From positions 1 through 64,000 of IMG/VR virus record IMGVR_UViG_3300024265_000035: 64,000 nt of DNA; one strand, written 5' to 3'. The DNA comes from a virus. The notes below the pieces were generated by a model, which worked only from the letters and a program-made list of their open reading frames with translations, made no database searches and was not told where the DNA came from. This document shows, piece by piece, positions 1 to 64,000 of the stretch (within the stretch, counting starts at the first letter, position 1; each line of letters opens with the position of its first letter). A program made the translations under genes and the position numbers.

Positions 1-442
1 CTTGTCCATTTCGATCACCATATGTCAGCGTCTGAATGGAGTCTTGGAATAAGATATCTGTTCCGCTCTCAAGAACATGTGCTAGTAGATCATCAAGCTC
101 TGAGAATTGAGAGATGTTGAAGTCTGCCTGAAGCTCAAGACGATTGGCACGCATCTTCACCATGTACTCATTCTCCTCTCCAACATTGAAGAGAATCTTG
201 TGACCTGTGTGTCGGCTCATTAGATCAGCCAACTGCAGTGACATAGTGCTCTTGCCTGCACCTGGAAATCCAGTAAACAGAACTGTTGCACCAGGAAGAA
301 TCCCTGGCATGTCCTGTCCACCAAAGATCTCATCCAGGAGTGGGACACCCGTTGTAATCCTGTTGTAGTATTTCTCAGGAACCTCTACATCCCTGAGTTT
401 ATGTACGTTGCCGCTCACATACCCGAGCTTCATCGCTGTCAT
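1..442 (-). CDS. RadA/KaiC-like RecA-superfamily ATPase (partial, runs off the left edge)
   Basis: The first 147 codons are visible and the C-terminus lies outside the window. The ATG at 442 follows an AAGGAGG box (452-458) by about 8 bases; a second in-frame ATG lies at 433. Residues 31-42 (TGVPLLDEIFGG) and the Walker A GFPGAGKST at 58-66 match the RadA/KaiC/DnaB branch of RecA-like ATPases, in which the target sequence TGxxxLDxxxGGG precedes the P-loop. A Walker B-like strand (DILFQDS) lies near residue 127. RadA-type proteins act in recombination and branch migration, while KaiC- or DnaB-type proteins are ring ATPases. With the C-terminus missing I cannot separate these. It appears to have its own promoter just upstream. 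Confidence 0.7.
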   Translation of the reverse strand, partial: MTAMKLGYVSGNVHKLRDVEVPEKYYNRITTGVPLLDEIFGGQDMPGILPGATVLFTGFPGAGKSTMSLQLADLMSRHTGHKILFNVGEENEYMVKMRANRLELQADFNISQFSELDDLLAHVLESGTDILFQDSIQTLTYGDRNGQ

Positions 443-481
443 TCGCTCTCTCCTCCTTGTGGCTTTATTGATTGAGAGTCT

Positions 482-510
482 AATATATCACAAGTGTGAG
501 GGAGAGTAAA
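482..510 (-). promoter_or_regulatory. Candidate sigma70-type promoter for the RadA/KaiC-like gene
   Basis: On the minus strand TTTACT (505-510) and TATATT (482-487) are separated by exactly 17 bases. The -10 is preceded by TGA, giving an extended -10 look (TGATATATT). It sits in the 74-base gap between the stop of the upstream membrane gene and the ATG at 442, one of the few real gaps in this tightly packed strand. This is a pattern match only; start-site mapping would be needed. Confidence 0.45.
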
Positions 511-516
511 GGTGTT

Positions 517-804
517 TTAGTTTAGTCCTTCTCTTCCACCGCCTGGTTTTCCTGGGTTCGTGTCAGTGGATACCTCGACGAAATAGGACTCGTCATCATC
601 GATCAGATCACCAGGTTCGATGTCATGCTCACACTCACACACGCCACACGCCACACACTCATCACTGGTATCATCTAAGTCAGCGAAAATATCAGCAAGC
701 ATTTTCTTTCGAAACTGACGGTCACCCCATTTCATTCCACAAAGGAAGATTAAAGCCACAGCAATAAGAACAAGAAGCACAACAATCAAATTACTCACGA
801 TCAT
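517..804 (-). CDS. Small single-span membrane protein with a cysteine cluster
   Basis: A 95-residue protein of unknown family. Residues 3-22 form a strongly hydrophobic helix right at the N-terminus, so the protein is probably anchored in the inner membrane with the rest cytoplasmic (Lys and Arg follow the helix). The soluble part is acidic and holds CVACGVCEC (about 50-58), a dense CxxCxxCxC cluster that could bind Zn or an Fe-S centre. The start overlaps the end of the nucleotidase gene by 14 bases, so the two are probably co-translated. Confidence 0.7.
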   Translation of the reverse strand: MIVSNLIVVLLVLIAVALIFLCGMKWGDRQFRKKMLADIFADLDDTSDECVACGVCECEHDIEPGDLIDDDESYFVEVSTDTNPGKPGGGREGLN

Positions 805-1420
805 ATCTCCACCCAGTTTCTTGTTTTATCCACGTCAATCTCTCTGATGTCATGCATTGTGTTTGCAATCTATAGTCTTCATCATTTTTATATCTTTCAA
901 TAAAATGTAAGAAGTCAAACCAGGATTCTACATGCACGTCAGCGCACTGCTCGCCCCTATTCCATGGTCTGTCTAGACAGACTGACGTGCCACGGAAATC
1001 ACGTAGATTATGTGCTCCATCATCAAACAACATATCTCCATTGATTAGTTCCTTACGATGGCAGACAATGAAATTACTAAGCTTGAACCACGGCATGTAA
1101 TCACGAAGCCAGTCTTTCTTCTCTTCCACTGCAGTACTTGATCTAATCGGCGAAGCTGTAGCAATTACTATATCATTGCCATAAGATAATTTAACGGCTC
1201 CATCGAGGGCGCCGTCAACGGGTTCCATGTTGAAATAGAATCCAGGTTTACTGAGATAATCATAGATTTTCATTCCACACTCAGGCTTTACCCAATAGTG
1301 TATGTTCCATCCTCTTATATCCTCGAGCGTGCGGTCATCATCATAGTCGATGTTGTATGCATCGAGCCACGCTTGATTTGTTTGAACGAGGATGTCATCC
1401 ATGTCGAGGACGATTAGCAT
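791..1420 (-). CDS. 5'(3')-deoxyribonucleotidase-like HAD phosphatase
   Basis: HAD-superfamily protein of 209 residues resembling the NT5C deoxyribonucleotidases, which remove phosphate from dNMPs. Motif I is LDMDD (D6 nucleophile, D8 acid/base), motif II is in IVIATAS, and the acidic motif MLFDDGAHN lies near residue 137. The ATG at 1420 overlaps the upstream stop as TAATG, which fixes the start; an ORF extension to 1441 would add seven residues that do not belong to the fold. It sits among other nucleotide-metabolism genes and could trim dNMP pools, including unmodified or host nucleotides. Confidence 0.8.
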   Translation of the reverse strand: MLIVLDMDDILVQTNQAWLDAYNIDYDDDRTLEDIRGWNIHYWVKPECGMKIYDYLSKPGFYFNMEPVDGALDGAVKLSYGNDIVIATASPIRSSTAVEEKKDWLRDYMPWFKLSNFIVCHRKELINGDMLFDDGAHNLRDFRGTSVCLDRPWNRGEQCADVHVESWFDFLHFIERYKNDEDYRLQTQCMTSERLTWIKQETGWRYDRE

Positions 1421-1854
1421 TAACGAGTACCATGTTTCCATGCATCACGTTCAGATATATCAAACTCATCTTTAGCAAGTGCAATATCTAGATTGACTTC
1501 GTTATCTAGAGTCGGACGCTGCAGTTTCTCACAATTCCGCCTCTCTTCCTTGGCAATCTTATATGCAAGTAGAGAATACACGAGGTTGTCAAGCAGCTTC
1601 TCTTCAATGGGCTCACCTTTCAACGTTTCACCTCGCACCCACTTCTTAATAGACCTGAGGTGCTTATTCAGTCCGACACCGAGAGCCTGACGCATCGTAA
1701 TCCCTAAGTCCTTAGCTGTCTCACGGAATTCAGCAAGTCTATCACCTTCTTCAGCGTAGTCGATTGACTTGGTCTTTAGAATACGAAGAGCCTTGTCGAT
1801 TAACTCGTCAAAGTCTTCGTCATTAGTATATTTGCTGTGTCCTTTATCACTCAT
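1420..1854 (-). CDS. DUF1599/nucleotide-modification-associated-like helical protein
   Basis: All-helical, 144 residues. The pattern of KSIDYAEEGDRLAEF followed by a central helix with NKHLRSIKKWVRGE and a C-terminal LLDNLVYSLLAYKIA resembles phage proteins of the DUF1599 type (nucleotide modification associated domain 1), which carry an acidic D-Y-G/A motif and a final D-x-x-x-Y helix. The assignment rests on pattern alone. It overlaps the HExxH gene by ATGA and the nucleotidase by TAATG, so it belongs to the same translationally coupled string. It may be a dNTP-handling enzyme related to MazG-like pyrophosphatases. Confidence 0.5.
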   Translation of the reverse strand: MSDKGHSKYTNDEDFDELIDKALRILKTKSIDYAEEGDRLAEFRETAKDLGITMRQALGVGLNKHLRSIKKWVRGETLKGEPIEEKLLDNLVYSLLAYKIAKEERRNCEKLQRPTLDNEVNLDIALAKDEFDISERDAWKHGTR

Positions 1855-2495
1855 ATCGTCACTTTCTTATAGAGCATCCCATGTTCTTTCATAGCATCAT
1901 AGATCTGACGCTCGTACTCATTGATTGGTCCCCATACTTGAGCACGAAAAACTGCAGCCTCTAATCTATCTCTTATGTATTCCTTAAATGGCCACATGAA
2001 ATAGTAGTTTAGGCCGGTAAAGTTACTCACATAGTAATCGTAATGCTTGTCTTCGACCTTACCATATCTCCATTGTCTAAGGACTACTGAAAGCTGGTAT
2101 GCTTCAAGCTCCTTCATCATCCTGAAGTATGCTGGAATCGGTAGAGCAAAGAGCAAGAATAATAGGAACCATGAGTTCCACAGTATTAGAGGTAGCACAA
2201 TCCCCAACACTCCTAGAATTTGTGGCATCACATATAAGAGTGAGTGTATTATCCTCGTCTGTCTCTTAGCCTGAAGAATGTGTACGCCTTCATGTGCTAG
2301 CACGTTCCAGTTTGGAACGTGCTTTCTGGCTATAGCAATTGTCCATCCAATTGTAGTGGAGAAATCCATATACTTTGGAAAGATCTTGCCAAGCAATCTA
2401 TGTTGCCACATCTTATTCTTTGATTTAAGTGTAGCCTTTGGCTGAAATCTCTTGATTATTACCAAGACTTTGGTAAAGAAATCGAGGTCGTTCAT
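1851..2495 (-). CDS. Integral membrane protein with HExxH zincin motif
   Basis: A 214-residue protein. HEGVH at residues 68-72 sits in LAHEGVHILQAKR, the layout of a zincin active-site helix. Two adjacent transmembrane helices follow at about 85-103 and 104-123, and then ELEAYQ near 134 could supply the third, glutamate metal ligand (gluzincin-like). I infer a membrane-embedded or membrane-anchored metallopeptidase, substrate unknown. No signal peptide is evident before the HExxH. It overlaps both neighbours by 4 bases. Confidence 0.65.
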   Translation of the reverse strand: MNDLDFFTKVLVIIKRFQPKATLKSKNKMWQHRLLGKIFPKYMDFSTTIGWTIAIARKHVPNWNVLAHEGVHILQAKRQTRIIHSLLYVMPQILGVLGIVLPLILWNSWFLLFLLFALPIPAYFRMMKELEAYQLSVVLRQWRYGKVEDKHYDYYVSNFTGLNYYFMWPFKEYIRDRLEAAVFRAQVWGPINEYERQIYDAMKEHGMLYKKVTI

Positions 2496-3247
2496 GATAT
2501 ATCCAACTCTATAATCTGCTTACCACATGCTGCATTCGAAAAGATCGTCGTACCGCCATCAGTTTCAAAACGACCACGTCCACCGTGTGCATGTCCGTAA
2601 CAGAACAAGCGTGGCATACGTTTATCATCATCATACAGCCGTTCATTGATCCACTTAGTAAACTCGTGTGATCCAATATGTTTACTGTATCCCATGTCTA
2701 AAATACCATGTGGAGGCGAATGAGATATCACCACATCGAGATCGTCAGGCATCATTTCGATGTCCATCCCAATACGTTCAGGATCCCGTTCTCCCCACCA
2801 TTCATCGCTAAACCTATTCACGCCTCTGAATCCTCCGAATCGTAGTCCACAATAATCTTGAAACCGTGTGGAATCGTCAGAGACTTCAAAGTGTTTGCCT
2901 CCAAACATTGGACCAAGGTCTGTAAAGTCATGGTTTCCCCGTACGATGACGACTGGGTTGTGTTTGCAGTTTTTAGGGAAGAAATGTCTGAGCCCGAGTG
3001 GTTTCTTCTTGTCTGTAAACTTCCGCTTGAACCAATCAAGCTGTAATCGTTCTTCTCTTTCATGAACTATCTCGCGCTGGACACAGAAAGGATCATACGG
3101 GATCCACCCTCCTTGCCGAGACCGTCGTGGTGACATGTCGACAATCGGATAGTTGTCTAACATATCTCCTGTTATGACATAAACATCAGCCTCAGGAAAT
3201 TGACTCCATTGATTGTGCCAGTCTGATACATGTGCTAGCCGCACCAT
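2492..3247 (-). CDS. Calcineurin-like metallophosphoesterase
   Basis: A 251-residue protein with the full metallophosphoesterase set: DWH (D9, H11), ITGDMLD (about 25-31), RGNHDF, SHSPPHG and YGHAHG, in the standard order, so two metals should be bound. Family members include phosphodiesterases, protein phosphatases and SbcD/Mre11-like nucleases. At this size and without a capping domain it looks like a free phosphodiesterase or phosphatase. It starts at ATG 3247 with a weak ribosome-binding site and overlaps the HExxH membrane gene by ATGA. The substrate is not predictable. Confidence 0.88.
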   Translation of the reverse strand: MVRLAHVSDWHNQWSQFPEADVYVITGDMLDNYPIVDMSPRRSRQGGWIPYDPFCVQREIVHEREERLQLDWFKRKFTDKKKPLGLRHFFPKNCKHNPVVIVRGNHDFTDLGPMFGGKHFEVSDDSTRFQDYCGLRFGGFRGVNRFSDEWWGERDPERIGMDIEMMPDDLDVVISHSPPHGILDMGYSKHIGSHEFTKWINERLYDDDKRMPRLFCYGHAHGGRGRFETDGGTTIFSNAACGKQIIELDIS

Positions 3248-3370
3248 TGTAATTGATTATACACCATTATCCGCTGAGTGTACACCTTTTCAGGTTGACT
3301 GTTAGACGCTGGATTCGCCGTCTCCATCTTCTTGCGGATACGGCGCTTCTCTTTCTTTGTCTTACGGCGC

Positions 3371-3592
3371 CTAGTCTCGTCTGTCGTAGCACTCTCTGAG
3401 GGCTTCGTTAATGTCTTGTTGCGATTCACTTTGAGCTTCAGTCTTTTCCCTAACTTCAATCGTGTTATCCTCCATGATATGTTCAACAAGTTTCTTGGTA
3501 GCTTCGTACCACCTGCAGTTCATCACATCGATATACACTTCATGAATGAAGTCCTCCAGCTTATCACAATCTTTGCATTTAACTCTACTCAT
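3371..3592 (-). CDS. Hypothetical protein with a CKDC motif
   Basis: A 73-residue acidic helical protein of unknown family. I place the start at ATG 3592, which overlaps the upstream stop in the string GATGATGAGTAG; the longer ORF to 3751 would run back through the upstream gene in another frame and has a non-phage-like basic composition. It begins MSRVKCKDCDKLEDF, so a small CxxC knuckle lies at the N-terminus. About 120 bases without a convincing gene follow before the phosphoesterase start. Confidence 0.5.
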   Translation of the reverse strand: MSRVKCKDCDKLEDFIHEVYIDVMNCRWYEATKKLVEHIMEDNTIEVREKTEAQSESQQDINEALRECYDRRD

Positions 3593-3881
3593 CATCCCAA
3601 CTGAGGTCTTCAATATGCTCTTGAACCTGCTCAGGTGTTGCATCCTTCGCTTGCGTTGTCGTCTTGCACGCTTCCCACCATTCATTGAATGTGGGTCTGC
3701 GGCCGAGGATTGGTTTGCCACGTTCGCTATAACGTGCACGTCTACGTTCATTTATCCTGAATCTGTTGCTTTGGTTGTCGAGCTCGTTCTGCTCTACTAT
3801 AGTATTAGTCCAATTCTTACAGAATTCTTTGTACAGCTTTTTAGCTGCATCTCTCTTTATCTTCCTTAGATTACTAGCCAT
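3585..3881 (-). CDS. Hypothetical basic helical protein
   Basis: A 98-residue protein of unknown family, strongly basic in its first 60 residues and acidic at the end (EHIEDLSWDDE). It contains RPTFNEWWEACK, a Trp-rich turn. It starts at the base where the upstream membrane protein gene stops, and ends overlapping the next small gene. Nothing in it points to an enzyme; nucleic-acid binding would fit the charge but is only a guess. Confidence 0.6.
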   Translation of the reverse strand: MASNLRKIKRDAAKKLYKEFCKNWTNTIVEQNELDNQSNRFRINERRRARYSERGKPILGRRPTFNEWWEACKTTTQAKDATPEQVQEHIEDLSWDDE

Positions 3882-4090
3882 TACTGCACGAACAACTTAA
3901 CAAAAGCAAGACAACCGAGACCAGTTACAAGGTAAAGGAATAAAGCTATAGCTAACTTCGCTACTTTTAATCCTAATGGTTTATCTTCATCATCTTCAAG
4001 TTCTTCTTGTTTTTCATCAATAAGAATGAAGGTCTTTTCAAGAACAGTACAAAAGAAAAAACCCATTGCGATTGCGAGTATAATAATCAT
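3881..4090 (-). CDS. Small two-helix membrane protein
   Basis: A 69-residue protein with one transmembrane helix at the extreme N-terminus (MIIILAIAMGFFFCTVL), a charged acidic middle (EKQEELEDDEDK) and a second helix near the C-terminus. ATG 4090 is preferred because GGAAAG lies 7 bases upstream, right after the TAG of the metzincin gene; the upstream extension to 4138 reads through that gene. Both termini may face the same side. Size and topology fit a small holin-like or membrane-modifying accessory protein, but no family is recognised. Confidence 0.65.
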   Translation of the reverse strand: MIIILAIAMGFFFCTVLEKTFILIDEKQEELEDDEDKPLGLKVAKLAIALFLYLVTGLGCLAFVKLFVQ

Positions 4091-4100
4091 ATAATCTTTC

Positions 4101-4736
4101 CTAACGAGGTTCTTCGACTGGAACCGCTGTCGGTCCATAGTGTCGCTTGAACTCCTTTATTTCTACATCACACAGACTCTTCAATCCACCTTTGGAATTC
4201 ATGAACCTATGCATAAGACAATCTTTATATGGAATATGGTGTAGACCTAATGCGTGTCCAACTTCATGTCTCGCAACGCTAAGCCTGAAATTCTTTCCGT
4301 CTATAAACCAGTGTTTCCAGAATCTAATCTTAACTGATCTCATGTGACGATCATCGATCGAGATGATGTCACGGTATGCTGTTCCTCGTACTGAGACACG
4401 ATCCCCATCAGCATTTTTCTTTGACCAGGTTACTACAATCATTTGTTTTTCTGGCCAGACATCCTCAGTTTTCACACATTTTCTTTCATGGAAGAGATCT
4501 ATATTCGTCATGTCATCCCACCACTGAAAGGAATCACGAACGTCTTGCTTAAACTTTTCAGGAAAATCACATGTAAATCCCCAAACAACGGGAACTTCAG
4601 TGATGTGCCAACTCCACGTTTCGAGCTGCATCGTCTCATTCTCATATTGAAGAAGACGTCGTTTACCAACAAAACTACAGCTCATTAAAGCTACAGCAAA
4701 TAGTATTAAAAGTGCACTTCGAAGTCTACATCGCAT
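4101..4736 (-). CDS. Metzincin-type zinc metalloprotease, predicted lipoprotein
   Basis: A 211-residue protein. The N-terminus is a lipoprotein signal (positively charged start, hydrophobic core, lipobox LMSC with Cys at 20). HEVGHALGLHH at 157-167 is a complete metzincin zinc site (HExxHxxGxxH), and CLMHRFMN just after it provides the Met-turn, as in matrixins and astacin-like enzymes. I infer a secreted, membrane-tethered endopeptidase made in infected cells. It starts inside the end of a 52-residue gene (31-base overlap) after GAGAAGG. A processed extracytoplasmic protease is unusual among phage early-type genes; it may act on surface proteins or superinfecting phage. Confidence 0.85.
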   Translation of the reverse strand: MRCRLRSALLILFAVALMSCSFVGKRRLLQYENETMQLETWSWHITEVPVVWGFTCDFPEKFKQDVRDSFQWWDDMTNIDLFHERKCVKTEDVWPEKQMIVVTWSKKNADGDRVSVRGTAYRDIISIDDRHMRSVKIRFWKHWFIDGKNFRLSVARHEVGHALGLHHIPYKDCLMHRFMNSKGGLKSLCDVEIKEFKRHYGPTAVPVEEPR

Positions 4737-4864
4737 TCCTTCTCTTCCTCGACATGCTCAGGCTCAACAAGTGGCAGTCGTAGTTCACGTTGGTGTTCGG
4801 CTTCACGTTGGCGTCTAAGCTTTTCGAGTTCCTCCATAATTGGAAGGATGTTTGGTGTTGTCAT
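4706..4864 (-). CDS. 52-residue charged helical protein
   Basis: A short gene that fills the gap between the ribbon-helix-helix gene and the metzincin gene. ATG 4864 overlaps the upstream stop as ATGA. The product begins MTTPNILPIMEELEKLRRQR and continues as one highly charged helix with an acidic end (EPEHVEEEKECDVDF). Unknown function. The coupled start and continuous coding up to the next gene support it as real. Confidence 0.55.
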   Translation of the reverse strand: MTTPNILPIMEELEKLRRQREAEHQRELRLPLVEPEHVEEEKECDVDFEVHF

Positions 4865-5157
4865 TCATCATTTCCCTTTTCAACTACACTCTCAATCTCG
4901 TCAAGTATGTGTCCTTGCTCACGCCGAGACCAGCTTGCTTTCTTCTTATTGACAGTATTCATATCTTTGTGTGTTCTGGCAATCTTTCTGATATGATCAT
5001 CACCATCTAAGTAGGCAAGGATGCATGCCTCCACCAATGTCTGAATCTTAATTCCCTCAAGCGCCGCCTTTGATTTCAGTGCTTTATGGTCATTCATGTG
5101 TAGACGGAAGGGTATCTGCTGTATATTCCGTTGTTTCTCAGTTAGTTTAATAGCCAT
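4861..5157 (-). CDS. Ribbon-helix-helix (CopG/Arc-like) DNA-binding protein
   Basis: A 98-residue protein. Residues 15-50 read IPFRLHMNDHKALKSKAALE followed by IKIQTLVEACILAYLDGD: a short beta strand with alternating polar residues, then two helices, which is the ribbon-helix-helix layout. Such proteins bind DNA as dimers through the strand and often repress their own operon. The basic tail (KKKASWSRREQ) could add DNA contacts. It overlaps its upstream neighbour by 11 bases and the downstream 52-residue gene by 4. Confidence 0.65.
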   Translation of the reverse strand: MAIKLTEKQRNIQQIPFRLHMNDHKALKSKAALEGIKIQTLVEACILAYLDGDDHIRKIARTHKDMNTVNKKKASWSRREQGHILDEIESVVEKGNDE

Positions 5158-5374
5158 CGATTTCTAATCTTTCTTTTATTTCTTCGAGAGTATACCAATA
5201 TTCCATCTTGCTTTGTGCCATACCAACACAGATACTCCAAACTACATCAAATGATTCATTCGACTTAATCCAGAAACTAATAGATGCGAATGGAACAGGA
5301 ACATAATATCTCATGCGCCATAGTTTTACGTACCACGATTGGTTCTGATACCTGTCTTCTAGATCACTGGACAT
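5147..5374 (-). CDS. Hypothetical aromatic-rich small protein
   Basis: A 75-residue protein of unknown family, rich in Tyr and Trp, with a possible half-hydrophobic strand region (YYVPVPFASISFWI) and a C-terminal charged helix (YWYTLEEIKERLEIDGY). The ATG immediately follows the TAG of the upstream gene. There is no clear transmembrane span or catalytic motif. Confidence 0.6.
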   Translation of the reverse strand: MSSDLEDRYQNQSWYVKLWRMRYYVPVPFASISFWIKSNESFDVVWSICVGMAQSKMEYWYTLEEIKERLEIDGY

Positions 5375-5860
5375 CTATGACACGCATCGTGATGAATGAT
5401 CTAGGATACACTCGTACGACACCATCCCACTCGAAGGTAATCCAGCTGTACCGTGCTCATCGACAGGAGTAGATAGCTGTAATGTATCATTCGTCAAGGG
5501 CACAAGAGTACCATCACATGTGAGTGTGGGTTCAGTCTGGCTAATATAAATCGTGTGATCCCATTGTGGTGCTGTGTTCGGAGTGCTCACGGTCGGAGCT
5601 GTTCCCCACCAATATTGTGGATAAGACGGAGGATAGACTGGCCAAGTCTGTTGTGGCCATGCATGTGGCTGCGTACGCTCATGGTTAGTGAGAGCGTCCT
5701 GAATCATGCGAGTGACACTCTCCTCGTTTAGAATCCGCTTACCAGTCTTGCTCGACTCATTCTTCTTGTCGCCACTGGGCTTCTCGAGTTGAGCCAGTTC
5801 CTCAGCTGTGCCTTCAAATTCAATGACAGTGCCGTCAGGCTGTGTTATCTTCTTCTTCAT
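5375..5860 (-). CDS. Hypothetical protein with Pro/Trp/Tyr-rich central linker
   Basis: A 161-residue protein starting at ATG 5860, which overlaps the end of the dCMP deaminase gene by 26 bases; the first residues (MKKKITQPDGTVIEFEGTAE) form a compact beta-hairpin-like start. A helix follows (RILNEESVTRMIQDALTN), then a low-complexity stretch such as WPQQTWPVYPPSYPQYWWG. The C-terminal 60 residues are Thr/Ser-rich. This resembles an adaptor or virion-associated decoration more than an enzyme. Family unknown. Confidence 0.6.
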   Translation of the reverse strand: MKKKITQPDGTVIEFEGTAEELAQLEKPSGDKKNESSKTGKRILNEESVTRMIQDALTNHERTQPHAWPQQTWPVYPPSYPQYWWGTAPTVSTPNTAPQWDHTIYISQTEPTLTCDGTLVPLTNDTLQLSTPVDEHGTAGLPSSGMVSYECILDHSSRCVS

Positions 5861-6371
5861 TATCTGTAATCTCCATCTTCCATTGTGAACCACGACCGAA
5901 ATCTTTAAGATCCACGCCGTCTATATAGATATCATTCTGACATATAACTTCTACAGAATTATTCATCAGGAGCTCGATGCCTTCTGTATTCCTGTATAGT
6001 TCCGTGTACACGACTTGTTCAATTCCAGCATTTATGATTCGCTTAGAACACATCTTGCAGGGTGATGTCGTGGTATACAAGCGTTTAAATGAAGGATCAT
6101 TGAAGTCTAACTTGATGATAGCATTCTCTTCCGCGTGCAAGCATCCACATTTTCCTGGTTCTTTCGAATCACAACCGTGTGGCCCGCCCTTGTAATTTCC
6201 ATTGTAGCCGATGGCAAGAACACGATTGTAGTCCCACGATGTGATGACACATCCAACTGAGGCTCGCAAACACATACTTCTCTTACTGAGAATATACGCG
6301 AATGTCAGATATACGTCAGCCCAGCGAGGACGTGAGACAATCGTTGAGCTCTCCTCGTATACGTAGCTCAC
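5835..6371 (-). CDS. dCMP deaminase
   Basis: Converts dCMP to dUMP. The 178-residue protein has the zinc deaminase signature: HAEENA at 79-84 (His ligand, catalytic Glu 81) and SPCKMC (Cys 104 and 107). An extra Cys-rich segment before it (HGCDSKEPGKCGC) matches the second zinc site of phage and eukaryotic dCMP deaminases. The N-terminus RPRWADVYLTFAYILSKRSMC is typical of the family. The start is GTG 6371, overlapping the upstream stop as GTGA. Together with the predicted dCMP hydroxymethylase it would partition dCMP between dUMP and a modified base. Confidence 0.93.
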   Translation of the reverse strand: MSYVYEESSTIVSRPRWADVYLTFAYILSKRSMCLRASVGCVITSWDYNRVLAIGYNGNYKGGPHGCDSKEPGKCGCLHAEENAIIKLDFNDPSFKRLYTTTSPCKMCSKRIINAGIEQVVYTELYRNTEGIELLMNNSVEVICQNDIYIDGVDLKDFGRGSQWKMEITDNEEEDNTA

Positions 6372-6706
6372 ACTATCGTGAATACATCTTGATTAGATGT
6401 CAGTGCTACAACCACAGCGACAGTGCTACCACGATCGATGGGGATTGAGGCAGCTAAACACTTCACGTGTGCTTCAACCTCTTGTCCTGGAAGAACGAGT
6501 GTTGCTTTGTTGACTAGCTCTAACCCCTGACTGCGTGCATAGTCGCACTCTAACAATAATACTGGTACGTTAAAGGTAACACCAAGCGGAACACGTTTAA
6601 CTTCATCTTCTGCAAGATTAAAATCAAGTGGTGCGCCCAACCTAAGAACTGGTAGTTCTCCTTTTGGTGTTGTTCCATCGCCTAATTGACATTCTACTAT
6701 AGCCAT
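6368..6706 (-). CDS. dUTPase-fold protein, active site apparently degenerate
   Basis: A 112-residue all-beta protein. The segment VPLGVTFNVPVLLLECDYARSQGLELVN reads like the core of trimeric dUTPase/dCTP deaminase proteins (xxTGIxxxIPxGxxGxIxPRSSLAxxGxxVxN), followed by a hydrophobic end strand (STVAVVVAL). However, the catalytic Arg-Ser-Ser and the Asp of GTIDSDYRG are not recognisable. I infer a non-catalytic or altered relative, perhaps structural or regulatory. It is translationally coupled to dCMP deaminase (GTGA overlap), which supports a nucleotide-related role. An unrelated jelly-roll fold cannot be excluded. Confidence 0.45.
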   Translation of the reverse strand: MAIVECQLGDGTTPKGELPVLRLGAPLDFNLAEDEVKRVPLGVTFNVPVLLLECDYARSQGLELVNKATLVLPGQEVEAHVKCLAASIPIDRGSTVAVVVALTSNQDVFTIV

Positions 6707-6717
6707 AATCTTTCCCT

Positions 6718-7845
6718 TTATCTATTCACTACGTTTTCAATCTTATCCACGAAATTGGATACATCCATAAATCTTAGCTTCTCTATGTTCTTTGACCTGA
6801 TGTCATCACGTTCTTTTACACTGATAGTTGCGAGGTTTTCAACGATGAAACACAGCTCATTAGGATCATCAGCTATGAACTCCACATAGTCTTCGATACC
6901 TAAGTGTGGTTTCAGGCCGACAGGTATCGTACCAAATAACAGCGCTTCCCATGGTCGAGGAGTAATGAACCCGCTCTCAAGGTATGACTGCTTACCAAGC
7001 AATGGACACGCAGCTGCAGTACCATACACACGTCTGAAATCTGATATCGTTATACGTTCGTTATACAAGACATACGGCCATTTCAATCTGCATTCAGTAA
7101 GGTTCGGTTCGCGTGTCCAGTTGCCCCAAAACTCTACTTCAAACCTAAATGCCTCGCTGACAGGTGCTATCCACTTATCGATGACATCATCTCTTTCGTA
7201 CCTTGATCCAATGTAAACGAGCTTTCTACTCTTACTAACGGGGAGTGTTGGGAACTGGTATAGATCATCTACTACGATTGGCGGCTCCACTCTTGTTCTA
7301 TAAAATCCGTAGTCCAACGGTTTGACTGACGTCTCAAAGATTGCATCGGGTGCCCACTTCACCTCATCCTCTAGCGTTAGTTTATGATCTAGATCCCACA
7401 GTATAATCTTGGTGCTCTTACCTTTGAAGTATTCAAGTATCTGCGTCTGTCTATCAAGGTCTGACTGATAGCCCACATCATTAATATCTATGTCAATGTT
7501 CCTACCTGGAATTGGGAAGCGCCATTCAATGAGAAGCACGTCAAGTTCGGGTAGTTCATCCAATTCAGTCAATGAAATGTCTGCTGTTGTTAACGTCTTG
7601 AACGATCTACGCCATGCATTATATCGTTTTTCAGTAGAGAATGAAGAGAATGCATTATGAAACTTACCACTCACATATTCAAAGTCACGATCACGTTGAA
7701 GTAAATACGTCTCCCATCCTCGCTTCTGTGCTTCATGAAGAATGGACCATGAGTACGCTGCATTACCATCAGGGGTGGAAACTTCCTTGCCGAACTCGAA
7801 TTTACGATCAGCGATGAATCCCCAGTATGCGTAACCTAATCTCAC
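6718..7845 (-). CDS. Glycosyltransferase (GT-B fold-like)
   Basis: A 375-residue protein. The N-terminal half has the pattern of a GT-B acceptor domain (GNAAYSWSILHEAQKRGWET near 27-46; DVLLIEWRFPIPGR). The C-terminal half ends with ESGFITPRPWEALLFGTIPVG, the family-4-like nucleotide-sugar loop (E..F/P.EA...G.PV). No signal peptide, so it acts in the cytoplasm on DNA, a virion protein or a soluble glycan. It starts at GTG 7845 (GTGA overlap) and shares an operon with a methyltransferase and a UDP-arabinopyranose mutase-like gene, which suggests it may use that sugar. Confidence 0.75.
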   Translation of the reverse strand: MRLGYAYWGFIADRKFEFGKEVSTPDGNAAYSWSILHEAQKRGWETYLLQRDRDFEYVSGKFHNAFSSFSTEKRYNAWRRSFKTLTTADISLTELDELPELDVLLIEWRFPIPGRNIDIDINDVGYQSDLDRQTQILEYFKGKSTKIILWDLDHKLTLEDEVKWAPDAIFETSVKPLDYGFYRTRVEPPIVVDDLYQFPTLPVSKSRKLVYIGSRYERDDVIDKWIAPVSEAFRFEVEFWGNWTREPNLTECRLKWPYVLYNERITISDFRRVYGTAAACPLLGKQSYLESGFITPRPWEALLFGTIPVGLKPHLGIEDYVEFIADDPNELCFIVENLATISVKERDDIRSKNIEKLRFMDVSNFVDKIENVVNR

Positions 7846-8114
7846 TTAGTTTGCTTGTGGGGATATGATGGAGAAGATGGGCGCCCACTTGGGTGAATGT
7901 CATATTCGATACTGCCATGTTTACTCGGGTGATATGCATCAGAAGCATTCGCTTGAGTTGCATATGGTATTAGCTTCTTAAATCTTTCAAGTTGTGTAAC
8001 TTTAATTATAAGCTCGTTAATCTGTGCTTCACGTGTCTTACTTGGAACAACAGGAAGTAACCAAATCGAGAACCTAAAGAACTTTATCGATAGCCATTTT
8101 CTAAATCTTCTCAT
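7842..8114 (-). CDS. Small basic protein with N-terminal amphipathic or membrane helix
   Basis: A 90-residue protein. Residues 1-25 (MRRFRKWLSIKFFRFSIWLL) are basic and hydrophobic, compatible with membrane-surface association or a short span. Then follows a helix with heptad-like spacing (INELIIKVTQLERFKKL) and a disordered His/Ser/Pro-rich tail. It overlaps both neighbours by 4 bases and lies inside the sugar-gene cluster. Function unknown. Confidence 0.6.
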   Translation of the reverse strand: MRRFRKWLSIKFFRFSIWLLPVVPSKTREAQINELIIKVTQLERFKKLIPYATQANASDAYHPSKHGSIEYDIHPSGRPSSPSYPHKQTK

Positions 8115-8656
8115 AACTCTACCTTTACACCGCTATCTGAATTTAGACTGCGTATTAGGTTAATCTTTTCCGTGAGTTGCGGCAACTGTCGTTCAATGTC
8201 ATCATCGTAGTCATCAACAAAGATCTTAATAACATGACAATTCGTCTGATGATAGAATCTCGTATATCTATTATGTAGTGCTTCTAATTTGTGTGATTCT
8301 ACGAGCTCATCATTTACTACAGAATAATCATGACGCAGACACATTACGACAATAGCACCCATCTCGCTCCACTCACTATCAATTCGATTCAGTGGTTCAG
8401 AAAGTGTTGAGCGTCCATACACGTCTGAATACACGATCTCTGATATGTAGCATCTATCTGACACAAACGCAGTGTCTGTCTGTCTCACAAACTCAGGTAA
8501 CAGTATATCAAATGGAATAGAGCTTGTAAAACAATCATTGATCCAGTTTGATTTTTCAGTTGTTACCTTGAAATATGGGATCCCATAGTGATTAGAGAGA
8601 GCGTGGGAAATATGAGTTTTGCCGCATCCGTCTGGACCTTCTACAAAGATGATCAT
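8111..8656 (-). CDS. P-loop deoxynucleoside monophosphate kinase-like protein
   Basis: A 181-residue protein. MIIFVEGPDGCGKTHIS starts the protein with a canonical thymidylate-kinase-type P-loop, and FVSDRCYISEIVYSDVYGR (about 80-98) matches the DR(Y/W)xxSxxxYQ substrate-binding motif of that family. ATG 8656 overlaps the methyltransferase stop by ATGA; the longer ORF adds residues from the wrong frame. It would phosphorylate dTMP or another dNMP. In a phage with a modified cytosine such a kinase is needed to raise the modified dCMP to the diphosphate, as T4 gp1 does. Confidence 0.78.
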   Translation of the reverse strand: MIIFVEGPDGCGKTHISHALSNHYGIPYFKVTTEKSNWINDCFTSSIPFDILLPEFVRQTDTAFVSDRCYISEIVYSDVYGRSTLSEPLNRIDSEWSEMGAIVVMCLRHDYSVVNDELVESHKLEALHNRYTRFYHQTNCHVIKIFVDDYDDDIERQLPQLTEKINLIRSLNSDSGVKVEL

Positions 8657-9351
8657 GGTTTTCTTACACACCAATAATCTGAGGGTGCTTGCCCTTCTTC
8701 GTTCGACCATCTTTCGTGCTCTATTGGAAGATCGTGTAGAGGACTATAAAACATATCACCTACTGCAGCCATCACACCTTTCCAATATTCGCAGTAATCA
8801 TCACCGAACATAATGCCACCAGCACGAAGTAGTGGCCAGTATGCTTCGAGATCTGCTAAGACATCTTCATACTCATGGCTACCATCAATGTAGATGAGGT
8901 CTGCTTGCACGTCTTTCTTTCGCAATAGACGAGCAGCATTTGTTGATGTCTGTGGAAATGGTGTGATTCGACCTTGGTTCCCAGTTATAATTACATTTGC
9001 AAGAAACTGATAGTATACTTGTGGATAACCATTACACAACTCGAGAGACTTGTATCTCTTCTCGTCCTTGTGGTCCTCCCAAAATTCTGTCGCACCAAGC
9101 CATGTATCAACACATGTAATCTCAGTCTTACCTCTTAACTCTGGATCTGCGCCGCATATATCTGCCATCGTGATCGCAGACTTACCTTTCCATGTACCAA
9201 CCTCAATGATAAGTTCAGGTTTTACTTCATCGATCTTCTTCTTGAAATATTCATAATGTCCGCCCCAACCTTGAGCATCGAATGAATATGCTACTAAAGG
9301 AAAATCCTTGTAGATGTCATGGTCGTAAAGAATATCATAGATTCTACTCAC
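8653..9351 (-). CDS. Class I SAM-dependent methyltransferase
   Basis: A 232-residue protein. IIEVGTWKGKSAITMADI is motif I of the Rossmann methyltransferase fold, and LIYIDGSHEYEDVLADLEAY with GGIMFGDDY matches the Methyltransf_24/CmcI-like group that often acts on sugars or small molecules. I choose GTG 9351: AAGGGG lies 7 bases upstream, and GTGAGTAG overlaps the upstream stop. The longer ORF to 9438 lies wholly within the mutase gene. It sits between the kinase and the mutase, so a sugar or modified-nucleotide methyltransferase is plausible. Confidence 0.78.
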   Translation of the reverse strand: MSRIYDILYDHDIYKDFPLVAYSFDAQGWGGHYEYFKKKIDEVKPELIIEVGTWKGKSAITMADICGADPELRGKTEITCVDTWLGATEFWEDHKDEKRYKSLELCNGYPQVYYQFLANVIITGNQGRITPFPQTSTNAARLLRKKDVQADLIYIDGSHEYEDVLADLEAYWPLLRAGGIMFGDDYCEYWKGVMAAVGDMFYSPLHDLPIEHERWSNEEGQAPSDYWCVRKP

Positions 9352-10432
9352 TGCCAACCCCTTTGAATAATCCTGCCCAGATCTGCATGGCTTTGCCGAG
9401 CTTCTTGAAGTAGTCCGTATATTCGGGGAATTCATCATACTTGGTGATGTGTTTTCCGAGATGCATGTATATCGTATTAGCTTCTATATAACCTTCAACT
9501 ATTCCAGGATGATCGAATGAGTCTACATACTCCCACAGCTTCTCATTCACCTCGAGACCATTTGCTTCCTTCTTTAGGTTGGTGAATGGATTGGATGCAC
9601 GCTCGTGCCTGATGTATGGAATCCCGGTGCTGACAGTTTTACCTAGAATATCTGCGCACTTCTTCATAAAGATGCCGCACCATATGTCACCGAAGCGATC
9701 GAATGGAAGTTTTTTCAAAGTTGTATATGGTTTCAATTCAAAGTCTTCTGGCGTAACTTTAGGTTTCAACTGTTGCCCCATCAGTAAGTGATACATCAGT
9801 ACCGTGTACTCTGCTTTCCACATCACGTTCATCCCACACATGGGGAAGTATGAACCATGGGGCACGATCTTATTGTCATAGGCAAACTTCTCTTCTACGG
9901 GATTGACGAGCTGAGTGGGCGCATCATAGTCTATTACATTCGTCCACAGCCCGTGATTTACAATCGTATCGTTCCGTTCACCAAGATTGTAGAACGGTAT
10001 TCCACGAGGTTTCACACAGTCGAGAGTATTGAACCATCTTGTGCGGCCACCATTGAGATATTTCTTGTGTTGCTCGACGAATCCTTTGCCATCATATATG
10101 TGATCCATCGGATAGCAGTCATCATCGAGTGTCATGATGTACCTATAGCCACATGAATGCGCATACCAATATGCAAAACTTCTGACAGTATCAGATCTTC
10201 GTGGGATTATCCACTCATCCTCACCAAGTCCATCCCGGATATTTTTCCAACACAAATGTACGATATTATTTTTGGAACCATCAAAAACTTTGAATGTCTT
10301 TGTTGGATTGTCTTCCATAACAAACAGGTCTACATGATCGAATAGACCGATATCATTCCACCTCTTATAAAAATCAGTGAAGCAATTCTCACGAATCGTA
10401 GGAACTATTAATGCGATTTCTTTAGCGATCAT
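9344..10432 (-). CDS. UDP-arabinopyranose mutase / reversibly glycosylated polypeptide (GT75-like)
   Basis: A 362-residue protein matching the plant RGP/UAM family along its length. LIVPTIRE is at the N-terminus; TLDDDCYP (101-108) carries the DDD metal/UDP motif. FNTLD follows, then HGLWTNVIDYDAPTQLV (160-176), FPMCGMN (196-202), DIWCGIFMKK, and GIPYIRHERASNPFTNLKKE. In plants these enzymes interconvert UDP-arabinopyranose and UDP-arabinofuranose and self-glycosylate on Arg. The order and spacing of motifs leave little doubt about family. In this operon it probably supplies an activated furanose to the neighbouring glycosyltransferase. ATG 10432 follows the polymerase stop closely, with GGGATAAAAG before it. 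Confidence 0.88.
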   Translation of the reverse strand: MIAKEIALIVPTIRENCFTDFYKRWNDIGLFDHVDLFVMEDNPTKTFKVFDGSKNNIVHLCWKNIRDGLGEDEWIIPRRSDTVRSFAYWYAHSCGYRYIMTLDDDCYPMDHIYDGKGFVEQHKKYLNGGRTRWFNTLDCVKPRGIPFYNLGERNDTIVNHGLWTNVIDYDAPTQLVNPVEEKFAYDNKIVPHGSYFPMCGMNVMWKAEYTVLMYHLLMGQQLKPKVTPEDFELKPYTTLKKLPFDRFGDIWCGIFMKKCADILGKTVSTGIPYIRHERASNPFTNLKKEANGLEVNEKLWEYVDSFDHPGIVEGYIEANTIYMHLGKHITKYDEFPEYTDYFKKLGKAMQIWAGLFKGVGSE

Positions 10433-10435
10433 CTT

Positions 10436-13400
10436 TTATCCCTCTACCTCATCCACATTAATTAATGCACCATCTGCACTGTATTCACTGTGTGCCCATC
10501 CCGGTTTGCCAAGCACGAGATTCTGTGGTTCATCCAGCTTTCTATTGAAGGTGGCAAAGAATACATTACCCTTCACTGCTTTCTTCGCAATGTACCGCCA
10601 GATTGTTGCGAAGCACGGTGCGTCAAACTCAGTCCCATTTCTGTCACCGAACTTAATGAATGCCATCATGCCACCACGAGACTGAGCACGTTCACGGACA
10701 TCTTTAATGATTACAGGGATGACACCGATTTTATCCTCTGACTTCACAAACTCTTCAAAGTCTTGAACCATGCCTTCCTTAGCAAGTATCTCTATCTTCT
10801 TATCCCTATCGAATAGTTTGAATGGTGTACCAATAAGATTGAATCCAAGCAACTCATTCTCATACTCTACAAGCTTAGCGATTGGATGCGGTTCACACTC
10901 AAGAGCAAAGTACTGCTCTTCAAATTCAGCTTTCTTTTTCTTGACGCGAAGCTTTGGATTGTCCTGCCACAATTCATACCTCAACTCAGTCAGCGCCATG
11001 TTCTCTTCCAATGAAGTAAACGCACCGACCTTGATAAGGGGAACCGTTGCAGTCTTACCACCGCCTGTCTTATAGAGATAATCACGTAGACTCTCATACG
11101 GTTGGCTCTTCTCAATCTTCTTAACAGCTGCGTCACCGACACCCAACGCAGAACCAAGTGCTAACCTGATCGCAACACCCTCAATCTTGTGAAAAGCACT
11201 CGATTTATTGATATCTACCGGCAGAATCTTAAATCCCTGACGCTTGATGTCGTCCACATAAGATTGAAGATCATCTGCTTTACCATGAATTAGAAGTGCT
11301 GTAAAGAATTCAAGTGGATAGTATGTTCGAAGGAATGCAGTCTGCATGGAGATCATAGCATAGCACTTGGCATGACTGGCATTGAAACCATATCCACCAA
11401 AGTGCTCGAACATATTCCATAGTTCAAGACCCTGCTTCTCAGTCAATCCATTCTCTACACATCCCTTAACGAATGGTTCTCTTAGCTCCTTCTTCTCGTT
11501 CTGAAGGAAGTCATCCTTCTTTGACTTGTCTTTCTTTAGGAACAGCTTCCTAAGTCTGTTGACATGTGTCATCGGTAGCTTACCGAGGTGGTGACCGATG
11601 TTTAACATCTGTTCCTGATATACAAGACAACCGTAAGTCTCCTTCATGATCTCTTCCATCATGGGATGCACATATTTGATCTTGTCAGGGTTGTGTTTGT
11701 TCTCAGCGTATAGCTTATGCATGCCTGAACCAAGTGGTCCCGGTCTATAGATCGCACCGATCGCTGACACGTCATTGAAGCAGTCAGGTTTAATCCGTTG
11801 AGCTACTTTCCTGATACCTTTGTTTGTAAACTGAAATATGCCCGTGAAATTCCCGTCGATGAAGACTGTCTTGATTACTTTCTGATCATCGATGTCCATG
11901 TACGTTGGATCGACCATCTTATATGCTTCATCATAATTCATGTCATGTCGTTTAGATATTAGCCTAAGTGCACGGTCGATGACCGATAGAGTTGAAAGCG
12001 ACAGTATGTCAAACTTGACAAATCCCATCGCTGAACATTGCTTGTTAACAATCCCGTCAGTGAACGATGTTTGTAGAACTCCTTTATTCTGGAATAGAGC
12101 CATCTCTCGAGGTAGGTTGTCTCCGATAACGAGGCCACAAGCATGACGTCCCACGTGACGATTCTTCCCATACAACTTAGTGATATTTTCACCGATGACG
12201 GGATACTTCTCGACGAGAGCTCTGTAAGTAGGAGAGACTCTAACGACATCTTCGTACTTGATGTCGATGGTGGACTTGTCTTGGCCTTTACCTCGCAAGA
12301 CTCGAAGCTCGCCCTCGATTTTCTTGTTTGCCTTGTTGATCTCTCGATGGTCGATATCATAGACACGTGCTATATCCTTGAGTAGTCCCTTAATTTGGAA
12401 TGTACCGTATGTGCTGATGCAAGCGACGTTGTCGTGACCGAACATCTCACGGAGCATTTCGCGCGCTTGCTCGCTATCTTGAAAATCAGTATCAATGTCA
12501 GGAAGCTCGACACGGGAAGGGTTAATAAATCGCTCGAATAGAAGATTATGTTTAATGGGATCGAGATCTGTGAGACCACTGAGGTAACAAACAAGAGAAC
12601 CAGCAGCACTACCACGTCCCGGTCCCACGAGCATTTGCTCTTTGGCTTTGGTAATGATGTCACGCATAATGAGGAAGTATGAGGCAAAACCCTTCTCCTT
12701 AATCAGCTTCATTTCATGCATGAAGCGTTTACGATACTGCTCATCATCAGTGAGGTTCAGCTCTTTCATCCTCGCAATGGCCACCTCACCCAGTTTCTTG
12801 AATGGATGCTCGAACCTACACGTTGGAAGCCTCTCTTCCGTATTAGGTTCATAGTCTTCAACCATCGAGTCAATGAGCAGTGTATTTTCAAATGCCTCAC
12901 GAACAAGATTTGCATCTGCATCGCCACCAAAGCGCTCGAATGTTTCCCACATCTCTTGAGGTGACTTAATGTAGAGCTGCTTGATATTAAAATCCCAGTC
13001 ATCTCCTCTTGTCGACATCGTCTTCTGACTGCGAAGCATGTAAAGAATTTCCTGCGCAGCCCACTCGTCTGAGTTCACGTAGTGTGAATCGCATGTTACA
13101 TTGAGCGGGATTCCAGTCTCATGATGCACTTTGATAATAGACTCGTTGATAAATCGCTGAGAATCAGACTCGTTGAACTGCAGCTCAAGGAAGAATCTGT
13201 CACCGAAGATCTCCTTATATTCTTCAGCTTCACGAACGACATCACTCCACTCAGCGTCACCGTTCTTCCATGCCCAGCACCTATTAGCAATGACTCCGCC
13301 CATGCACGCTGAAGACGCGATGACTCCGTTACCGAAATCATTCATCATCCTCTTATCGATCCTCGGCTTCATGTACATGCCCTCCTTGTGCGCAAGGTGT

Positions 13401-13819
13401 GTGAGGTTGTACAAGTTATCGAGACCCGCCTGATTCTGTGCTATGAGAACAAGGTGACCTTTCCTATAGAGAGACTTCTGTCTACTCTTCATATCGAGAT
13501 TGGTAGCATCTTCATCTACCGCCTCAGACTTCTTTAGCTTCTTCAGTGACTCCTTGTCGGACTCTAACTTTGCTTTCTCTTCTGACCACTTCTTTAGATC
13601 ATCAATCGCATATGCTTCAACACCGTAGATTGTGCGGACTCCATGTTTCTTTCCATGCAGATAAAAATCTGCAATACCATGCATATGCCCATGATCAGTT
13701 AGTGCAATAGAGCAAAGACCTTTCTCCTTCGCTTTAAGGACCATGTCTTCAGGTCGAGACAGACCATCCATGAAACTGAAGTGGGAGTGATTGTGCAGAC
13801 TAGCAAAATCTTTTATCAT
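10436..13819 (-). CDS. dnaE: DNA polymerase III alpha subunit-like replicative polymerase (family C, with PHP domain)
   Basis: A 1127-residue protein, close to bacterial DnaE length. The PHP domain keeps its metal motifs: HNHSHFSFMDG (9-19), TDHGHMHG (41-48), GVEAY (66-70) and CDSHY (243-247), so it may still be a 3'-5' proofreading exonuclease. The polymerase core has GPGRGSAAGS (399-408), the catalytic pair in PDIDTDF (D441, D443) and the third Asp in VKFDILSLSTL. HhH-type residues follow. An insertion rich in Lys and Glu (about 75-115) interrupts the PHP domain. No clamp-binding motif was searched for. It is probably the main replicase, working with the DnaB-like helicase and ssDNA-binding protein downstream. 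Confidence 0.95.
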   Translation of the reverse strand: MIKDFASLHNHSHFSFMDGLSRPEDMVLKAKEKGLCSIALTDHGHMHGIADFYLHGKKHGVRTIYGVEAYAIDDLKKWSEEKAKLESDKESLKKLKKSEAVDEDATNLDMKSRQKSLYRKGHLVLIAQNQAGLDNLYNLTHLAHKEGMYMKPRIDKRMMNDFGNGVIASSACMGGVIANRCWAWKNGDAEWSDVVREAEEYKEIFGDRFFLELQFNESDSQRFINESIIKVHHETGIPLNVTCDSHYVNSDEWAAQEILYMLRSQKTMSTRGDDWDFNIKQLYIKSPQEMWETFERFGGDADANLVREAFENTLLIDSMVEDYEPNTEERLPTCRFEHPFKKLGEVAIARMKELNLTDDEQYRKRFMHEMKLIKEKGFASYFLIMRDIITKAKEQMLVGPGRGSAAGSLVCYLSGLTDLDPIKHNLLFERFINPSRVELPDIDTDFQDSEQAREMLREMFGHDNVACISTYGTFQIKGLLKDIARVYDIDHREINKANKKIEGELRVLRGKGQDKSTIDIKYEDVVRVSPTYRALVEKYPVIGENITKLYGKNRHVGRHACGLVIGDNLPREMALFQNKGVLQTSFTDGIVNKQCSAMGFVKFDILSLSTLSVIDRALRLISKRHDMNYDEAYKMVDPTYMDIDDQKVIKTVFIDGNFTGIFQFTNKGIRKVAQRIKPDCFNDVSAIGAIYRPGPLGSGMHKLYAENKHNPDKIKYVHPMMEEIMKETYGCLVYQEQMLNIGHHLGKLPMTHVNRLRKLFLKKDKSKKDDFLQNEKKELREPFVKGCVENGLTEKQGLELWNMFEHFGGYGFNASHAKCYAMISMQTAFLRTYYPLEFFTALLIHGKADDLQSYVDDIKRQGFKILPVDINKSSAFHKIEGVAIRLALGSALGVGDAAVKKIEKSQPYESLRDYLYKTGGGKTATVPLIKVGAFTSLEENMALTELRYELWQDNPKLRVKKKKAEFEEQYFALECEPHPIAKLVEYENELLGFNLIGTPFKLFDRDKKIEILAKEGMVQDFEEFVKSEDKIGVIPVIIKDVRERAQSRGGMMAFIKFGDRNGTEFDAPCFATIWRYIAKKAVKGNVFFATFNRKLDEPQNLVLGKPGWAHSEYSADGALINVDEVEG

Positions 13820-13829
13820 ATTCCGTATT

Positions 13830-14135
13830 CTAACTGATCGATTTCTTAGAAGACTTACTAATAGGTATTTCAGCGAGATATCCGCTTAAGACACTATCTC
13901 TAAGTCGTTCGTCAACGTAGGCTCTTTTTGCTTCTTCAAATGAACAACGACTCCATCGTTCATTTCCAAGAGAATCTTTACTAAGAGACTCTGTAACGAC
14001 ATAAATCTCATATTGCTTGCCATTAATCCCTACATTTAGAAGATGATAAGGATCGTCTGCTCTCTCGGATGCAATGAAACGATAGTCCTTACATGATAAC
14101 ACAACTCTCGGTAGTTTTAGATTTTTAGTAACCAC
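13830..14135 (-). CDS. Hypothetical protein
   Basis: A 101-residue protein of unknown family. I prefer GTG 14135, which lies 8 bases after AGAAAGG; a TTG at 14141 is too close to that site. A beta-rich first part (RVVLSCKDYRFIA, YEIYVV) is followed by a helix (CSFEEAKRAYVDERLRDSVL) and a Ser/Lys-rich tail. It overlaps the NTP pyrophosphatase gene by 11 bases and precedes the polymerase. Confidence 0.6.
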   Translation of the reverse strand: MVTKNLKLPRVVLSCKDYRFIASERADDPYHLLNVGINGKQYEIYVVTESLSKDSLGNERWSRCSFEEAKRAYVDERLRDSVLSGYLAEIPISKSSKKSIS

Positions 14136-14499
14136 TTTCAAACCTTTCTTTTACAACTCGGTTCTTACGACAGAACTCATTGTACATCTCTTGTGGTGAG
14201 ATGCCGGACAGTATACAGATCTCCATGAAATACGCCAATGTATCTCCTAGCTCTTCAACATAGTGTGAACGATCGAATTCCCTATCATCAGTCACTTTAT
14301 GTATCTTGTTCTTCAGAGTATACGTTGCCTCCCACAGTTCATTGTGACAGTCACTAACGATCTCCTTGATCATACGTTGACCCTGTTTAGTTGTCAAATC
14401 AATCGGCCAAGGAGGTAGGACATCACGTTCTTCCAATATCTGCATGTTCCCCTCTTGGCGATAGAACATGTCTTTCCATAAGTCAGTTGAAAGTGACAT
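14125..14499 (-). CDS. All-alpha NTP pyrophosphatase (dimeric dUTPase/dCTPase-like)
   Basis: A 124-residue helical protein. NELWEATYTLKNKIHKVTD followed by EELGDTLAYFMEICILSGI and then EMYNEFCRKNRV is the signature of the all-alpha NTP pyrophosphatases (MazG, dimeric dUTPase, phage dCTPase), with acidic metal ligands in E..(E)LGD. ATG 14499 is 5 bases after AAGGAG; GTG 14505 is too near it. The enzyme would turn dUTP and/or dCTP into the monophosphate. Close to a dCMP hydroxymethylase-like gene, a dCTPase role like T4 gp56 (keeping plain dC out of DNA and feeding dCMP) is the most economical reading. Confidence 0.75.
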   Translation of the reverse strand: MSLSTDLWKDMFYRQEGNMQILEERDVLPPWPIDLTTKQGQRMIKEIVSDCHNELWEATYTLKNKIHKVTDDREFDRSHYVEELGDTLAYFMEICILSGISPQEMYNEFCRKNRVVKERFESGY

Positions 14500-14905
14500 C
14501 GTCACTCCTTACCTTATAAGTCTGCGGACCGGACGCATCAGTTATCAGGCACTTACCAACGTTAGACACGAGATCCCACGCGCATGATGGGTGCCAATAA
14601 CTTTCAAGCAAACCCTGCACCTTTGATCGCATAAAATCATTCTCACTGAATAAGATGATTGTCCCTACATTTATACAACATAGATGCCCGATGAGTTCGT
14701 CGGTCAACTCGACACCCCTTACAAAGATCTTATCGTAGACCTTCGAGTAGTTGAGATCAGATACGTCTTCTACATGATCCAATTCAGCTACATACTTCTT
14801 CATGAACGACATTGGATCTGCACCAAGGAACAGCATCCTATCAGAAGACCTAACTCCTGTCACGTCAGAGACGTCATCACATTTGCTATACGGATTCTTT
14901 GTCAC
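14483..14905 (-). CDS. Hypothetical alpha/beta protein
   Basis: A 140-residue protein starting at GTG 14905 after AAGGAAAAAC. The alternation MLFLGADP, YDKIFVRGVE, GTIILFSEND suggests three parallel beta strands of a Rossmann-like sheet, reminiscent of a stripped-down methyltransferase, but no cofactor motif is evident. It overlaps the thymidylate synthase-fold gene by 20 bases and the pyrophosphatase by 17, so the three are probably made together. Function unknown; a nucleotide-modification partner is a guess from position. Confidence 0.6.
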   Translation of the reverse strand: MTKNPYSKCDDVSDVTGVRSSDRMLFLGADPMSFMKKYVAELDHVEDVSDLNYSKVYDKIFVRGVELTDELIGHLCCINVGTIILFSENDFMRSKVQGLLESYWHPSCAWDLVSNVGKCLITDASGPQTYKVRSDDVTFN

Positions 14906-15866
14906 GTTTTTCCTTATGCTCCACTAGTTGTTGAAACATCCACAATAGAGTTTCATTCTGTACTGGCAATGATTTTGGTAGTAGTGCACCAGTTCGAAGG
15001 CATTCCTCTGCCGTTATTAGAATATCTAGCTCCTCAAGATTACTCAGCGGTGCCATCGGTTCAGTGAATTTACCTCGTTTTGGACTAGAATCTTTTATCC
15101 ACTTCGCATACCTTTGCCTATGTTCATTCAACATCTTCTCTGATAATTCGTAGTGTCGATCATAGACATGGAGTGAACCAGTTGTGTGATAATACAGACC
15201 AAGCTCTAAGTCTGGATAGTGTTTCTTTAGCTCTAATAACATGCACTCTTGAAAGAGAGTGAACGAGAATAAATCATACGTCAGTCCCCAGTGTACATCA
15301 TTTGAGCGCATATTGACATGGAGATGTAGCTTATTCTCTCGAATAAAGAATTGAAGAGAAAGCGTGCACGGTACATCTTTGGATCCTTCAGTATCTGCAT
15401 TAAACTGATGTACTGGTTGGTGGATTTGCAACACTGCTCTTCTGCTATCTTTGTCAGATTTAAGCGTGTTAATACAGATTTTCCACTGGTCAACTTTTGC
15501 TGCTTTATCTGGTCCTGTTGGTGCCATCCCATGAATGATATGACCATACGCAGATACTACAGTCTTTCCGTCATCTGAAAACTGCGGCATCCTCTTGTTG
15601 TAGTACGTCATCTCCTCAAGAGAGTTCGAGCCGCGCCAATACCAAAGGAACTCACCGACTGCAAACGCATATTTAGACTTACGGACTTTAGATGATAGTA
15701 GTCTGTTACGAGGATCACTGAGGATCAAGCGAGGTACTAAGACTTCTCTTACTTCAGTGCCACGTGGTTTGCAAACATAGTCAGGGAAAGACATCTCCAT
15801 GAGGACATCGTACATCAACTCATCGAAGCTATCCTTGACAAACCTATATCCCACCATTGGCTTCAT
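14886..15866 (-). CDS. Thymidylate synthase-fold enzyme, predicted dCMP hydroxymethylase
   Basis: A 326-residue ThyA-superfamily protein. Catalytic Cys 167 is in DVPCTLSLQF; E72 is in GEFLWYWRGSN; the phosphate-binding RSND is at 187-190; SLHVYDRHYEL carries the His/Tyr pair. The decisive residue 31 positions after the Cys is Asp 198 (GLTYD), where thymidylate synthases have Asn. T4 dCMP hydroxymethylase has Asp at the same spacing (C148, D179), and this Asp is known to select cytosine over uracil. I therefore predict a dCMP-specific enzyme, hydroxymethylase rather than methylase by likeness to NMRSNDVxxG of T4 gp42. At 326 residues it is longer than T4 gp42. Start ATGA-coupled. Confidence 0.75.
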   Translation of the reverse strand: MKPMVGYRFVKDSFDELMYDVLMEMSFPDYVCKPRGTEVREVLVPRLILSDPRNRLLSSKVRKSKYAFAVGEFLWYWRGSNSLEEMTYYNKRMPQFSDDGKTVVSAYGHIIHGMAPTGPDKAAKVDQWKICINTLKSDKDSRRAVLQIHQPVHQFNADTEGSKDVPCTLSLQFFIRENKLHLHVNMRSNDVHWGLTYDLFSFTLFQECMLLELKKHYPDLELGLYYHTTGSLHVYDRHYELSEKMLNEHRQRYAKWIKDSSPKRGKFTEPMAPLSNLEELDILITAEECLRTGALLPKSLPVQNETLLWMFQQLVEHKEKRDKESV

Positions 15867-16771
15867 GGGTGTATGACCTCAAGCAATTCTTCGATAGTCT
15901 TCCTATCAATCGGGTGTCCTGCGGCTCTAGCATGTCCGCCGCCTCCAAACTGTTTCGCTATCTCTGTTGCGTCCACTTTTTCTGTGCTCCTAATGCTCGC
16001 GACACCACCAAAGCTATTCAACTTAATTCCAATCGCCACATCACAATCATGTCGTTCCATGACACGCTGTAGAAGTTGTGATTGGTGATCGCTACAGAAA
16101 ACATAGGCACACTTCACACCATCTAACTCTTTAAAGAATGGTTTCTCTGAGTGTTTCTCAATGTATTTATCTCTCTTGGATTCGAGGACCTTCACGACAT
16201 TCAAGTCTGCGTCTGTCATTAGTGGATAACATTTCCTAATCCTGTATGTCATCATGTCCACGAACTTTTCTTGACCGAAGAAGTTAGCAAAAAGACTGAG
16301 CTGATCAGATTTTGGATCCTTTCGTATCCACATGTCACGATCATTGATCATTTCAGCGAAGTTCCAAACTGCACCCCAATGATCATCAGGTTCACCATTT
16401 TCAAACAGATAGTCGTAGAGTAAGAATGTGCCACACTTCTCCATGTTGATGTGACACCAATCTCTGTCTTTAAGATCGAGTGCAGTCTTGTGGTGATCGA
16501 TGATTGTTATGTCACCGTGGTACAGCTTCTCAAATAGATCAGCTGTCTCAGTATCACATGCAACATCAGCTATGATTACACGATCATGTGTCTCAAATAC
16601 GTCTTGGTTCTTCTTATAGAAATCTCTAACACCATTTCCCGCAGGAACGTAGTGGATATTCTCTTTCTTGCCGCCAGCGAGGAGGAACACGACTGCACAA
16701 CCTGAACCGTCGCTACAACCTTTATGAGTTATTAGTACTGAATTCTTTAGTTCATCAGGTTTATATTTCAC
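15863..16771 (-). CDS. DHH/DHHA1-family phosphoesterase
   Basis: A 302-residue protein with the DHH family order: THKGCSDGSGCA (15-26, metal Asp 21), IADVACD (about 67-73), IDHHKTA (DHH motif near 91), and the C-terminal DHHA1 motif GGGGHARAAG (about 275-284). Relatives are nanoRNases (NrnA), cyclic-di-AMP/pApA phosphodiesterases and RecJ. The size matches NrnA or the c-di-NMP enzymes, not RecJ. It could recycle short oligonucleotides from host DNA/RNA degradation, or remove signalling oligonucleotides used in host defence; the sequence does not decide. Start is GTG 16771 with GTGA overlap. Confidence 0.88.
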   Translation of the reverse strand: MKYKPDELKNSVLITHKGCSDGSGCAVVFLLAGGKKENIHYVPAGNGVRDFYKKNQDVFETHDRVIIADVACDTETADLFEKLYHGDITIIDHHKTALDLKDRDWCHINMEKCGTFLLYDYLFENGEPDDHWGAVWNFAEMINDRDMWIRKDPKSDQLSLFANFFGQEKFVDMMTYRIRKCYPLMTDADLNVVKVLESKRDKYIEKHSEKPFFKELDGVKCAYVFCSDHQSQLLQRVMERHDCDVAIGIKLNSFGGVASIRSTEKVDATEIAKQFGGGGHARAAGHPIDRKTIEELLEVIHP

Positions 16772-18519
16772 AAATCACACGTGCCATTCTTGCATGAGTC
16801 GATTGCAGTGGCTTCTTCCTTTGCAGTCTGTGCATGCTCTACAGCCTTTTCAAGTGGGATGGGAGTGAGTGGCTGGTCCTCGCGACTCCCATCTGGATAT
16901 ACTGTCATGCCTTTTAATTCAGGCAGAAACTCCATATAAAGATCTGATAACTCCTCAGCAGATGTATCTGACATTAAGTTGATTGTCTTGCTAACCGCGT
17001 TGTCGACGTGTTGTTGGCATGCACGCTGCATTTCAAGATGATCCCGAATTGAGAGATCATGCGCACCTTGGAAGTGTGAGACGTCCCTGCCCTCATCGAG
17101 GAATCTCTTAAGGAGAGGATGGACAACCACCTCAGTGTCATATTGATTTCCCTCGTCGACTCTGAAGCGTCTCTCGTATGCAGGGGCAAACATCGGCTCA
17201 ATGCCAGACGTGACTCCACATACCATAGAAGTTGTGCCTGTCGGTGCGATCGTCAAGAGTGCAGCATTTCTAATTCCATGTTCTTTAATCTTCCTTCTAA
17301 TCGTCGGTTTAAGAGTCTTAACAAAATTGGACTTCAAGAATAAGTCTGCTTTAAAAACTGGAAAACAACCCTTCTCTTTTGCCAACTCCACTGATGCTTC
17401 GTATGCATAATTCTTTATAGTCTTCATGAGCTTATCAACAAGCTCCAAACCCTCAGGACTATTATAACACAAGTCATTCATTAATAACACATCATGTAGT
17501 CCCATAATGCCAAGCCCTATCCTTCTAACTTTCTTACATGTTTCAGCAATTTCCGATAGTGGATAGTTGTTTACGCTAAGGACGTTGTCAAGAAACCGGA
17601 CGGCTTTAGATACTGTGTATTTTAAGAGTTTCCAATCTATTCCACCCGTGTCTTTTACAAAATTGGGTAAAACAAGTGATCCCAAATCACATGCGCCGTA
17701 CTTAGAAAGCCAGAGCTCGCCGCAAGGATTCGTACTAATGAGTGGTTTCCAGTACCAGATGTTGCTCATCCTATTTGCATACCATCCATTAAGAATGCCG
17801 GGCTCACCACTCTTCAATGCATTCTTAATGATACGATCCCACAGTTCACGTGCTGGGATAACGCCGATAGCTTTATCACGATGTTTAAACTCAAATGTGC
17901 CACCGTCTCGAACGAGCTTAAAGAAGTCTTCCGGATTCTGGTCAAACACGACTGACACATTTGCATTCGTTAATTGATTAAGATCAAGTTTCTTATCAAG
18001 AAACTCAAGTAGATCACCGTGTCTAAGATTAAGACAGAGCATAAGCGCTGTTCGACGGCCACCACCTGCTTTGATTACATTACCTGCTGCATCGACGATT
18101 TCCATAAGAGAAACTGCACCAGTCGCTTTACCACCTGATCCATTAATATCTGTGCCACGTGGTCTAATAGGCGAGCAGTTCATTCCTACGCCGCCGCCAA
18201 CGCCTGAGATCACAATCATGTCACTGACAGTCTTTCCCCAGCCTTCGCGACTATCTTCTGTGGGTATTACAAAACAATTTAACAACTGTCCTTTAGCTCG
18301 ACCAGATCCTGCCCAAATTCTACCGCCAGGCATGAATAAGTTCTTACTAAGAATATCATATGAGTCATCTCTAAATTTTAGAATGTCATCACCCTTCTCA
18401 GCCATTGAGACATGAGTGGCAACTCGCATGCATGCATCATTCCATGACTCATCATCATGAATCGTATATCTTAAGTTGAATATTTCTTTGGCAAGACCAG
18501 TAGGTTGGTAACATTCCAT
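16768..18519 (-). CDS. nrdJ: Class II (adenosylcobalamin-type) ribonucleotide reductase
   Basis: A 583-residue single-chain reductase that makes deoxyribonucleotides. LLNCFV (C81), LMLCLNL (C162) and STNPCGE (C266, E268) give the redox and thiyl cysteines and catalytic Glu. TIAPTGTTSMVCGVTSGIEP is the conserved phosphate-binding region, and the tail CKNGTCDL is the shuttling Cys pair. There is no ATP-cone at the N-terminus, no radical-tyrosine subunit gene (nrdB) and no activase (nrdG) nearby, and the length suits class II enzymes, so B12 dependence is inferred. ATG 18519 follows AGGAGG at 8 bases. It is the main dNTP source for this replication module. Confidence 0.9.
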   Translation of the reverse strand: MECYQPTGLAKEIFNLRYTIHDDESWNDACMRVATHVSMAEKGDDILKFRDDSYDILSKNLFMPGGRIWAGSGRAKGQLLNCFVIPTEDSREGWGKTVSDMIVISGVGGGVGMNCSPIRPRGTDINGSGGKATGAVSLMEIVDAAGNVIKAGGGRRTALMLCLNLRHGDLLEFLDKKLDLNQLTNANVSVVFDQNPEDFFKLVRDGGTFEFKHRDKAIGVIPARELWDRIIKNALKSGEPGILNGWYANRMSNIWYWKPLISTNPCGELWLSKYGACDLGSLVLPNFVKDTGGIDWKLLKYTVSKAVRFLDNVLSVNNYPLSEIAETCKKVRRIGLGIMGLHDVLLMNDLCYNSPEGLELVDKLMKTIKNYAYEASVELAKEKGCFPVFKADLFLKSNFVKTLKPTIRRKIKEHGIRNAALLTIAPTGTTSMVCGVTSGIEPMFAPAYERRFRVDEGNQYDTEVVVHPLLKRFLDEGRDVSHFQGAHDLSIRDHLEMQRACQQHVDNAVSKTINLMSDTSAEELSDLYMEFLPELKGMTVYPDGSREDQPLTPIPLEKAVEHAQTAKEEATAIDSCKNGTCDL

Positions 18520-18543
18520 CTTCTCATCCTCCTTAACGGACTG

Positions 18544-19908
18544 TTACTTAGTATGTCCTGTTAACTGCTCGAATCTTCCTCTCAACATGCTTGCAACTTG
18601 ATCTTGCGATGGAGGAAATGCTTCTTCAGGTAGTTCATGCTCAGCCAGAATCCTGACCTTTACCGTCGCTGGATCCATTATGAATGGGAATACCATGCCA
18701 TCAGGACCAAGCCTTGATTTCGCAACAAACAATCTACCAGTATTGTGTCTCTTATCCTCTAACTTTCTGCTTACAGTCATGATGAGATCACAGACTGTAG
18801 CTTTTGCATACGATTCAGCAATCGCATCGAGTGTAACGATCTCTAAATTGAGACCACTGCGATTCGTCTGGTCTGCAGTAACTACAACAATGTTTAATTC
18901 CTGTGCAAGACCACGAAGCTCCTCGTATACACCTTCAAGCTCATGTCTCTTTTCACCGTAACTCTTACTTGGCTTAAGCAGATCCGCATAATCAATGACA
19001 AGCACATCAGGAGCAAAATTATGGAGTGTCTTCAGTCTATTCAGATAACTCCTAATCGTCTGAACAGATGCCATCTTCGTTGGGAACTCCTTGATGAAGA
19101 GCCTGCCTTTGACAACTGTTCTGGCTTCTTTCTCAACGCGCTGCATCTCGTCAGGTACGTCATTGATCTTAACACCAGAGAAATACGCGTCATGTCGTAG
19201 TCCGACTTTGTAGTCAGCAATCTCCATAGAAACGTAGCATGCGTTGTAACCCTCAATGATCGCGCCGGCTGTTACGTTACACAAGAAGTGCGTCTTACCA
19301 GCACCAGTAGGTGCGATGAACGTGCTAAGTGTCTTACGCTCCCAGCCTCCACCGAGAATACTGTTAAGAACAGGCCACGGCGTAGCAAGAGGTACTCGTA
19401 CACTCTTCTCTGATCTATCCTTAAATCCATCCATGTACTCGTGACCAACGTCACGTGTAGTTCCTCTACTTGCAGCGTCTGTTATTGTCTTCCACACGCT
19501 ATCAAACGTACCGGTCTCGATGTGTTCTAATGCTTTGTTAATCCCTTCCAACATCGCTTGACGTCTACAGAAATCAATTGACGTATCCTGAATGTAGCTC
19601 ATGTCTCCATTCAAGGGTCTGTCTTTTACATTTTTTAAGAACAATCGAATCTGTGTTTGAATTACATCGCCAATATCATCATCTTTCTTGATGATGTCAA
19701 ACAACACTTCATTAGATGGAAACGCGTTATACTTCTGTTTGTATCCAAATAGTATGTTAACGATCTCACTAAGATGTTTGTTCTCCTTAAACATCTCAGG
19801 TTTAAGGATGTCACCTATCTGCTCAGCATAAAGGTGGTCCTGCATGAGAGCTTGGACCACCTTCTCTTGATATCTTTGATCGCCAATTCCATGACGCTCT
19901 TCGCTCAT
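18544..19908 (-). CDS. Replicative DNA helicase, DnaB/T4 gp41-like
   Basis: A 454-residue protein. An N-terminal helical domain (about 1-150) precedes a RecA-type motor: Walker A APTGAGKT at 209-216, CYVSMEIADYKVGLR (the DnaB H1a-like 'SLEM' region), Walker B DVLVIDYADLL, and IVVVTADQTNRSGL with the sensor Gln. The final part (TGRLFVAKSRLGPDG) is the typical arginine-finger and DNA-loop region. It should unwind DNA 5'-3' as a hexamer ahead of the family C polymerase. No separate primase is visible in this window. Confidence 0.92.
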   Translation of the reverse strand: MSEERHGIGDQRYQEKVVQALMQDHLYAEQIGDILKPEMFKENKHLSEIVNILFGYKQKYNAFPSNEVLFDIIKKDDDIGDVIQTQIRLFLKNVKDRPLNGDMSYIQDTSIDFCRRQAMLEGINKALEHIETGTFDSVWKTITDAASRGTTRDVGHEYMDGFKDRSEKSVRVPLATPWPVLNSILGGGWERKTLSTFIAPTGAGKTHFLCNVTAGAIIEGYNACYVSMEIADYKVGLRHDAYFSGVKINDVPDEMQRVEKEARTVVKGRLFIKEFPTKMASVQTIRSYLNRLKTLHNFAPDVLVIDYADLLKPSKSYGEKRHELEGVYEELRGLAQELNIVVVTADQTNRSGLNLEIVTLDAIAESYAKATVCDLIMTVSRKLEDKRHNTGRLFVAKSRLGPDGMVFPFIMDPATVKVRILAEHELPEEAFPPSQDQVASMLRGRFEQLTGHTK

Positions 19909-19917
19909 CGCATTACC

Positions 19918-20877
19918 TCAGCTTTTGCTTCTTGCACGAAAATATTGCTCCTTGAACATGATAAAAAAATCAGTAGGTTTAAGCTGCAGTTGGTCTTTGA
20001 ATAGCTGCAGCTTCATGTCCGTTGGTCTGTAGCTGTTTGTCGATTCATCTAATTTATATCTTATCGACTTCGCTGCCATCGGATCCATCAGTGGACTTGA
20101 TAGTTGCATCAAGCGCACATTATTCATAACTATCTCCCGATCTGCAAGGATGCGGTTGTATTTTGAATTCGCGTCTTTATTCTCCTCGGCGTGATCGAAG
20201 ATATCATTTGTACATGCAAATCGCTCGGACAGAAATGGGAACAATTTCGTGACAGATTTCGGCCCGATGCCTCTGATGCCATCGATATTATCACTCTTGT
20301 CTCCCATGAGTGCTTTCATTAGAATATAGTTCTCAGGCAGGATATCGAGTGTTTCTCTCAGATCACTGGAAGAGAAATATTTCTTCTTGGTAGGTACATA
20401 GATTACAGTTTTAGTATCCAACAACTGATAGAAATCCTTGTCACTGGACACGATTACTTTCTGGTCATTCTTATCCAATAAGAAGCCCCAAAGATATGCA
20501 ATCACGTCATCAGCTTCGACTCCCTTAATACGTATACTCGTCAGTGGCAAGAACTCGAGGTACTTATCAAGCATCTCAAGCTGTCTACGAAAGCTCTCCA
20601 TCTGCTGATTGGGATCTTCAAAGCTATACTGTCTGTTTACTTTCGGTTTCCTGCCAGCTTTGTAATCCTTGAAGATTGAACGTCTCTTCAGTGAACCACC
20701 TTCTCCGTCCCACACGACGATGATGTGTGTTGGTCTCTGTTCACGTACAAGCTTGTTCAACCCGATGAGGAAACCTATTGTCCCACCGACATGCTCACCA
20801 TTCATATCCATTGTAGGGTTAACAGTGAAAGAACGGATGAAAAAATTCAGTCCGTCTATTAATAGATAACGTCTCAC
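19918..20877 (-). CDS. 5'-3' exonuclease / flap endonuclease (T4 RNase H-like)
   Basis: A 319-residue FEN-family nuclease that removes RNA primers and flaps. LLIDGLNFFIRSF (D8) starts the PIN-like fold; IIVVWDGEGGSLKRRSIFKDYKAGRK is the arch-region motif with Asp and basic residues; VEADDVIAY and VSSDKDFYQLL carry the acidic metal ligands. LMGDKSDNIDGIRGIGPKSV is the helix-3-turn-helix DNA-binding element. Start is GTG 20877. It lies directly before the helicase gene, as expected for lagging-strand maturation. Confidence 0.92.
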   Translation of the reverse strand: MRRYLLIDGLNFFIRSFTVNPTMDMNGEHVGGTIGFLIGLNKLVREQRPTHIIVVWDGEGGSLKRRSIFKDYKAGRKPKVNRQYSFEDPNQQMESFRRQLEMLDKYLEFLPLTSIRIKGVEADDVIAYLWGFLLDKNDQKVIVSSDKDFYQLLDTKTVIYVPTKKKYFSSSDLRETLDILPENYILMKALMGDKSDNIDGIRGIGPKSVTKLFPFLSERFACTNDIFDHAEENKDANSKYNRILADREIVMNNVRLMQLSSPLMDPMAAKSIRYKLDESTNSYRPTDMKLQLFKDQLQLKPTDFFIMFKEQYFRARSKS

Positions 20878-20879
20878 AT

Positions 20880-21308
20880 CTAACTCCCAAATAGTGGTTT
20901 AGTGCCAGTAGAGAACACAGATGAGATCTTCTTGATGTCTATCCTCTGCACACCACTCATTTTTCGTGAAAAGTATGTCCTATACACGTCTTTGTTCCTA
21001 ATGAAAGGTTTCACAAACTGGATATAGAACTGAACTGGTTCGAGAATGAGAGTGGGAGGGTCCATCCGCGTTAGGATATCTGTAACCAGCGGAAATCTAT
21101 GACCCTTTCCCTTTGATTCCGGATCCATAACAACCTTGATTGTTTCACGTTCTGCGGCTGTCAATCTCTTTAGATCAATAGCATGAACCTTGCCACCCCA
21201 ATTTGTATGAAGGACAAGTATTTCTTTGTAGATCGATGTTGAACCAGCCCTTGAAGCAGAACCCATGTAAGTAAATCGTATTACGTCACCAATCTCAAAT
21301 AGTGCCAT
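20880..21308 (-). CDS. Hypothetical beta-barrel-like protein conserved among replication genes
   Basis: A 142-residue protein with no recognised family. It opens with FEIGDVIRFTYMGSASRAGS, which reads like a small SH3/KOW-type barrel, followed by VLHTNWGGKVHAIDLKRLTA and a helical part ending in FSRKMSGVQRIDIKK. The basic surface and position between MT-A70 and flap nuclease genes suggest a DNA-associated role. It does not contain Cys or His clusters or an obvious catalytic motif. Confidence 0.7.
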   Translation of the reverse strand: MALFEIGDVIRFTYMGSASRAGSTSIYKEILVLHTNWGGKVHAIDLKRLTAAERETIKVVMDPESKGKGHRFPLVTDILTRMDPPTLILEPVQFYIQFVKPFIRNKDVYRTYFSRKMSGVQRIDIKKISSVFSTGTKPLFGS

Positions 21309-21312
21309 GATA

Positions 21313-21876
21313 TTATCCTGTTAGTTCAAGATCACACTCGACCTCATTGCCCCATGAATCCCAACCGTCTGTTTTCTCTCGTGCAAACAGCTCGATGCGC
21401 GGTACATAGCTGACAATCTCTATCATCTCTCGCATCTCATCAGGTTTCTGCGAATGTCTCTGACGTGGTGCTATGATCGCAGTTCTACCTTGCAGACGAC
21501 CACCTTCTTCATTTCTTCGATAGGGTAGTCGACCCATGACACCGAACAGACATGATTCAGACGCTCCTCTGAAATACTGTCCTAGCCCACACTGCAGTTT
21601 CTTGTTAACCTTGACCCAGTCTATCTTCGTAACATACCTGAATCCCCAAGACTGCATAATCCTAAGACCGTGTGGCAAGAAGTTATTCGTCACCCACATG
21701 TAAAGATGAGAACCTTGTTCATCAGCTATATCACGAACAGGGAGTGCCTCGATCTCAGCAAGAGACATGACTGGATAGTGTCTATCAGAACCCCAACTTC
21801 TTCCTGTCTTATCTTTACCACCAACTTCTTTCCACGGAGGATCAACTAGTATTGTTCTATATCTCTGATCAGTCAT
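21313..21876 (-). CDS. MT-A70-family N6-adenine methyltransferase
   Basis: A 187-residue protein. VDPPW at 11-15 is the DPPW catalytic motif of adenine-N6 methyltransferases, and SQKPDEMREMIEIVSYVPRIELFAREKTDGWDSWGNE is the SAM-binding end (cited here in parts: QKPDEM, IELFARE, GWDSWGNE). Prokaryotic and phage members methylate DNA adenine in short sites, often as protection from restriction. No endonuclease partner lies beside it, so it is probably an orphan. It overlaps the upstream zinc-knuckle gene by ATGA. Confidence 0.9.
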   Translation of the reverse strand: MTDQRYRTILVDPPWKEVGGKDKTGRSWGSDRHYPVMSLAEIEALPVRDIADEQGSHLYMWVTNNFLPHGLRIMQSWGFRYVTKIDWVKVNKKLQCGLGQYFRGASESCLFGVMGRLPYRRNEEGGRLQGRTAIIAPRQRHSQKPDEMREMIEIVSYVPRIELFAREKTDGWDSWGNEVECDLELTG

Positions 21877-22022
21877 ACAACCTCCGATGGTTTCTTAGGT
21901 CTATCTTCGCAGTAACCACAATACTGATCAGAACATTGTTTCTCACGCCATTCATCACAGTCTTTGCAGAAATATGCATCATATCGTTCATGACGTATAA
22001 GCTTACCATGTTTTTCACACAC
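21873..22022 (-). CDS. Cys-rich zinc-knuckle small protein
   Basis: A 49-residue protein predicted from GTG 22022, seven bases after the recA stop; a longer ORF to 22100 reads back through recA. Cysteines and histidines are spaced CEKH, CKDC, then CSDQYCGYC, giving up to two zinc sites. Such small ribbons often bind nucleic acid or act as adaptors. It is coupled to the MT-A70 gene by ATGA and could help target it. The start codon is the least certain part. Confidence 0.55.
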   Translation of the reverse strand: MCEKHGKLIRHERYDAYFCKDCDEWREKQCSDQYCGYCEDRPKKPSEVV

Positions 22023-22029
22023 TTGCTTC

Positions 22030-23196
22030 TTAAGCGTCAAGCGATTCCATTTCCAATGCTGAGTCAGTGTCAATCTCCACTTCAGGAATATCCTGATCAT
22101 CGTATTTAATTACCAACAGCTCTTCAAGTTTGCTGTCAATGAATTTCTTAAACTCTCGATCTCTTAACATCTTGGCCCATTTAGCAGCCCTGAATTTTAA
22201 TTCACCACTGATGATGCCCTCGTCGGGACCTTTCATGATCATGCAGCCATTTACTTTTTCAATGACACCGCGCTGCCATAAAAAGTCACGAATGCTATTA
22301 GCGTCATCAACACCTGAAGCAAAGAGAATATCGAACTCACACTTTCTCATGGGTGGACCGAGTCTATTCTTGAAGACCTTCGCATATGTATGGAAACCGA
22401 GAGTCTCCTTCAATGCTTTCGCGCCCTCTGCAATCTCCTTAGACTTTGTCAATCTAATCCTTACGTCGGCATGGTACGGGATCGCCTTGCCGCCAGGAGT
22501 TCCCATAGGATCACCAAACATCACACCGATCTTCACCTTGAGCTGGTTCGTAAAAACCAGAGTGACCTTGTCATTCCCAATCATTCTCTGAATCTTACGT
22601 AGTCCTTTAGCATGTGCCTTGGCTGCGAGTCCAATTCGAGAGTTTGGGTCATAGTCACCATCAAGTTCTGCTTGAGGTGGTGTCGCAGCAATGGAGTCCC
22701 ACACGATGCAAACAGGACACTCAACATTTCGTGTCTTTGCCATGAGTATAGTCTTCTCAATTGCTGCATAACAATCTTCAATAGAACCAGGGTTCATGTA
22801 GACAAGCTTATCAATGTCGATGCCCAGTCTTTTCATAAAGTCCGGGCTTGCTGCATATTCAGTATCCATATAGATCGCTATGCCGCCTGCTTTCTGTGCA
22901 TTGGCAAGAATCTGTGTAGCAAGAAGTGATTTACCTGATGCTTCTTCTCCTACGATCTCTGTTAACTTGCCTTGCGGAATCCCAACATTTCCTGACTTGT
23001 TGGCTATCATCATATCAAGAACTGTAGAACCAGTTGAAATATAGTCCTTTACTTCTGTCGGGTTCGGATCATTCAGGCTCCACGCGATCGGAAGATCTTC
23101 TCCATTGTTCATCTGTTTGATGAGGAACTTCGTTATTGCTCTTTGGTCTTCCTTAGCTACTGTTACTTCAACAACTTCTTTCTTCTTACGTGCCAT
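22030..23196 (-). CDS. recA: RecA/UvsX-like recombinase
   Basis: A 388-residue protein that forms filaments on ssDNA and catalyses strand exchange. STGSTVLDMMI precedes the P-loop GEEASGKS (83-90); YMDTEYA, CIVWDSIAA (Walker B) and VTLVFTNQLKVKIGVMFGDP (loop L2 region) follow, then GGKAIPYHADVRIRL. The sequence is nearer to bacterial RecA than to T4 UvsX in its L2 region, though the first 35 residues are phage-specific. The C-terminal tail is acidic (EVEIDTDSALEMESLD), as in RecA, where it moderates DNA binding. Likely acts in recombination-dependent replication and repair. Confidence 0.93.
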   Translation of the reverse strand: MARKKKEVVEVTVAKEDQRAITKFLIKQMNNGEDLPIAWSLNDPNPTEVKDYISTGSTVLDMMIANKSGNVGIPQGKLTEIVGEEASGKSLLATQILANAQKAGGIAIYMDTEYAASPDFMKRLGIDIDKLVYMNPGSIEDCYAAIEKTILMAKTRNVECPVCIVWDSIAATPPQAELDGDYDPNSRIGLAAKAHAKGLRKIQRMIGNDKVTLVFTNQLKVKIGVMFGDPMGTPGGKAIPYHADVRIRLTKSKEIAEGAKALKETLGFHTYAKVFKNRLGPPMRKCEFDILFASGVDDANSIRDFLWQRGVIEKVNGCMIMKGPDEGIISGELKFRAAKWAKMLRDREFKKFIDSKLEELLVIKYDDQDIPEVEIDTDSALEMESLDA

Positions 23197-23706
23197 CTAT
23201 TCATTCACCACCTTGATCTCTCTTGCTTCCAAGTCCTGAAGATCAAATATAAGGTTGTCCCAGTCATATGCAATTAACCCAACACTAAGGAAATGCTGGA
23301 CCGCTGCAGCTCGTTCTAATCCCATGAAGTTATGTGAATACAACAATAAATCTTCTTGTCTGACATTGATCGTCAAGGCATTCTCATATGCAGACCATCT
23401 CACGTCCAACTCGCCATTCGTGACATTACCTGATCTTAAGAAAACACCGAACGGGTTGTCTGTAAGTTGATCGTCATCATGTTCTTCAAACGGAATGAGA
23501 CATGAAGCTTTTATGTAAAGACACTCGTCTTCAATTGGAAGTGAAAATGAACTAAATAATGCATGATCACTCTGTACTCTACAAACAGATATTAATGTTC
23601 TACTTCCATCATCTAAGTCTTCGATTTCGCTACCCTTAGTGTCATCAAAATAAACAACGAGTCCATCAAATGGCTTACCAAGATTCTTAATTATAAACTT
23701 CTTCAT
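23197..23706 (-). CDS. Hypothetical acidic protein
   Basis: A 169-residue protein of unknown family. ATG 23706 is 5 bases after GAGG; an upstream TTG would add five residues without a ribosome-binding site. It is acidic and predicted mixed alpha/beta, with LVVYFDDTKGSEIEDLDDGS near the start and LERAAAVQHFLSVGLIAYDW near the end. It lies between the ssDNA-binding protein and recA, so a recombination mediator is conceivable, but no UvsY-like or RecO-like pattern is seen. Confidence 0.65.
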   Translation of the reverse strand: MKKFIIKNLGKPFDGLVVYFDDTKGSEIEDLDDGSRTLISVCRVQSDHALFSSFSLPIEDECLYIKASCLIPFEEHDDDQLTDNPFGVFLRSGNVTNGELDVRWSAYENALTINVRQEDLLLYSHNFMGLERAAAVQHFLSVGLIAYDWDNLIFDLQDLEAREIKVVNE

Positions 23707-23722
23707 GTGTTCCTCACGCAAC

Positions 23723-23781
23723 TCAGGTCTAGAGTGACCACTACATCACTAGGCTGTAGACTTACGCCACCCTAGACCTGA
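23723..23781 (-). repeat. Long inverted repeat (stem-loop) between the ssDNA-binding protein gene and the next gene
   Basis: TCAGGTCTAGAGTG (23723-23736) and CACCCTAGACCTGA (23768-23781) are complementary over 14 bases with one mismatch, around a 31-base loop. In the minus-strand transcript this would form right after the gp32-like gene. There is no U-tract after it, so it is not a classic intrinsic terminator. It may stabilise the highly expressed upstream message or be a processing site. Confidence 0.6.
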
Positions 23782-23791
23782 ATATACTTTC

Positions 23792-24631
23792 TTAGCCGGC
23801 AGCTAAATCTTTGAACGCGTCATCAATGGATTGCCCACCTTCGACTGGCTTCTCAGCCGTGTTCGCTTTATACTCAGTACCGCTGTCTTCTACCTTCACA
23901 TCAGTACCACCGCCACTGATGAAGTCCATGAAGATCTTGTTGACTTCTTCAGTCGAAACTTCCGGATACACCTCTGACATGTTTGGTACTTTGGCGATCA
24001 GTTCTTCTACTTCCTTCTTGCTCTTGGCGAGCTTAGATGGACGCATTTTATTTTCAACGACCGTGACAGGGAAAGTCTTGGTATTACCCTTCTTGTCTTC
24101 GTTCATCGCCTTCTTGAAATCGACAGTAAGATCAAAAGCACTATCGACGTCAGTAAGAACATCGGTACCTTCCTTCTTTGCGATCTCATTCATCTCTTCA
24201 TTGAGACACATGTTCAACAGGCGCTCATAGATGGTCTTGCCAAACGCATAGAACTTAGGCGTCGGGTTATCGTCTTCCCTATCGATCATCGGAATATACC
24301 AACGCTCCCTGACCTGAATCTTCTTGAAGAGCTCGAAGTCTGCCTTACGAACTTCCTCTGGTTTATCGGCTCCCGACTCATCATTCCAGCTACGAAGCTT
24401 ATCTGCTAGATTGCAGACTGCACATTCATTGCCAAAGTTGTGCTTCGGGCAGAGAAGGGACCTGACTGCTCCTAGTTCGTAGTGAAATCCAAGCTCAAGG
24501 ATTGGCTCATCTCCGTGTGGGTAGGGAAGACAACGGATAACATGCTTATCCTTTGGTTTCCACATGTCGCGACGCTTCTGTGTCTTATTGGCTAGGCCTG
24601 CAAGTCGGTCGCGAATCTGCTTTAAATTCAT
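23792..24631 (-). CDS. gp32-like single-stranded DNA-binding protein
   Basis: A 279-residue protein of the T4 gene 32 type. A zinc site C61-x2-H64-x5-C70-x2-C73 (LCPKHNFGNECAVCN) lies in an OB-fold core beginning HVIRCLPYPHGDEPILELGF. The C-terminal third is acidic and ends in SIDDAFKDLAAG, the short acidic tail such proteins use to recruit partners. The basic N-terminus (KQIRDRLAGLANKTQKRRD) fits cooperative self-binding. A 90-base leader upstream contains GGGAG before the ATG; whether it is autoregulated as in T4 cannot be read directly. Confidence 0.88.
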   Translation of the reverse strand: MNLKQIRDRLAGLANKTQKRRDMWKPKDKHVIRCLPYPHGDEPILELGFHYELGAVRSLLCPKHNFGNECAVCNLADKLRSWNDESGADKPEEVRKADFELFKKIQVRERWYIPMIDREDDNPTPKFYAFGKTIYERLLNMCLNEEMNEIAKKEGTDVLTDVDSAFDLTVDFKKAMNEDKKGNTKTFPVTVVENKMRPSKLAKSKKEVEELIAKVPNMSEVYPEVSTEEVNKIFMDFISGGGTDVKVEDSGTEYKANTAEKPVEGGQSIDDAFKDLAAG

Positions 24632-24721
24632 ACTGTAATACTCCCTTTATTAGTGATAGTGGTTAATCCACACCTCACCAATAAATAGGCTCCACGGCGG
24701 CACTAGACCAATCAATCGTCT

Positions 24722-25240
24722 TTATCTGTTAGTCTTTTTGTGGTGTAGTCTGTCTATACAGGTCCATAGAAATGGGTGTGATTCGGACGTCATGTCGTTC
24801 CCTGTATAGTACTTCTCGAAACCTATTGCCCAGTACTCTGCAACATCGCTTTTGATGCGTGCGTGTACCATAGATCCTGAGAGCATGACCCACTCTCCCA
24901 CGAGTAGAGGGTCTCCCGAAAACCAGTCGGTTTCCTCATCCACGTGGTGTCCAACCTCATGTATAAAAATCTGATCCAGTCGGTCACAATATTCTTTGTT
25001 GCAACCTACTCGGATCTTGCCATCACAATAGTCACCTTCAAGTTTTGACTTTAGGTATGTGAAGTAAATCTCTTTTAGGCCTGAGGTGTGTGAGAGCGGA
25101 AATTGAATCTCCTCCATCTTCGACATTAATACTGTCAGCAGGCCTTTAGGCACTTGTTTGTGGAACTTTATCAGCGTGTCCGACTTGTTTAAGAGAGTGA
25201 ACGTCCCGTTCTTGTTCTCCACTGCGTTCCACGATTCCAT
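24722..25240 (-). CDS. HExxH zinc-metallopeptidase-like protein
   Basis: A 172-residue protein. FIHEVGHHVDEETDWF contains HEVGH in a helix with a following acidic residue, compatible with a gluzincin or minimal zincin. There is no signal peptide or membrane span, so it would act in the cytoplasm or inside the virion. It starts at ATG 25240 after AGGGA, but its first 95 bases overlap the upstream gene, far more than any other overlap here. The downstream 90 bases to the ssDNA-binding protein start hold no gene. Confidence 0.65.
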   Translation of the reverse strand: MESWNAVENKNGTFTLLNKSDTLIKFHKQVPKGLLTVLMSKMEEIQFPLSHTSGLKEIYFTYLKSKLEGDYCDGKIRVGCNKEYCDRLDQIFIHEVGHHVDEETDWFSGDPLLVGEWVMLSGSMVHARIKSDVAEYWAIGFEKYYTGNDMTSESHPFLWTCIDRLHHKKTNR

Positions 25241-26069
25241 TAGATCCCTTTTTTAGAATAGGATCGACCCTAAACTGTACATCTCCTTTGAATGTTCCAA
25301 TGAATTTAACGAGTCTATCGATGACCTCACGATCCATGACATAATATCCAAGCTCTTCATGCACGAATATGACAGAATCTGCCTTCTCAAATAAAATCTC
25401 TGATGGTTTGATTGAGTTCCATAGATTATCAAAAATGTCTGAATCGATGAATTCGTCATCAATCCTAGATAGAATATCATCAACAGAAGAGAACTTGATC
25501 CCTGGATCAATTCCCGCGACACGTGCAATCTTAATGAATTTCCTCAGCGGAAGTGCTACAACTTCGTTGCCAATCAACGCATCAATATTTGTCTCCCGGT
25601 CTGCCTTATTACGAAGCTCACTAAGGATTTGTTTCAATCCAAGGATTGGATCTCGCTTCTTCTTAAAAGTGCGCCCCAAGACAGAACCACGACCAATACC
25701 TTTCTCAGTCGCTTCAGCAATATCATTGACTCTATGACAAAGTTCCCAAATACCCTGCTCTTTAAGGTCCGAGATTAATTCAGAATTAAATGCATCTCTC
25801 AATTGTTGAGACACACGACAGATTTTTTCACGGAAGTTCGAAGAAAAAGTCCAAGGCTCAATGGTTGACCTGAATGCTCCAAGCTGCTTGACCTCAATCT
25901 TCTCGCCATCTGGACCGAGCACGTCGAAATCTTGTTTTTCAGCTACAGTTCCACCAATCTGATGTGCAAGCTTATGCTCACCATTACCTGTTTGTTTGCA
26001 GCTCACACCCATCGCAGCGGATGCATCGAACGGTATATCGTTAAGTTTATTCCACTTGTGCCAATTCAT
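25146..26069 (-). CDS. Putative PD-(D/E)XK-type nuclease
   Basis: A 307-residue protein. Near the N-terminus AEKQDFDVLGPDGEKIEVKQL has the layout D-(x)n-E-x-K (D50 region, IEVKQ) of PD-(D/E)XK endonucleases, in which the Asp and Glu bind metal. Downstream segments are helical and basic (KKKRDPILGLKQILSELRNK) and do not match a named family. I infer a DNA nuclease, possibly host-DNA degrading or recombination-linked. The C-terminal 30 residues overlap the metallopeptidase gene in a different frame, which may mean that the true end is shorter in relatives. Confidence 0.5.
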   Translation of the reverse strand: MNWHKWNKLNDIPFDASAAMGVSCKQTGNGEHKLAHQIGGTVAEKQDFDVLGPDGEKIEVKQLGAFRSTIEPWTFSSNFREKICRVSQQLRDAFNSELISDLKEQGIWELCHRVNDIAEATEKGIGRGSVLGRTFKKKRDPILGLKQILSELRNKADRETNIDALIGNEVVALPLRKFIKIARVAGIDPGIKFSSVDDILSRIDDEFIDSDIFDNLWNSIKPSEILFEKADSVIFVHEELGYYVMDREVIDRLVKFIGTFKGDVQFRVDPILKKGSNGIVERSGEQERDVHSLKQVGHADKVPQTSA

Positions 26070-26119
26070 GCATATAAATATTTTCTCTCATACACACGAT
26101 TGTAAGTAAAAAGAAAAGC

Positions 26120-29100
26120 TTATTTCTCTTCCTCATCCTCTGGCGGAATCTCTTTATTATTGACACGATTAAACTGAGCAGTCGACCAAGGAGAAGACTG
26201 CGCGCCGCGGCCAGCAGCATAGTGACCCATGCCCGACATCGACATGCTAGTGCCTGGAGGGGCGCCAAGCTCAGCAATGAATCGTTCAGCGAGCTTTCTT
26301 GATGCATGCTCCAACACATCGGGCTCTGCACCAGGTGAATTAGATTTACCTAGATCATTGATTATATAATGAGAACCCCGCTTCATCACATTACCACTGT
26401 GATAATCAGCGAATTCGATATTGTGTTGTCTCAATTCAGCATGCATTTCAGGAATGTTGTATTTCTTTAAGAGATTTATATTGAACCCATACTGTCTCGT
26501 TGTAGCCTTTCTAATCTTATTTGCACCCTTGGGATCATTTGGATCTACACCAAGTTCTTTTGCAGCTTCCTCTTTATATTTTTCATAGAGAGCATTTTCA
26601 AACTCTTCCCATGATTTTGTTGCAACAATCTCGATAAGATCATCATGCTCTCCCATAAAATCAGTTGCTCTATCAACATCACGTTTTTCAGTAGCGCTAA
26701 GTTCTGTCAACTTCTCTGTTACAATACCGTAGATTAATGGCTCCTCTCCAGGAAATCTGAATACATCAAAGATCTTTACGACGTGTTGTAAAGCTGTTTT
26801 TCCTTTGAGCGAATTGCTGGTCACTGCTTCTCGTGCATCTGTCGTGACTTTAAGAACTTTTCCTCCGCCTGCATCAAATGCAATACCCATCGCTCCATGA
26901 CCAAGATATCCGAGTGATGACGCATTAATACCAGTTCTCTCTTTTAGTTTATCAGCGTTCACTATCACGATCTTTTCAAGATTATCAATGCCCACTGACT
27001 CTAGATCTGGGGATTTTTCTACTTCTGCTTCAGTGATTGCTTCCTGGATAGAGATAACATCTTTCATCTCTTCACGCATGTCATCATAGATGTTATCAAA
27101 CCCCTGTGGATCTGAGATAACGTGTGCGTCGAGCATCTTCTCAACGGTGTTCCTGTCATTCTTGGCAAGTGCGTCGCGAATTGCAGTGGATGATATTCTT
27201 TCCATGTCATCCATGTCATTCTTCACACCAGGAAGTTTCGTGACATTAACGAGTGCTGGATCGAAGTTGGGTAGATTCTCCCTGTTTGCAGCTGCATGCT
27301 GCATCTGTTTCTTCATGCTCTCGAATCTATCGGGACCGACAAGCACGTTGATAGCAATTTCGGGTTCAATGGATGAATTGTGATCGTTGATAATGTCAGA
27401 CAACACGCCTGGAATGTAGCCGCTGGCTTTACCTTCCCACTCAGCCACATACACTTCAACCTTCGGCATGACATCAGGTAGAGATCTTTGCATCATCTCT
27501 ACTCTTGTCTCGTATGACCACGGATTCTTCTTGTCTCTCTTGTTTCCTGCTACAATGACCACGACCTTTGTGAACTTTGATGCTAGGTCACGGATGATCG
27601 CTGCATGTCCTTTATGGAAAGGCTGGAAGCGACCGATAGTCACGCCGATAGTGTCTGCTGGGTTGTAGTTTGGTTCTTCAAACATGCTCTTCACAACTTC
27701 AGACACTATGTTATCAACGGTATTCATTGATTCTGAAACTTGAACGCCTGGAACATATTCCTTTACCCAATTCGCTGCCCCACGTGAACCGAAATCGTCG
27801 TTATCAGCATCCCAATCTTCGAAGTCATGAGAAAGAATCTTCGCATTCGGGGCAGCTTTCCTAAAGAAATCGACGAGCGCATTCCAATGTATATGAGACA
27901 AACCACCACTTTCCAGATCAGAAATATTATGCACTTCTTTCATGTCAGGTGTAATTGTTACCATCGCTCCACGATTTTTTAAAACTGGATTATCTCCCTT
28001 GTGTAAGACCCATAAGTCTGCACGTTTTGCCAGCATGTCGGGATCATGACCCGTATTGCGCCACTCATATCCACCATCTATTTTTACAGCGCTTCTTGAA
28101 TCACCTCCAGTGATGAATCCAACAAATTTTTCATTTTCCTTAGAACGAAGAAGTTCCTCATCATTAAGTTCTGATTTTGTTTTGTTGAAGAACTCTTTCA
28201 CATACTTCCAATATTTTTGATCAGGAGCTCTATTCTCTTTTCCTTTTATCTGAAGAACTGTTTTATTTGCTTCATTCCACGTCATCGTCACGTGTGGTTT
28301 ATTGCTTGGATCACGAAGCGAAATTAAATTGCCACGTTCATCTTCACCACAGTGTCCCATTTTTTCAGCTTCATGAGGGCATGACGATTTCTTAAGATCA
28401 GTCCAATAAAAACCATCAGGAAATTCAATGATAGCATTGCTTTTATCTCGCTCTGCCGAAGCATCATCTGCAATCGTTTCAATTGTATTAAAGTCTTTTG
28501 CTGCCTGTATTTTCTTGGCTAGATGTGGTTTTTTCTTCAAAGTAGAAAGAAGATTTGAACCAAAATCCTCCATAAATTCATCGACTCTATCTTTTCTTTT
28601 TCCCAACTTAAAGCGCTGAATATTAGGTGGAAGCTGATCGTCGATGGTGAGAGATTCGACAAAGTCGTCATCCCATTTTTCACCATAAAGTTTAAACGCT
28701 GTAGCAAGTGCAAAAGTATGTTTTTTATCTATCTCATAGAAATGATCAGCTGCCCATTTTGGAAACTTAAGAAGCCTCGTAATATTTCCACGTGAGTCTT
28801 CATCGATCATGCCGACAGTGTCCGCCTCATTGGCGGTCTGATCACTACCGGCTTCTAGAAAAATAGAATAAACCTGTTCTCGAATGATTGACTCAAGCAC
28901 ATCGGGTTCTTCTCCACCTTGGACATCTGAAAGACCAATGTCAATCAAGACATATTCGCCTCCCCTCTTCATGAGGTTTTCACCTCGATAATCAGAGAAT
29001 GAAATGCCTTTTCCTTTCAATTCCTCCCATGAAGACTTTACTTTGTATTCATTTTCAAGCTTGTCAAGGATTTCAGTCGCCCAGTTTTTTGCAATCCTAC

Positions 29101-32100
29101 CCTCTTTAGATGCAGGATCACCACCACCCTTCTTCTTTACAGCATGTCGTATTGATTCCTTAACAGCTTCTTCCCATGTCTTAGCTCTTTTAAGCCAGAT
29201 AGGAAGACCAGTAAAGACCAGCATGTTGTCAAATTTATCTGATTCTTCTTTTGATAGTGGTTCAAGTTTTTCCTGTATGATCCCGTATGCTTGAAGATCT
29301 TTAAACCTGAAGACGTCGATTATTGCAGCGACATGTTTCATGGTCATGCCTTTGATCTTGTTGGACGCTATAGCTTCTTTTGAGTCCTTCGTGACCTTAA
29401 GAACCTTGCGGCCACCAACATCAAAAGCAGTACCCTGTGTTCCTTTACCTAGTTCTTTTGCAGTGGAAACATCAATGAGCTTCTTTGTCTTGAGTAGATC
29501 AGCATTCCTCTCGAGGATCTTCTTTGCATCTGCTGGATTGGAAGGATCTAGTCCCACAAGTCCAGTCTCTGGATCGTCCAATGGTTTTGAACCAGGTTCA
29601 TCATCAGCTTTCGCACCTAGTTTATCTCCTTTGCGGCGACCGACGGCACTTGGTTCATCAGGAGGACCAAACAACTCATCACCCAAAGCTTCAGTTAATT
29701 TCTCTACTAAAGAATTGATACTATCTTTTTTCATCTCACCAAATGCCTCACAAAGCTTGAACCATCTCACCCTTCCAAGTGCAGTTCTAATCATGTTGAG
29801 AGGAGAGAAATCCTCAGTCATAACTTCTTCGCGGATCCATGTATCCACTGAGAAGAACTCATTATCTGTCCTCTCCACGATTATCGGATGCATTGCGATC
29901 TTGTAGATGTGGCTCTCAAATACCGGTAGAGGCTGCGTCTTCCACGCCTCAGCAAGCTTAGAAAACCTGTAGATTGTAGCATTTGCAGTCTCAAGATACC
30001 TCTCTTTGTATCCCTCACTGAAAAGCTTGTTGTCATTGCAGAACTTGCTGAGTGCCTCGCCGAGTGATAGATTTCCGTAGTGCCTCTTCATGTATCCCAC
30101 AATTGCTGGAATCTTGAGAGTCTTGGATCCAATGACATGCTCCGCAACTTTGTTTCTAAACTCTTTGGTCAGACCTGGAGTCCAGACGCCATCTTCTTTC
30201 AATCCCTTACCGAGTTGCTCGCGGTGGCGCCACATGGTTTTGTTAAGTTCAGTGAAGAGATGGCGGTTGACAACTTTGACCATCTCATTTGTCAGCGTGT
30301 TTCGAATGACAATGCCCTCGACAATCTTCCCGCCAAAGTGTGGAAAGATCATGGCAACGTGTGTCATGAGATGTTCTTCAATTACATGTCGTTCTTTCAC
30401 CACAGGAAGCATGAATTTTCCAACTGGAACACACTCAAACATCCAACCGTCAAGCTTGACAGCTTCCGTGAGACGCTTGAATTCCTCAGACGTGTTGTGC
30501 AACACGATGGCATTTGGCCCATACTCCAACACATTGGGTACAGGACCGTCTAGAATCTCACAGGTGACGCTCAGTGCTCCTGCAGGCCAGTTTGATATGA
30601 TGGCCTCAGCCTGAGATTCAAGAGCCTCATGCGCCCTCTGGAGAGACGAGATGGCACGGCTATTTGGCCAGTCTCTCGAGTCCATGACGGGCCCATAGTT
30701 CTTTGACTTGGTCCACAGGGTTCCTTCCTTGACACCGAACTCCATGAAGGCTGAACCGTCAAGCTTCTCGGTAATTTCAGCATTTCCTGCACGCCAGGCC
30801 TCGATGAACTCCCAGAATTTCTCTTCCTTTAGATTACCGATGTGCGGAATGCCTTTTCCCATAGTGCTAATTGTATAACACTCAGGACGCAAAGTATCTG
30901 CTTTTTTGCTTTCTGTAAATTCTTTTGGAAGAGTACCACGATCATTCCTCTTATCATACCAATCTCCTTTATTGTTACCAGAACGATGAAGTTTTTCCAT
31001 GTCCTCTTCTACTATAATTTTAACATTATTTGAACCATGGTTTATTACAATGTATTCTTGCTCTTCGTCTCTATAGTCTGTAGATAATCTTCTCGTATAA
31101 TAGTTTATCAAGTTATCAAACCATGAAACAGTATGTTTTGGACCAGATATTAATATATCAGGTTTGTCTTTCAGTTCTAATATGTATCCAATACCTTCTT
31201 CGTTTCTATCAACACCGTATGCATTTGCTATATTTGCAAACCTGAGAGCCGCGTGTGGTTGTGTTGTCCAGCTACTAAATGCTCCAACTGTTGGTAATGC
31301 CAGCACAGAACCTTCACCATTTCCGATTCTTTTCTTTAACACTAATCCACGATATAGTGGTGGTAGACTTGTGGTAGTAAAAATTTCTTTGCGCGCTTGT
31401 GGATTTTGATATAGGAATTTAACATTTTCGACTGTCGTTTTTTTACCTGCTTCTTTGATTGCCTCCTTGCCCCATACCCACATAACGACTTCATTTAACA
31501 TACCAATAAGCGTCTTTTGCCCGTAGCGTGACATAAATGATTTAGCTTCTTTTATCTCACTGTCATTTAATTTAGAAAACGCTTTTCCAAGCTGTTGTTT
31601 GCCAACGACGGCAGCGGCCTCATTGGTAATCTTTCCGCCTGGCTCCGCAAGTTTCTGCTTGAACTGGTCCACTGGCATCTGAGACATGCCGCCAAAGAAA
31701 CCCTCATCATCATAGTGCTTGAGGTAGGCAGCTTTCGCTTCATCAGCACATCCAAAACCGAGCATGCACTTGTCTTCATCGTGTTCAATGAAGTCAGGCT
31801 TCGTCATCTGGTGCACGACATAGACCCACTCAGCATCCTCGTCATCACCGATATAGACATCTACTGGATCGTCATCGGTGCCCTCAGTTTCCTCGACATA
31901 GCCGTAGTCATGCTGCATCTTGGTCTTGCCAGTCTTGCCGTCACTGTCAGTCCACTCACGTGAAGAACCCTTTGACTGCTCTATAGAGATTGGGATATCC
32001 TGAAATGTATACCTGTCATCGAGCTTGAAACCTTCTTCGTTGTAACCTAGATCTTCTACGCCACAACCCATCTGTTCTGCATAGCCATCGAGCTTCTCTA

Positions 32101-33643
32101 CTTCAACGTCAGGTTCTGCGTGTTCTTTGAGAAAATCAAGGACATCAGGATCTGGATCTGACATAAAGATCTTTTCAATGTAATTCATCGCGAGCTTGTC
32201 GTTCTTCTTTAATTTTTCGATGAATGACTTTGTCTTTTTGTAATCGAACCACTCTTCTCCACTGGGTTTTTCAAGACTCGACTTGTCAATTGAATCAATA
32301 CGTTTTATACTAACGGCGGCATATGGGTTTGCAGAAACTTTCTTCAGTAGTTCTATCGTTGCGCGTTCGATACCAAATGGATCATCTTCATTGTCGTCAA
32401 ATTTCTTTCTAACCTTATCGACTTCAAACTGTATGGCACTCATGTCGATCTCATAATTTGCATCATCTGTTACGACGATGTTAACCACGTGACCTGGTAT
32501 ACGCTTTACGTATGCTTCGAAACCGGACTCATTAGCTGCTTTTGCAAACGCTGGTGATATACCTGAACATACTTTAACGGCACGTGAACATACCATTAAT
32601 TGAAAGACGACAACAGGGATTGCTTCCTTTAGCCACGATTTTAAATCAGATGTACTCTTTCCTTCCTTGAGCCTAGGATTCTTTGCGATTTTTATACGTG
32701 GATCAATCTCACCAGTCCGTGTCATGAGCAACGGATCTTCAGGGTCTGCATCGTGGATAGGTTCTGTGAGTTGTGGGCCTATCGATACTTCATTGGTAGA
32801 ATTTTCGATTGAAGATTGAGTCTTTTTAAGAAAAGCATTTATATATTTCCAGTATTTTTTATCTGGATCTTTACTTTGCTTTCCTGCAATTTCTGTAACG
32901 AGTTTTGTTTTTTCATCCCATGTCATTGTAACATGTGGACTATCATTTTGATCGCGGAGTGAAAACATTTCACCCTTAGATTGAACCTGACCACAATGCT
33001 GCATGAGCCCGCCTTCTAATGAACATGCATCAAATCCACTCACGCTAGAAAGGTTTGACCAATAAAACCCATCTGGAAACTGCATAAAAATTTCATCTCT
33101 TATTGCTTTACTTCTTTTCTTGTCAAGAGATATATTGGTAAAAATCTGGTCTATTGTTTTTTCATCATTAGCGTTGTTTATTTTTTTTGCCACAGATGGA
33201 TTCAATTCAAGCATCTCTATATATCTCTTTCCACCCTCATCGCCGTCGTCGTCACTCCAATGTTCATATACTATTTCAATATCTTCTTCACTCATGTTAT
33301 TACTAACATGTTTTATTTTAAAAATCTTTGCTAATGCAAAAGCTATCTTTGGATTAATCTCATTAAGATCATCAGCAATACTTCTTGGAAGCTTTAATAG
33401 CTTAACGATAGAACCACGAGAATCTTCTCTTAATTTATCAGAGAATGCCTCATCTTGCAACTCGGGTCTCTCATCGGGATCCTTAATCATACCTCCAAGT
33501 GGATATGACTTTGCAAACATACCCCTAGAACGCCCGCCGCCAGGACCTGATTTGTTTACAGTCTGTGTGGTAGCAGCATTTTTATGTCCAGTGAGCTCTA
33601 AGAGTTGCTCACGGATGATCTTGTCGAGATAACTGAGAGACAT
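26120..33643 (-). CDS. 2507-residue multidomain polyvalent protein (predicted injected polyprotein)
   Basis: One uninterrupted ORF with these modules, read by motif. 1-19: amphipathic leader (YLDKIIREQLLELTG). 73-277: PcfJ-like module (MQHCG, FSLRD, PHVTMTW). 340-412: thiol-peptidase-like (C352/C359, H385, D400, QF). 515-675: pyrophosphatase-like (QHDYGYVEETEGTDDDPVDV, CMLGF). 735-885: ADP-ribosyltransferase-like (YRG 764, FSSWTT 789, EQE 861). 928-1200: nucleotidyltransferase/ligase (EKLDG K960, EGIVIR 1109, MVKVV K1123). 1390-1575: kinase-like (LGKGTQGTAF, K1416, D1551, N1556, D1568). 1582-1599: second leader. 1615-1822: second PcfJ-like. 1973-1991: third leader. 1995-2185: NMNAT-like (GRFQPFHKGH, ISSTAIR). 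2240-2445: second kinase (K2265, D2413, N2418, D2430). Such polyvalent proteins are known to be packaged and injected to blunt host defence. Confidence 0.85.
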   Translation of the reverse strand: MSLSYLDKIIREQLLELTGHKNAATTQTVNKSGPGGGRSRGMFAKSYPLGGMIKDPDERPELQDEAFSDKLREDSRGSIVKLLKLPRSIADDLNEINPKIAFALAKIFKIKHVSNNMSEEDIEIVYEHWSDDDGDEGGKRYIEMLELNPSVAKKINNANDEKTIDQIFTNISLDKKRSKAIRDEIFMQFPDGFYWSNLSSVSGFDACSLEGGLMQHCGQVQSKGEMFSLRDQNDSPHVTMTWDEKTKLVTEIAGKQSKDPDKKYWKYINAFLKKTQSSIENSTNEVSIGPQLTEPIHDADPEDPLLMTRTGEIDPRIKIAKNPRLKEGKSTSDLKSWLKEAIPVVVFQLMVCSRAVKVCSGISPAFAKAANESGFEAYVKRIPGHVVNIVVTDDANYEIDMSAIQFEVDKVRKKFDDNEDDPFGIERATIELLKKVSANPYAAVSIKRIDSIDKSSLEKPSGEEWFDYKKTKSFIEKLKKNDKLAMNYIEKIFMSDPDPDVLDFLKEHAEPDVEVEKLDGYAEQMGCGVEDLGYNEEGFKLDDRYTFQDIPISIEQSKGSSREWTDSDGKTGKTKMQHDYGYVEETEGTDDDPVDVYIGDDEDAEWVYVVHQMTKPDFIEHDEDKCMLGFGCADEAKAAYLKHYDDEGFFGGMSQMPVDQFKQKLAEPGGKITNEAAAVVGKQQLGKAFSKLNDSEIKEAKSFMSRYGQKTLIGMLNEVVMWVWGKEAIKEAGKKTTVENVKFLYQNPQARKEIFTTTSLPPLYRGLVLKKRIGNGEGSVLALPTVGAFSSWTTQPHAALRFANIANAYGVDRNEEGIGYILELKDKPDILISGPKHTVSWFDNLINYYTRRLSTDYRDEEQEYIVINHGSNNVKIIVEEDMEKLHRSGNNKGDWYDKRNDRGTLPKEFTESKKADTLRPECYTISTMGKGIPHIGNLKEEKFWEFIEAWRAGNAEITEKLDGSAFMEFGVKEGTLWTKSKNYGPVMDSRDWPNSRAISSLQRAHEALESQAEAIISNWPAGALSVTCEILDGPVPNVLEYGPNAIVLHNTSEEFKRLTEAVKLDGWMFECVPVGKFMLPVVKERHVIEEHLMTHVAMIFPHFGGKIVEGIVIRNTLTNEMVKVVNRHLFTELNKTMWRHREQLGKGLKEDGVWTPGLTKEFRNKVAEHVIGSKTLKIPAIVGYMKRHYGNLSLGEALSKFCNDNKLFSEGYKERYLETANATIYRFSKLAEAWKTQPLPVFESHIYKIAMHPIIVERTDNEFFSVDTWIREEVMTEDFSPLNMIRTALGRVRWFKLCEAFGEMKKDSINSLVEKLTEALGDELFGPPDEPSAVGRRKGDKLGAKADDEPGSKPLDDPETGLVGLDPSNPADAKKILERNADLLKTKKLIDVSTAKELGKGTQGTAFDVGGRKVLKVTKDSKEAIASNKIKGMTMKHVAAIIDVFRFKDLQAYGIIQEKLEPLSKEESDKFDNMLVFTGLPIWLKRAKTWEEAVKESIRHAVKKKGGGDPASKEGRIAKNWATEILDKLENEYKVKSSWEELKGKGISFSDYRGENLMKRGGEYVLIDIGLSDVQGGEEPDVLESIIREQVYSIFLEAGSDQTANEADTVGMIDEDSRGNITRLLKFPKWAADHFYEIDKKHTFALATAFKLYGEKWDDDFVESLTIDDQLPPNIQRFKLGKRKDRVDEFMEDFGSNLLSTLKKKPHLAKKIQAAKDFNTIETIADDASAERDKSNAIIEFPDGFYWTDLKKSSCPHEAEKMGHCGEDERGNLISLRDPSNKPHVTMTWNEANKTVLQIKGKENRAPDQKYWKYVKEFFNKTKSELNDEELLRSKENEKFVGFITGGDSRSAVKIDGGYEWRNTGHDPDMLAKRADLWVLHKGDNPVLKNRGAMVTITPDMKEVHNISDLESGGLSHIHWNALVDFFRKAAPNAKILSHDFEDWDADNDDFGSRGAANWVKEYVPGVQVSESMNTVDNIVSEVVKSMFEEPNYNPADTIGVTIGRFQPFHKGHAAIIRDLASKFTKVVVIVAGNKRDKKNPWSYETRVEMMQRSLPDVMPKVEVYVAEWEGKASGYIPGVLSDIINDHNSSIEPEIAINVLVGPDRFESMKKQMQHAAANRENLPNFDPALVNVTKLPGVKNDMDDMERISSTAIRDALAKNDRNTVEKMLDAHVISDPQGFDNIYDDMREEMKDVISIQEAITEAEVEKSPDLESVGIDNLEKIVIVNADKLKERTGINASSLGYLGHGAMGIAFDAGGGKVLKVTTDAREAVTSNSLKGKTALQHVVKIFDVFRFPGEEPLIYGIVTEKLTELSATEKRDVDRATDFMGEHDDLIEIVATKSWEEFENALYEKYKEEAAKELGVDPNDPKGANKIRKATTRQYGFNINLLKKYNIPEMHAELRQHNIEFADYHSGNVMKRGSHYIINDLGKSNSPGAEPDVLEHASRKLAERFIAELGAPPGTSMSMSGMGHYAAGRGAQSSPWSTAQFNRVNNKEIPPEDEEEK

Positions 33644-33646
33644 CTA

Positions 33647-34018
33647 TCACTCCACTAGAGTCGGCACTCGGCGGCGAACTTCGTCTTCGATGTCTTGTCG
33701 ACGATCGACTTTCTCAATGATTTCAAGAGTCTTTTCCTGTGTCTCAACAACTCGGTCAAGGTGTTTGGCTACACTTGCTAGGTGCTCAGCCATTTTCTCT
33801 TGGTGGTTTTTCATGTCACTAATATCCCTCTCAATCATGATATTGTTTGTATGAACCTTTTCATAGGTTTCTCTAATCTGTCTTGAAACTTCAGGATGCA
33901 AGTGTATCGGCGACTTTCCGTTTTTCTTCGTATCCCATCTCTTAATAAAGAAATCGATTACTTTCGATAAAGCAATGATTACGGTAACGAGAGCAGCGAC
34001 TGTTCCTGGGGAATCCAT
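33647..34018 (-). CDS. Membrane-anchored coiled-coil protein
   Basis: A 123-residue protein. Residues 4-24 are hydrophobic (a single span), followed by a basic patch (IKRWDTKKNGK) and a long heptad-patterned coiled coil from about 42 to 115 (HLDRVVETQEKTLEIIEKVD). The basic residues after the span predict a cytoplasmic C-terminus. Size and layout resemble small phage holin-associated or XhlA-like proteins, but no family is certain. It ends two codons before the giant polyprotein starts. Confidence 0.65.
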   Translation of the reverse strand: MDSPGTVAALVTVIIALSKVIDFFIKRWDTKKNGKSPIHLHPEVSRQIRETYEKVHTNNIMIERDISDMKNHQEKMAEHLASVAKHLDRVVETQEKTLEIIEKVDRRQDIEDEVRRRVPTLVE

Positions 34019-34680
34019 TAGTTTATTTCTCCGCTACCTGATTTTTTACGTGCAGCTTTCGCTTTATCAAGCTCACCTTTTGGAATATTTTTAAGCTCCG
34101 GATTAATTCCCGGATCATAGTCTTGTGTTGACGCGAGTGCTATAGCAATTTGTCGCATCGACGACGTCAATTTCTTCTGCGGAAACATTCTCTCATCATC
34201 ACCATACCACTCATTTCCATCCCAATAATAGATGTGATCTGGGTTTTTTATTTTTCTCTTTTCTGGTTCACCTTGCGGATCAAACATCGCAAATCTATCA
34301 TCCCACCAAAGCTTTGCTGCAATATCGCCATCAGTAAACCACTCTTCTTCACCATTTTCAAAATAACTTTCACCTTTACTACTGATATCTTTAAAATGTT
34401 CTTCGCGCATGTCTGCAAACTTTTTATACGTTTCTCGAGCACTCTCTACATCATCTTCTGTTGCTGGCTTGCCGTCTGCTCGCTTAATACCTGCAGCTAT
34501 ATCTTCAGAATCTCTCTCTATAGCTGATCTATAAGCATCAGCCATACTCTTAAAAAATTCCTTCCACACATCTACAAACTTTCGCCTCGCGTCAGGTGGT
34601 AGTTCTTTAAACTTCACATATCTCGTTTCCTGACCACTATACATGGATTCGAACAGGAATATTCGTGCAAGAGAAATCAC
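34018..34680 (-). CDS. Predicted packaged protein with capsid-targeting-like leader
   Basis: A 220-residue protein from GTG 34680, which follows the tubulin-like gene's GGAGAGTAA. The first 13 residues MISLARIFLFESM fit the leader found on other small genes here (M-I-x-L-x-x-I-F then F-E-S). The rest is charged and helical with a Trp-rich part (WFTDGDIAAKLWWDDRFAMF; IYYWDGNEWYGDDE). No enzyme motif is recognised. I infer a virion-internal protein cut after the leader by the prohead protease. Confidence 0.65.
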   Translation of the reverse strand: MISLARIFLFESMYSGQETRYVKFKELPPDARRKFVDVWKEFFKSMADAYRSAIERDSEDIAAGIKRADGKPATEDDVESARETYKKFADMREEHFKDISSKGESYFENGEEEWFTDGDIAAKLWWDDRFAMFDPQGEPEKRKIKNPDHIYYWDGNEWYGDDERMFPQKKLTSSMRQIAIALASTQDYDPGINPELKNIPKGELDKAKAARKKSGSGEIN

Positions 34681-34685
34681 TATAT

Positions 34686-35882
34686 TTACTCTCCGTACAG
34701 ACGGTGACCGTAGCTAGCCTTTGATGTCTTCTGTTCTTTTACTTTCTTACCACCAAGCTGCTGAAACTTGCTCAACTCCTTGATTCTACCATCCGGCCCC
34801 TTCATCCCACCAATAAGAGTATACACGTTTAAACGAGGTTTCTCATCTTCGTACACACCACGGTGCATCATTGCGTCACCTGTCAACATAGCAAGAGTAT
34901 CGAAACCTTCTTCGATTGCTGTGTTGTCTAATTCCTCGAGGATTGACGAACCGCCAAGAACAACGGCTGCAGCGTGTGATGCAGATGTTAGATCAAATCC
35001 ACCTGCTAACAGAGTCTTGCTAAGATTGCTCTTCAGTGCAGCAGACACAGAACCGCTGTCGTCGAGATTCTTCACAGACGTGACACCCATGATCATGCAG
35101 CCGCCGCTGCGCATGACTGACATGTAATCTGCTGTGTCGAATGTTGTATATTCAGTCGGCTTCTTCGTGATGATATTGAACACGTGGAAGAGACCCGCCA
35201 CTGTTGCATTGACAGTTGGCCAGAAACTCTTAACTGAGAGCTTCGGATACATCTTCTTTATCTTATCATTGTCGATGAATATAAGTGGACTAACGAGCTT
35301 CTTGTCTGCGTAGCCGACTAGTGTCTTTGAAAGCAGTTCGGCATTTTCAGCAACTGCCTTTGACGCTGACTCACCCGCAGTTGGAAGCGTCATGATTACA
35401 CCGACACGCTGGTCTGCGTTTGGTTGTCCAATGTGAGTGAGATATAACTTAGCAGTCTCCACGAGAACAAGTGTTGAGCCGCCACCTGATCCACCACCAG
35501 CACCGACACAGATCATGATGTGATCGACTGGTCCAAACTTCTTCTTCATGAGGTCGAGTATCTGTTGCTGTGAACCAGCTGCTGCAGACTCTCCCTTCGC
35601 CATGTCTTTTCCAGCACCCTGCTCTCCTGCATTGAGAAGCACCTTCTGATCTTCTGGCACATCAACTTTGCTGAGATCTTGTATCGCAGTATTCACGCAC
35701 AGTGTCTTCTTGTAGCCAAGTTTATAGAATGCCTGAGCTAGCCGACAGCCTCCCTGACCTGAACCGAGGAATGCATATGTCACAGCACCGCCGGACTCGT
35801 CTTCTAGGGACTCATCCTCATATTCTTCTAACTCTGCTTCTAATGGCAGATCAGGAATTTCGATGTCAAATTCTTCACTCAT
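34686..35882 (-). CDS. Tubulin/FtsZ-superfamily GTPase
   Basis: A 398-residue protein. After an acidic 30-residue start, YAFLGSGQGGCRLAQAFYKL (36-55) matches the N-terminal nucleotide loop of FtsZ/TubZ (GxGGxGxN), and VNTAIQDL follows as FtsZ's INTDAQAL. The tubulin signature is GAGGGSGGGS (127-136), equivalent to GGGTGTG. LIFIDNDKI and the downstream beta-alpha pattern fit the GTPase and activation domains. Phage relatives (PhuZ, TubZ) form filaments that centre replication compartments or segregate plasmid-prophages. Here it sits among predicted cargo genes rather than in replication genes. The tail is basic (KKVKEQKTSKASYGHRLYG). Confidence 0.85.
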   Translation of the reverse strand: MSEEFDIEIPDLPLEAELEEYEDESLEDESGGAVTYAFLGSGQGGCRLAQAFYKLGYKKTLCVNTAIQDLSKVDVPEDQKVLLNAGEQGAGKDMAKGESAAAGSQQQILDLMKKKFGPVDHIMICVGAGGGSGGGSTLVLVETAKLYLTHIGQPNADQRVGVIMTLPTAGESASKAVAENAELLSKTLVGYADKKLVSPLIFIDNDKIKKMYPKLSVKSFWPTVNATVAGLFHVFNIITKKPTEYTTFDTADYMSVMRSGGCMIMGVTSVKNLDDSGSVSAALKSNLSKTLLAGGFDLTSASHAAAVVLGGSSILEELDNTAIEEGFDTLAMLTGDAMMHRGVYEDEKPRLNVYTLIGGMKGPDGRIKELSKFQQLGGKKVKEQKTSKASYGHRLYGE

Positions 35883-36526
35883 GTTCCACTTCCTCCAGTC
35901 GATGGGCCAAACTGAACATCTCCTCTCGTCCCGAACGGGTCAAACTCACCTATACCGTGAGTCTTCTCTTTCTTATTATCTTTTGATTCCCATCTCTTTG
36001 TATGGAGCAATCGCACTTTATTTGGATCGATATGCCTGATTATTTTAGCAGAACCATCAACAAGTACTTCGACCATGTCGGACGCGTCTCTTTTCTTTGA
36101 CATACTTGATGGATCACCCTTCCAATATTCTTCTGCATATGCACGGGCTTCTTTTGATTTAAAGTCTGCTTCTGTCCAATATTCCATGTTTGTATAAAAT
36201 ACTTTACCAGTCACTTCAACCTGATAGACATCATTGAAATTATCTTCAGACCATATGTCACTTGCCCATGATATTGCTGCGTATATACTTGGAAATACCA
36301 GTTTACTTCCTAATCGTGATGGTCGATCTGGCCATTTTTCTTTTCTCACTTGATCAAATAATTGTTCTTGTTCTTCCATGCCTCTAACACCATTGAATGT
36401 TGGAACTTGCATGCCTGGCTCAAATTTAGTAGAACCCTCCGCGGGGTTTGATACCCAAAAAAAACTCTTATTAGCTGAAACGTTTTCAAGTTTCTCTATA
36501 ATATAAATTTCTTTAAGAGTGATCAT
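35879..36526 (-). CDS. Leader-bearing predicted cargo protein, possibly ADP-ribosyltransferase-like
   Basis: A 215-residue protein from ATG 36526 (TAATG overlap with the upstream stop). It starts MITLKEIYIIEKLENVSANK, the shared leader form. The body has a pattern seen in small ADP-ribosyltransferases: LVFPSIYAAISWASDIW (a 'S/F..P.xxxAxxwA' strand-helix) followed by DVYQVEVTGKVFYTNMEYW (VYxVExxG). This is suggestive only, since the catalytic Arg and Glu are not clear. It overlaps the tubulin-like start by ATGA. The C-terminus (EFDPFGTRGDVQFGPSTGG) is disordered and shares DPFG with another leader-bearing protein (60205-59738). Confidence 0.55.
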   Translation of the reverse strand: MITLKEIYIIEKLENVSANKSFFWVSNPAEGSTKFEPGMQVPTFNGVRGMEEQEQLFDQVRKEKWPDRPSRLGSKLVFPSIYAAISWASDIWSEDNFNDVYQVEVTGKVFYTNMEYWTEADFKSKEARAYAEEYWKGDPSSMSKKRDASDMVEVLVDGSAKIIRHIDPNKVRLLHTKRWESKDNKKEKTHGIGEFDPFGTRGDVQFGPSTGGSGT

Positions 36527-36984
36527 TAACCCGATTCCCATGTTCCAGGAGGATAATCATAATATACTTTTTTTTCTCCTGGACTATAGTTGGCTAATTC
36601 CCCTTGTCCGCCATCTGCTTTTGGATCCCAAATCCAAACAGGATCATCCTTAATTGGGCCAGCTTCAGCCCAAAGAGTCTCGTCTTTTTCAACAAAAACC
36701 CAATCTGACGGATCTGGATTAACTTCTTCATGCTCTATGGATGTCCAATACTTAGCAAAATCTGGAAATTTAGAAGTTACATCACCCCATGATAGTTTCT
36801 TTGCAGGAGAATTGTATACGTCATCTATTCCTTTCGGTGATGTCCTAGTAGACACAGGTTGTGACCTCTTTGTCCAAGGATCTGCTTTGCCTGTCGGCTT
36901 CCTCTTTCCAGCTGGATCATCAAACTTACCCCAAGGGAAGTCAGCTTCCCAAAGACGTCTGTATATTTTCTTTAGTCTTATCAT
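36526..36984 (-). CDS. Leader-bearing predicted cargo protein (FPWGKF type)
   Basis: A 152-residue protein. MIRLKKIYRRLWEADFPWGK shows a basic amphipathic leader and a likely prohead protease site (LWE|AD). It is followed by FPWGKFDDPAGKRKP, which recurs almost exactly in the gene at 59738-60205, 23 kb away. The rest is Trp/Pro/Asp-rich without a known fold (DDPVWIWDPKADGGQGELAN). It starts directly at the stop of the previous gene (TAAATG). I infer packaging into the head. Confidence 0.7.
   Translation of the reverse strand: MIRLKKIYRRLWEADFPWGKFDDPAGKRKPTGKADPWTKRSQPVSTRTSPKGIDDVYNSPAKKLSWGDVTSKFPDFAKYWTSIEHEEVNPDPSDWVFVEKDETLWAEAGPIKDDPVWIWDPKADGGQGELANYSPGEKKVYYDYPPGTWESG
36922..36941 (-). 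repeat. 20-base identical block in two cargo leaders (copy 1)
   Basis: The 20 bases here are identical to 60143-60162 and encode the FPWGKF segment just after the predicted leader cleavage site. Outside this block the two genes diverge, which suggests conserved function at this position or module exchange between cargo genes. Confidence 0.75.
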
Positions 36985-37542
36985 TTAGACTCCCACATTC
37001 GAGACTCGCATGCTCGAACCACCAAACTTCAGTGGTCGCTTGCTGTGGTTAATCCCAGTTCCAAGTGGGTCCAAGTCGTCATCGTCGATCAGATGTGCTT
37101 GCGTTTGACTTACTTCAACTTCTCCCAAAGCACCATTGTTAGAATCTGGAACATCATCACGATCATGTCGAGGATCTACTGAGGAATAGAAACCTTCACT
37201 GAAGCGATAGATGCTCTCGAGTTTCGGCATCCTCGATTCTTCTTGGTGGTCATAGTACTGTGGATCATCGACAAGGTGATCCATCGCTATTTCCATTGCT
37301 GCTGCAACATCACTAGTGTGTTCAAGTTCGTGGTGCATACCTTGCATTAGCTGCACTTGATCGAACTGCCCGGGATCATACTGTGATCCTTCTCCGCCTG
37401 GTAGACGTTCCATCGCGATGGGATTAGCATGTTCCTTCTTATCAGGCAGCTTGTCGTAATTAGTTCCTTTTCCTAACTTCTTTGCAAGCTTTGGATCATT
37501 AGCATAGGCCCACTTCTGTTGTTGTCTTGAACGAAATGGCAT
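36985..37542 (-). CDS. DUF5661-like protein fused to a leader-type segment
   Basis: A 185-residue protein. It begins MPFRSRQQQKWAYANDPKLA, a common phage head-associated start. HHELEHTSDVAAAMEIAMDHL with DPQYY matches the short DUF5661-like helix pair. After this, MPKLESIYRFSEGFYSS at 105-121 has the shape of the leader on neighbouring genes, ending with FSEG, a candidate protease site. The remaining C-terminus is polar and probably disordered. This looks like a fusion of two small head proteins, with the junction cut during maturation. Confidence 0.6.
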   Translation of the reverse strand: MPFRSRQQQKWAYANDPKLAKKLGKGTNYDKLPDKKEHANPIAMERLPGGEGSQYDPGQFDQVQLMQGMHHELEHTSDVAAAMEIAMDHLVDDPQYYDHQEESRMPKLESIYRFSEGFYSSVDPRHDRDDVPDSNNGALGEVEVSQTQAHLIDDDDLDPLGTGINHSKRPLKFGGSSMRVSNVGV

Positions 37543-37546
37543 TATT

Positions 37547-38131
37547 CTACAGTTCGTTTCGAATCTGCCCCTTGAAGAAGAATTTTATCATCCCGGACTT
37601 TCCAAGCAAAATATGGAGAGGATGTGGGATTTCCTCGAATTGGATGACAACCTCATGTGCACCACCCATCATCTTAGATTCAGGATTATATGCAATCGAC
37701 TGAATCTGTCGACCGGTTATTTCTTTCGAAATAGCTCCGCCTTCTTTCTCTTCTTCATCTCCCTGATCCTCGACATCCTGCGACAGTTCTGTGTCTGATG
37801 GATCTGGATCTCCTGCTGGAACTTCCTCATCAGGAATGTCCTGGTCACCCGCTTCTGGATCAGCTGGCTGTTCCGGTGGCGATTCTTCTCCCGGAGGTGG
37901 TGCTTTTGGCTCATCACCCTCTGGAGCACCAGTCGCTATCTCAGCTCCCCGCTTTGGTGCCATGTCTGTGCCAGATTTCTCGGGTGCGACATTGTCATTG
38001 TCTTTATCAGCACCTTGGACGCCAGGCTCTTTATCTTCCTTATCGTCTGCTTCGAAGAACTCTCTTATTAGGAGCTCAAGCTCTTCGCGGACAATCTTCT
38101 CAACTCTAGATTTCTTAAACTTGATCGACAT
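37547..38131 (-). CDS. Acidic, Pro-rich leader-bearing protein (head core-like)
   Basis: A 194-residue protein from ATG 38131, 7 bases after AGGGAAG. The first 28 residues form an amphipathic helix ending EFFEADDKED, a good (F-x-E-A) protease site. Residues 30-140 are almost entirely Asp/Glu/Pro/Gly (low complexity), as in phage core or scaffold proteins. A compact C-terminal domain follows (SIAYNPESKMMGGAHEVVIQ; HPLHILLGKSGMIKFFFKG). An internal head or core role is inferred; the acidic linker may mimic DNA. Confidence 0.6.
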   Translation of the reverse strand: MSIKFKKSRVEKIVREELELLIREFFEADDKEDKEPGVQGADKDNDNVAPEKSGTDMAPKRGAEIATGAPEGDEPKAPPPGEESPPEQPADPEAGDQDIPDEEVPAGDPDPSDTELSQDVEDQGDEEEKEGGAISKEITGRQIQSIAYNPESKMMGGAHEVVIQFEEIPHPLHILLGKSGMIKFFFKGQIRNEL

Positions 38132-38193
38132 GGTATCTTCCCTTGTATTGAGATACAACTGTTCGATCTAAGTATCTTTCTCAAGTATCTTTC

Positions 38194-38793
38194 CTAAGTT
38201 GCAGTTGACTTTTCGGTCTTGCAAGCGAACATATCTGCCCAGTGGACAAGAAGTGCCAACTCGGGCTCTTTCATCTTGTAATCTGAGTTAGCTGGATCAT
38301 ACTGTCCATCAGCAAGACGAAGTGCCAGATACTCATCATAGCCTATTTCGATACCATACTTCTGAAGAATGAACAGACCACCGTCGGTGACTGTCATGTA
38401 GTTCATATCTGGGTTTATCGTGTACAGCTTTCCATATTCAGTTCGCTGAAAGCTGTTCCTGTTGGGAATGTATCTCTCCACGCTTCCATCACCAACTTTT
38501 CCAAGGTCATGGAAAAGCCCGACAAATGCAAGCTGGTCTTTAGCATAGCGGTCAGGACAAAGATCTTTAACCAGTCGCCAAAGGTTAGCGACCACGAGGA
38601 GACTATGGTAGCATAAGCCTCCAGGATACGCGCTATGGAAGCTTTCCCGTGACGAGGCGGGTGCAGTAAAATAACTCTCCCCGATCTTTCCATCCATCAT
38701 CTCCTTAACTTTCGTACGTCTCGGCTCTGGAAATGCTTCAATGAGCGTCATTACTTTCTCGACATTCTCCATTTTCTGTAGTTCAGCTATCAC
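38194..38793 (-). CDS. HD-domain phosphohydrolase
   Basis: About 199 residues. YPGGLCYHSLLVV and FVGLFHDLGKVGD supply the first His and the HD pair of the metal-dependent HD hydrolases; a late Asp is in LVHWADMFA. The order HPGGL-H-HD resembles the YhaM-type 3'-5' exoribonuclease HD domain, though the OB domain is missing. Start is uncertain: GTG 38793 (after AGAGAAAG, overlapping the upstream stop) or ATG 38772. Substrates could be nucleotides, oligonucleotides or cyclic nucleotides. Confidence 0.8.
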   Translation of the reverse strand: MIAELQKMENVEKVMTLIEAFPEPRRTKVKEMMDGKIGESYFTAPASSRESFHSAYPGGLCYHSLLVVANLWRLVKDLCPDRYAKDQLAFVGLFHDLGKVGDGSVERYIPNRNSFQRTEYGKLYTINPDMNYMTVTDGGLFILQKYGIEIGYDEYLALRLADGQYDPANSDYKMKEPELALLVHWADMFACKTEKSTAT

Positions 38794-39082
38794 GGCTTTC
38801 TCTTTCTTCGACAAGTTTCTGTGCAAAATACCTAATGAAGTCTGTCTCAAAGAACTCCATGGCTGCTTCGAACACAAGCTCCTCAGACTGATCGACATAT
38901 GATACATCTACCTGAGGATAGTGTAAACACCATAATGTTAGTGGGTTTCCTTCTGGATCCTTTGGATCCCTGACATCATCCTTGTGTAGACGATATTCTG
39001 CTTTTACCTCAGCACCCTTCACACACATTTTTGCTGAGTCTTGTCTAACCAAATTCTCGAGGTTTAGTTGAAAGTCAATCAT
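38783..39082 (-). CDS. Hypothetical small protein
   Basis: A 99-residue protein of unknown family between the A-family polymerase and the HD hydrolase, overlapping the first by 8 bases (ATGATTGA). It has a beta-rich middle (WCLHYPQVDVSYVDQSEELV) and a helical acidic end (FEAAMEFFETDFIRYFAQKL). No motif identifies a function. Confidence 0.65.
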   Translation of the reverse strand: MIDFQLNLENLVRQDSAKMCVKGAEVKAEYRLHKDDVRDPKDPEGNPLTLWCLHYPQVDVSYVDQSEELVFEAAMEFFETDFIRYFAQKLVEERESRDS

Positions 39083-40532
39083 TTTGATCCCAATAGTTTA
39101 GACCCGATTTTACCTTAACTTTCAGTCTCATTCCGAAAAGTCTAGCTGAACCGAGTTCCATTATGTCTCGCATCTCATCGAGGTACTCCATCTCGTCTGG
39201 ATGCATATCGATAACTAGCTCATCATGCACAGTGAATAGCATCACTGATTTCTTGTCCTGAAGAAAATCATGTAGACTTACGATTGAATCCATGAACACA
39301 TCACTTGTGCAAGTCTGTGCATAAAGAGCGAGCACTTTGCCTGGATGTTCTGATCCATTCAGATCAATTTTCATGTCATCTGGTGTAATTACATACCCTT
39401 GATTCATTGATTCAGAATACATCTTCTCTCTGAAGAACACGATTGGTGCGAATAGTTCATTGAGTTTCTCAACGAGAACTCCTACTTTCTCACTCGACAA
39501 ACCAGTTGTCTTTGGCAGATTCTTCAATGATCCACCGTAAAGTCGTGTATACGTGATTGTCTTTAGAACACGTCGTCTGATACCAGATGTGTCATGGAAC
39601 TCGTTATCTCCAAAGATATACTCTACAGTTCTATCGTGAAAATCGTCGCATCCTTCATAGTATGCGTTAAGGTTCTCATCGTCAACTGATGCTACAATGC
39701 ACCTATAATCCGCAGCGTTGAAATCGAAGGTTGCAATCTTGCCGCCATCAAATCTACTGACGATACTCTGACGTACATGGTTTCTTGGTATATTCATGCA
39801 TTTGAAAGAACCTTTCGCTGTATGGACTCTTCCGGTCTTGGTTCTTTGTGGTATGAACTTGTTATAGACATATGATCCAGACATCTTGTCTCTGATGTGT
39901 TGGATGAATGCCAAATCGTGTGTTGTCATGCCTGCATCAAGATCAATATTATCAGGGTCTACGTGCACACTATTTTCTTCCATGAGATATAGGACACGTG
40001 CTCTATCATAACCAAAAGATCGAAACTGTTCACTATCAAACTTCTTCACCAGTGTATTGACCATCCAGTTTCTTAATCTATAGAATGATATTACCACCTT
40101 ACTTGGGATTATATCAATGAGAGAGTGTTCGTCAAGATTAATCTTCGCTGTTTTACATGCCTTGATATGTGAATTGTACTCATGTCTTCCTGCAAGATAC
40201 TCAACGACATCAGCATCTTTGATATGCTTATTGACTGCTTTGTACAGGTTTTCCTCACCTGCCATCACTGACACATCTATCACATCACAGTATCTCTTGA
40301 AATTACAACCAAGCTTAAGCACATCACGCATGTCAAAACAGATCTTCTCATGCTTGTGAGAGAAGATCTCATGAATGAAACCATCGAATTCGTCCCAGTC
40401 GTTATTCAGGACAAAATAATGATCTGCACCAAAGGATAGAGAAATGCCTTTGACTCCGGTCGAGTCCTTCACTGCTTCGAAAGTGAACCCTTCATTCTGG
40501 GCTCTCTTCTTCAGAGTCTCCAAATGCGCCAT
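39075..40532 (-). CDS. Family A DNA polymerase (T7/PolA-like)
   Basis: About 485 residues. Polymerase motif A is ATFDFNAADYRCIVA (DFSxxELR position), motif B RRRVLKTITYTRLYGGS (RxxxKxxxxxxYG) and motif C FTVHDELVID. TKTGRVHTA precedes motif A as in T7 and Klenow. The N-terminal 150 residues look like a collapsed 3'-5' exonuclease fold (CFDMRDVLKL, DVIDVSVMAGEE) lacking the DxE motif, so proofreading is probably absent. The start is ambiguous: ATG 40532 directly abuts AAAGGAG, so TTG 40523 (9 bases after it) may be used instead. A second polymerase beside a complete DnaE suggests a repair or primer-processing role. Confidence 0.9.
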   Translation of the reverse strand: MAHLETLKKRAQNEGFTFEAVKDSTGVKGISLSFGADHYFVLNNDWDEFDGFIHEIFSHKHEKICFDMRDVLKLGCNFKRYCDVIDVSVMAGEENLYKAVNKHIKDADVVEYLAGRHEYNSHIKACKTAKINLDEHSLIDIIPSKVVISFYRLRNWMVNTLVKKFDSEQFRSFGYDRARVLYLMEENSVHVDPDNIDLDAGMTTHDLAFIQHIRDKMSGSYVYNKFIPQRTKTGRVHTAKGSFKCMNIPRNHVRQSIVSRFDGGKIATFDFNAADYRCIVASVDDENLNAYYEGCDDFHDRTVEYIFGDNEFHDTSGIRRRVLKTITYTRLYGGSLKNLPKTTGLSSEKVGVLVEKLNELFAPIVFFREKMYSESMNQGYVITPDDMKIDLNGSEHPGKVLALYAQTCTSDVFMDSIVSLHDFLQDKKSVMLFTVHDELVIDMHPDEMEYLDEMRDIMELGSARLFGMRLKVKVKSGLNYWDQND

Positions 40533-40588
40533 CTCCTTTATTATAACACATCTCTGTGCCAATTAATACTAAGTATGACACAAAAGTG

Positions 40589-40617
40589 TTTACAAGCCGA
40601 AGGTGAGATGGTATAAT
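40589..40617 (+). promoter_or_regulatory. Consensus-like sigma70 promoter for the lone plus-strand gene
   Basis: TTTACA (40589-40594) and TATAAT (40612-40617) are separated by exactly 17 bases. The -10 box overlaps the first ATG (40616) of the plus-strand ORF. A start site about 7 bases downstream would leave a nearly leaderless message beginning at the second in-frame ATG (40625). Alternatively AAGGTGAG (40600-40607) is the ribosome-binding site for ATG 40616 and the promoter resemblance is chance. Both readings cannot be true at once. Confidence 0.55.
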
Positions 40618-40801
40618 GAGACACATGCTAACATGGTTTATTCTCACAATTCTCATCAGTTGCCTTGGACTCGGATGGTTCGGCTACGATATGGTCACGA
40701 ATTTCTGGGACTACTATAAGGAAGCACCAGTGTTCATTCAAATTCTTGGACCACTAGTGTTCCTCGGATCACTCAGTGGTGGACTAAAGCAGTACGAGTA
40801 G
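40616..40801 (+). CDS. Small two-span membrane protein, only gene on the plus strand
   Basis: A 61-residue protein with two hydrophobic segments (about 4-22 and 39-54) linked by a short aromatic, acidic loop (YDMVTNFWDYYKEAP) and ending in a charged tail. Start either ATG 40616 or ATG 40625. It lies between two divergently/convergently placed minus-strand blocks: the A-family polymerase starts to its left and the 636-residue baseplate gene ends to its right. Size and topology are those of small phage membrane toxins, holins or superinfection-exclusion proteins; none can be chosen. Confidence 0.65.
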   Translation: MRHMLTWFILTILISCLGLGWFGYDMVTNFWDYYKEAPVFIQILGPLVFLGSLSGGLKQYE

Positions 40802-40807
40802 AGAAAA

Positions 40808-42718
40808 TTATTTTCTTCTCTTCTTTCCTTTCTGCTTACCAGTCTTTCTACCAAGAGCTTCGTTAGCTTTATCAACACGGGCTTGAGCTCTATTCTTTGC
40901 TTTTTTCCGGGCGCGCTTGAGCTCGATCTTTGCAAGACGAAGTTCTTTTTCTTTTGCAAGTTGATCGGCACTCAGTAATGTCTTCGTATTAAGTGGATCA
41001 CCACCCTCAGTATACACTTCGATTGAAGTTTCAAAACCATTAGCAGTAAGAACATCAGATCTCTGTCTTATACTAAAGAGACCATTCCAGGTTGAGACAC
41101 CAAAATCTATCCAAATATACGAGAACACATTGAAAACAAAATTACCGAGCATGTTGACATTTCCTTTCAACGTGCTTTGCCATATGTCATTGAAGTTCTC
41201 AGACATTGGTTTTTCTGTTTCAGCTTTCGTCTCGTGTGCTACTTCCTGACGTGTCTTAAGATGCTGCGCGTATCTCTCAATCATTGCTCGTTGGATTAAA
41301 GGATCCATTTCGACTTCAAATGATGCATCTTTTATGAAAGACAGCGCATTTCCAAACGACACATAGGGAATTCCTTTCTCGATAACTTTCTTTCTAATTC
41401 TATCACGAGATATTCTACCTGTCTTTGCATCAGGTTCAAGTTGATCTGACGGATCAAATCTGATAAGTTCCTGACGAATATCAATAACCACAACTGAAAG
41501 AATCTGCTTTCCTTTCAGGCTCTTTTCTGAGACTCCGATCTTTATTGTCGGTCTAGACTGCGGGCGAGAAGTATCCTTGTTCGTTGCCCAAGAAGCTCCG
41601 CTTCCAGCTATGCTAGTCAGCGTTGTCATGAAGTTTCTCATCGTAACTTCAGACCCTTTTGCTGATAATCTTTTTGCAATATCTTTTAGTGTTGCGACTG
41701 GTATCTCAAAGCTGCCGATTGATTCACCACTCATGTTTCTACTATTATATTTCTTTGTCGTAGTTCCAACGTTGACATTGAAATTTCCAAGTAAAAGTTC
41801 GACATTGTCATAACCCCACTGCTTTGCTCTTCTAGCAATTGTAGGAGCAACCAGTTTATTCATGACATCGATCATTTTAACGTGTGTCGTTTTATTATTT
41901 TTCTTAATTGTCGAAGCTTCAATGAGATCTGTCATTTTCGCTTGGAGTAATTTTCGCAGTGGTTTCGCATTTTCACCAAATAGTGGACTCTGTTCAGGAT
42001 TTAAAGCAAATTGGGAACGATCGAAATTCTCATTTTCATGAACTTCATCAATATCTGCCACTAACATTTTCCTAAGTGCAAAGTCACCGTTTTGTTTGCC
42101 TTTGATGTTAATTTCAAACTCACCATTCTCTCTAATCGTGAATGTATAATAGTATGTCGTGAATAAGACTGATTTGATAGAATCAACAGCGACAGTTGTA
42201 TTGCCTATCCTTTCACAAAAAACGTCACCATTTACCAACTCATTCTTTGATGACCCTGCCCAACCGTATCTCACTATGTGTGACTCACCAGGAGTAATGA
42301 GAGAGACCCATCCATTGTTTTCAGGATCATCAAAGAATGCATCTGGCCTATGGACAACCAGATTAATTTCGACGTCTTGCAATACAAGCGGACCAAGGTC
42401 CTGTGTCGTGCCGATTTTAAACTCTCTGAGAGAGACTGGTGGCCTCTCACCGTGGCGTGTATGGTCTGCTATAGCCAAACCAAACTCAGGTGGTTTCTGA
42501 AAGAAGACGTTAAGTGATTCTGCGTCTTCCAATGGAGAACGTGTACCAGGATCAACACGAACTATCTGAAGGAATGGTACAGCTTGTGCCATATCCGTAG
42601 CAGTAATGCTCTCAAGCATTTCCACCGCACCTTGAGATGCTTGTTGTATTGGTCTTAAATCCGGCCCAGTAACAAACTTTGCAGAATTTGATGCTGATTG
42701 TATGGTTACCAAACCCAT
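40808..42718 (-). CDS. Baseplate/tail hub-like virion protein
   Basis: A 636-residue protein without a clear named family. It follows gp53-like and gp48-like genes, so a baseplate hub or wedge role is likely. Residues 60-260 are beta-rich (PLVLQDVEINLVVHRPDAFF, YYYTFTIRENGEFEINIKG). The region FGVSTWNGLFSIRQRSDVLT near 560 is followed by a very basic coiled C-terminus (KRARKKAKNRAQARVDKA ending KGKKRRK), unusual for a hub and possibly a DNA- or membrane-contacting tail. It ends a few bases from the convergent plus-strand gene. Confidence 0.6.
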   Translation of the reverse strand: MGLVTIQSASNSAKFVTGPDLRPIQQASQGAVEMLESITATDMAQAVPFLQIVRVDPGTRSPLEDAESLNVFFQKPPEFGLAIADHTRHGERPPVSLREFKIGTTQDLGPLVLQDVEINLVVHRPDAFFDDPENNGWVSLITPGESHIVRYGWAGSSKNELVNGDVFCERIGNTTVAVDSIKSVLFTTYYYTFTIRENGEFEINIKGKQNGDFALRKMLVADIDEVHENENFDRSQFALNPEQSPLFGENAKPLRKLLQAKMTDLIEASTIKKNNKTTHVKMIDVMNKLVAPTIARRAKQWGYDNVELLLGNFNVNVGTTTKKYNSRNMSGESIGSFEIPVATLKDIAKRLSAKGSEVTMRNFMTTLTSIAGSGASWATNKDTSRPQSRPTIKIGVSEKSLKGKQILSVVVIDIRQELIRFDPSDQLEPDAKTGRISRDRIRKKVIEKGIPYVSFGNALSFIKDASFEVEMDPLIQRAMIERYAQHLKTRQEVAHETKAETEKPMSENFNDIWQSTLKGNVNMLGNFVFNVFSYIWIDFGVSTWNGLFSIRQRSDVLTANGFETSIEVYTEGGDPLNTKTLLSADQLAKEKELRLAKIELKRARKKAKNRAQARVDKANEALGRKTGKQKGKKRRK

Positions 42719-42723
42719 CTCTG

Positions 42724-43017
42724 TTACACCCTATCTAAGACACTTCTTGCGTTGAAAGGAATTCTCAATCTCTGACCTGGCGTTAGGAATGGTAATACAA
42801 TGTTGTTGATAAGTGCGATGATCCACCAGTATCTATCTTCACTAAGATATCTCGCAGCGAGATGGTCGAGCCTATCACCACGCTTCACAGTATACTCGAA
42901 TGTGTTAATTCCAGCAAAAGTATCAGGTTCTTTGATAGCATTGGTCTGTTCAAGAGTAAATGTCTCAAACTGATTGTCATTGATTGTTTCAAATCTATCG
43001 TATCTAGATCTTGCCAT
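42724..43017 (-). CDS. Baseplate wedge protein, T4 gp53-like with LysM-like fold
   Basis: A 97-residue protein. FEYTVKRGDRLDHLAARYLS with YWWIIALINNIVLPFLTPGQ is the classic gp53/LysM-type pattern (Y-x-V-x-x-G-D-x-L-D-x-L-A, W-W-x-I-A-x-x-N, L-x-P-G). In T4 gp53 clamps the wedges to each other in the baseplate. It overlaps the gp48-like gene by 14 bases and precedes the hub-like gene. Confidence 0.85.
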   Translation of the reverse strand: MARSRYDRFETINDNQFETFTLEQTNAIKEPDTFAGINTFEYTVKRGDRLDHLAARYLSEDRYWWIIALINNIVLPFLTPGQRLRIPFNARSVLDRV

Positions 43018-44989
43018 CTATGTTTCCAAATCCCCTGAATCCGTTGCTGGATTCCACCTTGTTCTGTGTACTAACTTCATGTGTTCCTGTCTTGGTGACA
43101 CGACTTGTCTTGCCAGTATCGTCAGCAACGATGTCAAATGTACTTTCAGATCTCGATGTCCTGAATTTTCCATCCGGGCCGACGCGTCCAATTGTGCCAA
43201 ACTTTCCATTCTCTCCGCGACCGATGATTGTATCGTGAAGTACGTGGAATGAAATTGAAACTCTAATAGACCTAGGCACTTTAGATCCTTTCTTAAGTTC
43301 CCAAATTGAATCCGTGTAGTCAAAGCTGAGCGAGTCAATCACACCTGGTAATCCAAGCTGTCCGCTCTTTATGACATCACCTACTCTCATCCTACACACT
43401 GGACCTGCTTTCAATAATCTCTCTGAATCATATTCTGGGTAGACCATCGATGCAAGCCAGTTTAGTTTCTGATACATTACTTTGACATCTTCGGGCGCGA
43501 ATGCATGCAGTTCAAGCCCTAGAAAGATTGTTCTAAGCGTAGACATGTATGTTACGACTTGGTCGTGTCTACCATAGAATGTTTTCTTATCCCATTCTGG
43601 AGCAAAATCTTCTGTTAATGATGTAATGATCGGCCTGAAATACACAGTCCTAAACTTACCATCATTGTTTCCGAATGGTCTAACATCTGTAAATGATACT
43701 GGCACGTACACTTGATCGTCGTAAAATCCATCTACATCTTGCGGTACGCCATCATGTGTAATCGATCCGTCGTCGTCTTCACCAGAGAAATTCATTGGAA
43801 TGATTCCTTCTGGGAATGCTGCAGCTGCAAGCGTACTATCTCTTACATATTTAGCAGTACGAATATCAGATCTTGAAGCTTGCGTCGGAGCCCATCCTAG
43901 ATCAACACGGTTCTTTTCAAACACAGAGCTAAGATTGAATCTCTTTCGATCGATATTCGTCTGACCCGGGATTGGTTTATTGACAATTAGATCTGAATCT
44001 GTCTCATCAATTATCGCATCGACAATCTCACCAACAGTCCACCTAGCATTAATTTCATATGCTGCTGTAGCACCAGGAGATTCTGCGCTTGGTGGAGTGT
44101 AAAGGTTTCTAATCTTTAATGCTAGATCGACAATGGGAATAGGAGTAAGACCTGCAAGACCTGAATCTGTCGCCATGTCACGTGGCAGCAGCGATCCATC
44201 TTGACTTGCTGCACCAGCTGAACGTGGGCTATTCATGTTCTTCTCTGCAAATGTCCCCGCGAATCCTATTCCAACCTCAAAATTATTAAACGGAGGATTA
44301 TAGTCATTTGTTACACGCAAGTTAAATCTATCATTACTCTTAAGATAGTTAGTTAACTGTGTTCCTTCAGAGATGTTGTTTTCTCGAGTTAATATCCTCT
44401 GCTCATATAATCCAGGCTTATCGTTGACGCCCGCTAGTGGATTATTTGGATCATGTGCAACTGGTATGAAGTTATTAATAATCGGTGCACGGTTTACAAA
44501 ATATAAAGGATCCCAAATCTGTTGACCGTCATTATTCAATGCGAAGAGTGTTGCTTGCTGTACACCGAACAACGCAAGACCTGACTTTCCGAGAGCGTTT
44601 CCTATGTTGATTAACGACTTCGTGTATATCCTAGGATCAAGACCCAATGTACCCTGTGCACCGAACGGACTATGCGGTGCTATAGCGTTCGGTGCGAACT
44701 TTCCACCGATGCCAAGAACTTCAAATGCAGCGTTGTCAATGTTATTTAATAGATCTCTAATACGCTCATCAGCCTGACGCACTTGTGGATGCCACTCGGC
44801 GCGCTGGTTTGGATTCGCAGTTAGTGGATCAATTAAGGAACTAGGGCGATCATCACGCTGACTTCTTGCACCCACAAGATCTTCGAGCTTATTCGGAGTC
44901 GGTCCAAGCTCAGGAAAGGTAGCATCAGGATCTGGAATATGGAATCTTTTACCCCCGATTGATAGTTTATTTCTTGGATCGTCTGCCAT
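43004..44989 (-). CDS. Baseplate tube-initiator protein, gp48/gp54-like
   Basis: A 661-residue protein. The C-terminal 250 residues fit the T4 gp48/gp54 pattern: YFRPIITSLTEDFAPEWDKK, then FYGRHDQVVTYMSTLRTIFL, LASMVYPEYD, and finally PRSIRVSISFHVLHD, the last strand common to tube-like baseplate proteins. The first 350 residues are a separate domain not recognised (disordered loops and Asn/Pro-rich). It starts at ATG 44989 overlapping the tape measure stop as TAATG. It probably forms the platform on which the tail tube polymerises. Confidence 0.7.
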   Translation of the reverse strand: MADDPRNKLSIGGKRFHIPDPDATFPELGPTPNKLEDLVGARSQRDDRPSSLIDPLTANPNQRAEWHPQVRQADERIRDLLNNIDNAAFEVLGIGGKFAPNAIAPHSPFGAQGTLGLDPRIYTKSLINIGNALGKSGLALFGVQQATLFALNNDGQQIWDPLYFVNRAPIINNFIPVAHDPNNPLAGVNDKPGLYEQRILTRENNISEGTQLTNYLKSNDRFNLRVTNDYNPPFNNFEVGIGFAGTFAEKNMNSPRSAGAASQDGSLLPRDMATDSGLAGLTPIPIVDLALKIRNLYTPPSAESPGATAAYEINARWTVGEIVDAIIDETDSDLIVNKPIPGQTNIDRKRFNLSSVFEKNRVDLGWAPTQASRSDIRTAKYVRDSTLAAAAFPEGIIPMNFSGEDDDGSITHDGVPQDVDGFYDDQVYVPVSFTDVRPFGNNDGKFRTVYFRPIITSLTEDFAPEWDKKTFYGRHDQVVTYMSTLRTIFLGLELHAFAPEDVKVMYQKLNWLASMVYPEYDSERLLKAGPVCRMRVGDVIKSGQLGLPGVIDSLSFDYTDSIWELKKGSKVPRSIRVSISFHVLHDTIIGRGENGKFGTIGRVGPDGKFRTSRSESTFDIVADDTGKTSRVTKTGTHEVSTQNKVESSNGFRGFGNIDGKI

Positions 44990-47900
44990 TATGTGCTTGA
45001 ATTCTCAAGGATGCTGTTAAGAAGGTGTCTTCCTACAAGTCTTCCATCTAAATATACAGGACCTGCTGTTACGGTCGCAACAGCTTTATTATCTCCTGAA
45101 GAACCACCTGATGCATAGTTTACCAATTTCTTAGCAGCACCACCGCCAAATCTCGTAGGTTGTCTGCCCTTGCCGCGTGCCATTGTAGAAAGTGGAATGA
45201 TTGCTTCAGGGCCTCTTTCACCGATTAACGACATCGTTGGACGTGTTACGATACCACCGTCAGCTTTCCTAACAGCGCCGCTAACTTGGCCAGTTTCGAT
45301 CATTGCTTTTAACAAGCCGCCGCCAATCCCTTGTTTTTTTGCTCCACCCTTGCGGAGGAACTGCGTGAGAATATCTTTCTCAGTGCCTCCTGCAAATTTC
45401 TCTTGTTGACTAAACTCTATGAATTCAGTAGATCTTTTTATGAGTCCTGCACGCTCGATCGCAATGACTTGTTTTGTATGTCCAATCTTAAGTCGAATCT
45501 CTTCGTTCTGTGCTGTCTTTAATTTCTTTTCTGCAGATCGAGACTCAATCTTCGTACGATTTCTTTGTTCTTTTAAATCACGATAAAGCTTAAGTTCCGC
45601 TTGTCTTTGTGGTTTAAGTGTCGTATTATTGTATCTTGCTGCATCTTCCTGAAATTCAAGATCCTTAAGGTGTCTTTCCTGTTCAGAACCAAATCTCTTC
45701 TTTGCAAGTTCTTCGGCGCGCTTGGCCTCATCACTCTGTAGTTTAAATTCCTCTACTTCAGCAGTTTTTAATCTACGTTTTGCACCGATCCCTTCGATCT
45801 CAATCTTCTGAAGAGCTGCAGCTGTCGCTTTCTCTGTTGCTTCCTTAAGCTCACTGAGTTTTTCCTCATATTTTATGGATGCATTATAAATCGCTTTAAG
45901 TTGTTTTCCTGAGAGTTTTGCTGGACCTTCCCCAGCGCCTAATTCGTCAAGTGCACTCGTAACTTTCTTATTTGCAAGCCCGAAGTCACCAAGGACATTT
46001 ATCTTATCTCTAAGTGATGCCGCTTCTTGTCCTGAGAGGATTACTCCTTTTTTCGTAGCCTTGTCAGATAAGTCTTTTAGCTTTGCGTTATCTTTGGCAC
46101 GAAATATAGCTTCTCGTCTTTCAACTATCTGATACTTTGTTGCTTGTATAGACCTTCGGCGCTCTTCCATATTGAGATCTTTAAGAAGACCAACACGTTC
46201 CTTCTCAAGTTTTACCATTTGCGCTTTATGAATATCTTCTGCAGATGGTGTTGTAAAATAATCGACAATACCTTGCAGTTCCTTTCCGACAAGACCACCT
46301 ATAGCTCCACCAAGTGCAGAACCAAGCGGACCAAAGACCATTCCCAAAGCGCCGCCAGCGGCTCCACCGATTGTACCGCCAGTTGTTCCGCCACCAGTTA
46401 ATTGACCAACACCGGCGCCGATACCAGCTCCCATTAGACCCTTGCCAGCAACCGATGCGGCACCACCAACCCTGTGTTTAAATCTTCCCCATTTAATATT
46501 CGAACTTGGAGCACCACTACCACCTAGCCCAAGCTTCTTGCCGCCCCAACTTCCAGCAACACTACCAGCGCCAAGACCACCAACCGTGCTAGCCATTCTA
46601 CCAAGATTTAGAAGCATAGCTGTAACTTTACCGCCGATCCAAAATGCAATAAGAACTTGTGACCATTTTACGAATGATCGAATGCCACTGATCATCTTAT
46701 CAAAGAAACCGGTAATGTCAGCTGACTTCAGGTTTGCTACCCACTTTGCGGCACCTTTAATGCTCCTGCCTAAACCTTGCATCATCTTTTTCCATTCATC
46801 AGACTTTGCAAGTGAATTGAACATTTTGACGAGCGTTGCAGTGACTCCCTTCATGATACCACTGAAACCAGACCATGCATCACTACCCTTCTCAACGAGA
46901 CCGATTTCTTCAAAGAGTGGTCGCAGTGCGTTTGCAATCGCAGTCGTTACCTTATCCATTGCAGAACCGAAGTCGAATAAGGTCTGCACAGTTGCTTGCA
47001 TTTGTTCCTGCATCATCTTCTGTGCATCACGCTCACTAATCTCTACTTTGGCTGCTTTGGCTTTGAAGTCAGCATAGGAAATGCCAGCTTTTTTACGATC
47101 AAGCATGAATGCGATTTCCTGCTCGCCGATCTTTAATGTATCTGCAAGAGTTTTCCTCTCGAAACGTGATAGATTCTCGAATGTCTTGCCCTGCGCAAGC
47201 AATTCTTGTCTAACAGTCTCAAATCTCTCAGCTGGATCTTGCTTGAGTAGCATGTCCATTGAGCTGATAGTTGTGCCAAAGATTGTATTCAATCTTCCAG
47301 TTGCTTCAGTCGCACTATCAAATGTGTCCCATACATCCATGAAACGTACAGTGTCTTTAAGTCCAATATTGAATTGTTTAAGATATACTGTTGACTGAAT
47401 TAAAGCTTTCTGACCTGAGCGACCAAACTCAGACATGAAATCGCCTGCCTCAGCGAGATCTTTCATTACTTCTTGTACGTTTACATCAACTCCTTCTAAT
47501 CCGGATATACCAATCATTTGTGCAAGTTCTTTTGTGGCTTCACCTGCTGAAAACCCCAGTGTTCTGAGTGTCTTGGTTAAGTTACCAGAACCCTTGGCAC
47601 CAAGATCAAATCCGCGAGCTAGCTGTAGACCAAGCTTATTGAATTCCTGTACGTGCTTGCCAGTTGTCTCAAGCGTGGCAGCATACTCCGTGAACATCGC
47701 ACCACCGAGTTTGAAATCACCTGTCAACCCTCGCATGGTTCCTCGCCAAGCATTAGCTGTCTTGGTTAAGTTCTTGATATTGGGAGTCAATGCTCCCATC
47801 TTCATATTCAATAGGCCTGTGGCTTCAGCCCATCTCTCTTTTAACTCGTAGACCCTTTGTACGGCAGTAATGAGAAGACCCACTCCTAAGCCAATGATCG

Positions 47901-48207
47901 ATGCATTGAGACTGATGAGACTCCTACCAAGTTTGTCGAATACATTGAGAAGTCCACGAGATCCTTTCTCAAGTTTGGACATCGATTTTGCAGCGCTATC
48001 AGTGCCCTTACTGATCTTGTCCATCGAGTTACCGATGTCAGCACTAGTCTTGGCTGCAGTCTCACCAGCGTTGCCCAGTTCCTTAACGAAACCAAGCATC
48101 TTGCTGCTCATTCCATCAATACGATTGGCGATATCATTAATACGACCACCTAAACCTCTAAGTTGAGATTCAGTTGCGCCGAATATTGGATCTTTAGTTC
48201 CTGCCAT
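44989..48207 (-). CDS. Tail tape measure protein
   Basis: A 1072-residue protein. Long coiled coils at both ends flank membrane-like Gly/Ala segments (GAGIGAGVGQLTGGGTTGGT and GPLGSALGGAIGGLVGKEL), typical of tape measures that insert in the host membrane. The C-terminal ADGGIVTRPTMSLIGERGPE with AIIPLS is the common tape-measure end motif. Length sets tail length; at about 1.5 angstroms per residue this predicts a tail of roughly 160 nm. It directly follows the frameshifted chaperone gene, as in other tailed phages. Confidence 0.92.
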   Translation of the reverse strand: MAGTKDPIFGATESQLRGLGGRINDIANRIDGMSSKMLGFVKELGNAGETAAKTSADIGNSMDKISKGTDSAAKSMSKLEKGSRGLLNVFDKLGRSLISLNASIIGLGVGLLITAVQRVYELKERWAEATGLLNMKMGALTPNIKNLTKTANAWRGTMRGLTGDFKLGGAMFTEYAATLETTGKHVQEFNKLGLQLARGFDLGAKGSGNLTKTLRTLGFSAGEATKELAQMIGISGLEGVDVNVQEVMKDLAEAGDFMSEFGRSGQKALIQSTVYLKQFNIGLKDTVRFMDVWDTFDSATEATGRLNTIFGTTISSMDMLLKQDPAERFETVRQELLAQGKTFENLSRFERKTLADTLKIGEQEIAFMLDRKKAGISYADFKAKAAKVEISERDAQKMMQEQMQATVQTLFDFGSAMDKVTTAIANALRPLFEEIGLVEKGSDAWSGFSGIMKGVTATLVKMFNSLAKSDEWKKMMQGLGRSIKGAAKWVANLKSADITGFFDKMISGIRSFVKWSQVLIAFWIGGKVTAMLLNLGRMASTVGGLGAGSVAGSWGGKKLGLGGSGAPSSNIKWGRFKHRVGGAASVAGKGLMGAGIGAGVGQLTGGGTTGGTIGGAAGGALGMVFGPLGSALGGAIGGLVGKELQGIVDYFTTPSAEDIHKAQMVKLEKERVGLLKDLNMEERRRSIQATKYQIVERREAIFRAKDNAKLKDLSDKATKKGVILSGQEAASLRDKINVLGDFGLANKKVTSALDELGAGEGPAKLSGKQLKAIYNASIKYEEKLSELKEATEKATAAALQKIEIEGIGAKRRLKTAEVEEFKLQSDEAKRAEELAKKRFGSEQERHLKDLEFQEDAARYNNTTLKPQRQAELKLYRDLKEQRNRTKIESRSAEKKLKTAQNEEIRLKIGHTKQVIAIERAGLIKRSTEFIEFSQQEKFAGGTEKDILTQFLRKGGAKKQGIGGGLLKAMIETGQVSGAVRKADGGIVTRPTMSLIGERGPEAIIPLSTMARGKGRQPTRFGGGAAKKLVNYASGGSSGDNKAVATVTAGPVYLDGRLVGRHLLNSILENSST

Positions 48208-48209
48208 TT

Positions 48210-48422
48210 CTAATCGTATTTCCTACCGTGTGGGTCTACGTGTCCTTCACCACTACCTTCCGCTGCTTGTTCTTTCTTGATTGCTTTATTGGTTCTATCT
48301 ATCCACCATTTTCTAACTTCTACAGGTAAATCCCATGCTTCAGAAAATGTTAACTTGCAGTGTCTAACACAGGTGAATATTTCTTCATAGATATATTTTT
48401 TGTTACTTGAGCTCAGGCCAAA
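48210..48422 (-). CDS. Frameshift-encoded extension of the tail assembly chaperone
   Basis: A 70-codon reading frame (SNKKYIYEEIFTCVRHCKLT, DLPVEVRKWWIDRTNKAIKK) that overlaps the end of the zinc-ribbon gene in the +1 frame and ends 2 bases before the tape measure ATG. It contains no ATG, GTG or TTG codon after the overlap, so independent initiation is unlikely. Slippage of the Phe-tRNA on TTC TTT TGG (48426-48418) by +1 re-pairs perfectly (TTT to TTT) and would give a 353-residue fusion. Position and layout match the G/G-T chaperone frameshift of many tailed phages. Confidence 0.7.
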   Translation of the reverse strand, partial: FGLSSSNKKYIYEEIFTCVRHCKLTFSEAWDLPVEVRKWWIDRTNKAIKKEQAAEGSGEGHVDPHGRKYD

Positions 48423-49272
48423 AGAAATCCGCGCCAAAAGGCACGTCCACCTCCGATTCTTCACCACACGCAGGACATGTAACATTTCCCTTTAATTCTA
48501 CACCGGGAGAAATCTCATCGATATATTTTCTCAACCCAAGTGAATCCCTTGCAGGAATATTCCTGATCATCTTAGCTAACTTCTGCCTGTCGTTAACAGC
48601 TCCGATTGAAACGACTTGGTGCAATAAGCGCATCGTTACGTTGCTTTCCTGTGCACCCACGCCACGAGCTTTTCTCGAACGATCCTGAAGAGTGTTCAGT
48701 TCACGCTCTTCGGCACCGGTCAGCAACTTGAATACGACTCGTTTCTTTAGTACCGGTAATTCAAAGTAGAAGAGATTTCGCCCTTCTTCAACCGGCTCTA
48801 CCTTGAGCTCTTTCATTGGAATATGCCCAAGGCTGAATACGTGATCGAAGGACTCAGTACACTCTGGGCAATCGAGCTTACCATCATACTCAGCACCGTA
48901 GCCTGATACTCTGATCGCAATCAACACAGCGTTCCTGTCACCCACCAGCATCTGCTCTGGATCAATTGACTTATCAATGATGCAGCTTCTAAGAAGAGCA
49001 GACATCGCTTTCCCTTGTTTAAGCAGAGGCATTGATGTGAGGATATCTTCCTCCTTTGCCGTCATTGACTTGATGTCAATCTCTCCCCTGTTGTGGAGCG
49101 GCGACTCAACTGGGTAAATCTTACCTCTACTTGGAATAGAAACAGATGCTACTGGCACCTGAATATCATCTTCTCCGCCTGCTGCAGCCTGTTCCATCTG
49201 TGTCTGATGTAGCGCTCGCTGCTCATTTACAGTCGGCGCAGCATTCGACAAATCAATCTTATCCGTAGACAT
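48403..49272 (-). CDS. Tail assembly chaperone / gp26-like zinc-ribbon protein
   Basis: A 289-residue protein ending FFWPELK. Two Cys pairs (LDCPEC near 130, and VTCPACGEE near the end) suggest a zinc ribbon split by a helical insertion. The N-terminal half includes VSIPSRGKIYP, a phrase common in T4 gp26-type baseplate hub/chaperone proteins, and KMIRNIPARDSLGLRKYIDE near the C-terminus. It lies immediately before the tape measure gene and is the frame-0 product of a likely +1 frameshift. The start ATG 49272 has GGAGC 5 bases upstream. Confidence 0.75.
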   Translation of the reverse strand: MSTDKIDLSNAAPTVNEQRALHQTQMEQAAAGGEDDIQVPVASVSIPSRGKIYPVESPLHNRGEIDIKSMTAKEEDILTSMPLLKQGKAMSALLRSCIIDKSIDPEQMLVGDRNAVLIAIRVSGYGAEYDGKLDCPECTESFDHVFSLGHIPMKELKVEPVEEGRNLFYFELPVLKKRVVFKLLTGAEERELNTLQDRSRKARGVGAQESNVTMRLLHQVVSIGAVNDRQKLAKMIRNIPARDSLGLRKYIDEISPGVELKGNVTCPACGEESEVDVPFGADFFWPELK

Positions 49273-49327
49273 TCAAGCTCCTTTATTCTTGATATTGCTC
49301 CACATAAGTATGTCTCGGAGCATCTTT

Positions 49328-50029
49328 TTAAGACGTGATCTCTGAGAGAGATAGATGTCTTCCTAAGTTCTTTTCTTCCATATGCAGAACCTCGTGACAT
49401 TCTTGACAAAGTGTGATACCAGAGACACTTTCTTTTAAATGATATGCGATGACATCTTCAACAACTTCAGTCTCTTCATCCCATGACATCTTAGGCCAAT
49501 GTTCTGACATGAATCTTTGGATGATCTCAGCCATTCGTTCCTCATAGTGATGAACAATAAGATTTTCTGTCGACTTGCATTGTGCACATTGGAAATTTGC
49601 TTCTTTAAGAATCGGTCGTTTCCAGTGTTTATAAAGTTGATGTGAGCCACGAATTCTCTGTGTGACTGCAGAACTTCCACCTTTCCACATGGGATGATCG
49701 GGACCTGTGAGAGGTAAGTTTATAGTTCCTTCTTTCCATCTCTTTTTGAGAGAATTAGATCTTCGTAATTTTCCTTCTTCTGACTTTGCTTCAGTTATCA
49801 ACCCTTGGATATTTTTCTTCACGCGCTCATCTGATTCTATAGTCTTTCCCTTATTCCAAACTTCAGGCATAATACCGTCTTTATGTCTTTTTTTCATAGA
49901 TACGCGACGTCTTTCTCTGATGTCGGCACGTTTTGAAACGTTATTAACCCGTGAATGGTGACCACGAACCCACTTATTCTTTACCTCTGCGCCGCAACCA
50001 CACATACAATACTTCTTCTCTTCAGACAT
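49328..50029 (-). CDS. HNH homing endonuclease (free-standing)
   Basis: A 233-residue protein. The HNH fold is FQCAQCKSTENLIVHHYEE followed by GITLCQECHEVLHMEEKN, with four zinc cysteines (CAQC, CQEC). N-terminal repeats WNKGKTIESDERVKKN and RRSNSLKKRWKEGT are NUMOD3-like DNA-binding modules. It is an intergenic mobile gene placed between the tail tube gene, whose terminator lies just upstream, and the chaperone gene. Homing into unprotected relatives is its likely function. No intron boundaries were seen around it. Confidence 0.88.
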   Translation of the reverse strand: MSEEKKYCMCGCGAEVKNKWVRGHHSRVNNVSKRADIRERRRVSMKKRHKDGIMPEVWNKGKTIESDERVKKNIQGLITEAKSEEGKLRRSNSLKKRWKEGTINLPLTGPDHPMWKGGSSAVTQRIRGSHQLYKHWKRPILKEANFQCAQCKSTENLIVHHYEERMAEIIQRFMSEHWPKMSWDEETEVVEDVIAYHLKESVSGITLCQECHEVLHMEEKNLGRHLSLSEITS

Positions 50030-50030
50030 A

Positions 50031-50064
50031 GAAAACCCCCTAGCAGTTTTAGCTAACTAGGGGG
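50031..50064 (-). terminator. Intrinsic terminator after the tail tube gene
   Basis: On the minus strand CCCCCTAG (50064-50057), a 13-base loop and CTAGGGGG (50043-50036) form an 8-bp GC-rich stem followed by TTTTC. It lies 38 bases after the tail tube stop and two bases before the HNH start, so it would separate the highly expressed tube message from the homing endonuclease and downstream genes. Confidence 0.85.
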
Positions 50065-50101
50065 TCATCGTGTTTGATTATGCTTTAATATAAAGCGTTA
50101 T

Positions 50102-50590
50102 CTAAAATTGCTGGATCGCGTTGTCAAATCTTATGCTCAAACTAATCTCTACGTTATCTGAGCTAGCGTAGTCTAGGTCACCCCAGTTGATGTCCATCGG
50201 CCATGCGCCCTTTAAGTCCCATAGCTCAACAACTGCACCTTGTGGGTCAAGAAGCTTCAGTGTGATATCTTTCTTATACACTGTAGCATATCCCATCCTG
50301 CCTGTTAAGTTCTCGTAGTTCAATCGCATCCAGTCCATGATCTTCTGTGATGCAGACGGAGCGATAGGATCATGGAGCGTAACAGCAATCGGGTTCCATG
50401 CTTGCTTACCAGAGATCCATCTCTTTGCATTGATATAGTCAATGACTGTCTCTTCGAATGTTGCCTGTGGACGTGCAGCTGTCTTCATAACAAATGCATC
50501 AACACCGTCGATCTCGAGCAACCAACGAAATTTTCTTTTCGGTTCGTATGTGTTAGCCAGTAACTGCCCAACTTCAAGTACTTCTGCCAT
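50102..50590 (-). CDS. Tail tube protein, T4 gp19-like
   Basis: A 162-residue protein of the gp19 type. KRKFRWLLEIDGVDAFVMKT and ARPQATFEETVIDYINAKRW are the strand pair found in contractile-tail tubes, WNPIAVTLHDPIAPSASQKI follows, and GAWPMDINWGDLDYASSDNV with ISLSIRFDNA is the conserved end. It polymerises on the baseplate, inside the sheath, to the length set by the tape measure. It is followed by a strong terminator. Confidence 0.93.
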   Translation of the reverse strand: MAEVLEVGQLLANTYEPKRKFRWLLEIDGVDAFVMKTAARPQATFEETVIDYINAKRWISGKQAWNPIAVTLHDPIAPSASQKIMDWMRLNYENLTGRMGYATVYKKDITLKLLDPQGAVVELWDLKGAWPMDINWGDLDYASSDNVEISLSIRFDNAIQQF

Positions 50591-50779
50591 TTTATTATTC
50601 TCCCGCGCGCTTCTGCTGCGCCCGCTACTACTAAATAATGAAATGTGTCTGTTTTCACATAGTTTCTTATAAATCTATGATAATGTCACGTACTTCGAGC
50701 GACTCTAGACTTAGCATGTTAAATACTCCACGACCCCCTAGACTGAAAACAACAGAGAGGAGCTGGTGGCCACTGGCGC
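50591..50779 (-). other. 189-base intergenic region upstream of the tail tube gene
   Basis: The longest non-coding gap in the window apart from short spacers. It contains the palindromes GGCGCC and GTGGCCAC (around 50769-50780) and an A/T-rich stretch with TTATAA (about 50669-50674), plus the tube gene's ribosome-binding site. I could not identify a clear T4-type late promoter (TATAAATA) on the minus strand, so the late promoter of this phage, if present here, has another sequence. Confidence 0.4.
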
Positions 50780-51424
50780 CTATGAGAATTGCTTATAGCC
50801 TACAATTCTCATTGTAAATTCCGTGAGAGATGTAAGATCATCCTTTATGACTACTACGGCTTTATCTTCTGTGCCTCTACCTAGACGAATACCATTGGGA
50901 ACAATGGCTGCGACATCAAGAACCATCATCAATGCATTGTCTGTAGAAGTCCAGTTAGTAATCTGATTAACTGCACTCGCGGTGCCCCAAGCAGCAGCCA
51001 TTGCCGTTGAAGCTAAGAACTGACCGTTTGTTTGAACATCTTGTACAACAAACGTTTCAACTCCAGATTCTTCAATCTTTATATCAACACCGTTTGTTAA
51101 ACCGCTAATGATATTTCCAAACCTATTTGTTGGAACGGCTGAATCTGCGACTATTATTATGATTTTTCCGATGTGAATATCTGCATCGGCATCTGCAGCA
51201 ATAAAGAATTCTTGATTAGTCGTGGATCCATCAACATTCATATTTCCATTTACACGACCTGTAATACCACTCGACCCTATATACCCGCCGAAAAACCTAA
51301 GACGATTCGAAGTTCCAATAGCAGGAAGCTCATCGGGTACATTAGTAACTCTAAGAGCTCTCTGCTTAGTAACAATAGCCGCTGTTTCATCGTCAGGGTT
51401 TATTATAATATTCTTTATTGGCAT
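50780..51424 (-). CDS. Virion structural protein, beta-rich
   Basis: A 214-residue protein of unknown family. It is beta-strand rich with many Gly/Asn/Thr turns (FFGGYIGSSGITGRVNGNMN) and hydrophobic strands (IHIGKIIIIVADSAVP; DKAVVVIKDD), as in tail or head decoration proteins. It lies between the sheath and tube genes with three similar small proteins, so a tail- or sheath-associated role is likely. No receptor-binding or enzymatic motif is visible. Confidence 0.65.
   Translation of the reverse strand: MPIKNIIINPDDETAAIVTKQRALRVTNVPDELPAIGTSNRLRFFGGYIGSSGITGRVNGNMNVDGSTTNQEFFIAADADADIHIGKIIIIVADSAVPTNRFGNIISGLTNGVDIKIEESGVETFVVQDVQTNGQFLASTAMAAAWGTASAVNQITNWTSTDNALMMVLDVAAIVPNGIRLGRGTEDKAVVVIKDDLTSLTEFTMRIVGYKQFS
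50782..50812 (-). terminator. Stem-loop at the end of the upstream virion gene
   Basis: ATGAGAATTG (50782-50791) and CAATTCTCAT (50803-50812) form a perfect 10-bp stem with an 11-base loop overlapping the last codons and stop of the gene at 50780-51424. There is no U-run after it, so it could slow decay or terminate weakly. Its placement at a gene end supports a transcript-end role. Confidence 0.45.
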
Positions 51425-51997
51425 TTATTCTTCTAAGAGATCAAAGAATCTAACAAATGGCGTAACTCTGAGAAATGTATTTCCTGGCGGAGGAGTTATT
51501 TGCATTCCTAATGATGATCCAGGAGGAAGAGTAATAGGTACAGTTCCAGTGACAGTCCTACCAGTTGGCACATATCCAGAAAAGAATATCTGACCATTGT
51601 CGAATGTCGTTCCTTCGCCGCCGAGTTGCGCTGAAACAACCGGTGCTTTCAATGAACCAAAATTCATGTTGGGTGTTTCAACAATTGAACCCGATGATAT
51701 TGAACCAGGGTTTCTAAAAAATTCAACTAATACAGATCCAGTACCAGGACCAATCGGTGTGTCTATTACGACGCCTTGAACTTTAGCTAAGTAATTAACT
51801 GTGCTGTTATTCATAAGAAACAACACTGCGCTAGGATTAGCAGAAGTCAAAGTTATAGAGCCTGAGTTGAAATTATAAAGAGTTAATGTTTCAGATGCGT
51901 GAGCTTCATCTGATTCAGTTATTGCTCTTGTCTTTAAACGATTATCAAAGCTTACTTCTGCTCTTCTTCCTGTTGATGGTGATTGGATTAATGCCAT
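51425..51997 (-). CDS. Virion structural protein, beta-sandwich-like
   Basis: A 190-residue protein rich in Ser, Thr, Gly and Pro. The pattern SGSITLTSANPSAVLFLMNN and TGRTVTGTVPITLPPGSSLG suggests an Ig-like or beta-sandwich domain exposed on the virion. It starts right before the next gene's stop and continues the run of small structural genes between sheath and tube. Family not recognised. Confidence 0.6.
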   Translation of the reverse strand: MALIQSPSTGRRAEVSFDNRLKTRAITESDEAHASETLTLYNFNSGSITLTSANPSAVLFLMNNSTVNYLAKVQGVVIDTPIGPGTGSVLVEFFRNPGSISSGSIVETPNMNFGSLKAPVVSAQLGGEGTTFDNGQIFFSGYVPTGRTVTGTVPITLPPGSSLGMQITPPPGNTFLRVTPFVRFFDLLEE

Positions 51998-52039
51998 TTC
52001 TCTTATTCCCTAACGCGTTGGTGGATCCTTACAATCATA

Positions 52040-52324
52040 CTAAATATCAATGTCTTCTTTCTCTATATTCTGGTCGTTAATCAGTGAGAAATGCGCATTC
52101 ATAATTTTTAATTCACACAGAATATCTTCCAAAAGTGAAACCTGTGTCGGTTGTAATCTGAGATTCATCAACGCAGATCCACTGATCGCAGATCCTGGCC
52201 CAAGACTGCCACTTATTGAATTTAAAGAACCTGTAGCTTCTGCAAACGAACCAGTAAGTTCATCTAACCTATAAAGATTCTCATCTGGGAAATAATCACC
52301 AGCTGGTGGACAACCATGAGTCAT
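52040..52324 (-). CDS. Small structural protein
   Basis: A 94-residue protein. A Gly/Ser-rich segment (GSLNSISGSLGPGSAISGSA) precedes a C-terminal helix (VSLLEDILCELKIMNAHFSL) and an acidic end. The CELKIMN phrase is common in small phage tail-fibre-associated proteins that trimerise by a short coiled coil, but the assignment is tentative. Confidence 0.55.
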   Translation of the reverse strand: MTHGCPPAGDYFPDENLYRLDELTGSFAEATGSLNSISGSLGPGSAISGSALMNLRLQPTQVSLLEDILCELKIMNAHFSLINDQNIEKEDIDI

Positions 52325-52347
52325 ACATTATACTTAGATTACACAGT

Positions 52348-52923
52348 CTATGATGGAACCGCGAAGCTAGCAGATGGTTTCCAATGAACTTGAACTGTCA
52401 AATCTGCAGATTCACCACCTGTGACTTCATCAAGCACTACGCCGAGGAGTTCACCTGCCGCCCAACTACTTGAACCTGGTGCGAATGTAGATGTCTCAGC
52501 AACAGCTCCATCACCGTCAGAAGCAGAGAGATTGCACTTGAATACCAAGTCAGAGAAAATCGACTCATTTGTACCTGGAAGTGCACCGGCCGCAATCTTC
52601 TGAATATCGACTGTAGTCGTTCCGCCGGATCCGCTCATTCTCTGGAATGCAGTGATCTTCGTGATGATTCTGTTAGACTGTGCATTGTAGCGTAGTCCAC
52701 CGTAATACTCACCACCAACATCCTGACCTTGCCCCAAGTGCTCGGCGATTGTGCCGGACACATGCATTACCTCATTAAATGAAGCTGTCAAGTGTCCGAC
52801 AAGTGAATCTATCTGATCACGATTGTAATTTTCGATTCTATCATCTTCAAGACGAGAGGTATAATGTAGCGGACGTGTTGCTAGTTCTGACCCGGATAAT
52901 CCGAGAACATGAGTTATTGACAT
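52348..52923 (-). CDS. Virion structural protein
   Basis: A 191-residue protein. It begins with a helical part (NRDQIDSLVGHLTASFNEVM) and continues beta-rich (NRIITKITAFQRMSGSGGTT, ESADLTVQVHWKPSASFAVP). The composition and the location directly after the sheath gene suggest a tail or neck decoration protein. Family unknown. Confidence 0.6.
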   Translation of the reverse strand: MSITHVLGLSGSELATRPLHYTSRLEDDRIENYNRDQIDSLVGHLTASFNEVMHVSGTIAEHLGQGQDVGGEYYGGLRYNAQSNRIITKITAFQRMSGSGGTTTVDIQKIAAGALPGTNESIFSDLVFKCNLSASDGDGAVAETSTFAPGSSSWAAGELLGVVLDEVTGGESADLTVQVHWKPSASFAVPS

Positions 52924-52937
52924 TCTCTATTGTCTCC

Positions 52938-55301
52938 CTACGCAGTGAACTCAACACCAGATGCGGTGATAATGAACTGCAAGTCAATGAATTCAGCTGT
53001 CCTGGTTGGCTGCAAGAAGATCTTTCCGATCATGATGTTCCTGTCAACCACGTCAGGCGTGTTGAGGTTTGTGTCCATTACAACCTGGAATCTTTCAAGA
53101 CCCTGTTTCTGCCTGATGTCTTCCAAGATTGGATTGACGAGGTTTGTGAACCTCTGGTATGTAGCAGGATTGTTCGGCTCGAAGACTAGGAACTTAGCTG
53201 CAGATGCAATCGTCTTCTTTGCGAAGATGAGAAGCCTACGCACATTCACTCTGTCGAGTGCCGATGCTGCAACTTGAAGAGTCTTCTGACCCCAGACCGT
53301 AATTCCCTCATTTGGGAACGACGCGATTGGATTGACCCTGTTGTCATACAGTGAATCTCTATCAGAGAATGTCAATCTGTCGATTACATCAACGACACCA
53401 AACTGGTTGAGACCACCACGATTCAGACCTGCTGGAGCAAACCACTGCTGTCCGACGCGGTCAGAGAATGCATACGCACCCAAAACCACAGTCGACGGCT
53501 TGACTCTAACAATCCTGTTATTGTCCCTATCATCGATCTTGACGTCTGGATAGTATGTTGCAGTATAGTTGTCATCAATTTCACGAGACTTCAATCCATC
53601 AATTGCTTCAGTTGGCGTTGCGCCGGTGATGTCCATGATGTAGATTGCATCCATCCTATCATTTACAAGCAATCTCGCGTGATCAGTGACCTTAAGGTTC
53701 TCAACACCAGGTATTGCCAAGATGTTGATATCGATGAAGTCAGGATTCGCGATAGTATCGAGAGATCTCTTCATGGATGTAACAGCGAGGTTCGTGTCAC
53801 TGGCATTGTTAGCGATATCAAGTGGATCTTCAACTCTAAGATCGAAACCATCGAAACCACCCTGTATTGCAAACGTGAACTGCTGTAATGAAGCACTAAT
53901 GAAGATTGGCGCATATGCCGTGATTGCCGTGTTGTACTCGTACCTCTCTCTGCCCGTTGCGAACGATGCACTGAGATGTTTAAGTGAGAAGTCAGTATCA
54001 TCCTGACCGGCTATGCTTACTACATTATCAATTACCTCTTGGTCGGTAAGTGCAGGAAGTGACCTCATCCTGTCAGCAATTCCACCAGACACAAACTGGA
54101 CTCCCCAGTAAATCTTGGAATTGAAGTTTCCATTTGTGTCAATTTGGTTCGGCTGGAACTTAAGTTCAGGAATCCTATTATCTCCGTCACCATCAAGCTC
54201 AGTATCATGACGAGAGTACGCCATCTTATCATATCCACGGAATCCCCATGGAAGTGCTTCCGACGGTGCACCATTGTTCTTTAAAGCTTCAACTCTGATT
54301 AGCTTGCTCTTTGTTGGGAAATCTCCGTGTGAAACAAACTTGCGCTCATTCGTATCGAACTCTTCCCACATATCACCAATCCTACGACAAATGTAATTCC
54401 TATCATCAGGATCAAGAGAAAGACCGATAAACGTCTCGAAAACCTCAGGACGAATGTCGGTATCATAGAAGTTTCTTACAACTAGATCAAAGCTTCCAAA
54501 CGGAGTTGACAAGTCATTTACAGATGGTCGAATATTCTGGATTGAAATCTTTATTTCGTCATTTGTCGAACGACCATGGCCAAGTGTATGGAGCTTAAAG
54601 AGGTTAAACTCATTACCACCGAGTAATTGTGACTTAACGAATGTCGTAGAACCAGATGTAAAGTTCTTTGCAAACGATGTAATTGTTCCTGAAACAGCTA
54701 CTATATCCCATGAAGCTGATGCGGGAAGGTCTGCATACTTGAAAATCTGGTATACGTAGTGATTATCTGTGCTATATCTTGTCGGGTCTGTATTAAGAAC
54801 CTTTCCGATATATTCTGCAGATGACGTCAAGAATGACGCAGTTGCAGAAAATGTTCCAGCTGTAAACACAAACTTGTCAGCATCACCATCAACACCAACA
54901 ACACTGATTTCGCTCACTGTACCGCTATGATGGATTACAGCAAGAATGCTACCTGTAGTTTCAATCGAACCACTGGTATCATAAATTCCACTAATTCCAT
55001 CTACGGAATATCCAGCAGTTACATTAGCCAGACCATCATTATGGCCTAGAACTCTAACAAAATTCAGAGTTGAGTTGTTCGCAAGGTAATTCTGTGCGGC
55101 ATAAGGTCCTTCCTTAAGCACGTCTAGACCACCCAGTCTCTCAAGGAATTCTTGGAAATTAGCTAGCGTAACTGGAACCATAGCTGGTCCCTTCTTGGAA
55201 GTACCGATAACTGCGGCGCCGATTCCAGCAACTCCCTGTGCTAAGAATGACTGGTCGATCTCGCTGGTAAAGACACCTGCGCTTAAAAACTTTGAAGCCA
55301 T
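52938..55301 (-). CDS. Tail sheath protein, T4 gp18-like
   Basis: A 787-residue protein. The start SAGVFTSEIDQSFLAQGVAG is typical of sheath proteins, followed by GAAVIGTSKKGPAMVPVTLAN and the long variable domains. The conserved C-terminal third includes FAPAGLNRGG-like (WFAPAGLNRGGLNQFGVVDV), INPIASFPNEGITVWGQKTL and VNVRRLLIFAKKTIA, the core domain that contracts. ATG 55301 lies 9 bases after AGGAG. A stem-loop lies in the leader. Confidence 0.95.
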   Translation of the reverse strand: MASKFLSAGVFTSEIDQSFLAQGVAGIGAAVIGTSKKGPAMVPVTLANFQEFLERLGGLDVLKEGPYAAQNYLANNSTLNFVRVLGHNDGLANVTAGYSVDGISGIYDTSGSIETTGSILAVIHHSGTVSEISVVGVDGDADKFVFTAGTFSATASFLTSSAEYIGKVLNTDPTRYSTDNHYVYQIFKYADLPASASWDIVAVSGTITSFAKNFTSGSTTFVKSQLLGGNEFNLFKLHTLGHGRSTNDEIKISIQNIRPSVNDLSTPFGSFDLVVRNFYDTDIRPEVFETFIGLSLDPDDRNYICRRIGDMWEEFDTNERKFVSHGDFPTKSKLIRVEALKNNGAPSEALPWGFRGYDKMAYSRHDTELDGDGDNRIPELKFQPNQIDTNGNFNSKIYWGVQFVSGGIADRMRSLPALTDQEVIDNVVSIAGQDDTDFSLKHLSASFATGRERYEYNTAITAYAPIFISASLQQFTFAIQGGFDGFDLRVEDPLDIANNASDTNLAVTSMKRSLDTIANPDFIDINILAIPGVENLKVTDHARLLVNDRMDAIYIMDITGATPTEAIDGLKSREIDDNYTATYYPDVKIDDRDNNRIVRVKPSTVVLGAYAFSDRVGQQWFAPAGLNRGGLNQFGVVDVIDRLTFSDRDSLYDNRVNPIASFPNEGITVWGQKTLQVAASALDRVNVRRLLIFAKKTIASAAKFLVFEPNNPATYQRFTNLVNPILEDIRQKQGLERFQVVMDTNLNTPDVVDRNIMIGKIFLQPTRTAEFIDLQFIITASGVEFTA

Positions 55302-55319
55302 CGATGATATCTCCTATTA

Positions 55320-55352
55320 ATCTGGCCTAGGATTCAAGGTAAACGACCAGAT
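55320..55352 (-). repeat. Stem-loop in the leader of the sheath gene
   Basis: ATCTGGCC (55320-55327) and GACCAGAT (55345-55352) are inverted repeats around a 17-base loop; in the transcript one pair is G-U. It ends about 20 bases before the sheath start and next to its ribosome-binding site. It may stabilise this abundant message. Its length is modest, so a chance match is possible. Confidence 0.45.
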
Positions 55353-55429
55353 ATAGCTACCGTTAATTAGATTTGTTGACAGTCAAAGTCCCTTTTTTCT
55401 GGAAAGTTTTTTGGCAAAATATTCAAAAC

Positions 55430-56314
55430 CTAACTAGGGAGCGTATAGTATGTCTTAAGAATTGCTCCTGGAGAGAAAATCTCATCAAGTTCATCTTCAC
55501 TATCCACAAAACAAACGTTTTCATCTGAGAACTTGATATCAAAAGCAGTTTTTTCAGTTTGAATAGCAGGACGTGTACCCTGCGGGTCAAGTTGAAGGTA
55601 TGTCGGAACTGTCACGTTGAAAGAATATTTCACGATTCTCTCTTGATCTGTGAATTCTTCGAAGTTCCCAGCGTCTGTGAGGCTAGTGTCGATTAATCCG
55701 ATGAAGTAATAACCTTTGAGCGGATCTTTATTTTCGAATTCGACACCTTGACTCGACTTATTCTCGAACTTACTCCTGTAAAGAGGTGCGACGAATTGGT
55801 TCTGTATATCAAGTGCATTGAAGATTTTCTCAACAATCTTATTCATCTGCAGGATATACTGAGCTTGGATTGTTACTTCGTATGTAGTCACGAACCAGTC
55901 TGGCATCGGTATCTTCGTTAGTTCATAGACGATTTTTCCACTTCTATCCTGGTTCGGCAACGTGCGTGAACTGATTGCATTCTGCACGACACTAGTCTTC
56001 TTGTCTACTCTCCTCGCAATTGTTAGGTTTGCTTGTTCAGTACCAAGAGCCATCATCGACCTATCACGTTCCATGGAAGTGCGTCTAACACTAACGAGAG
56101 GGAGTATCAGAAGACCATTTTTGTCTCTCAGTCCGCGCTGATCTCGAGCTGTCGACCATCTCTCACCTGATGCGAAGATAACAGGTACTTTCTTGAGTTC
56201 TCGAGTAGGCGTCTCAACGAATGCATCAACAGAACGATCGAACCAATCATAAATTGATTGATCGACATCTTCTATCGTAATGTCTTGATATTCTGTTCTC
56301 TCGTCAGTTGACAT
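55430..56314 (-). CDS. Tail terminator / sheath stabiliser, T4 gp15-like
   Basis: A 294-residue protein. IYDWFDRSVDAFVETPTREL and KKVPVIFASGERWS near the N-terminus, LLILPLVSVRRTSM, then TYEVTIQAQYILQMNKIVEK match the gp15/tail-completion pattern (VPIxxAS-E, LPxI, YELxIxTRYxxxMxxIVE). The hexameric ring caps the tail tube and sheath and joins the neck. It overlaps the serine protease gene by 11 bases and lies next to the sheath gene, as in T4-type maps. Confidence 0.78.
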   Translation of the reverse strand: MSTDERTEYQDITIEDVDQSIYDWFDRSVDAFVETPTRELKKVPVIFASGERWSTARDQRGLRDKNGLLILPLVSVRRTSMERDRSMMALGTEQANLTIARRVDKKTSVVQNAISSRTLPNQDRSGKIVYELTKIPMPDWFVTTYEVTIQAQYILQMNKIVEKIFNALDIQNQFVAPLYRSKFENKSSQGVEFENKDPLKGYYFIGLIDTSLTDAGNFEEFTDQERIVKYSFNVTVPTYLQLDPQGTRPAIQTEKTAFDIKFSDENVCFVDSEDELDEIFSPGAILKTYYTLPS

Positions 56315-57173
56315 CTTCTTCTAATCCCAAATTGACAGGATCCTTTTCATTCCAATTTCGAAGTGCGTAATCAATGAATGGAGCTACTTTATCAATTCCA
56401 GGTCCCCAGCTGAGATGTGGATAATCCATGTTTGCTATTGTAAGTATAGCAACGAGCTTTCCTTTGTAGTAAACACCTGATCCACTCATACCAGATGTTA
56501 CAGGAATAGAAGTGTGGTAAAACCCGCTATATCCAAGAATTGTGCTCTTGTTGATACCTGAAAAGAACCCATAGACGACATTTACATCATCTGCTCCCCA
56601 ATTTCCCTTTGGAGCTCCAGCAGTCAATAGGTATGCTTGTCTTGGAGGGTGGGACGTCGCCACGATAGCTGGTTCACCAGCGAGTCCTGTAGTTTCCATT
56701 GCACAGATATCATTTGCAATATCTCTATAAAGCACTCTTGCTTTCAGTTTTCTCCCATCAACAGTCACGATATATTTTGCTATAGAAAGCACAATTCCTT
56801 CATTAACCAGATCTCCAACACTGAATGCATTAACACATACGTGACTAGCGGTCAATATTAGGCTCTCATTTACATCTTCATCAAGAGCAATAACTGTCCC
56901 CGTTCCTGACGATCCGACAATTGATTTATCTAGACCAAGTATGGTTAAGTCTTCTATGATAAAAACCGCATGTGAAACAAGTGCTCGACGTTCTGCAGCA
57001 TCTTTGTCAAACGATCCAATTGGATCTTCATGTGGCATCGTTATCGGCTGGATGTTTATCACATCCGGCTCGAATTCTATTGTAGCTTCTTCCTGTGTAG
57101 CTCGATACTCTCTAGAAGAGAGCAGAAATGCCACGCCACAAATAATAATCCAGTATTTCAACCATCTAAGCAC
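56304..57173 (-). CDS. Trypsin-like serine protease with signal or anchor peptide
   Basis: A 289-residue protein from GTG 57173. The first 20 residues are a hydrophobic signal or anchor (WLKYWIIICGVAFLL). GSSGTGTVI then TASHVC (H111), NDICAME (D155) and SGMSGSGV (S230) give the complete S1-type catalytic triad. Without a Lys/Arg-specific pocket assignment, specificity is open. It lies between two neck genes of the late module, so it is made late and could act at the cell envelope, in lysis, or on head or tail components. A phage-coded secreted S1 protease in the tail operon is unusual. Confidence 0.85.
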   Translation of the reverse strand: MLRWLKYWIIICGVAFLLSSREYRATQEEATIEFEPDVINIQPITMPHEDPIGSFDKDAAERRALVSHAVFIIEDLTILGLDKSIVGSSGTGTVIALDEDVNESLILTASHVCVNAFSVGDLVNEGIVLSIAKYIVTVDGRKLKARVLYRDIANDICAMETTGLAGEPAIVATSHPPRQAYLLTAGAPKGNWGADDVNVVYGFFSGINKSTILGYSGFYHTSIPVTSGMSGSGVYYKGKLVAILTIANMDYPHLSWGPGIDKVAPFIDYALRNWNEKDPVNLGLEEDVN

Positions 57174-57176
57174 CCA

Positions 57177-57686
57177 TTAACTCCCACAAGTTGACGGATC
57201 AACTGGGTGGGAATTATCAATGAATTGAGCGGAATCACTATGTATTTGCATTTGACCCTCACGTGATGGTGTACACCTGCACTGAGTCATGATCTTCTCA
57301 TTGACCTGACCAAATACAAGCTGTGGCTGCGTGACTGATGTTATCTCAAACACTACTTGACCAAACTCAATGAAGTCACCTTCTTTTGGTGAAACATTCC
57401 TGCCGATAAGTTCATCTGTGTGGAAATAAACATCAAGACTGTATTTTGAATCTAGTGTAAACTGTGTCGTATCGACGCCTGGATTATCATAATTGACCAA
57501 AGCATTGATTTTCACAGGACTAAACCATATCTTATTTATGCTTTCCTGATACAACCTGTGTGAGACAGTGTGTTCTTCAGAGATTGCGTAGTAGATGACC
57601 TCTTGACCAACAAAGTTCTGGATGAGTTCTTTGTTTATCTTCGATATAAAATCGAGCTCTTTCGATGTTATGAATTTTCTAGAGAT
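57177..57686 (-). CDS. Neck protein, T4 gp14-like, apparently without ATG/GTG/TTG start
   Basis: About 169 residues. The reading frame extends upstream of the first available TTG (57554) through RKFITSKELDFISKINKELI and QNFVGQEVIYYAISEEH, which clearly belong to the protein; the first in-frame stop is at about 57704. No ATG, GTG or TTG occurs there, but ATC 57686 lies 8 bases after GGAGG. The C-terminal SPKEGDFIEFGQVVFEIT resembles the 'P-K-E-G-D-x-I' barrel of gp14 neck proteins. Either a rare ATC start, or a base error, is implied. It overlaps the preceding gene by 19 bases. Confidence 0.7.
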   Translation of the reverse strand: MSRKFITSKELDFISKINKELIQNFVGQEVIYYAISEEHTVSHRLYQESINKIWFSPVKINALVNYDNPGVDTTQFTLDSKYSLDVYFHTDELIGRNVSPKEGDFIEFGQVVFEITSVTQPQLVFGQVNEKIMTQCRCTPSREGQMQIHSDSAQFIDNSHPVDPSTCGS

Positions 57687-58060
57687 TGTTCTGGCCTCCG
57701 TATATCAAAAATTGATCCAGGTTCTTCAATATCGACATCAACGATTGTCGCTAATTTATATGCAAGAGCTCCAATATCTTGCTGTGATATTTTCATTAAC
57801 ATGTGTGGTTTACCGGTTGCGCCAGCATCATAAAAGAAACCCTTAAGGCCTTTTTCGAGTTCATCAATAACAACATCAATATCATTATGCTCACGATGAA
57901 TATCATTAATCAAATCTACTGTAGATTGCTTCAGATCATCTACTATCTCATGGTTAACATCACCTCGTCGATTTTTAACCCATGTATCGATCACGTCATC
58001 TACAATTGTAGATATTTCATCGTTTTCACAAAGTTTATATACTTCAGTAAGTCTAATCAT
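57668..58060 (-). CDS. Leader-bearing predicted cargo protein
   Basis: A 130-residue protein from ATG 58060, with GGGAG before it. It begins MIRLTEVYKLCENDEISTIV, the shared leader with LCEN as the candidate protease site. The body is a helical, acidic protein (IVDDLKQSTVDLINDIHREH) without a known family. It overlaps the methyltransferase by 8 bases and the gp14-like gene by 19. An injected or head-internal role is inferred only from the leader. Confidence 0.6.
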   Translation of the reverse strand: MIRLTEVYKLCENDEISTIVDDVIDTWVKNRRGDVNHEIVDDLKQSTVDLINDIHREHNDIDVVIDELEKGLKGFFYDAGATGKPHMLMKISQQDIGALAYKLATIVDVDIEEPGSIFDIRRPEQSLENS

Positions 58061-58589
58061 CACGCTCCCACCATCCAATGAGCTCGCCGCCCGCACCAGT
58101 ATCTGGTGTATTGAATGCCGCAACTTCCATATCAAAACCTTCCAGCATTTCTTTTGTGACTGTCACTGCATGTTCTTCACGATCATTTCCATATGATGCC
58201 TTCTGCGGACATAAGCCCCACGGACATCCGTATATGATCCTCTTCACATTTTTCTTCAACATTTTGGTAACTTCACCGAGCCATTCTTCATTGAGAGCAT
58301 GCTCAGGACCGTGATCCCAGTGTACAGTGTGCCACTCATCTTTCTCAAACATCTTATGCAAGTCTGCGATGTCACCGAGATGTTTTTCAATACCTTCTAC
58401 ATCAAATTGAGCCAGATTAGGTTTGAATATCTCAAGTAGACCGATCCTCTCCGCACCGAGCTTCTTTGCATAGTCTACCCAGTGGAGATATGATCCCTTT
58501 CTCCATCCGACATATAGGAATGAAGAAGTAGGAGTAAATTTTTCTACGCTATTGTCCAACCAATCGTATGCTGGTTTATTGTGTGGCAT
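58053..58589 (-). CDS. Class I SAM methyltransferase-like protein
   Basis: A 178-residue protein. FLYVGWRKGSYLHWVDYAKK is motif I of a Rossmann methyltransferase (VGxxxGxxxxW), with acidic LLEIFKPN after strand 2 and VHWDHGPEHALN as motif IV region. It lies in the neck gene cluster and overlaps a leader-bearing gene, so it may modify virion proteins or nucleic acid at late times. There is no target-recognition domain. Confidence 0.65.
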   Translation of the reverse strand: MPHNKPAYDWLDNSVEKFTPTSSFLYVGWRKGSYLHWVDYAKKLGAERIGLLEIFKPNLAQFDVEGIEKHLGDIADLHKMFEKDEWHTVHWDHGPEHALNEEWLGEVTKMLKKNVKRIIYGCPWGLCPQKASYGNDREEHAVTVTKEMLEGFDMEVAAFNTPDTGAGGELIGWWERDD

Positions 58590-58594
58590 TATTT

Positions 58595-59737
58595 CTATCC
58601 TACGTAAATTCCTAATGGCACCTGAGCCAACTGCCTATTCAAGTTTTCTGCCACCTCTGCTTCACGTGCAGCTATATTTTGATATGTCGTATCTTCCAAG
58701 AACTCTCTTATCTCTGACCTAAGTCTTTCCTGTTCAGTCCTTGCATCTGAAATAAGCTCTGGACCGTTCAAAGTGAGGTCACCGTTTGGAATCGGGATCG
58801 TGGAAATCTTTGAACGAATCTCACCTAACACTTCTTTCGATAATGCGTGAGTCATCTTCCAAATCCACGACCTTGAAATAGAATTCAAGTTGCAGTATTC
58901 AATGTTACTAAACGGTACATTCGATACGTTTGAAACCCCGTCGAGCTGTGCATCATCATAGTCCGGAACATAAGGGTCTTTCGGCAACCAGTATGTAAAG
59001 TGGATTCGTGTTGCATTTGTCGGAGTCGGATACATCTTAATCACGTTGTTATTGATATCGTAACTAAACTGTGATCTCCTAACTCTATTGGATGTTTCAA
59101 ACTGCATTCCGCGAAGGATATCTTCCCAGACAGGAAGGAGATAGAATATAGTCTCAGGTGTGAATGACTCAAAGCTGAACTGATTATTCAGGAAGTTAAC
59201 TGCAGACGTCGTACCGAAGAATCTATACTGCGTTAGTGGACTGAAGTGGAAGACTTCCTTAATCTGTGCTTTTCTTATTCGACCGTCTGATCCTGTGAGT
59301 GAGCCCGATATGATGACTTGAATGTCGTAGTCTTGCTGTCCGACCGTCGTTGTGAAAGAGCCACTGTGTAGCGTAAAAGAACCTCCGACACCAGCAAGCT
59401 CTCCGTACGGTTCTGCCTGTCGACGCTGGAATTCAAGAAGATTCTGTGAGTACCTATTCTCTTGCCCGCCGCCAGCAACTGATCCAGTAAGAGAACCGGT
59501 TGGAGAACCGAGCACACTAGCTGCCACAGATTTATATTGGTACTGGTTAATGTATGCACCGTACTCGATTGCTGCTTCTTCGAATGATGAATACACGTCA
59601 GACGCACTGAGTTCTACACAGATTTTTGATCCCCCAAGCTTCTTGCGAACCCAGTTCTCAACTTTGTCTGCGTCATCCTGGAAACAGACGTCACTATCAA
59701 AAATACCGAAAGGTGTTGCGCCTACTGTAAATGCCAT
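58595..59737 (-). CDS. Neck/head completion protein, T4 gp13-like
   Basis: A 380-residue protein. ADKVENWVRKKLGGSKICVE then SSFEEAAIEYGAYINQYQYK opens as in gp13-type proteins, and FSYDINNNVIKMYPTPTN with IHFTYWL is the conserved beta part. The C-terminal helix pair (SDARTEQERLRSEIREFLED) fits the head-tail connector family. In T4 gp13 and gp14 attach to the portal to allow tail joining. It directly follows a leader-bearing gene. Confidence 0.8.
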   Translation of the reverse strand: MAFTVGATPFGIFDSDVCFQDDADKVENWVRKKLGGSKICVELSASDVYSSFEEAAIEYGAYINQYQYKSVAASVLGSPTGSLTGSVAGGGQENRYSQNLLEFQRRQAEPYGELAGVGGSFTLHSGSFTTTVGQQDYDIQVIISGSLTGSDGRIRKAQIKEVFHFSPLTQYRFFGTTSAVNFLNNQFSFESFTPETIFYLLPVWEDILRGMQFETSNRVRRSQFSYDINNNVIKMYPTPTNATRIHFTYWLPKDPYVPDYDDAQLDGVSNVSNVPFSNIEYCNLNSISRSWIWKMTHALSKEVLGEIRSKISTIPIPNGDLTLNGPELISDARTEQERLRSEIREFLEDTTYQNIAAREAEVAENLNRQLAQVPLGIYVG

Positions 59738-60205
59738 TTATTTTAATCTTCCACCAAATGGGTCATAACCAAAATCTTTAAGTATCTCAGGTTCTCTACC
59801 GAGATGTATGTGACGTTCCCAAGTTTTACCGCCATCAATATCTGGATGTGCTAAGAATACAAAAACTTCACCTGAGTCCGGGTCAATTACTTCAGTTCTA
59901 AACTTCTTTCCACCATGATCCCATAAAGTCACGTCTGTCAATTTTCCAAGATCTATACCTTCTTCTTCAATTTTTTCTCCAAAAGCAGTATGTAGCTGAT
60001 TGCCGACTGTGCGATAGAAGTCGACATTTTGAATCTGCTTACCGTCGGTGGTGGCATCTGCATTCCCGACGCCGAGATCTTTTGATGTTAAACCAGCACT
60101 TGGAGGAGTCGGTCTTGCACGATGTTTTCCCTTTGGATCTTTAAACTTACCCCAAGGGAAGTTGGCTTCAAAAATTCGCTTGTATATCTCAGTGAGCTTG
60201 ATCAT
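59738..60205 (-). CDS. Leader-bearing predicted cargo protein (FPWGKF type, paralogous leader)
   Basis: A 155-residue protein. MIKLTEIYKRIFEANFPWGK then FKDPKGKHRARP is nearly the same opening as in the gene at 36526-36984, with IFE|AN as the predicted cleavage site. The body is beta-rich (FRTEVIDPDSGEVFVFLAHP) and unrelated to that other protein; it ends DFGYDPFGGRLK. ATG 60205 overlaps the upstream stop by ATGA. Conserved leader plus different body suggests modular cargo. Confidence 0.7.
   Translation of the reverse strand: MIKLTEIYKRIFEANFPWGKFKDPKGKHRARPTPPSAGLTSKDLGVGNADATTDGKQIQNVDFYRTVGNQLHTAFGEKIEEEGIDLGKLTDVTLWDHGGKKFRTEVIDPDSGEVFVFLAHPDIDGGKTWERHIHLGREPEILKDFGYDPFGGRLK
60143..60162 (-). 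repeat. 20-base identical block in two cargo leaders (copy 2)
   Basis: Second copy of the block at 36922-36941; both lie about 15 codons downstream of the start in otherwise unrelated proteins. Exact DNA identity at this short scale in diverged genes hints at recent conversion or strong constraint. Confidence 0.75.
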
Positions 60206-60561
60206 GGTCCACCCTCCCAAACCTTGTTTCGTTCATCCCACCAAAGATAATCTTCTCCAATTTCAGATTTCAAATTATCGTTATATGCACGCCACTCACC
60301 TGAAAAATCTTCGAATTCCCATTTTGACGCATCTAAATCCATATTTGGATGGCCACTCCAATCATTAGCAAACTTGTCTGCAGCTTCTTTTTCTTTTGTT
60401 GTAAATTGATCCCATGTAAACACTGGAATCTTATCAGTCGATGATGTACCAGTTGATTGTTTTTGTTTTTCCCATGGGTTTGGATCACTAGGTTTTATTG
60501 GCTGTTGCTTATCGAAATCCCATTGAAGCGTGGCTTCGTATAATTTGATGAGCTTGATCAT
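60202..60561 (-). CDS. Leader-bearing predicted cargo protein
   Basis: A 119-residue protein. It starts MIKLIKLYEATLQWDFDKQQ, with LYE|AT as the candidate site. The rest is Trp- and Asp-rich (FANDWSGHPNMDLDASKWEF; DYLWWDERNKVWEGG), similar in flavour to the protein at 34018-34680, but without a family. The start is preceded by AGAGAG and lies just after the previous stop. Confidence 0.62.
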   Translation of the reverse strand: MIKLIKLYEATLQWDFDKQQPIKPSDPNPWEKQKQSTGTSSTDKIPVFTWDQFTTKEKEAADKFANDWSGHPNMDLDASKWEFEDFSGEWRAYNDNLKSEIGEDYLWWDERNKVWEGGP

Positions 60562-60565
60562 CTCT

Positions 60566-60943
60566 CTACTTAAATCTCCTCTCGAATGCGCCGAGTTCCC
60601 TGAGGAACACACGCCACTCACGAAGCACTCTTCCCATAGCGTGTGACTCTGCTGTATTGTAAGCTCTCTTGTCCTCTCTAAGGGCCACATCCTCAAGGAT
60701 ATCCTGCACTGTCTCATTGAGCTTGCAAGCCATCTCGCTGAGCTCCAGTTTCACTCGTGAGCCATGAGCCAGCTCCGCCACATACTGCCCAAACTTGCCG
60801 GAAGATTCGGTCTTATTGTGGTCGACCTTCTCCTTCGGTGACATCATTCCTGAGGGTTGTTCTGCAGCTCCTTGCATGCCCTTGATGTCTTCCGGGTCAA
60901 TTTCAACAGAGATCTTAAATGCTTCTGTTAATCGTGTTCTCAT
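60566..60943 (-). CDS. Small helical late protein, weak leader
   Basis: A 125-residue protein. MRTRLTEAFKISVEIDPEDI is a diverged form of the leader. The body is a long helical region (KLNETVQDILEDVALREDKR; AMGRVLREWRVFLRELGAFE) that could be a coiled coil. It overlaps both neighbours' ends and lies in the capsid-neck interval. Function unknown. Confidence 0.6.
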   Translation of the reverse strand: MRTRLTEAFKISVEIDPEDIKGMQGAAEQPSGMMSPKEKVDHNKTESSGKFGQYVAELAHGSRVKLELSEMACKLNETVQDILEDVALREDKRAYNTAESHAMGRVLREWRVFLRELGAFERRFK

Positions 60944-61383
60944 TTTTGTTCTCTCGCTTGAGCACTTCGTTTAAATTCTCTGCCCAGTTCATTTACAAAT
61001 CGATAATCCAAGTCTCTAACAAAATTAGCTATTGATTGTTTTTCACGTGTGGCTGTTGCAAAGGCTTCCAGTATCCATGTAGCAGCATATTTTGCTTTGA
61101 GGTTGTACCATTTTTCAGGACCGTCATATACTAACCATGCTTTATCTGCTGTCCTAAGTTTTAAATCCTGAACAGTTTGATCAAGATACTCTGAACCGTC
61201 TATATCTCTGCCTTCTCCGTATGCTTCCACTGAATCAGCAAGAAGTGTTATCAGTATCTCTCTTCCGTTGGACCATTTCTTTAGATGTACACTGTTGGGA
61301 TCGACATACTGATTAACAAGCTTCTCTATTCTTTTTGTTGTAATGTCTGACGCTTCAAGAAGATATAGACTTGTTAGTTTCAC
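60940..61383 (-). CDS. Leader-bearing predicted cargo protein
   Basis: A 147-residue protein. MKLTSLYLLEASDITTKRIE shows the leader with LLE|AS as an almost ideal prohead protease site. The rest is alpha/beta and basic toward the end (GREFKRSAQAREQK). No family is recognised. It is the second gene after the capsid terminator. Confidence 0.65.
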   Translation of the reverse strand: MKLTSLYLLEASDITTKRIEKLVNQYVDPNSVHLKKWSNGREILITLLADSVEAYGEGRDIDGSEYLDQTVQDLKLRTADKAWLVYDGPEKWYNLKAKYAATWILEAFATATREKQSIANFVRDLDYRFVNELGREFKRSAQAREQK

Positions 61384-61385
61384 TC

Positions 61386-61670
61386 TTATCTCGGTGTCTT
61401 TCCTACAACGCCAAGCAATTGCTTAAACTTCTGCTGCACTACGTCATCGACCCCTGCATGATCCAAGATAACAATTGCGAGCTGAATGAGCTCATGTTCG
61501 TTCATGTCCCTGACAATTGGACTCTTAAACATCAGCTTAATTGCTTTATCGATGCGTGTGCCATGATTGTCGGCATCTTTGCCAAAATCTTTGTTAGCAT
61601 CCTTATTGACATCTTTATCAGCTTCTTCTTCTTCTTCTTCTACGATTCGAAACACTTCATTCAATTTCAT
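61386..61670 (-). CDS. Leader-bearing acidic late protein
   Basis: A 94-residue protein from ATG 61670, with GGAGG 8 bases upstream; a longer ORF to 61760 would run through the capsid terminator. It starts MKLNEVFRIVEEEEEEADKD, continues acidic, and ends in a helical domain (NEHELIQLAIVILDHAGVDD VVQQKF, two parts) and a basic tail. It is the first gene after the capsid gene. Confidence 0.65.
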   Translation of the reverse strand: MKLNEVFRIVEEEEEEADKDVNKDANKDFGKDADNHGTRIDKAIKLMFKSPIVRDMNEHELIQLAIVILDHAGVDDVVQQKFKQLLGVVGKTPR

Positions 61671-61728
61671 ACCACAAACCTCCGCCGTTGTTTTAAATAT
61701 GGGTTCGTAAGATCTTGTGTCTTCGGGC

Positions 61729-61762
61729 AAAAAAATGGTGCCGTCCGAAGACGGCACCATTT
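61729..61762 (-). terminator. Strong intrinsic terminator after the major capsid gene
   Basis: AAATGGTGCCGTC (61733-61745) and GACGGCACCATTT (61750-61762) form a perfect 13-bp stem with a four-base loop; on the transcript the loop reads TTCG, an extra-stable UUCG tetraloop. It is followed by seven Ts (61735-61729 on the minus strand). It lies 27 bases after the capsid stop and before the leader-bearing gene cluster. Confidence 0.93.
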
Positions 61763-61788
61763 GATTTAGTACACTCTAGTAACCAGAC

Positions 61789-63507
61789 TTAGATTACGTT
61801 GAGGTCCTGCACCTGTACGGTTCCATAAAAGTCGCTTCGAACCAATTTCTTAGCGTACCTGGTCATCACACCCTTGCGAGGCGTGAAGTCTTCAGGTGCG
61901 TAGATCGTCGGAGTGACAATCAATGGCACGTAAGGTGCATACACAAAGCCCGTCTCGAGGAAGCTACCTCCCTTGTATCCAACAAGAACCTTGTTCCTGA
62001 TGAAGTACGGATCCTTGTAGACCGTGAACCTGTTGTTCAGGCTACCGACCTTTTCAGTACCGACGGTGAACTGGCTCTCCTTTGGGTCCATCGAAAGGTT
62101 TGGCTTATAGAGCACTGATGCTTCCAGAATCGTGCAGACATCCGGAGATGTGACGAGGAAGTTAGCTGCTCCACGAAGCGTCTTGCGATGGATGTTGTTT
62201 GCGACGTCGATGACTGTCTCGATGAGAGTCTCGTACCACTCGCGAACAGTACCAGTGAAGGACGCACCAGTTGCGGTGTTGCCCGTGGTCTTATCCAGGA
62301 AGTTACCAGGCTTACGTGACCAGAAGAAGTTCGCGCCAGTTGCATTGTATAGCAAGTCAGCGAGAATTTCGCGGTCGATTTCAAGAGCGATCTGCTCTGA
62401 AAGCACCTGAGTAAGCTCAACCTCTGCATCCAAGTTCTGGTATGCAGCGAGGTCCTGAGCAAGCTCCGGAGTCCAGCGAGCCCTAAGCTTCCTGGTCTCA
62501 GCAGTCACACTGACTGACTGGATACGCAGGTCGATTTCTGGGATCGACGGAGTTGGGCTGGTAGCAAGGTCAGACTCGAAGACCGGGAGGGTCAACGTAC
62601 CAGAAGTTCCACCTGTGAGGCTAGGATCAATCAGGTAACTGATCTTGATGGCGCCGTCAACACCGACACCTGCACCACCGAGCTGTGGCAGTGTACCACT
62701 TACGATGAATACAACATTATCACCGTCTCTTACCGTGTGGCGCCTGTAGACTACGACATCTGCTGTTGCATCTGTACCGAGTCTAATAGGAACACCGTCG
62801 CTCGTTGTCGTGAATGACGTTGACGAACCTGACACGGGTACCCAATGCTTCAAGCCACCGATAGAAACATCAGAACCTGAACCGACTAGAATCGAGCGTG
62901 CACTTGTAACAGTGAGCTTGATAAGATTCGTCACTGAACCTGAAAGATCAGGATCATGTGCGACGTCTGACAACGATGCAGTTGCTGCAGTGTAGTTGAA
63001 TGACGCGACTGATACTCTTTCCCTACTTGAGAAGCTCGTACCGAAGTTATAGAAACCTCCAGTACCTAGGTTCTCAGTTCCAGGTGCTGTCTGGTCACCG
63101 AACAATGAACCACCGACCGTAAAGTCGTCGTTCTTATTGCCGGCCTTGACAGTATCAAACCTGTAGTCGAGGTAGAAGAGAAGTCCTGATGGCAGACTCA
63201 TTGGCTGCACAGAAACGAGCTCGTTCGCGATCAGACCACCGAATACACGGCGTACGATTGGGAATGCAACGTTCTGGAAACCGATAATGTCAGCTACCTG
63301 TGACTGCTCGTTAAGAAGCTCGCCAGCCATGTTCTCGAGAAGAACGGCCATGTTAGACTTGTCAGCCTGGTTACGACTGTCGTCTAGACCCTCGAGAAGA
63401 CCGGTGACGGTCCACTTCTCAACTAGTCTCTTTACCTCAGCTTTACGATCATTCTTATAAATGTCCTTCGTAAGTGCTGCGAGGTTGAAATTAGCTTGCC
63501 TTGGCAT
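61789..63507 (-). CDS. Major capsid protein, T4 gp23-like
   Basis: A 572-residue protein. RVFGGLIANELVSVQPMSLP near residue 95 is the gp23/HK97-fold hallmark, and the C-terminus YAKKLVRSDFYGTVQVQDL is typical. TVTGLLEGLDDSRN at 33-46 contains LLE|GL (E39-G40), a gp21-type cleavage site, so about 39 residues would be removed in the prohead. ATG 63507 follows AAAGGAG by about 9 bases. A strong terminator lies downstream, consistent with very high expression. Confidence 0.95.
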   Translation of the reverse strand: MPRQANFNLAALTKDIYKNDRKAEVKRLVEKWTVTGLLEGLDDSRNQADKSNMAVLLENMAGELLNEQSQVADIIGFQNVAFPIVRRVFGGLIANELVSVQPMSLPSGLLFYLDYRFDTVKAGNKNDDFTVGGSLFGDQTAPGTENLGTGGFYNFGTSFSSRERVSVASFNYTAATASLSDVAHDPDLSGSVTNLIKLTVTSARSILVGSGSDVSIGGLKHWVPVSGSSTSFTTTSDGVPIRLGTDATADVVVYRRHTVRDGDNVVFIVSGTLPQLGGAGVGVDGAIKISYLIDPSLTGGTSGTLTLPVFESDLATSPTPSIPEIDLRIQSVSVTAETRKLRARWTPELAQDLAAYQNLDAEVELTQVLSEQIALEIDREILADLLYNATGANFFWSRKPGNFLDKTTGNTATGASFTGTVREWYETLIETVIDVANNIHRKTLRGAANFLVTSPDVCTILEASVLYKPNLSMDPKESQFTVGTEKVGSLNNRFTVYKDPYFIRNKVLVGYKGGSFLETGFVYAPYVPLIVTPTIYAPEDFTPRKGVMTRYAKKLVRSDFYGTVQVQDLNVI

Positions 63508-63542
63508 CTTTTGTATCTCCTTTAAATCTTTCTTTTCAATGT

Positions 63543-64000
63543 TTATGATACGAGGCCAGCGAGTTCCCTCTGACGTGCGAATTGTGTTCGCATGCTATTT
63601 CCATCCACAGATTCCCTGAGGACCTTTTGGTCCGGTGATCCGCTGGTAAGCCTTCGTTGAGCGTTTGGTCGGTTGCGACGGACTCTTCCTTCATTGAGGT
63701 GGAGCGCCGACTTGAACGAAGCCTTGAGAGCCTCGGACACGATGCGTGCTTCCCTGACATTTGCAGCCTCGTCAATCTTAGAGATGACAAGCTTCTTCTG
63801 CTCATTGGTCAAGTTCTTACCGAAATCATTGAGGATTTCGTTTACATGGAGAACCTTTCTATTGAAGAGGTTAACTTCATGGATTTGCTTCTTTAGTTCC
63901 TTGATGACGCCAGCTGCCTGAGCGAACTGTGATTCAAGGTACATGACGTAGCGTGCAAGCTCCTGGTTTTCCTTGAGACCCTTTTCGATTGCCTCTTTTA
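63543..64000 (-). CDS. Prohead core/scaffold protein, gp22-like (partial, start beyond the right edge)
   Basis: Only the C-terminal part is visible; the frame is open to the end of the window, so the start lies beyond 64000. It is a long coiled coil (YVMYLESQFAQAAGVIKELK, then KKLVISKIDEAANVREARIV) followed by a basic Arg-rich tail. Sites IDEA and LNEG fit prohead protease specificity, consistent with the scaffold being degraded during maturation. It precedes the capsid gene by 35 bases, as in T4 (genes 22-23). The protease gene (T4 gene 21) is expected just beyond. Confidence 0.75.
   Translation of the reverse strand, partial: KEAIEKGLKENQELARYVMYLESQFAQAAGVIKELKKQIHEVNLFNRKVLHVNEILNDFGKNLTNEQKKLVISKIDEAANVREARIVSEALKASFKSALHLNEGRVRRNRPNAQRRLTSGSPDQKVLRESVDGNSMRTQFARQRELAGLVS

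Follow-up and report, generated by a model that had tools for sequence, protein, structure and literature searches.

A 2507-residue phage protein built from shuffling enzyme modules, apparently an effector polyprotein cut by the head-maturation protease

The core proteins gp22, gp67 and gp68 of phage T4 are cut at many sites by gp21, and most of the resulting fragments leave the head. The injected internal proteins of T4 are brought into the head by short N-terminal leaders, and gp21 cuts after L/I-x-E, removing these capsid-targeting leaders (PMC9026906). Polyvalent proteins were defined by Iyer et al. in 2017, who proposed zincins for their processing; the zincin-like MPTase domain occurs in 36% of polyvalent proteins, i.e., it is common but not obligatory (PMC5512222). 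NAD+ depletion is the route of many defences (PMC12774641), and tRNAs cut by defence nucleases are resealed by RNA ligases (PMC7824862).

The protein considered here is encoded by one giant ORF in the window, i.e., the whole 64,000-nucleotide stretch of viral DNA that was analysed. As in T4 gp22, gp67 and gp68, repeated head-protease cuts in a single chain are predicted, but the fragments of the giant protein would be whole enzymes. Like the polyvalent proteins, the chain joins unrelated enzyme domains, with packaging and injection predicted, and its InPase, putative ADP-ribosyltransferase (ART) and kinase types are on the list of Iyer et al. (PMC5512222), whose text yielded no match in searches for RNA ligase, NMN adenylyltransferase (NMNAT) or PcfJ-like domains (0 matches for PcfJ). 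Unlike many of them, it has no zincin (no zincin-like HExxH module lies inside the 2507 residues), and its apparent processor is a separate T4-type head protease, not a built-in peptidase. It resembles the T4 internal proteins and Alt in a short leader-like N-terminus, candidate L/I-x-E cut sites and a T4-type protease, and the enzymes injected by T4 include an ADP-ribosyltransferase, of which the chain has a putative one (PMC9026906); the T4 effectors are separate genes, whereas the giant protein puts many modules on one chain, with candidate sites in between. The P1 DdrB/Dar proteins are large, head-packaged, anti-defence and processed, as is proposed for the giant protein, but the modules are unrelated and P1 processing is attributed to a built-in zincin (PMC5512222). 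NAD+ would be rebuilt after host NADase defences, as by NARP1 or the NadM/NadR/NadV sets of other phages; NARP1, however, consists of other enzymes, and the NMNAT-like module would come pre-loaded in the virion (PMC12774641, PMC9503650). The sequence-only reading did not recognise this module combination, and no counterpart was found in the open-access literature searched, nor any account of NMNAT-ligase polyvalent proteins or of head-protease processing of polyvalent chains. What appears to be new within the known polyvalent class is a shuffling effector polyprotein, apparently cut by the head-maturation protease.

The virus record containing the ORF comprises 102,388 bases. The genome encodes a T4-type head-maturation protease (phrog_207, 4.5e-48; G000 71007-71600) as well as portal, sheath and tube proteins and a major head protein of the gp23 type, identifying the phage as a T4-supergroup myovirus; its terminase is T4-like, with Flavobacterium phage immuto and Microcystis phage Mel-JY01 nearest (~40%). 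The continuous frame claimed earlier is present in full, on the minus strand (2507 codons, ATG start, no internal stops; Table 1), while the plus strand of the same interval has many stops. SSB- and RecA-like genes adjoin it. The T4 late-promoter motif is not enriched (1 site vs. 1.9 expected), no tRNA genes were found in the window, and PADLOC assigned the giant protein to no defence family. A candidate internal start, GTG1582 with a Shine-Dalgarno-like site, was rejected: the spacing is long and the codons are fixed by the conserved protein. Elsewhere in the genome, the 1039-aa portal (L002:9661-12780, minus strand; genome 73661-76780) is interrupted by an HNH endonuclease-like insertion that is probably an intein.

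Table 1. Features of the giant ORF and its neighbourhood (window positions; a slash marks a candidate cut)
Feature	Position	Strand	Basis or remark
Giant ORF, whole; proposed head-targeted effector polyprotein	26120..33643	-	single open frame, 2507 aa; syntenic reshuffled homologues
N-terminal leader-like amphipathic helix (residues 1-20, MSLSYLDKIIREQLLELTGH), candidate cut after E16	33584..33643	-	leader profile
PcfJ-like module 1 (73-281)	32801..33427	-	paralogue of module 2; relative L007
Candidate site LTE294/P, PcfJ 1 to thiol-peptidase linker	32762..32764	-	
Putative papain/transglutaminase-like thiol peptidase (326-470; C359, H385, D400)	32234..32668	-	motif only
InPase, type I inorganic pyrophosphatase-like (498-677)	31613..32152	-	PF18823 6e-35
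Putative R-S-E ADP-ribosyltransferase (685-884; R765, FSSWT 789-793, E861xE863)	30992..31591	-	motif; movable module
RNA ligase-type nucleotidyltransferase and C-terminal domain (918-1300; KLDG at 960, CEILDG, VEGIV, VKVV)	29744..30892	-	weak Pfam, conserved motifs
Candidate head-protease site LTE1318/A, ligase to kinase 1 linker	29690..29692	-	
Kinase-like module 1 (1361-1576; K1416, D1551, N1556, D1568)	28916..29563	-	paralogue pair, relatives, PDB profile
Candidate head-protease site FLE1597/A, in leader-like helix, kinase 1 to PcfJ 2 linker	28853..28855	-	
PcfJ-like module 2 (1613-1827)	28163..28807	-	paralogue of module 1
Module without assignment (1829-1975)	27719..28159	-	no profile match; found in the giant protein alone, not in relatives
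Candidate site MFE1989-E1990, before NMNAT	27674..27679	-	
NMN adenylyltransferase-like module (1996-2171; GRFQPFHKGH, ISSTAIR)	27131..27658	-	Pfam, NCBIfam, PDB
Candidate head-protease sites IQE2201/A and ITE2205/A, NMNAT to kinase 2 linker	27029..27043	-	
Kinase-like module 2 (2215-2438; K2265, D2413, N2418, D2430)	26330..27001	-	paralogue pair, PDB profile
C-terminal tail, conserved Gly/Ser-Trp-Ser motif common to relatives; candidate cut after E2458	26123..26329	-	
Restriction-endonuclease-like gene	25146..26069	-	just downstream of giant gene
Zincin-like metallopeptidase gene (HExxH)	24722..25240	-	beside giant gene, conserved there in four phages
Upstream genes, several with leader-like N-termini	34018..38131	-	34018-34680, 35879-36526, 36526-36984, 37547-38131

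Nine modules had been claimed, in an order along the chain that holds, and the residues named for them (K960, K1416, D1551, D1568, K2265, D2413 and GRFQPFHKGH at 2004) all lie where they were placed. The majority, seven of the nine, are backed by profile searches or relatives, i.e., the two PcfJ-like modules, InPase, RNA ligase, NMN adenylyltransferase and the two kinases; the thiol peptidase and the ADP-ribosyltransferase stay at motif level. Domains of disparate biochemistry (InPase, ligase, NMNAT, kinases, PcfJ) are thus found in one ORF. InPase and NMNAT stand out clearly in the Pfam, NCBIfam and PDB searches. NMNAT is an NAD+-making enzyme; the module here matches PF01467 (3e-15), TIGR01527 and PDB relatives of MJ0541 and contains both NadM-like motifs, GRFQPxHxGH and S-[ST]-x-x-[IV]R, and no NadV partner was seen in the giant protein. 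The kinase-like pair are paralogues (38% identity, 6e-38) with the catalytic Lys, Asp, Asn and Asp invariant across nine kinase copies; their relatives score above the cut-offs for APH and ABC1, and in the PDB the profile matches Ser/Thr kinases. The PcfJ-like pair are also paralogues (37% identity, 5e-41); neither copy matches PF14284 directly, and their identity comes through the relative L007, which clears the PF14284 cut-off (4e-9) and matches the giant protein at 1.6e-7. The ligase module scores under the Pfam cut-offs (PF09511 1e-5, PF09414 3e-3) and drew no support from a PDB profile search, yet its motifs KxDG, CEILDG-VPN-EYG, EGIV and VKVV are kept in closer relatives and in distant proteins, e.g., of phage PA5oct; a weak scan of bacterial genomes found no relative of it. 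Among GenBank phages at 1e-5, only InPase and NMNAT gave matches.

The ART-like module is 35% identical to that of the related giant L120, with R, S-x-W-S/T and ExE kept in both (InPase is 53% identical in the same pair), and received no support in profile searches, the PDB included. The thiol-peptidase region likewise has no profile match, PDB profile search included, and no structure support, and none of the relatives found has it. For both this region and the ART region, the AlphaFold models were unusable (pLDDT 38 and 42 for the two models).

Relatives were gathered by scanning viral contigs with terminase, NMNAT and ligase alignments; scans with the whole protein, the ligase alone or the kinase pair gave no matches, single proteins being poor search patterns. 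Two close relatives recruited via the terminase search, L120 (1185 aa) and L121 (1904 aa), have a giant ORF at the same locus, flanked by the polymerase/tail side and by the SSB/RecA-like genes. The order in L120 is leader, InPase, kinase, kinase, ART, NMNAT, whereas L121 has a ligase, three kinases, NMNAT and a fourth kinase, its ligase being followed by an ART-like stretch; neither this ART nor that of L212 shows a profile link to the ART of the 2507-aa protein. A further giant, L128 (5963-12001), runs from a Pol-beta-like nucleotidyltransferase (recognised by eye) through ligase, SLT lytic transglycosylase, kinase and NMNAT to an endonuclease-like domain. In L128, L209 and L214, the giant has at its C-terminal end the restriction-endonuclease-like domain that the window encodes as a separate gene at 25146-26069 (E 5e-20); the other giants are L209, L211/L212 and L214, and L215 is a minimal NMNAT-ligase protein. 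A metagenome search for the same domain order had been suggested: the modules do recur in viral contigs at the same locus, but order and copy number differ, indicating a shuffling polyvalent protein whose architectures vary around a common set of domains (PA to PH are the reshuffled relatives). GC3 per module ranges from 0.25 (ART) to 0.55 (ligase) with abrupt shifts along the gene, a variation of 5.5 times expectation that resembles recombining tail genes. Reshuffled relatives and GC3 contrasts together show a gene that gains, loses, duplicates and rearranges its modules. The transglycosylase of L128, between ligase and kinase, matches at 6e-27. In L120 the HxGH of NMNAT is replaced (GRFQPFHRDW), so this copy is probably inactive and not all NMNAT copies need be active.

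A second family of giants, running from NMNAT to a ligase-like module, was found in G018, G020, G021, G022 and ~16 more contigs of immuto-like phages, often encoded directly upstream of terminase and in some chains with a zincin-like HExxH. In Flavobacterium phage immuto itself, the 907-aa gp183 contains both NMNAT and HExxH. A profile-profile alignment of the ligase types of the two families gives 5.6e-6, and their motifs correspond; since both families carry matching ligase and NMNAT, the union of NMNAT with an RNA ligase in one chain is recurrent. Across 34 distinct contexts preceding the second-family ligase, L/I occupies -3 in 34/34 and E occupies -1 in 33/34, with -2 free; judged from the residues, this positional pattern is the specificity of gp21.

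A short helix of one of two patterns, M-[IK]-x-L-x-x-[IL]-Y or L-x-x-I-I-R-x-E-L, opens many proteins of the genome. The N-terminus of the giant protein is its best match to a profile built from the other leaders (~9e-5 per position); residues 1-71 are conserved in L120, with the leader-like N-terminus at 63%. Capsid-targeting-like leaders had been claimed for the neighbouring genes and were indeed seen on several of those upstream, where they end near L/I-x-E. However, a count of L/I-x-E on leader proteins is circular, because the regular expression that selected them itself contained x-E. Stand-alone relatives of the PcfJ, kinase and ligase modules carry such leaders too. In the stand-alone ligases L196, L204 and L136, a short N-terminal leader ends at the same L/I-x-E site as the internal one before the ligase module, which gives the internal site the appearance of a leader cut site retained when the parts were fused. 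Leader-like helices are weakly enriched at internal junctions (5 of the top 6 matches, p=0.0007; 9 of the top 30, p=0.05), and some of these helices may be the conserved kinase C-terminus.

Several other proteins of the phage and its relatives deserve mention. The leader-bearing proteins at 36526-36984 and 59738-60220 (minus strand) have a common extended start, FPWGKF-DP-GK, with little other obvious likeness, making reuse of a leader cassette possible. The DUF5661 protein (PF18905) at 36985-37542 (minus strand) has a leader-like stretch in mid-protein (MPKLESIYRFSEG), and a giant L124 protein also contains a DUF5661 module. A small protein adjoining terminase (L002:13225-13752, minus strand) combines a leader-like start with a PARP-like ADP-ribosyltransferase region (PF00644 0.004, under cut-off). 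A Tubulin/FtsZ-like GTPase lies at 34686-35882 of the window (minus strand; PF00091 1.1e-10, over cut-off), with a TubZ-like C-terminal domain (1e-4).

The published L/I-x-E motif was counted in the linkers of seven related giants, with module cores taken from HMM matches and set before counting. The linkers contain 54 copies vs. 25.4 in composition-preserving shuffles (0/2000 shuffles reach 54), a density 3.0 times that of module cores (p=1.5e-9), although these p-values are too optimistic, as the giants are related to each other and the linkers follow module boundaries that we drew. The variant motif [LIFM]xE[AG] occurs 24 times vs. 6.1 +/- 2.5 in shuffles, and control motifs (reversed; D, K, R and Q versions) show no significant enrichment in linkers. 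The motif is short and the cores also hold 89 copies, so not every L/I-x-E can be a real cut; the InPase-ART linker and the linker from PcfJ 2 to the next module have no clear copy.

From the ORF, its modules and their shuffling, the protease gene and the linker enrichment, we infer cleavage, head targeting, injection and function as follows. The giant protein is probably a head-targeted polyprotein that is cut in the prohead by the head-maturation protease into separate injected effectors of early infection. While the head assembles, the N-terminal leader-like helix, plus related ones at some internal junctions, would bring the chain into the core of the prohead; the T4-type protease would then cut at linker L/I-x-E sites, freeing separate enzymes that would remain in the head and enter the host alongside the DNA. 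Head targeting is supported indirectly, by the leader-like helix, the leader-bearing neighbours and the T4-type head protease in the genome, and the leader-like start and protease motifs lend similarly indirect support to delivery with the DNA. Placement in a polyvalent, multi-enzyme, probably head-packaged class fits, and the sequence-only interpretation is partly supported.

The sequence-only reading had pictured a single injected protein, i.e., a polyvalent protein of the usual kind that enters the head and then the host as an intact chain whose modules act joined, like the virion RNA polymerase of phage N4. The module content suits the polyvalent class, polyvalent phage proteins have been proposed to be injected, and the N4 polymerase is packaged uncut (PMC5512222); the intact chain, however, leaves the L/I-x-E enrichment of the linkers and the pinpoint conservation before the ligase without a reason, and the nearest precedents, T4 Alt and the IPs, are cut (PMC9026906). 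We thus rate it as rather unlikely, and the available evidence favours a polyprotein cut between modules. The cutting, before or after injection, might instead be done by the neighbouring zincin-like metallopeptidase, whose HExxH gene is kept beside the giant gene in four phages, or by the putative thiol peptidase of the chain itself. Zincins were proposed as processors by Iyer et al. (PMC5512222), and some second-family giants include a zincin-like HExxH, but the linker motif is the published motif of the T4 head protease and the thiol peptidase is missing from the relatives found, which makes this route unlikely.

A role outside the virion is more doubtful still: the protein could be a multi-enzyme chain that is made during infection and serves RNA repair and NAD metabolism inside the cell, expressed between the head/tail and replication genes. 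Both NMNAT and RNA ligase belong to the usual intracellular enzymes of phages (PMC7824862), SSB-/RecA-like genes adjoin, and the late-promoter motif is not enriched; against this stand the conservation of the leader-like N-terminus in L120, the leaders on stand-alone homologues of the modules and on neighbouring genes, and the head-protease motifs. Abrupt GC3 shifts within the gene could also point to an assembly or reading-frame artefact fusing separate genes, but this is scarcely credible, given seven more giants from other contigs and samples, every one of them a single open frame that sits at the same locus or shares the modules.

For the polyprotein cut in the prohead, the NMNAT and RNA ligase core would restore NAD+ and reseal cut RNA, making the earlier proposal of countering host defence and repairing damage plausible. 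InPase would clear the pyrophosphate made by the NMNAT and ligase reactions; pyrophosphate clearing was raised for InPase by Iyer et al. (PMC5512222), and the tie to NMNAT and ligase is ours. Host proteins would be the substrates of the kinases and of the putative ADP-ribosyltransferase. We lean slightly towards a wider reading, that making injected effectors as polyproteins is general among T4-supergroup phages, with the head-maturation protease freeing whole enzymes from shuffled strings, leader-plus-cut-site modules adding combinations, and NMNAT with RNA ligase forming a preloaded repair kit. If true, unrelated effector domains of one chain would reach different targets by being cut apart in the head, by a protease that every T4-like phage already has, and a sequence rule of leader plus L/I-x-E linkers would predict injected proteins in uncultured phages. 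The pair of NMN adenylyltransferase and RNA ligase, present in at least two giant families, could then be tested as a pre-loaded answer to defences that deplete NAD+ or cut RNA.
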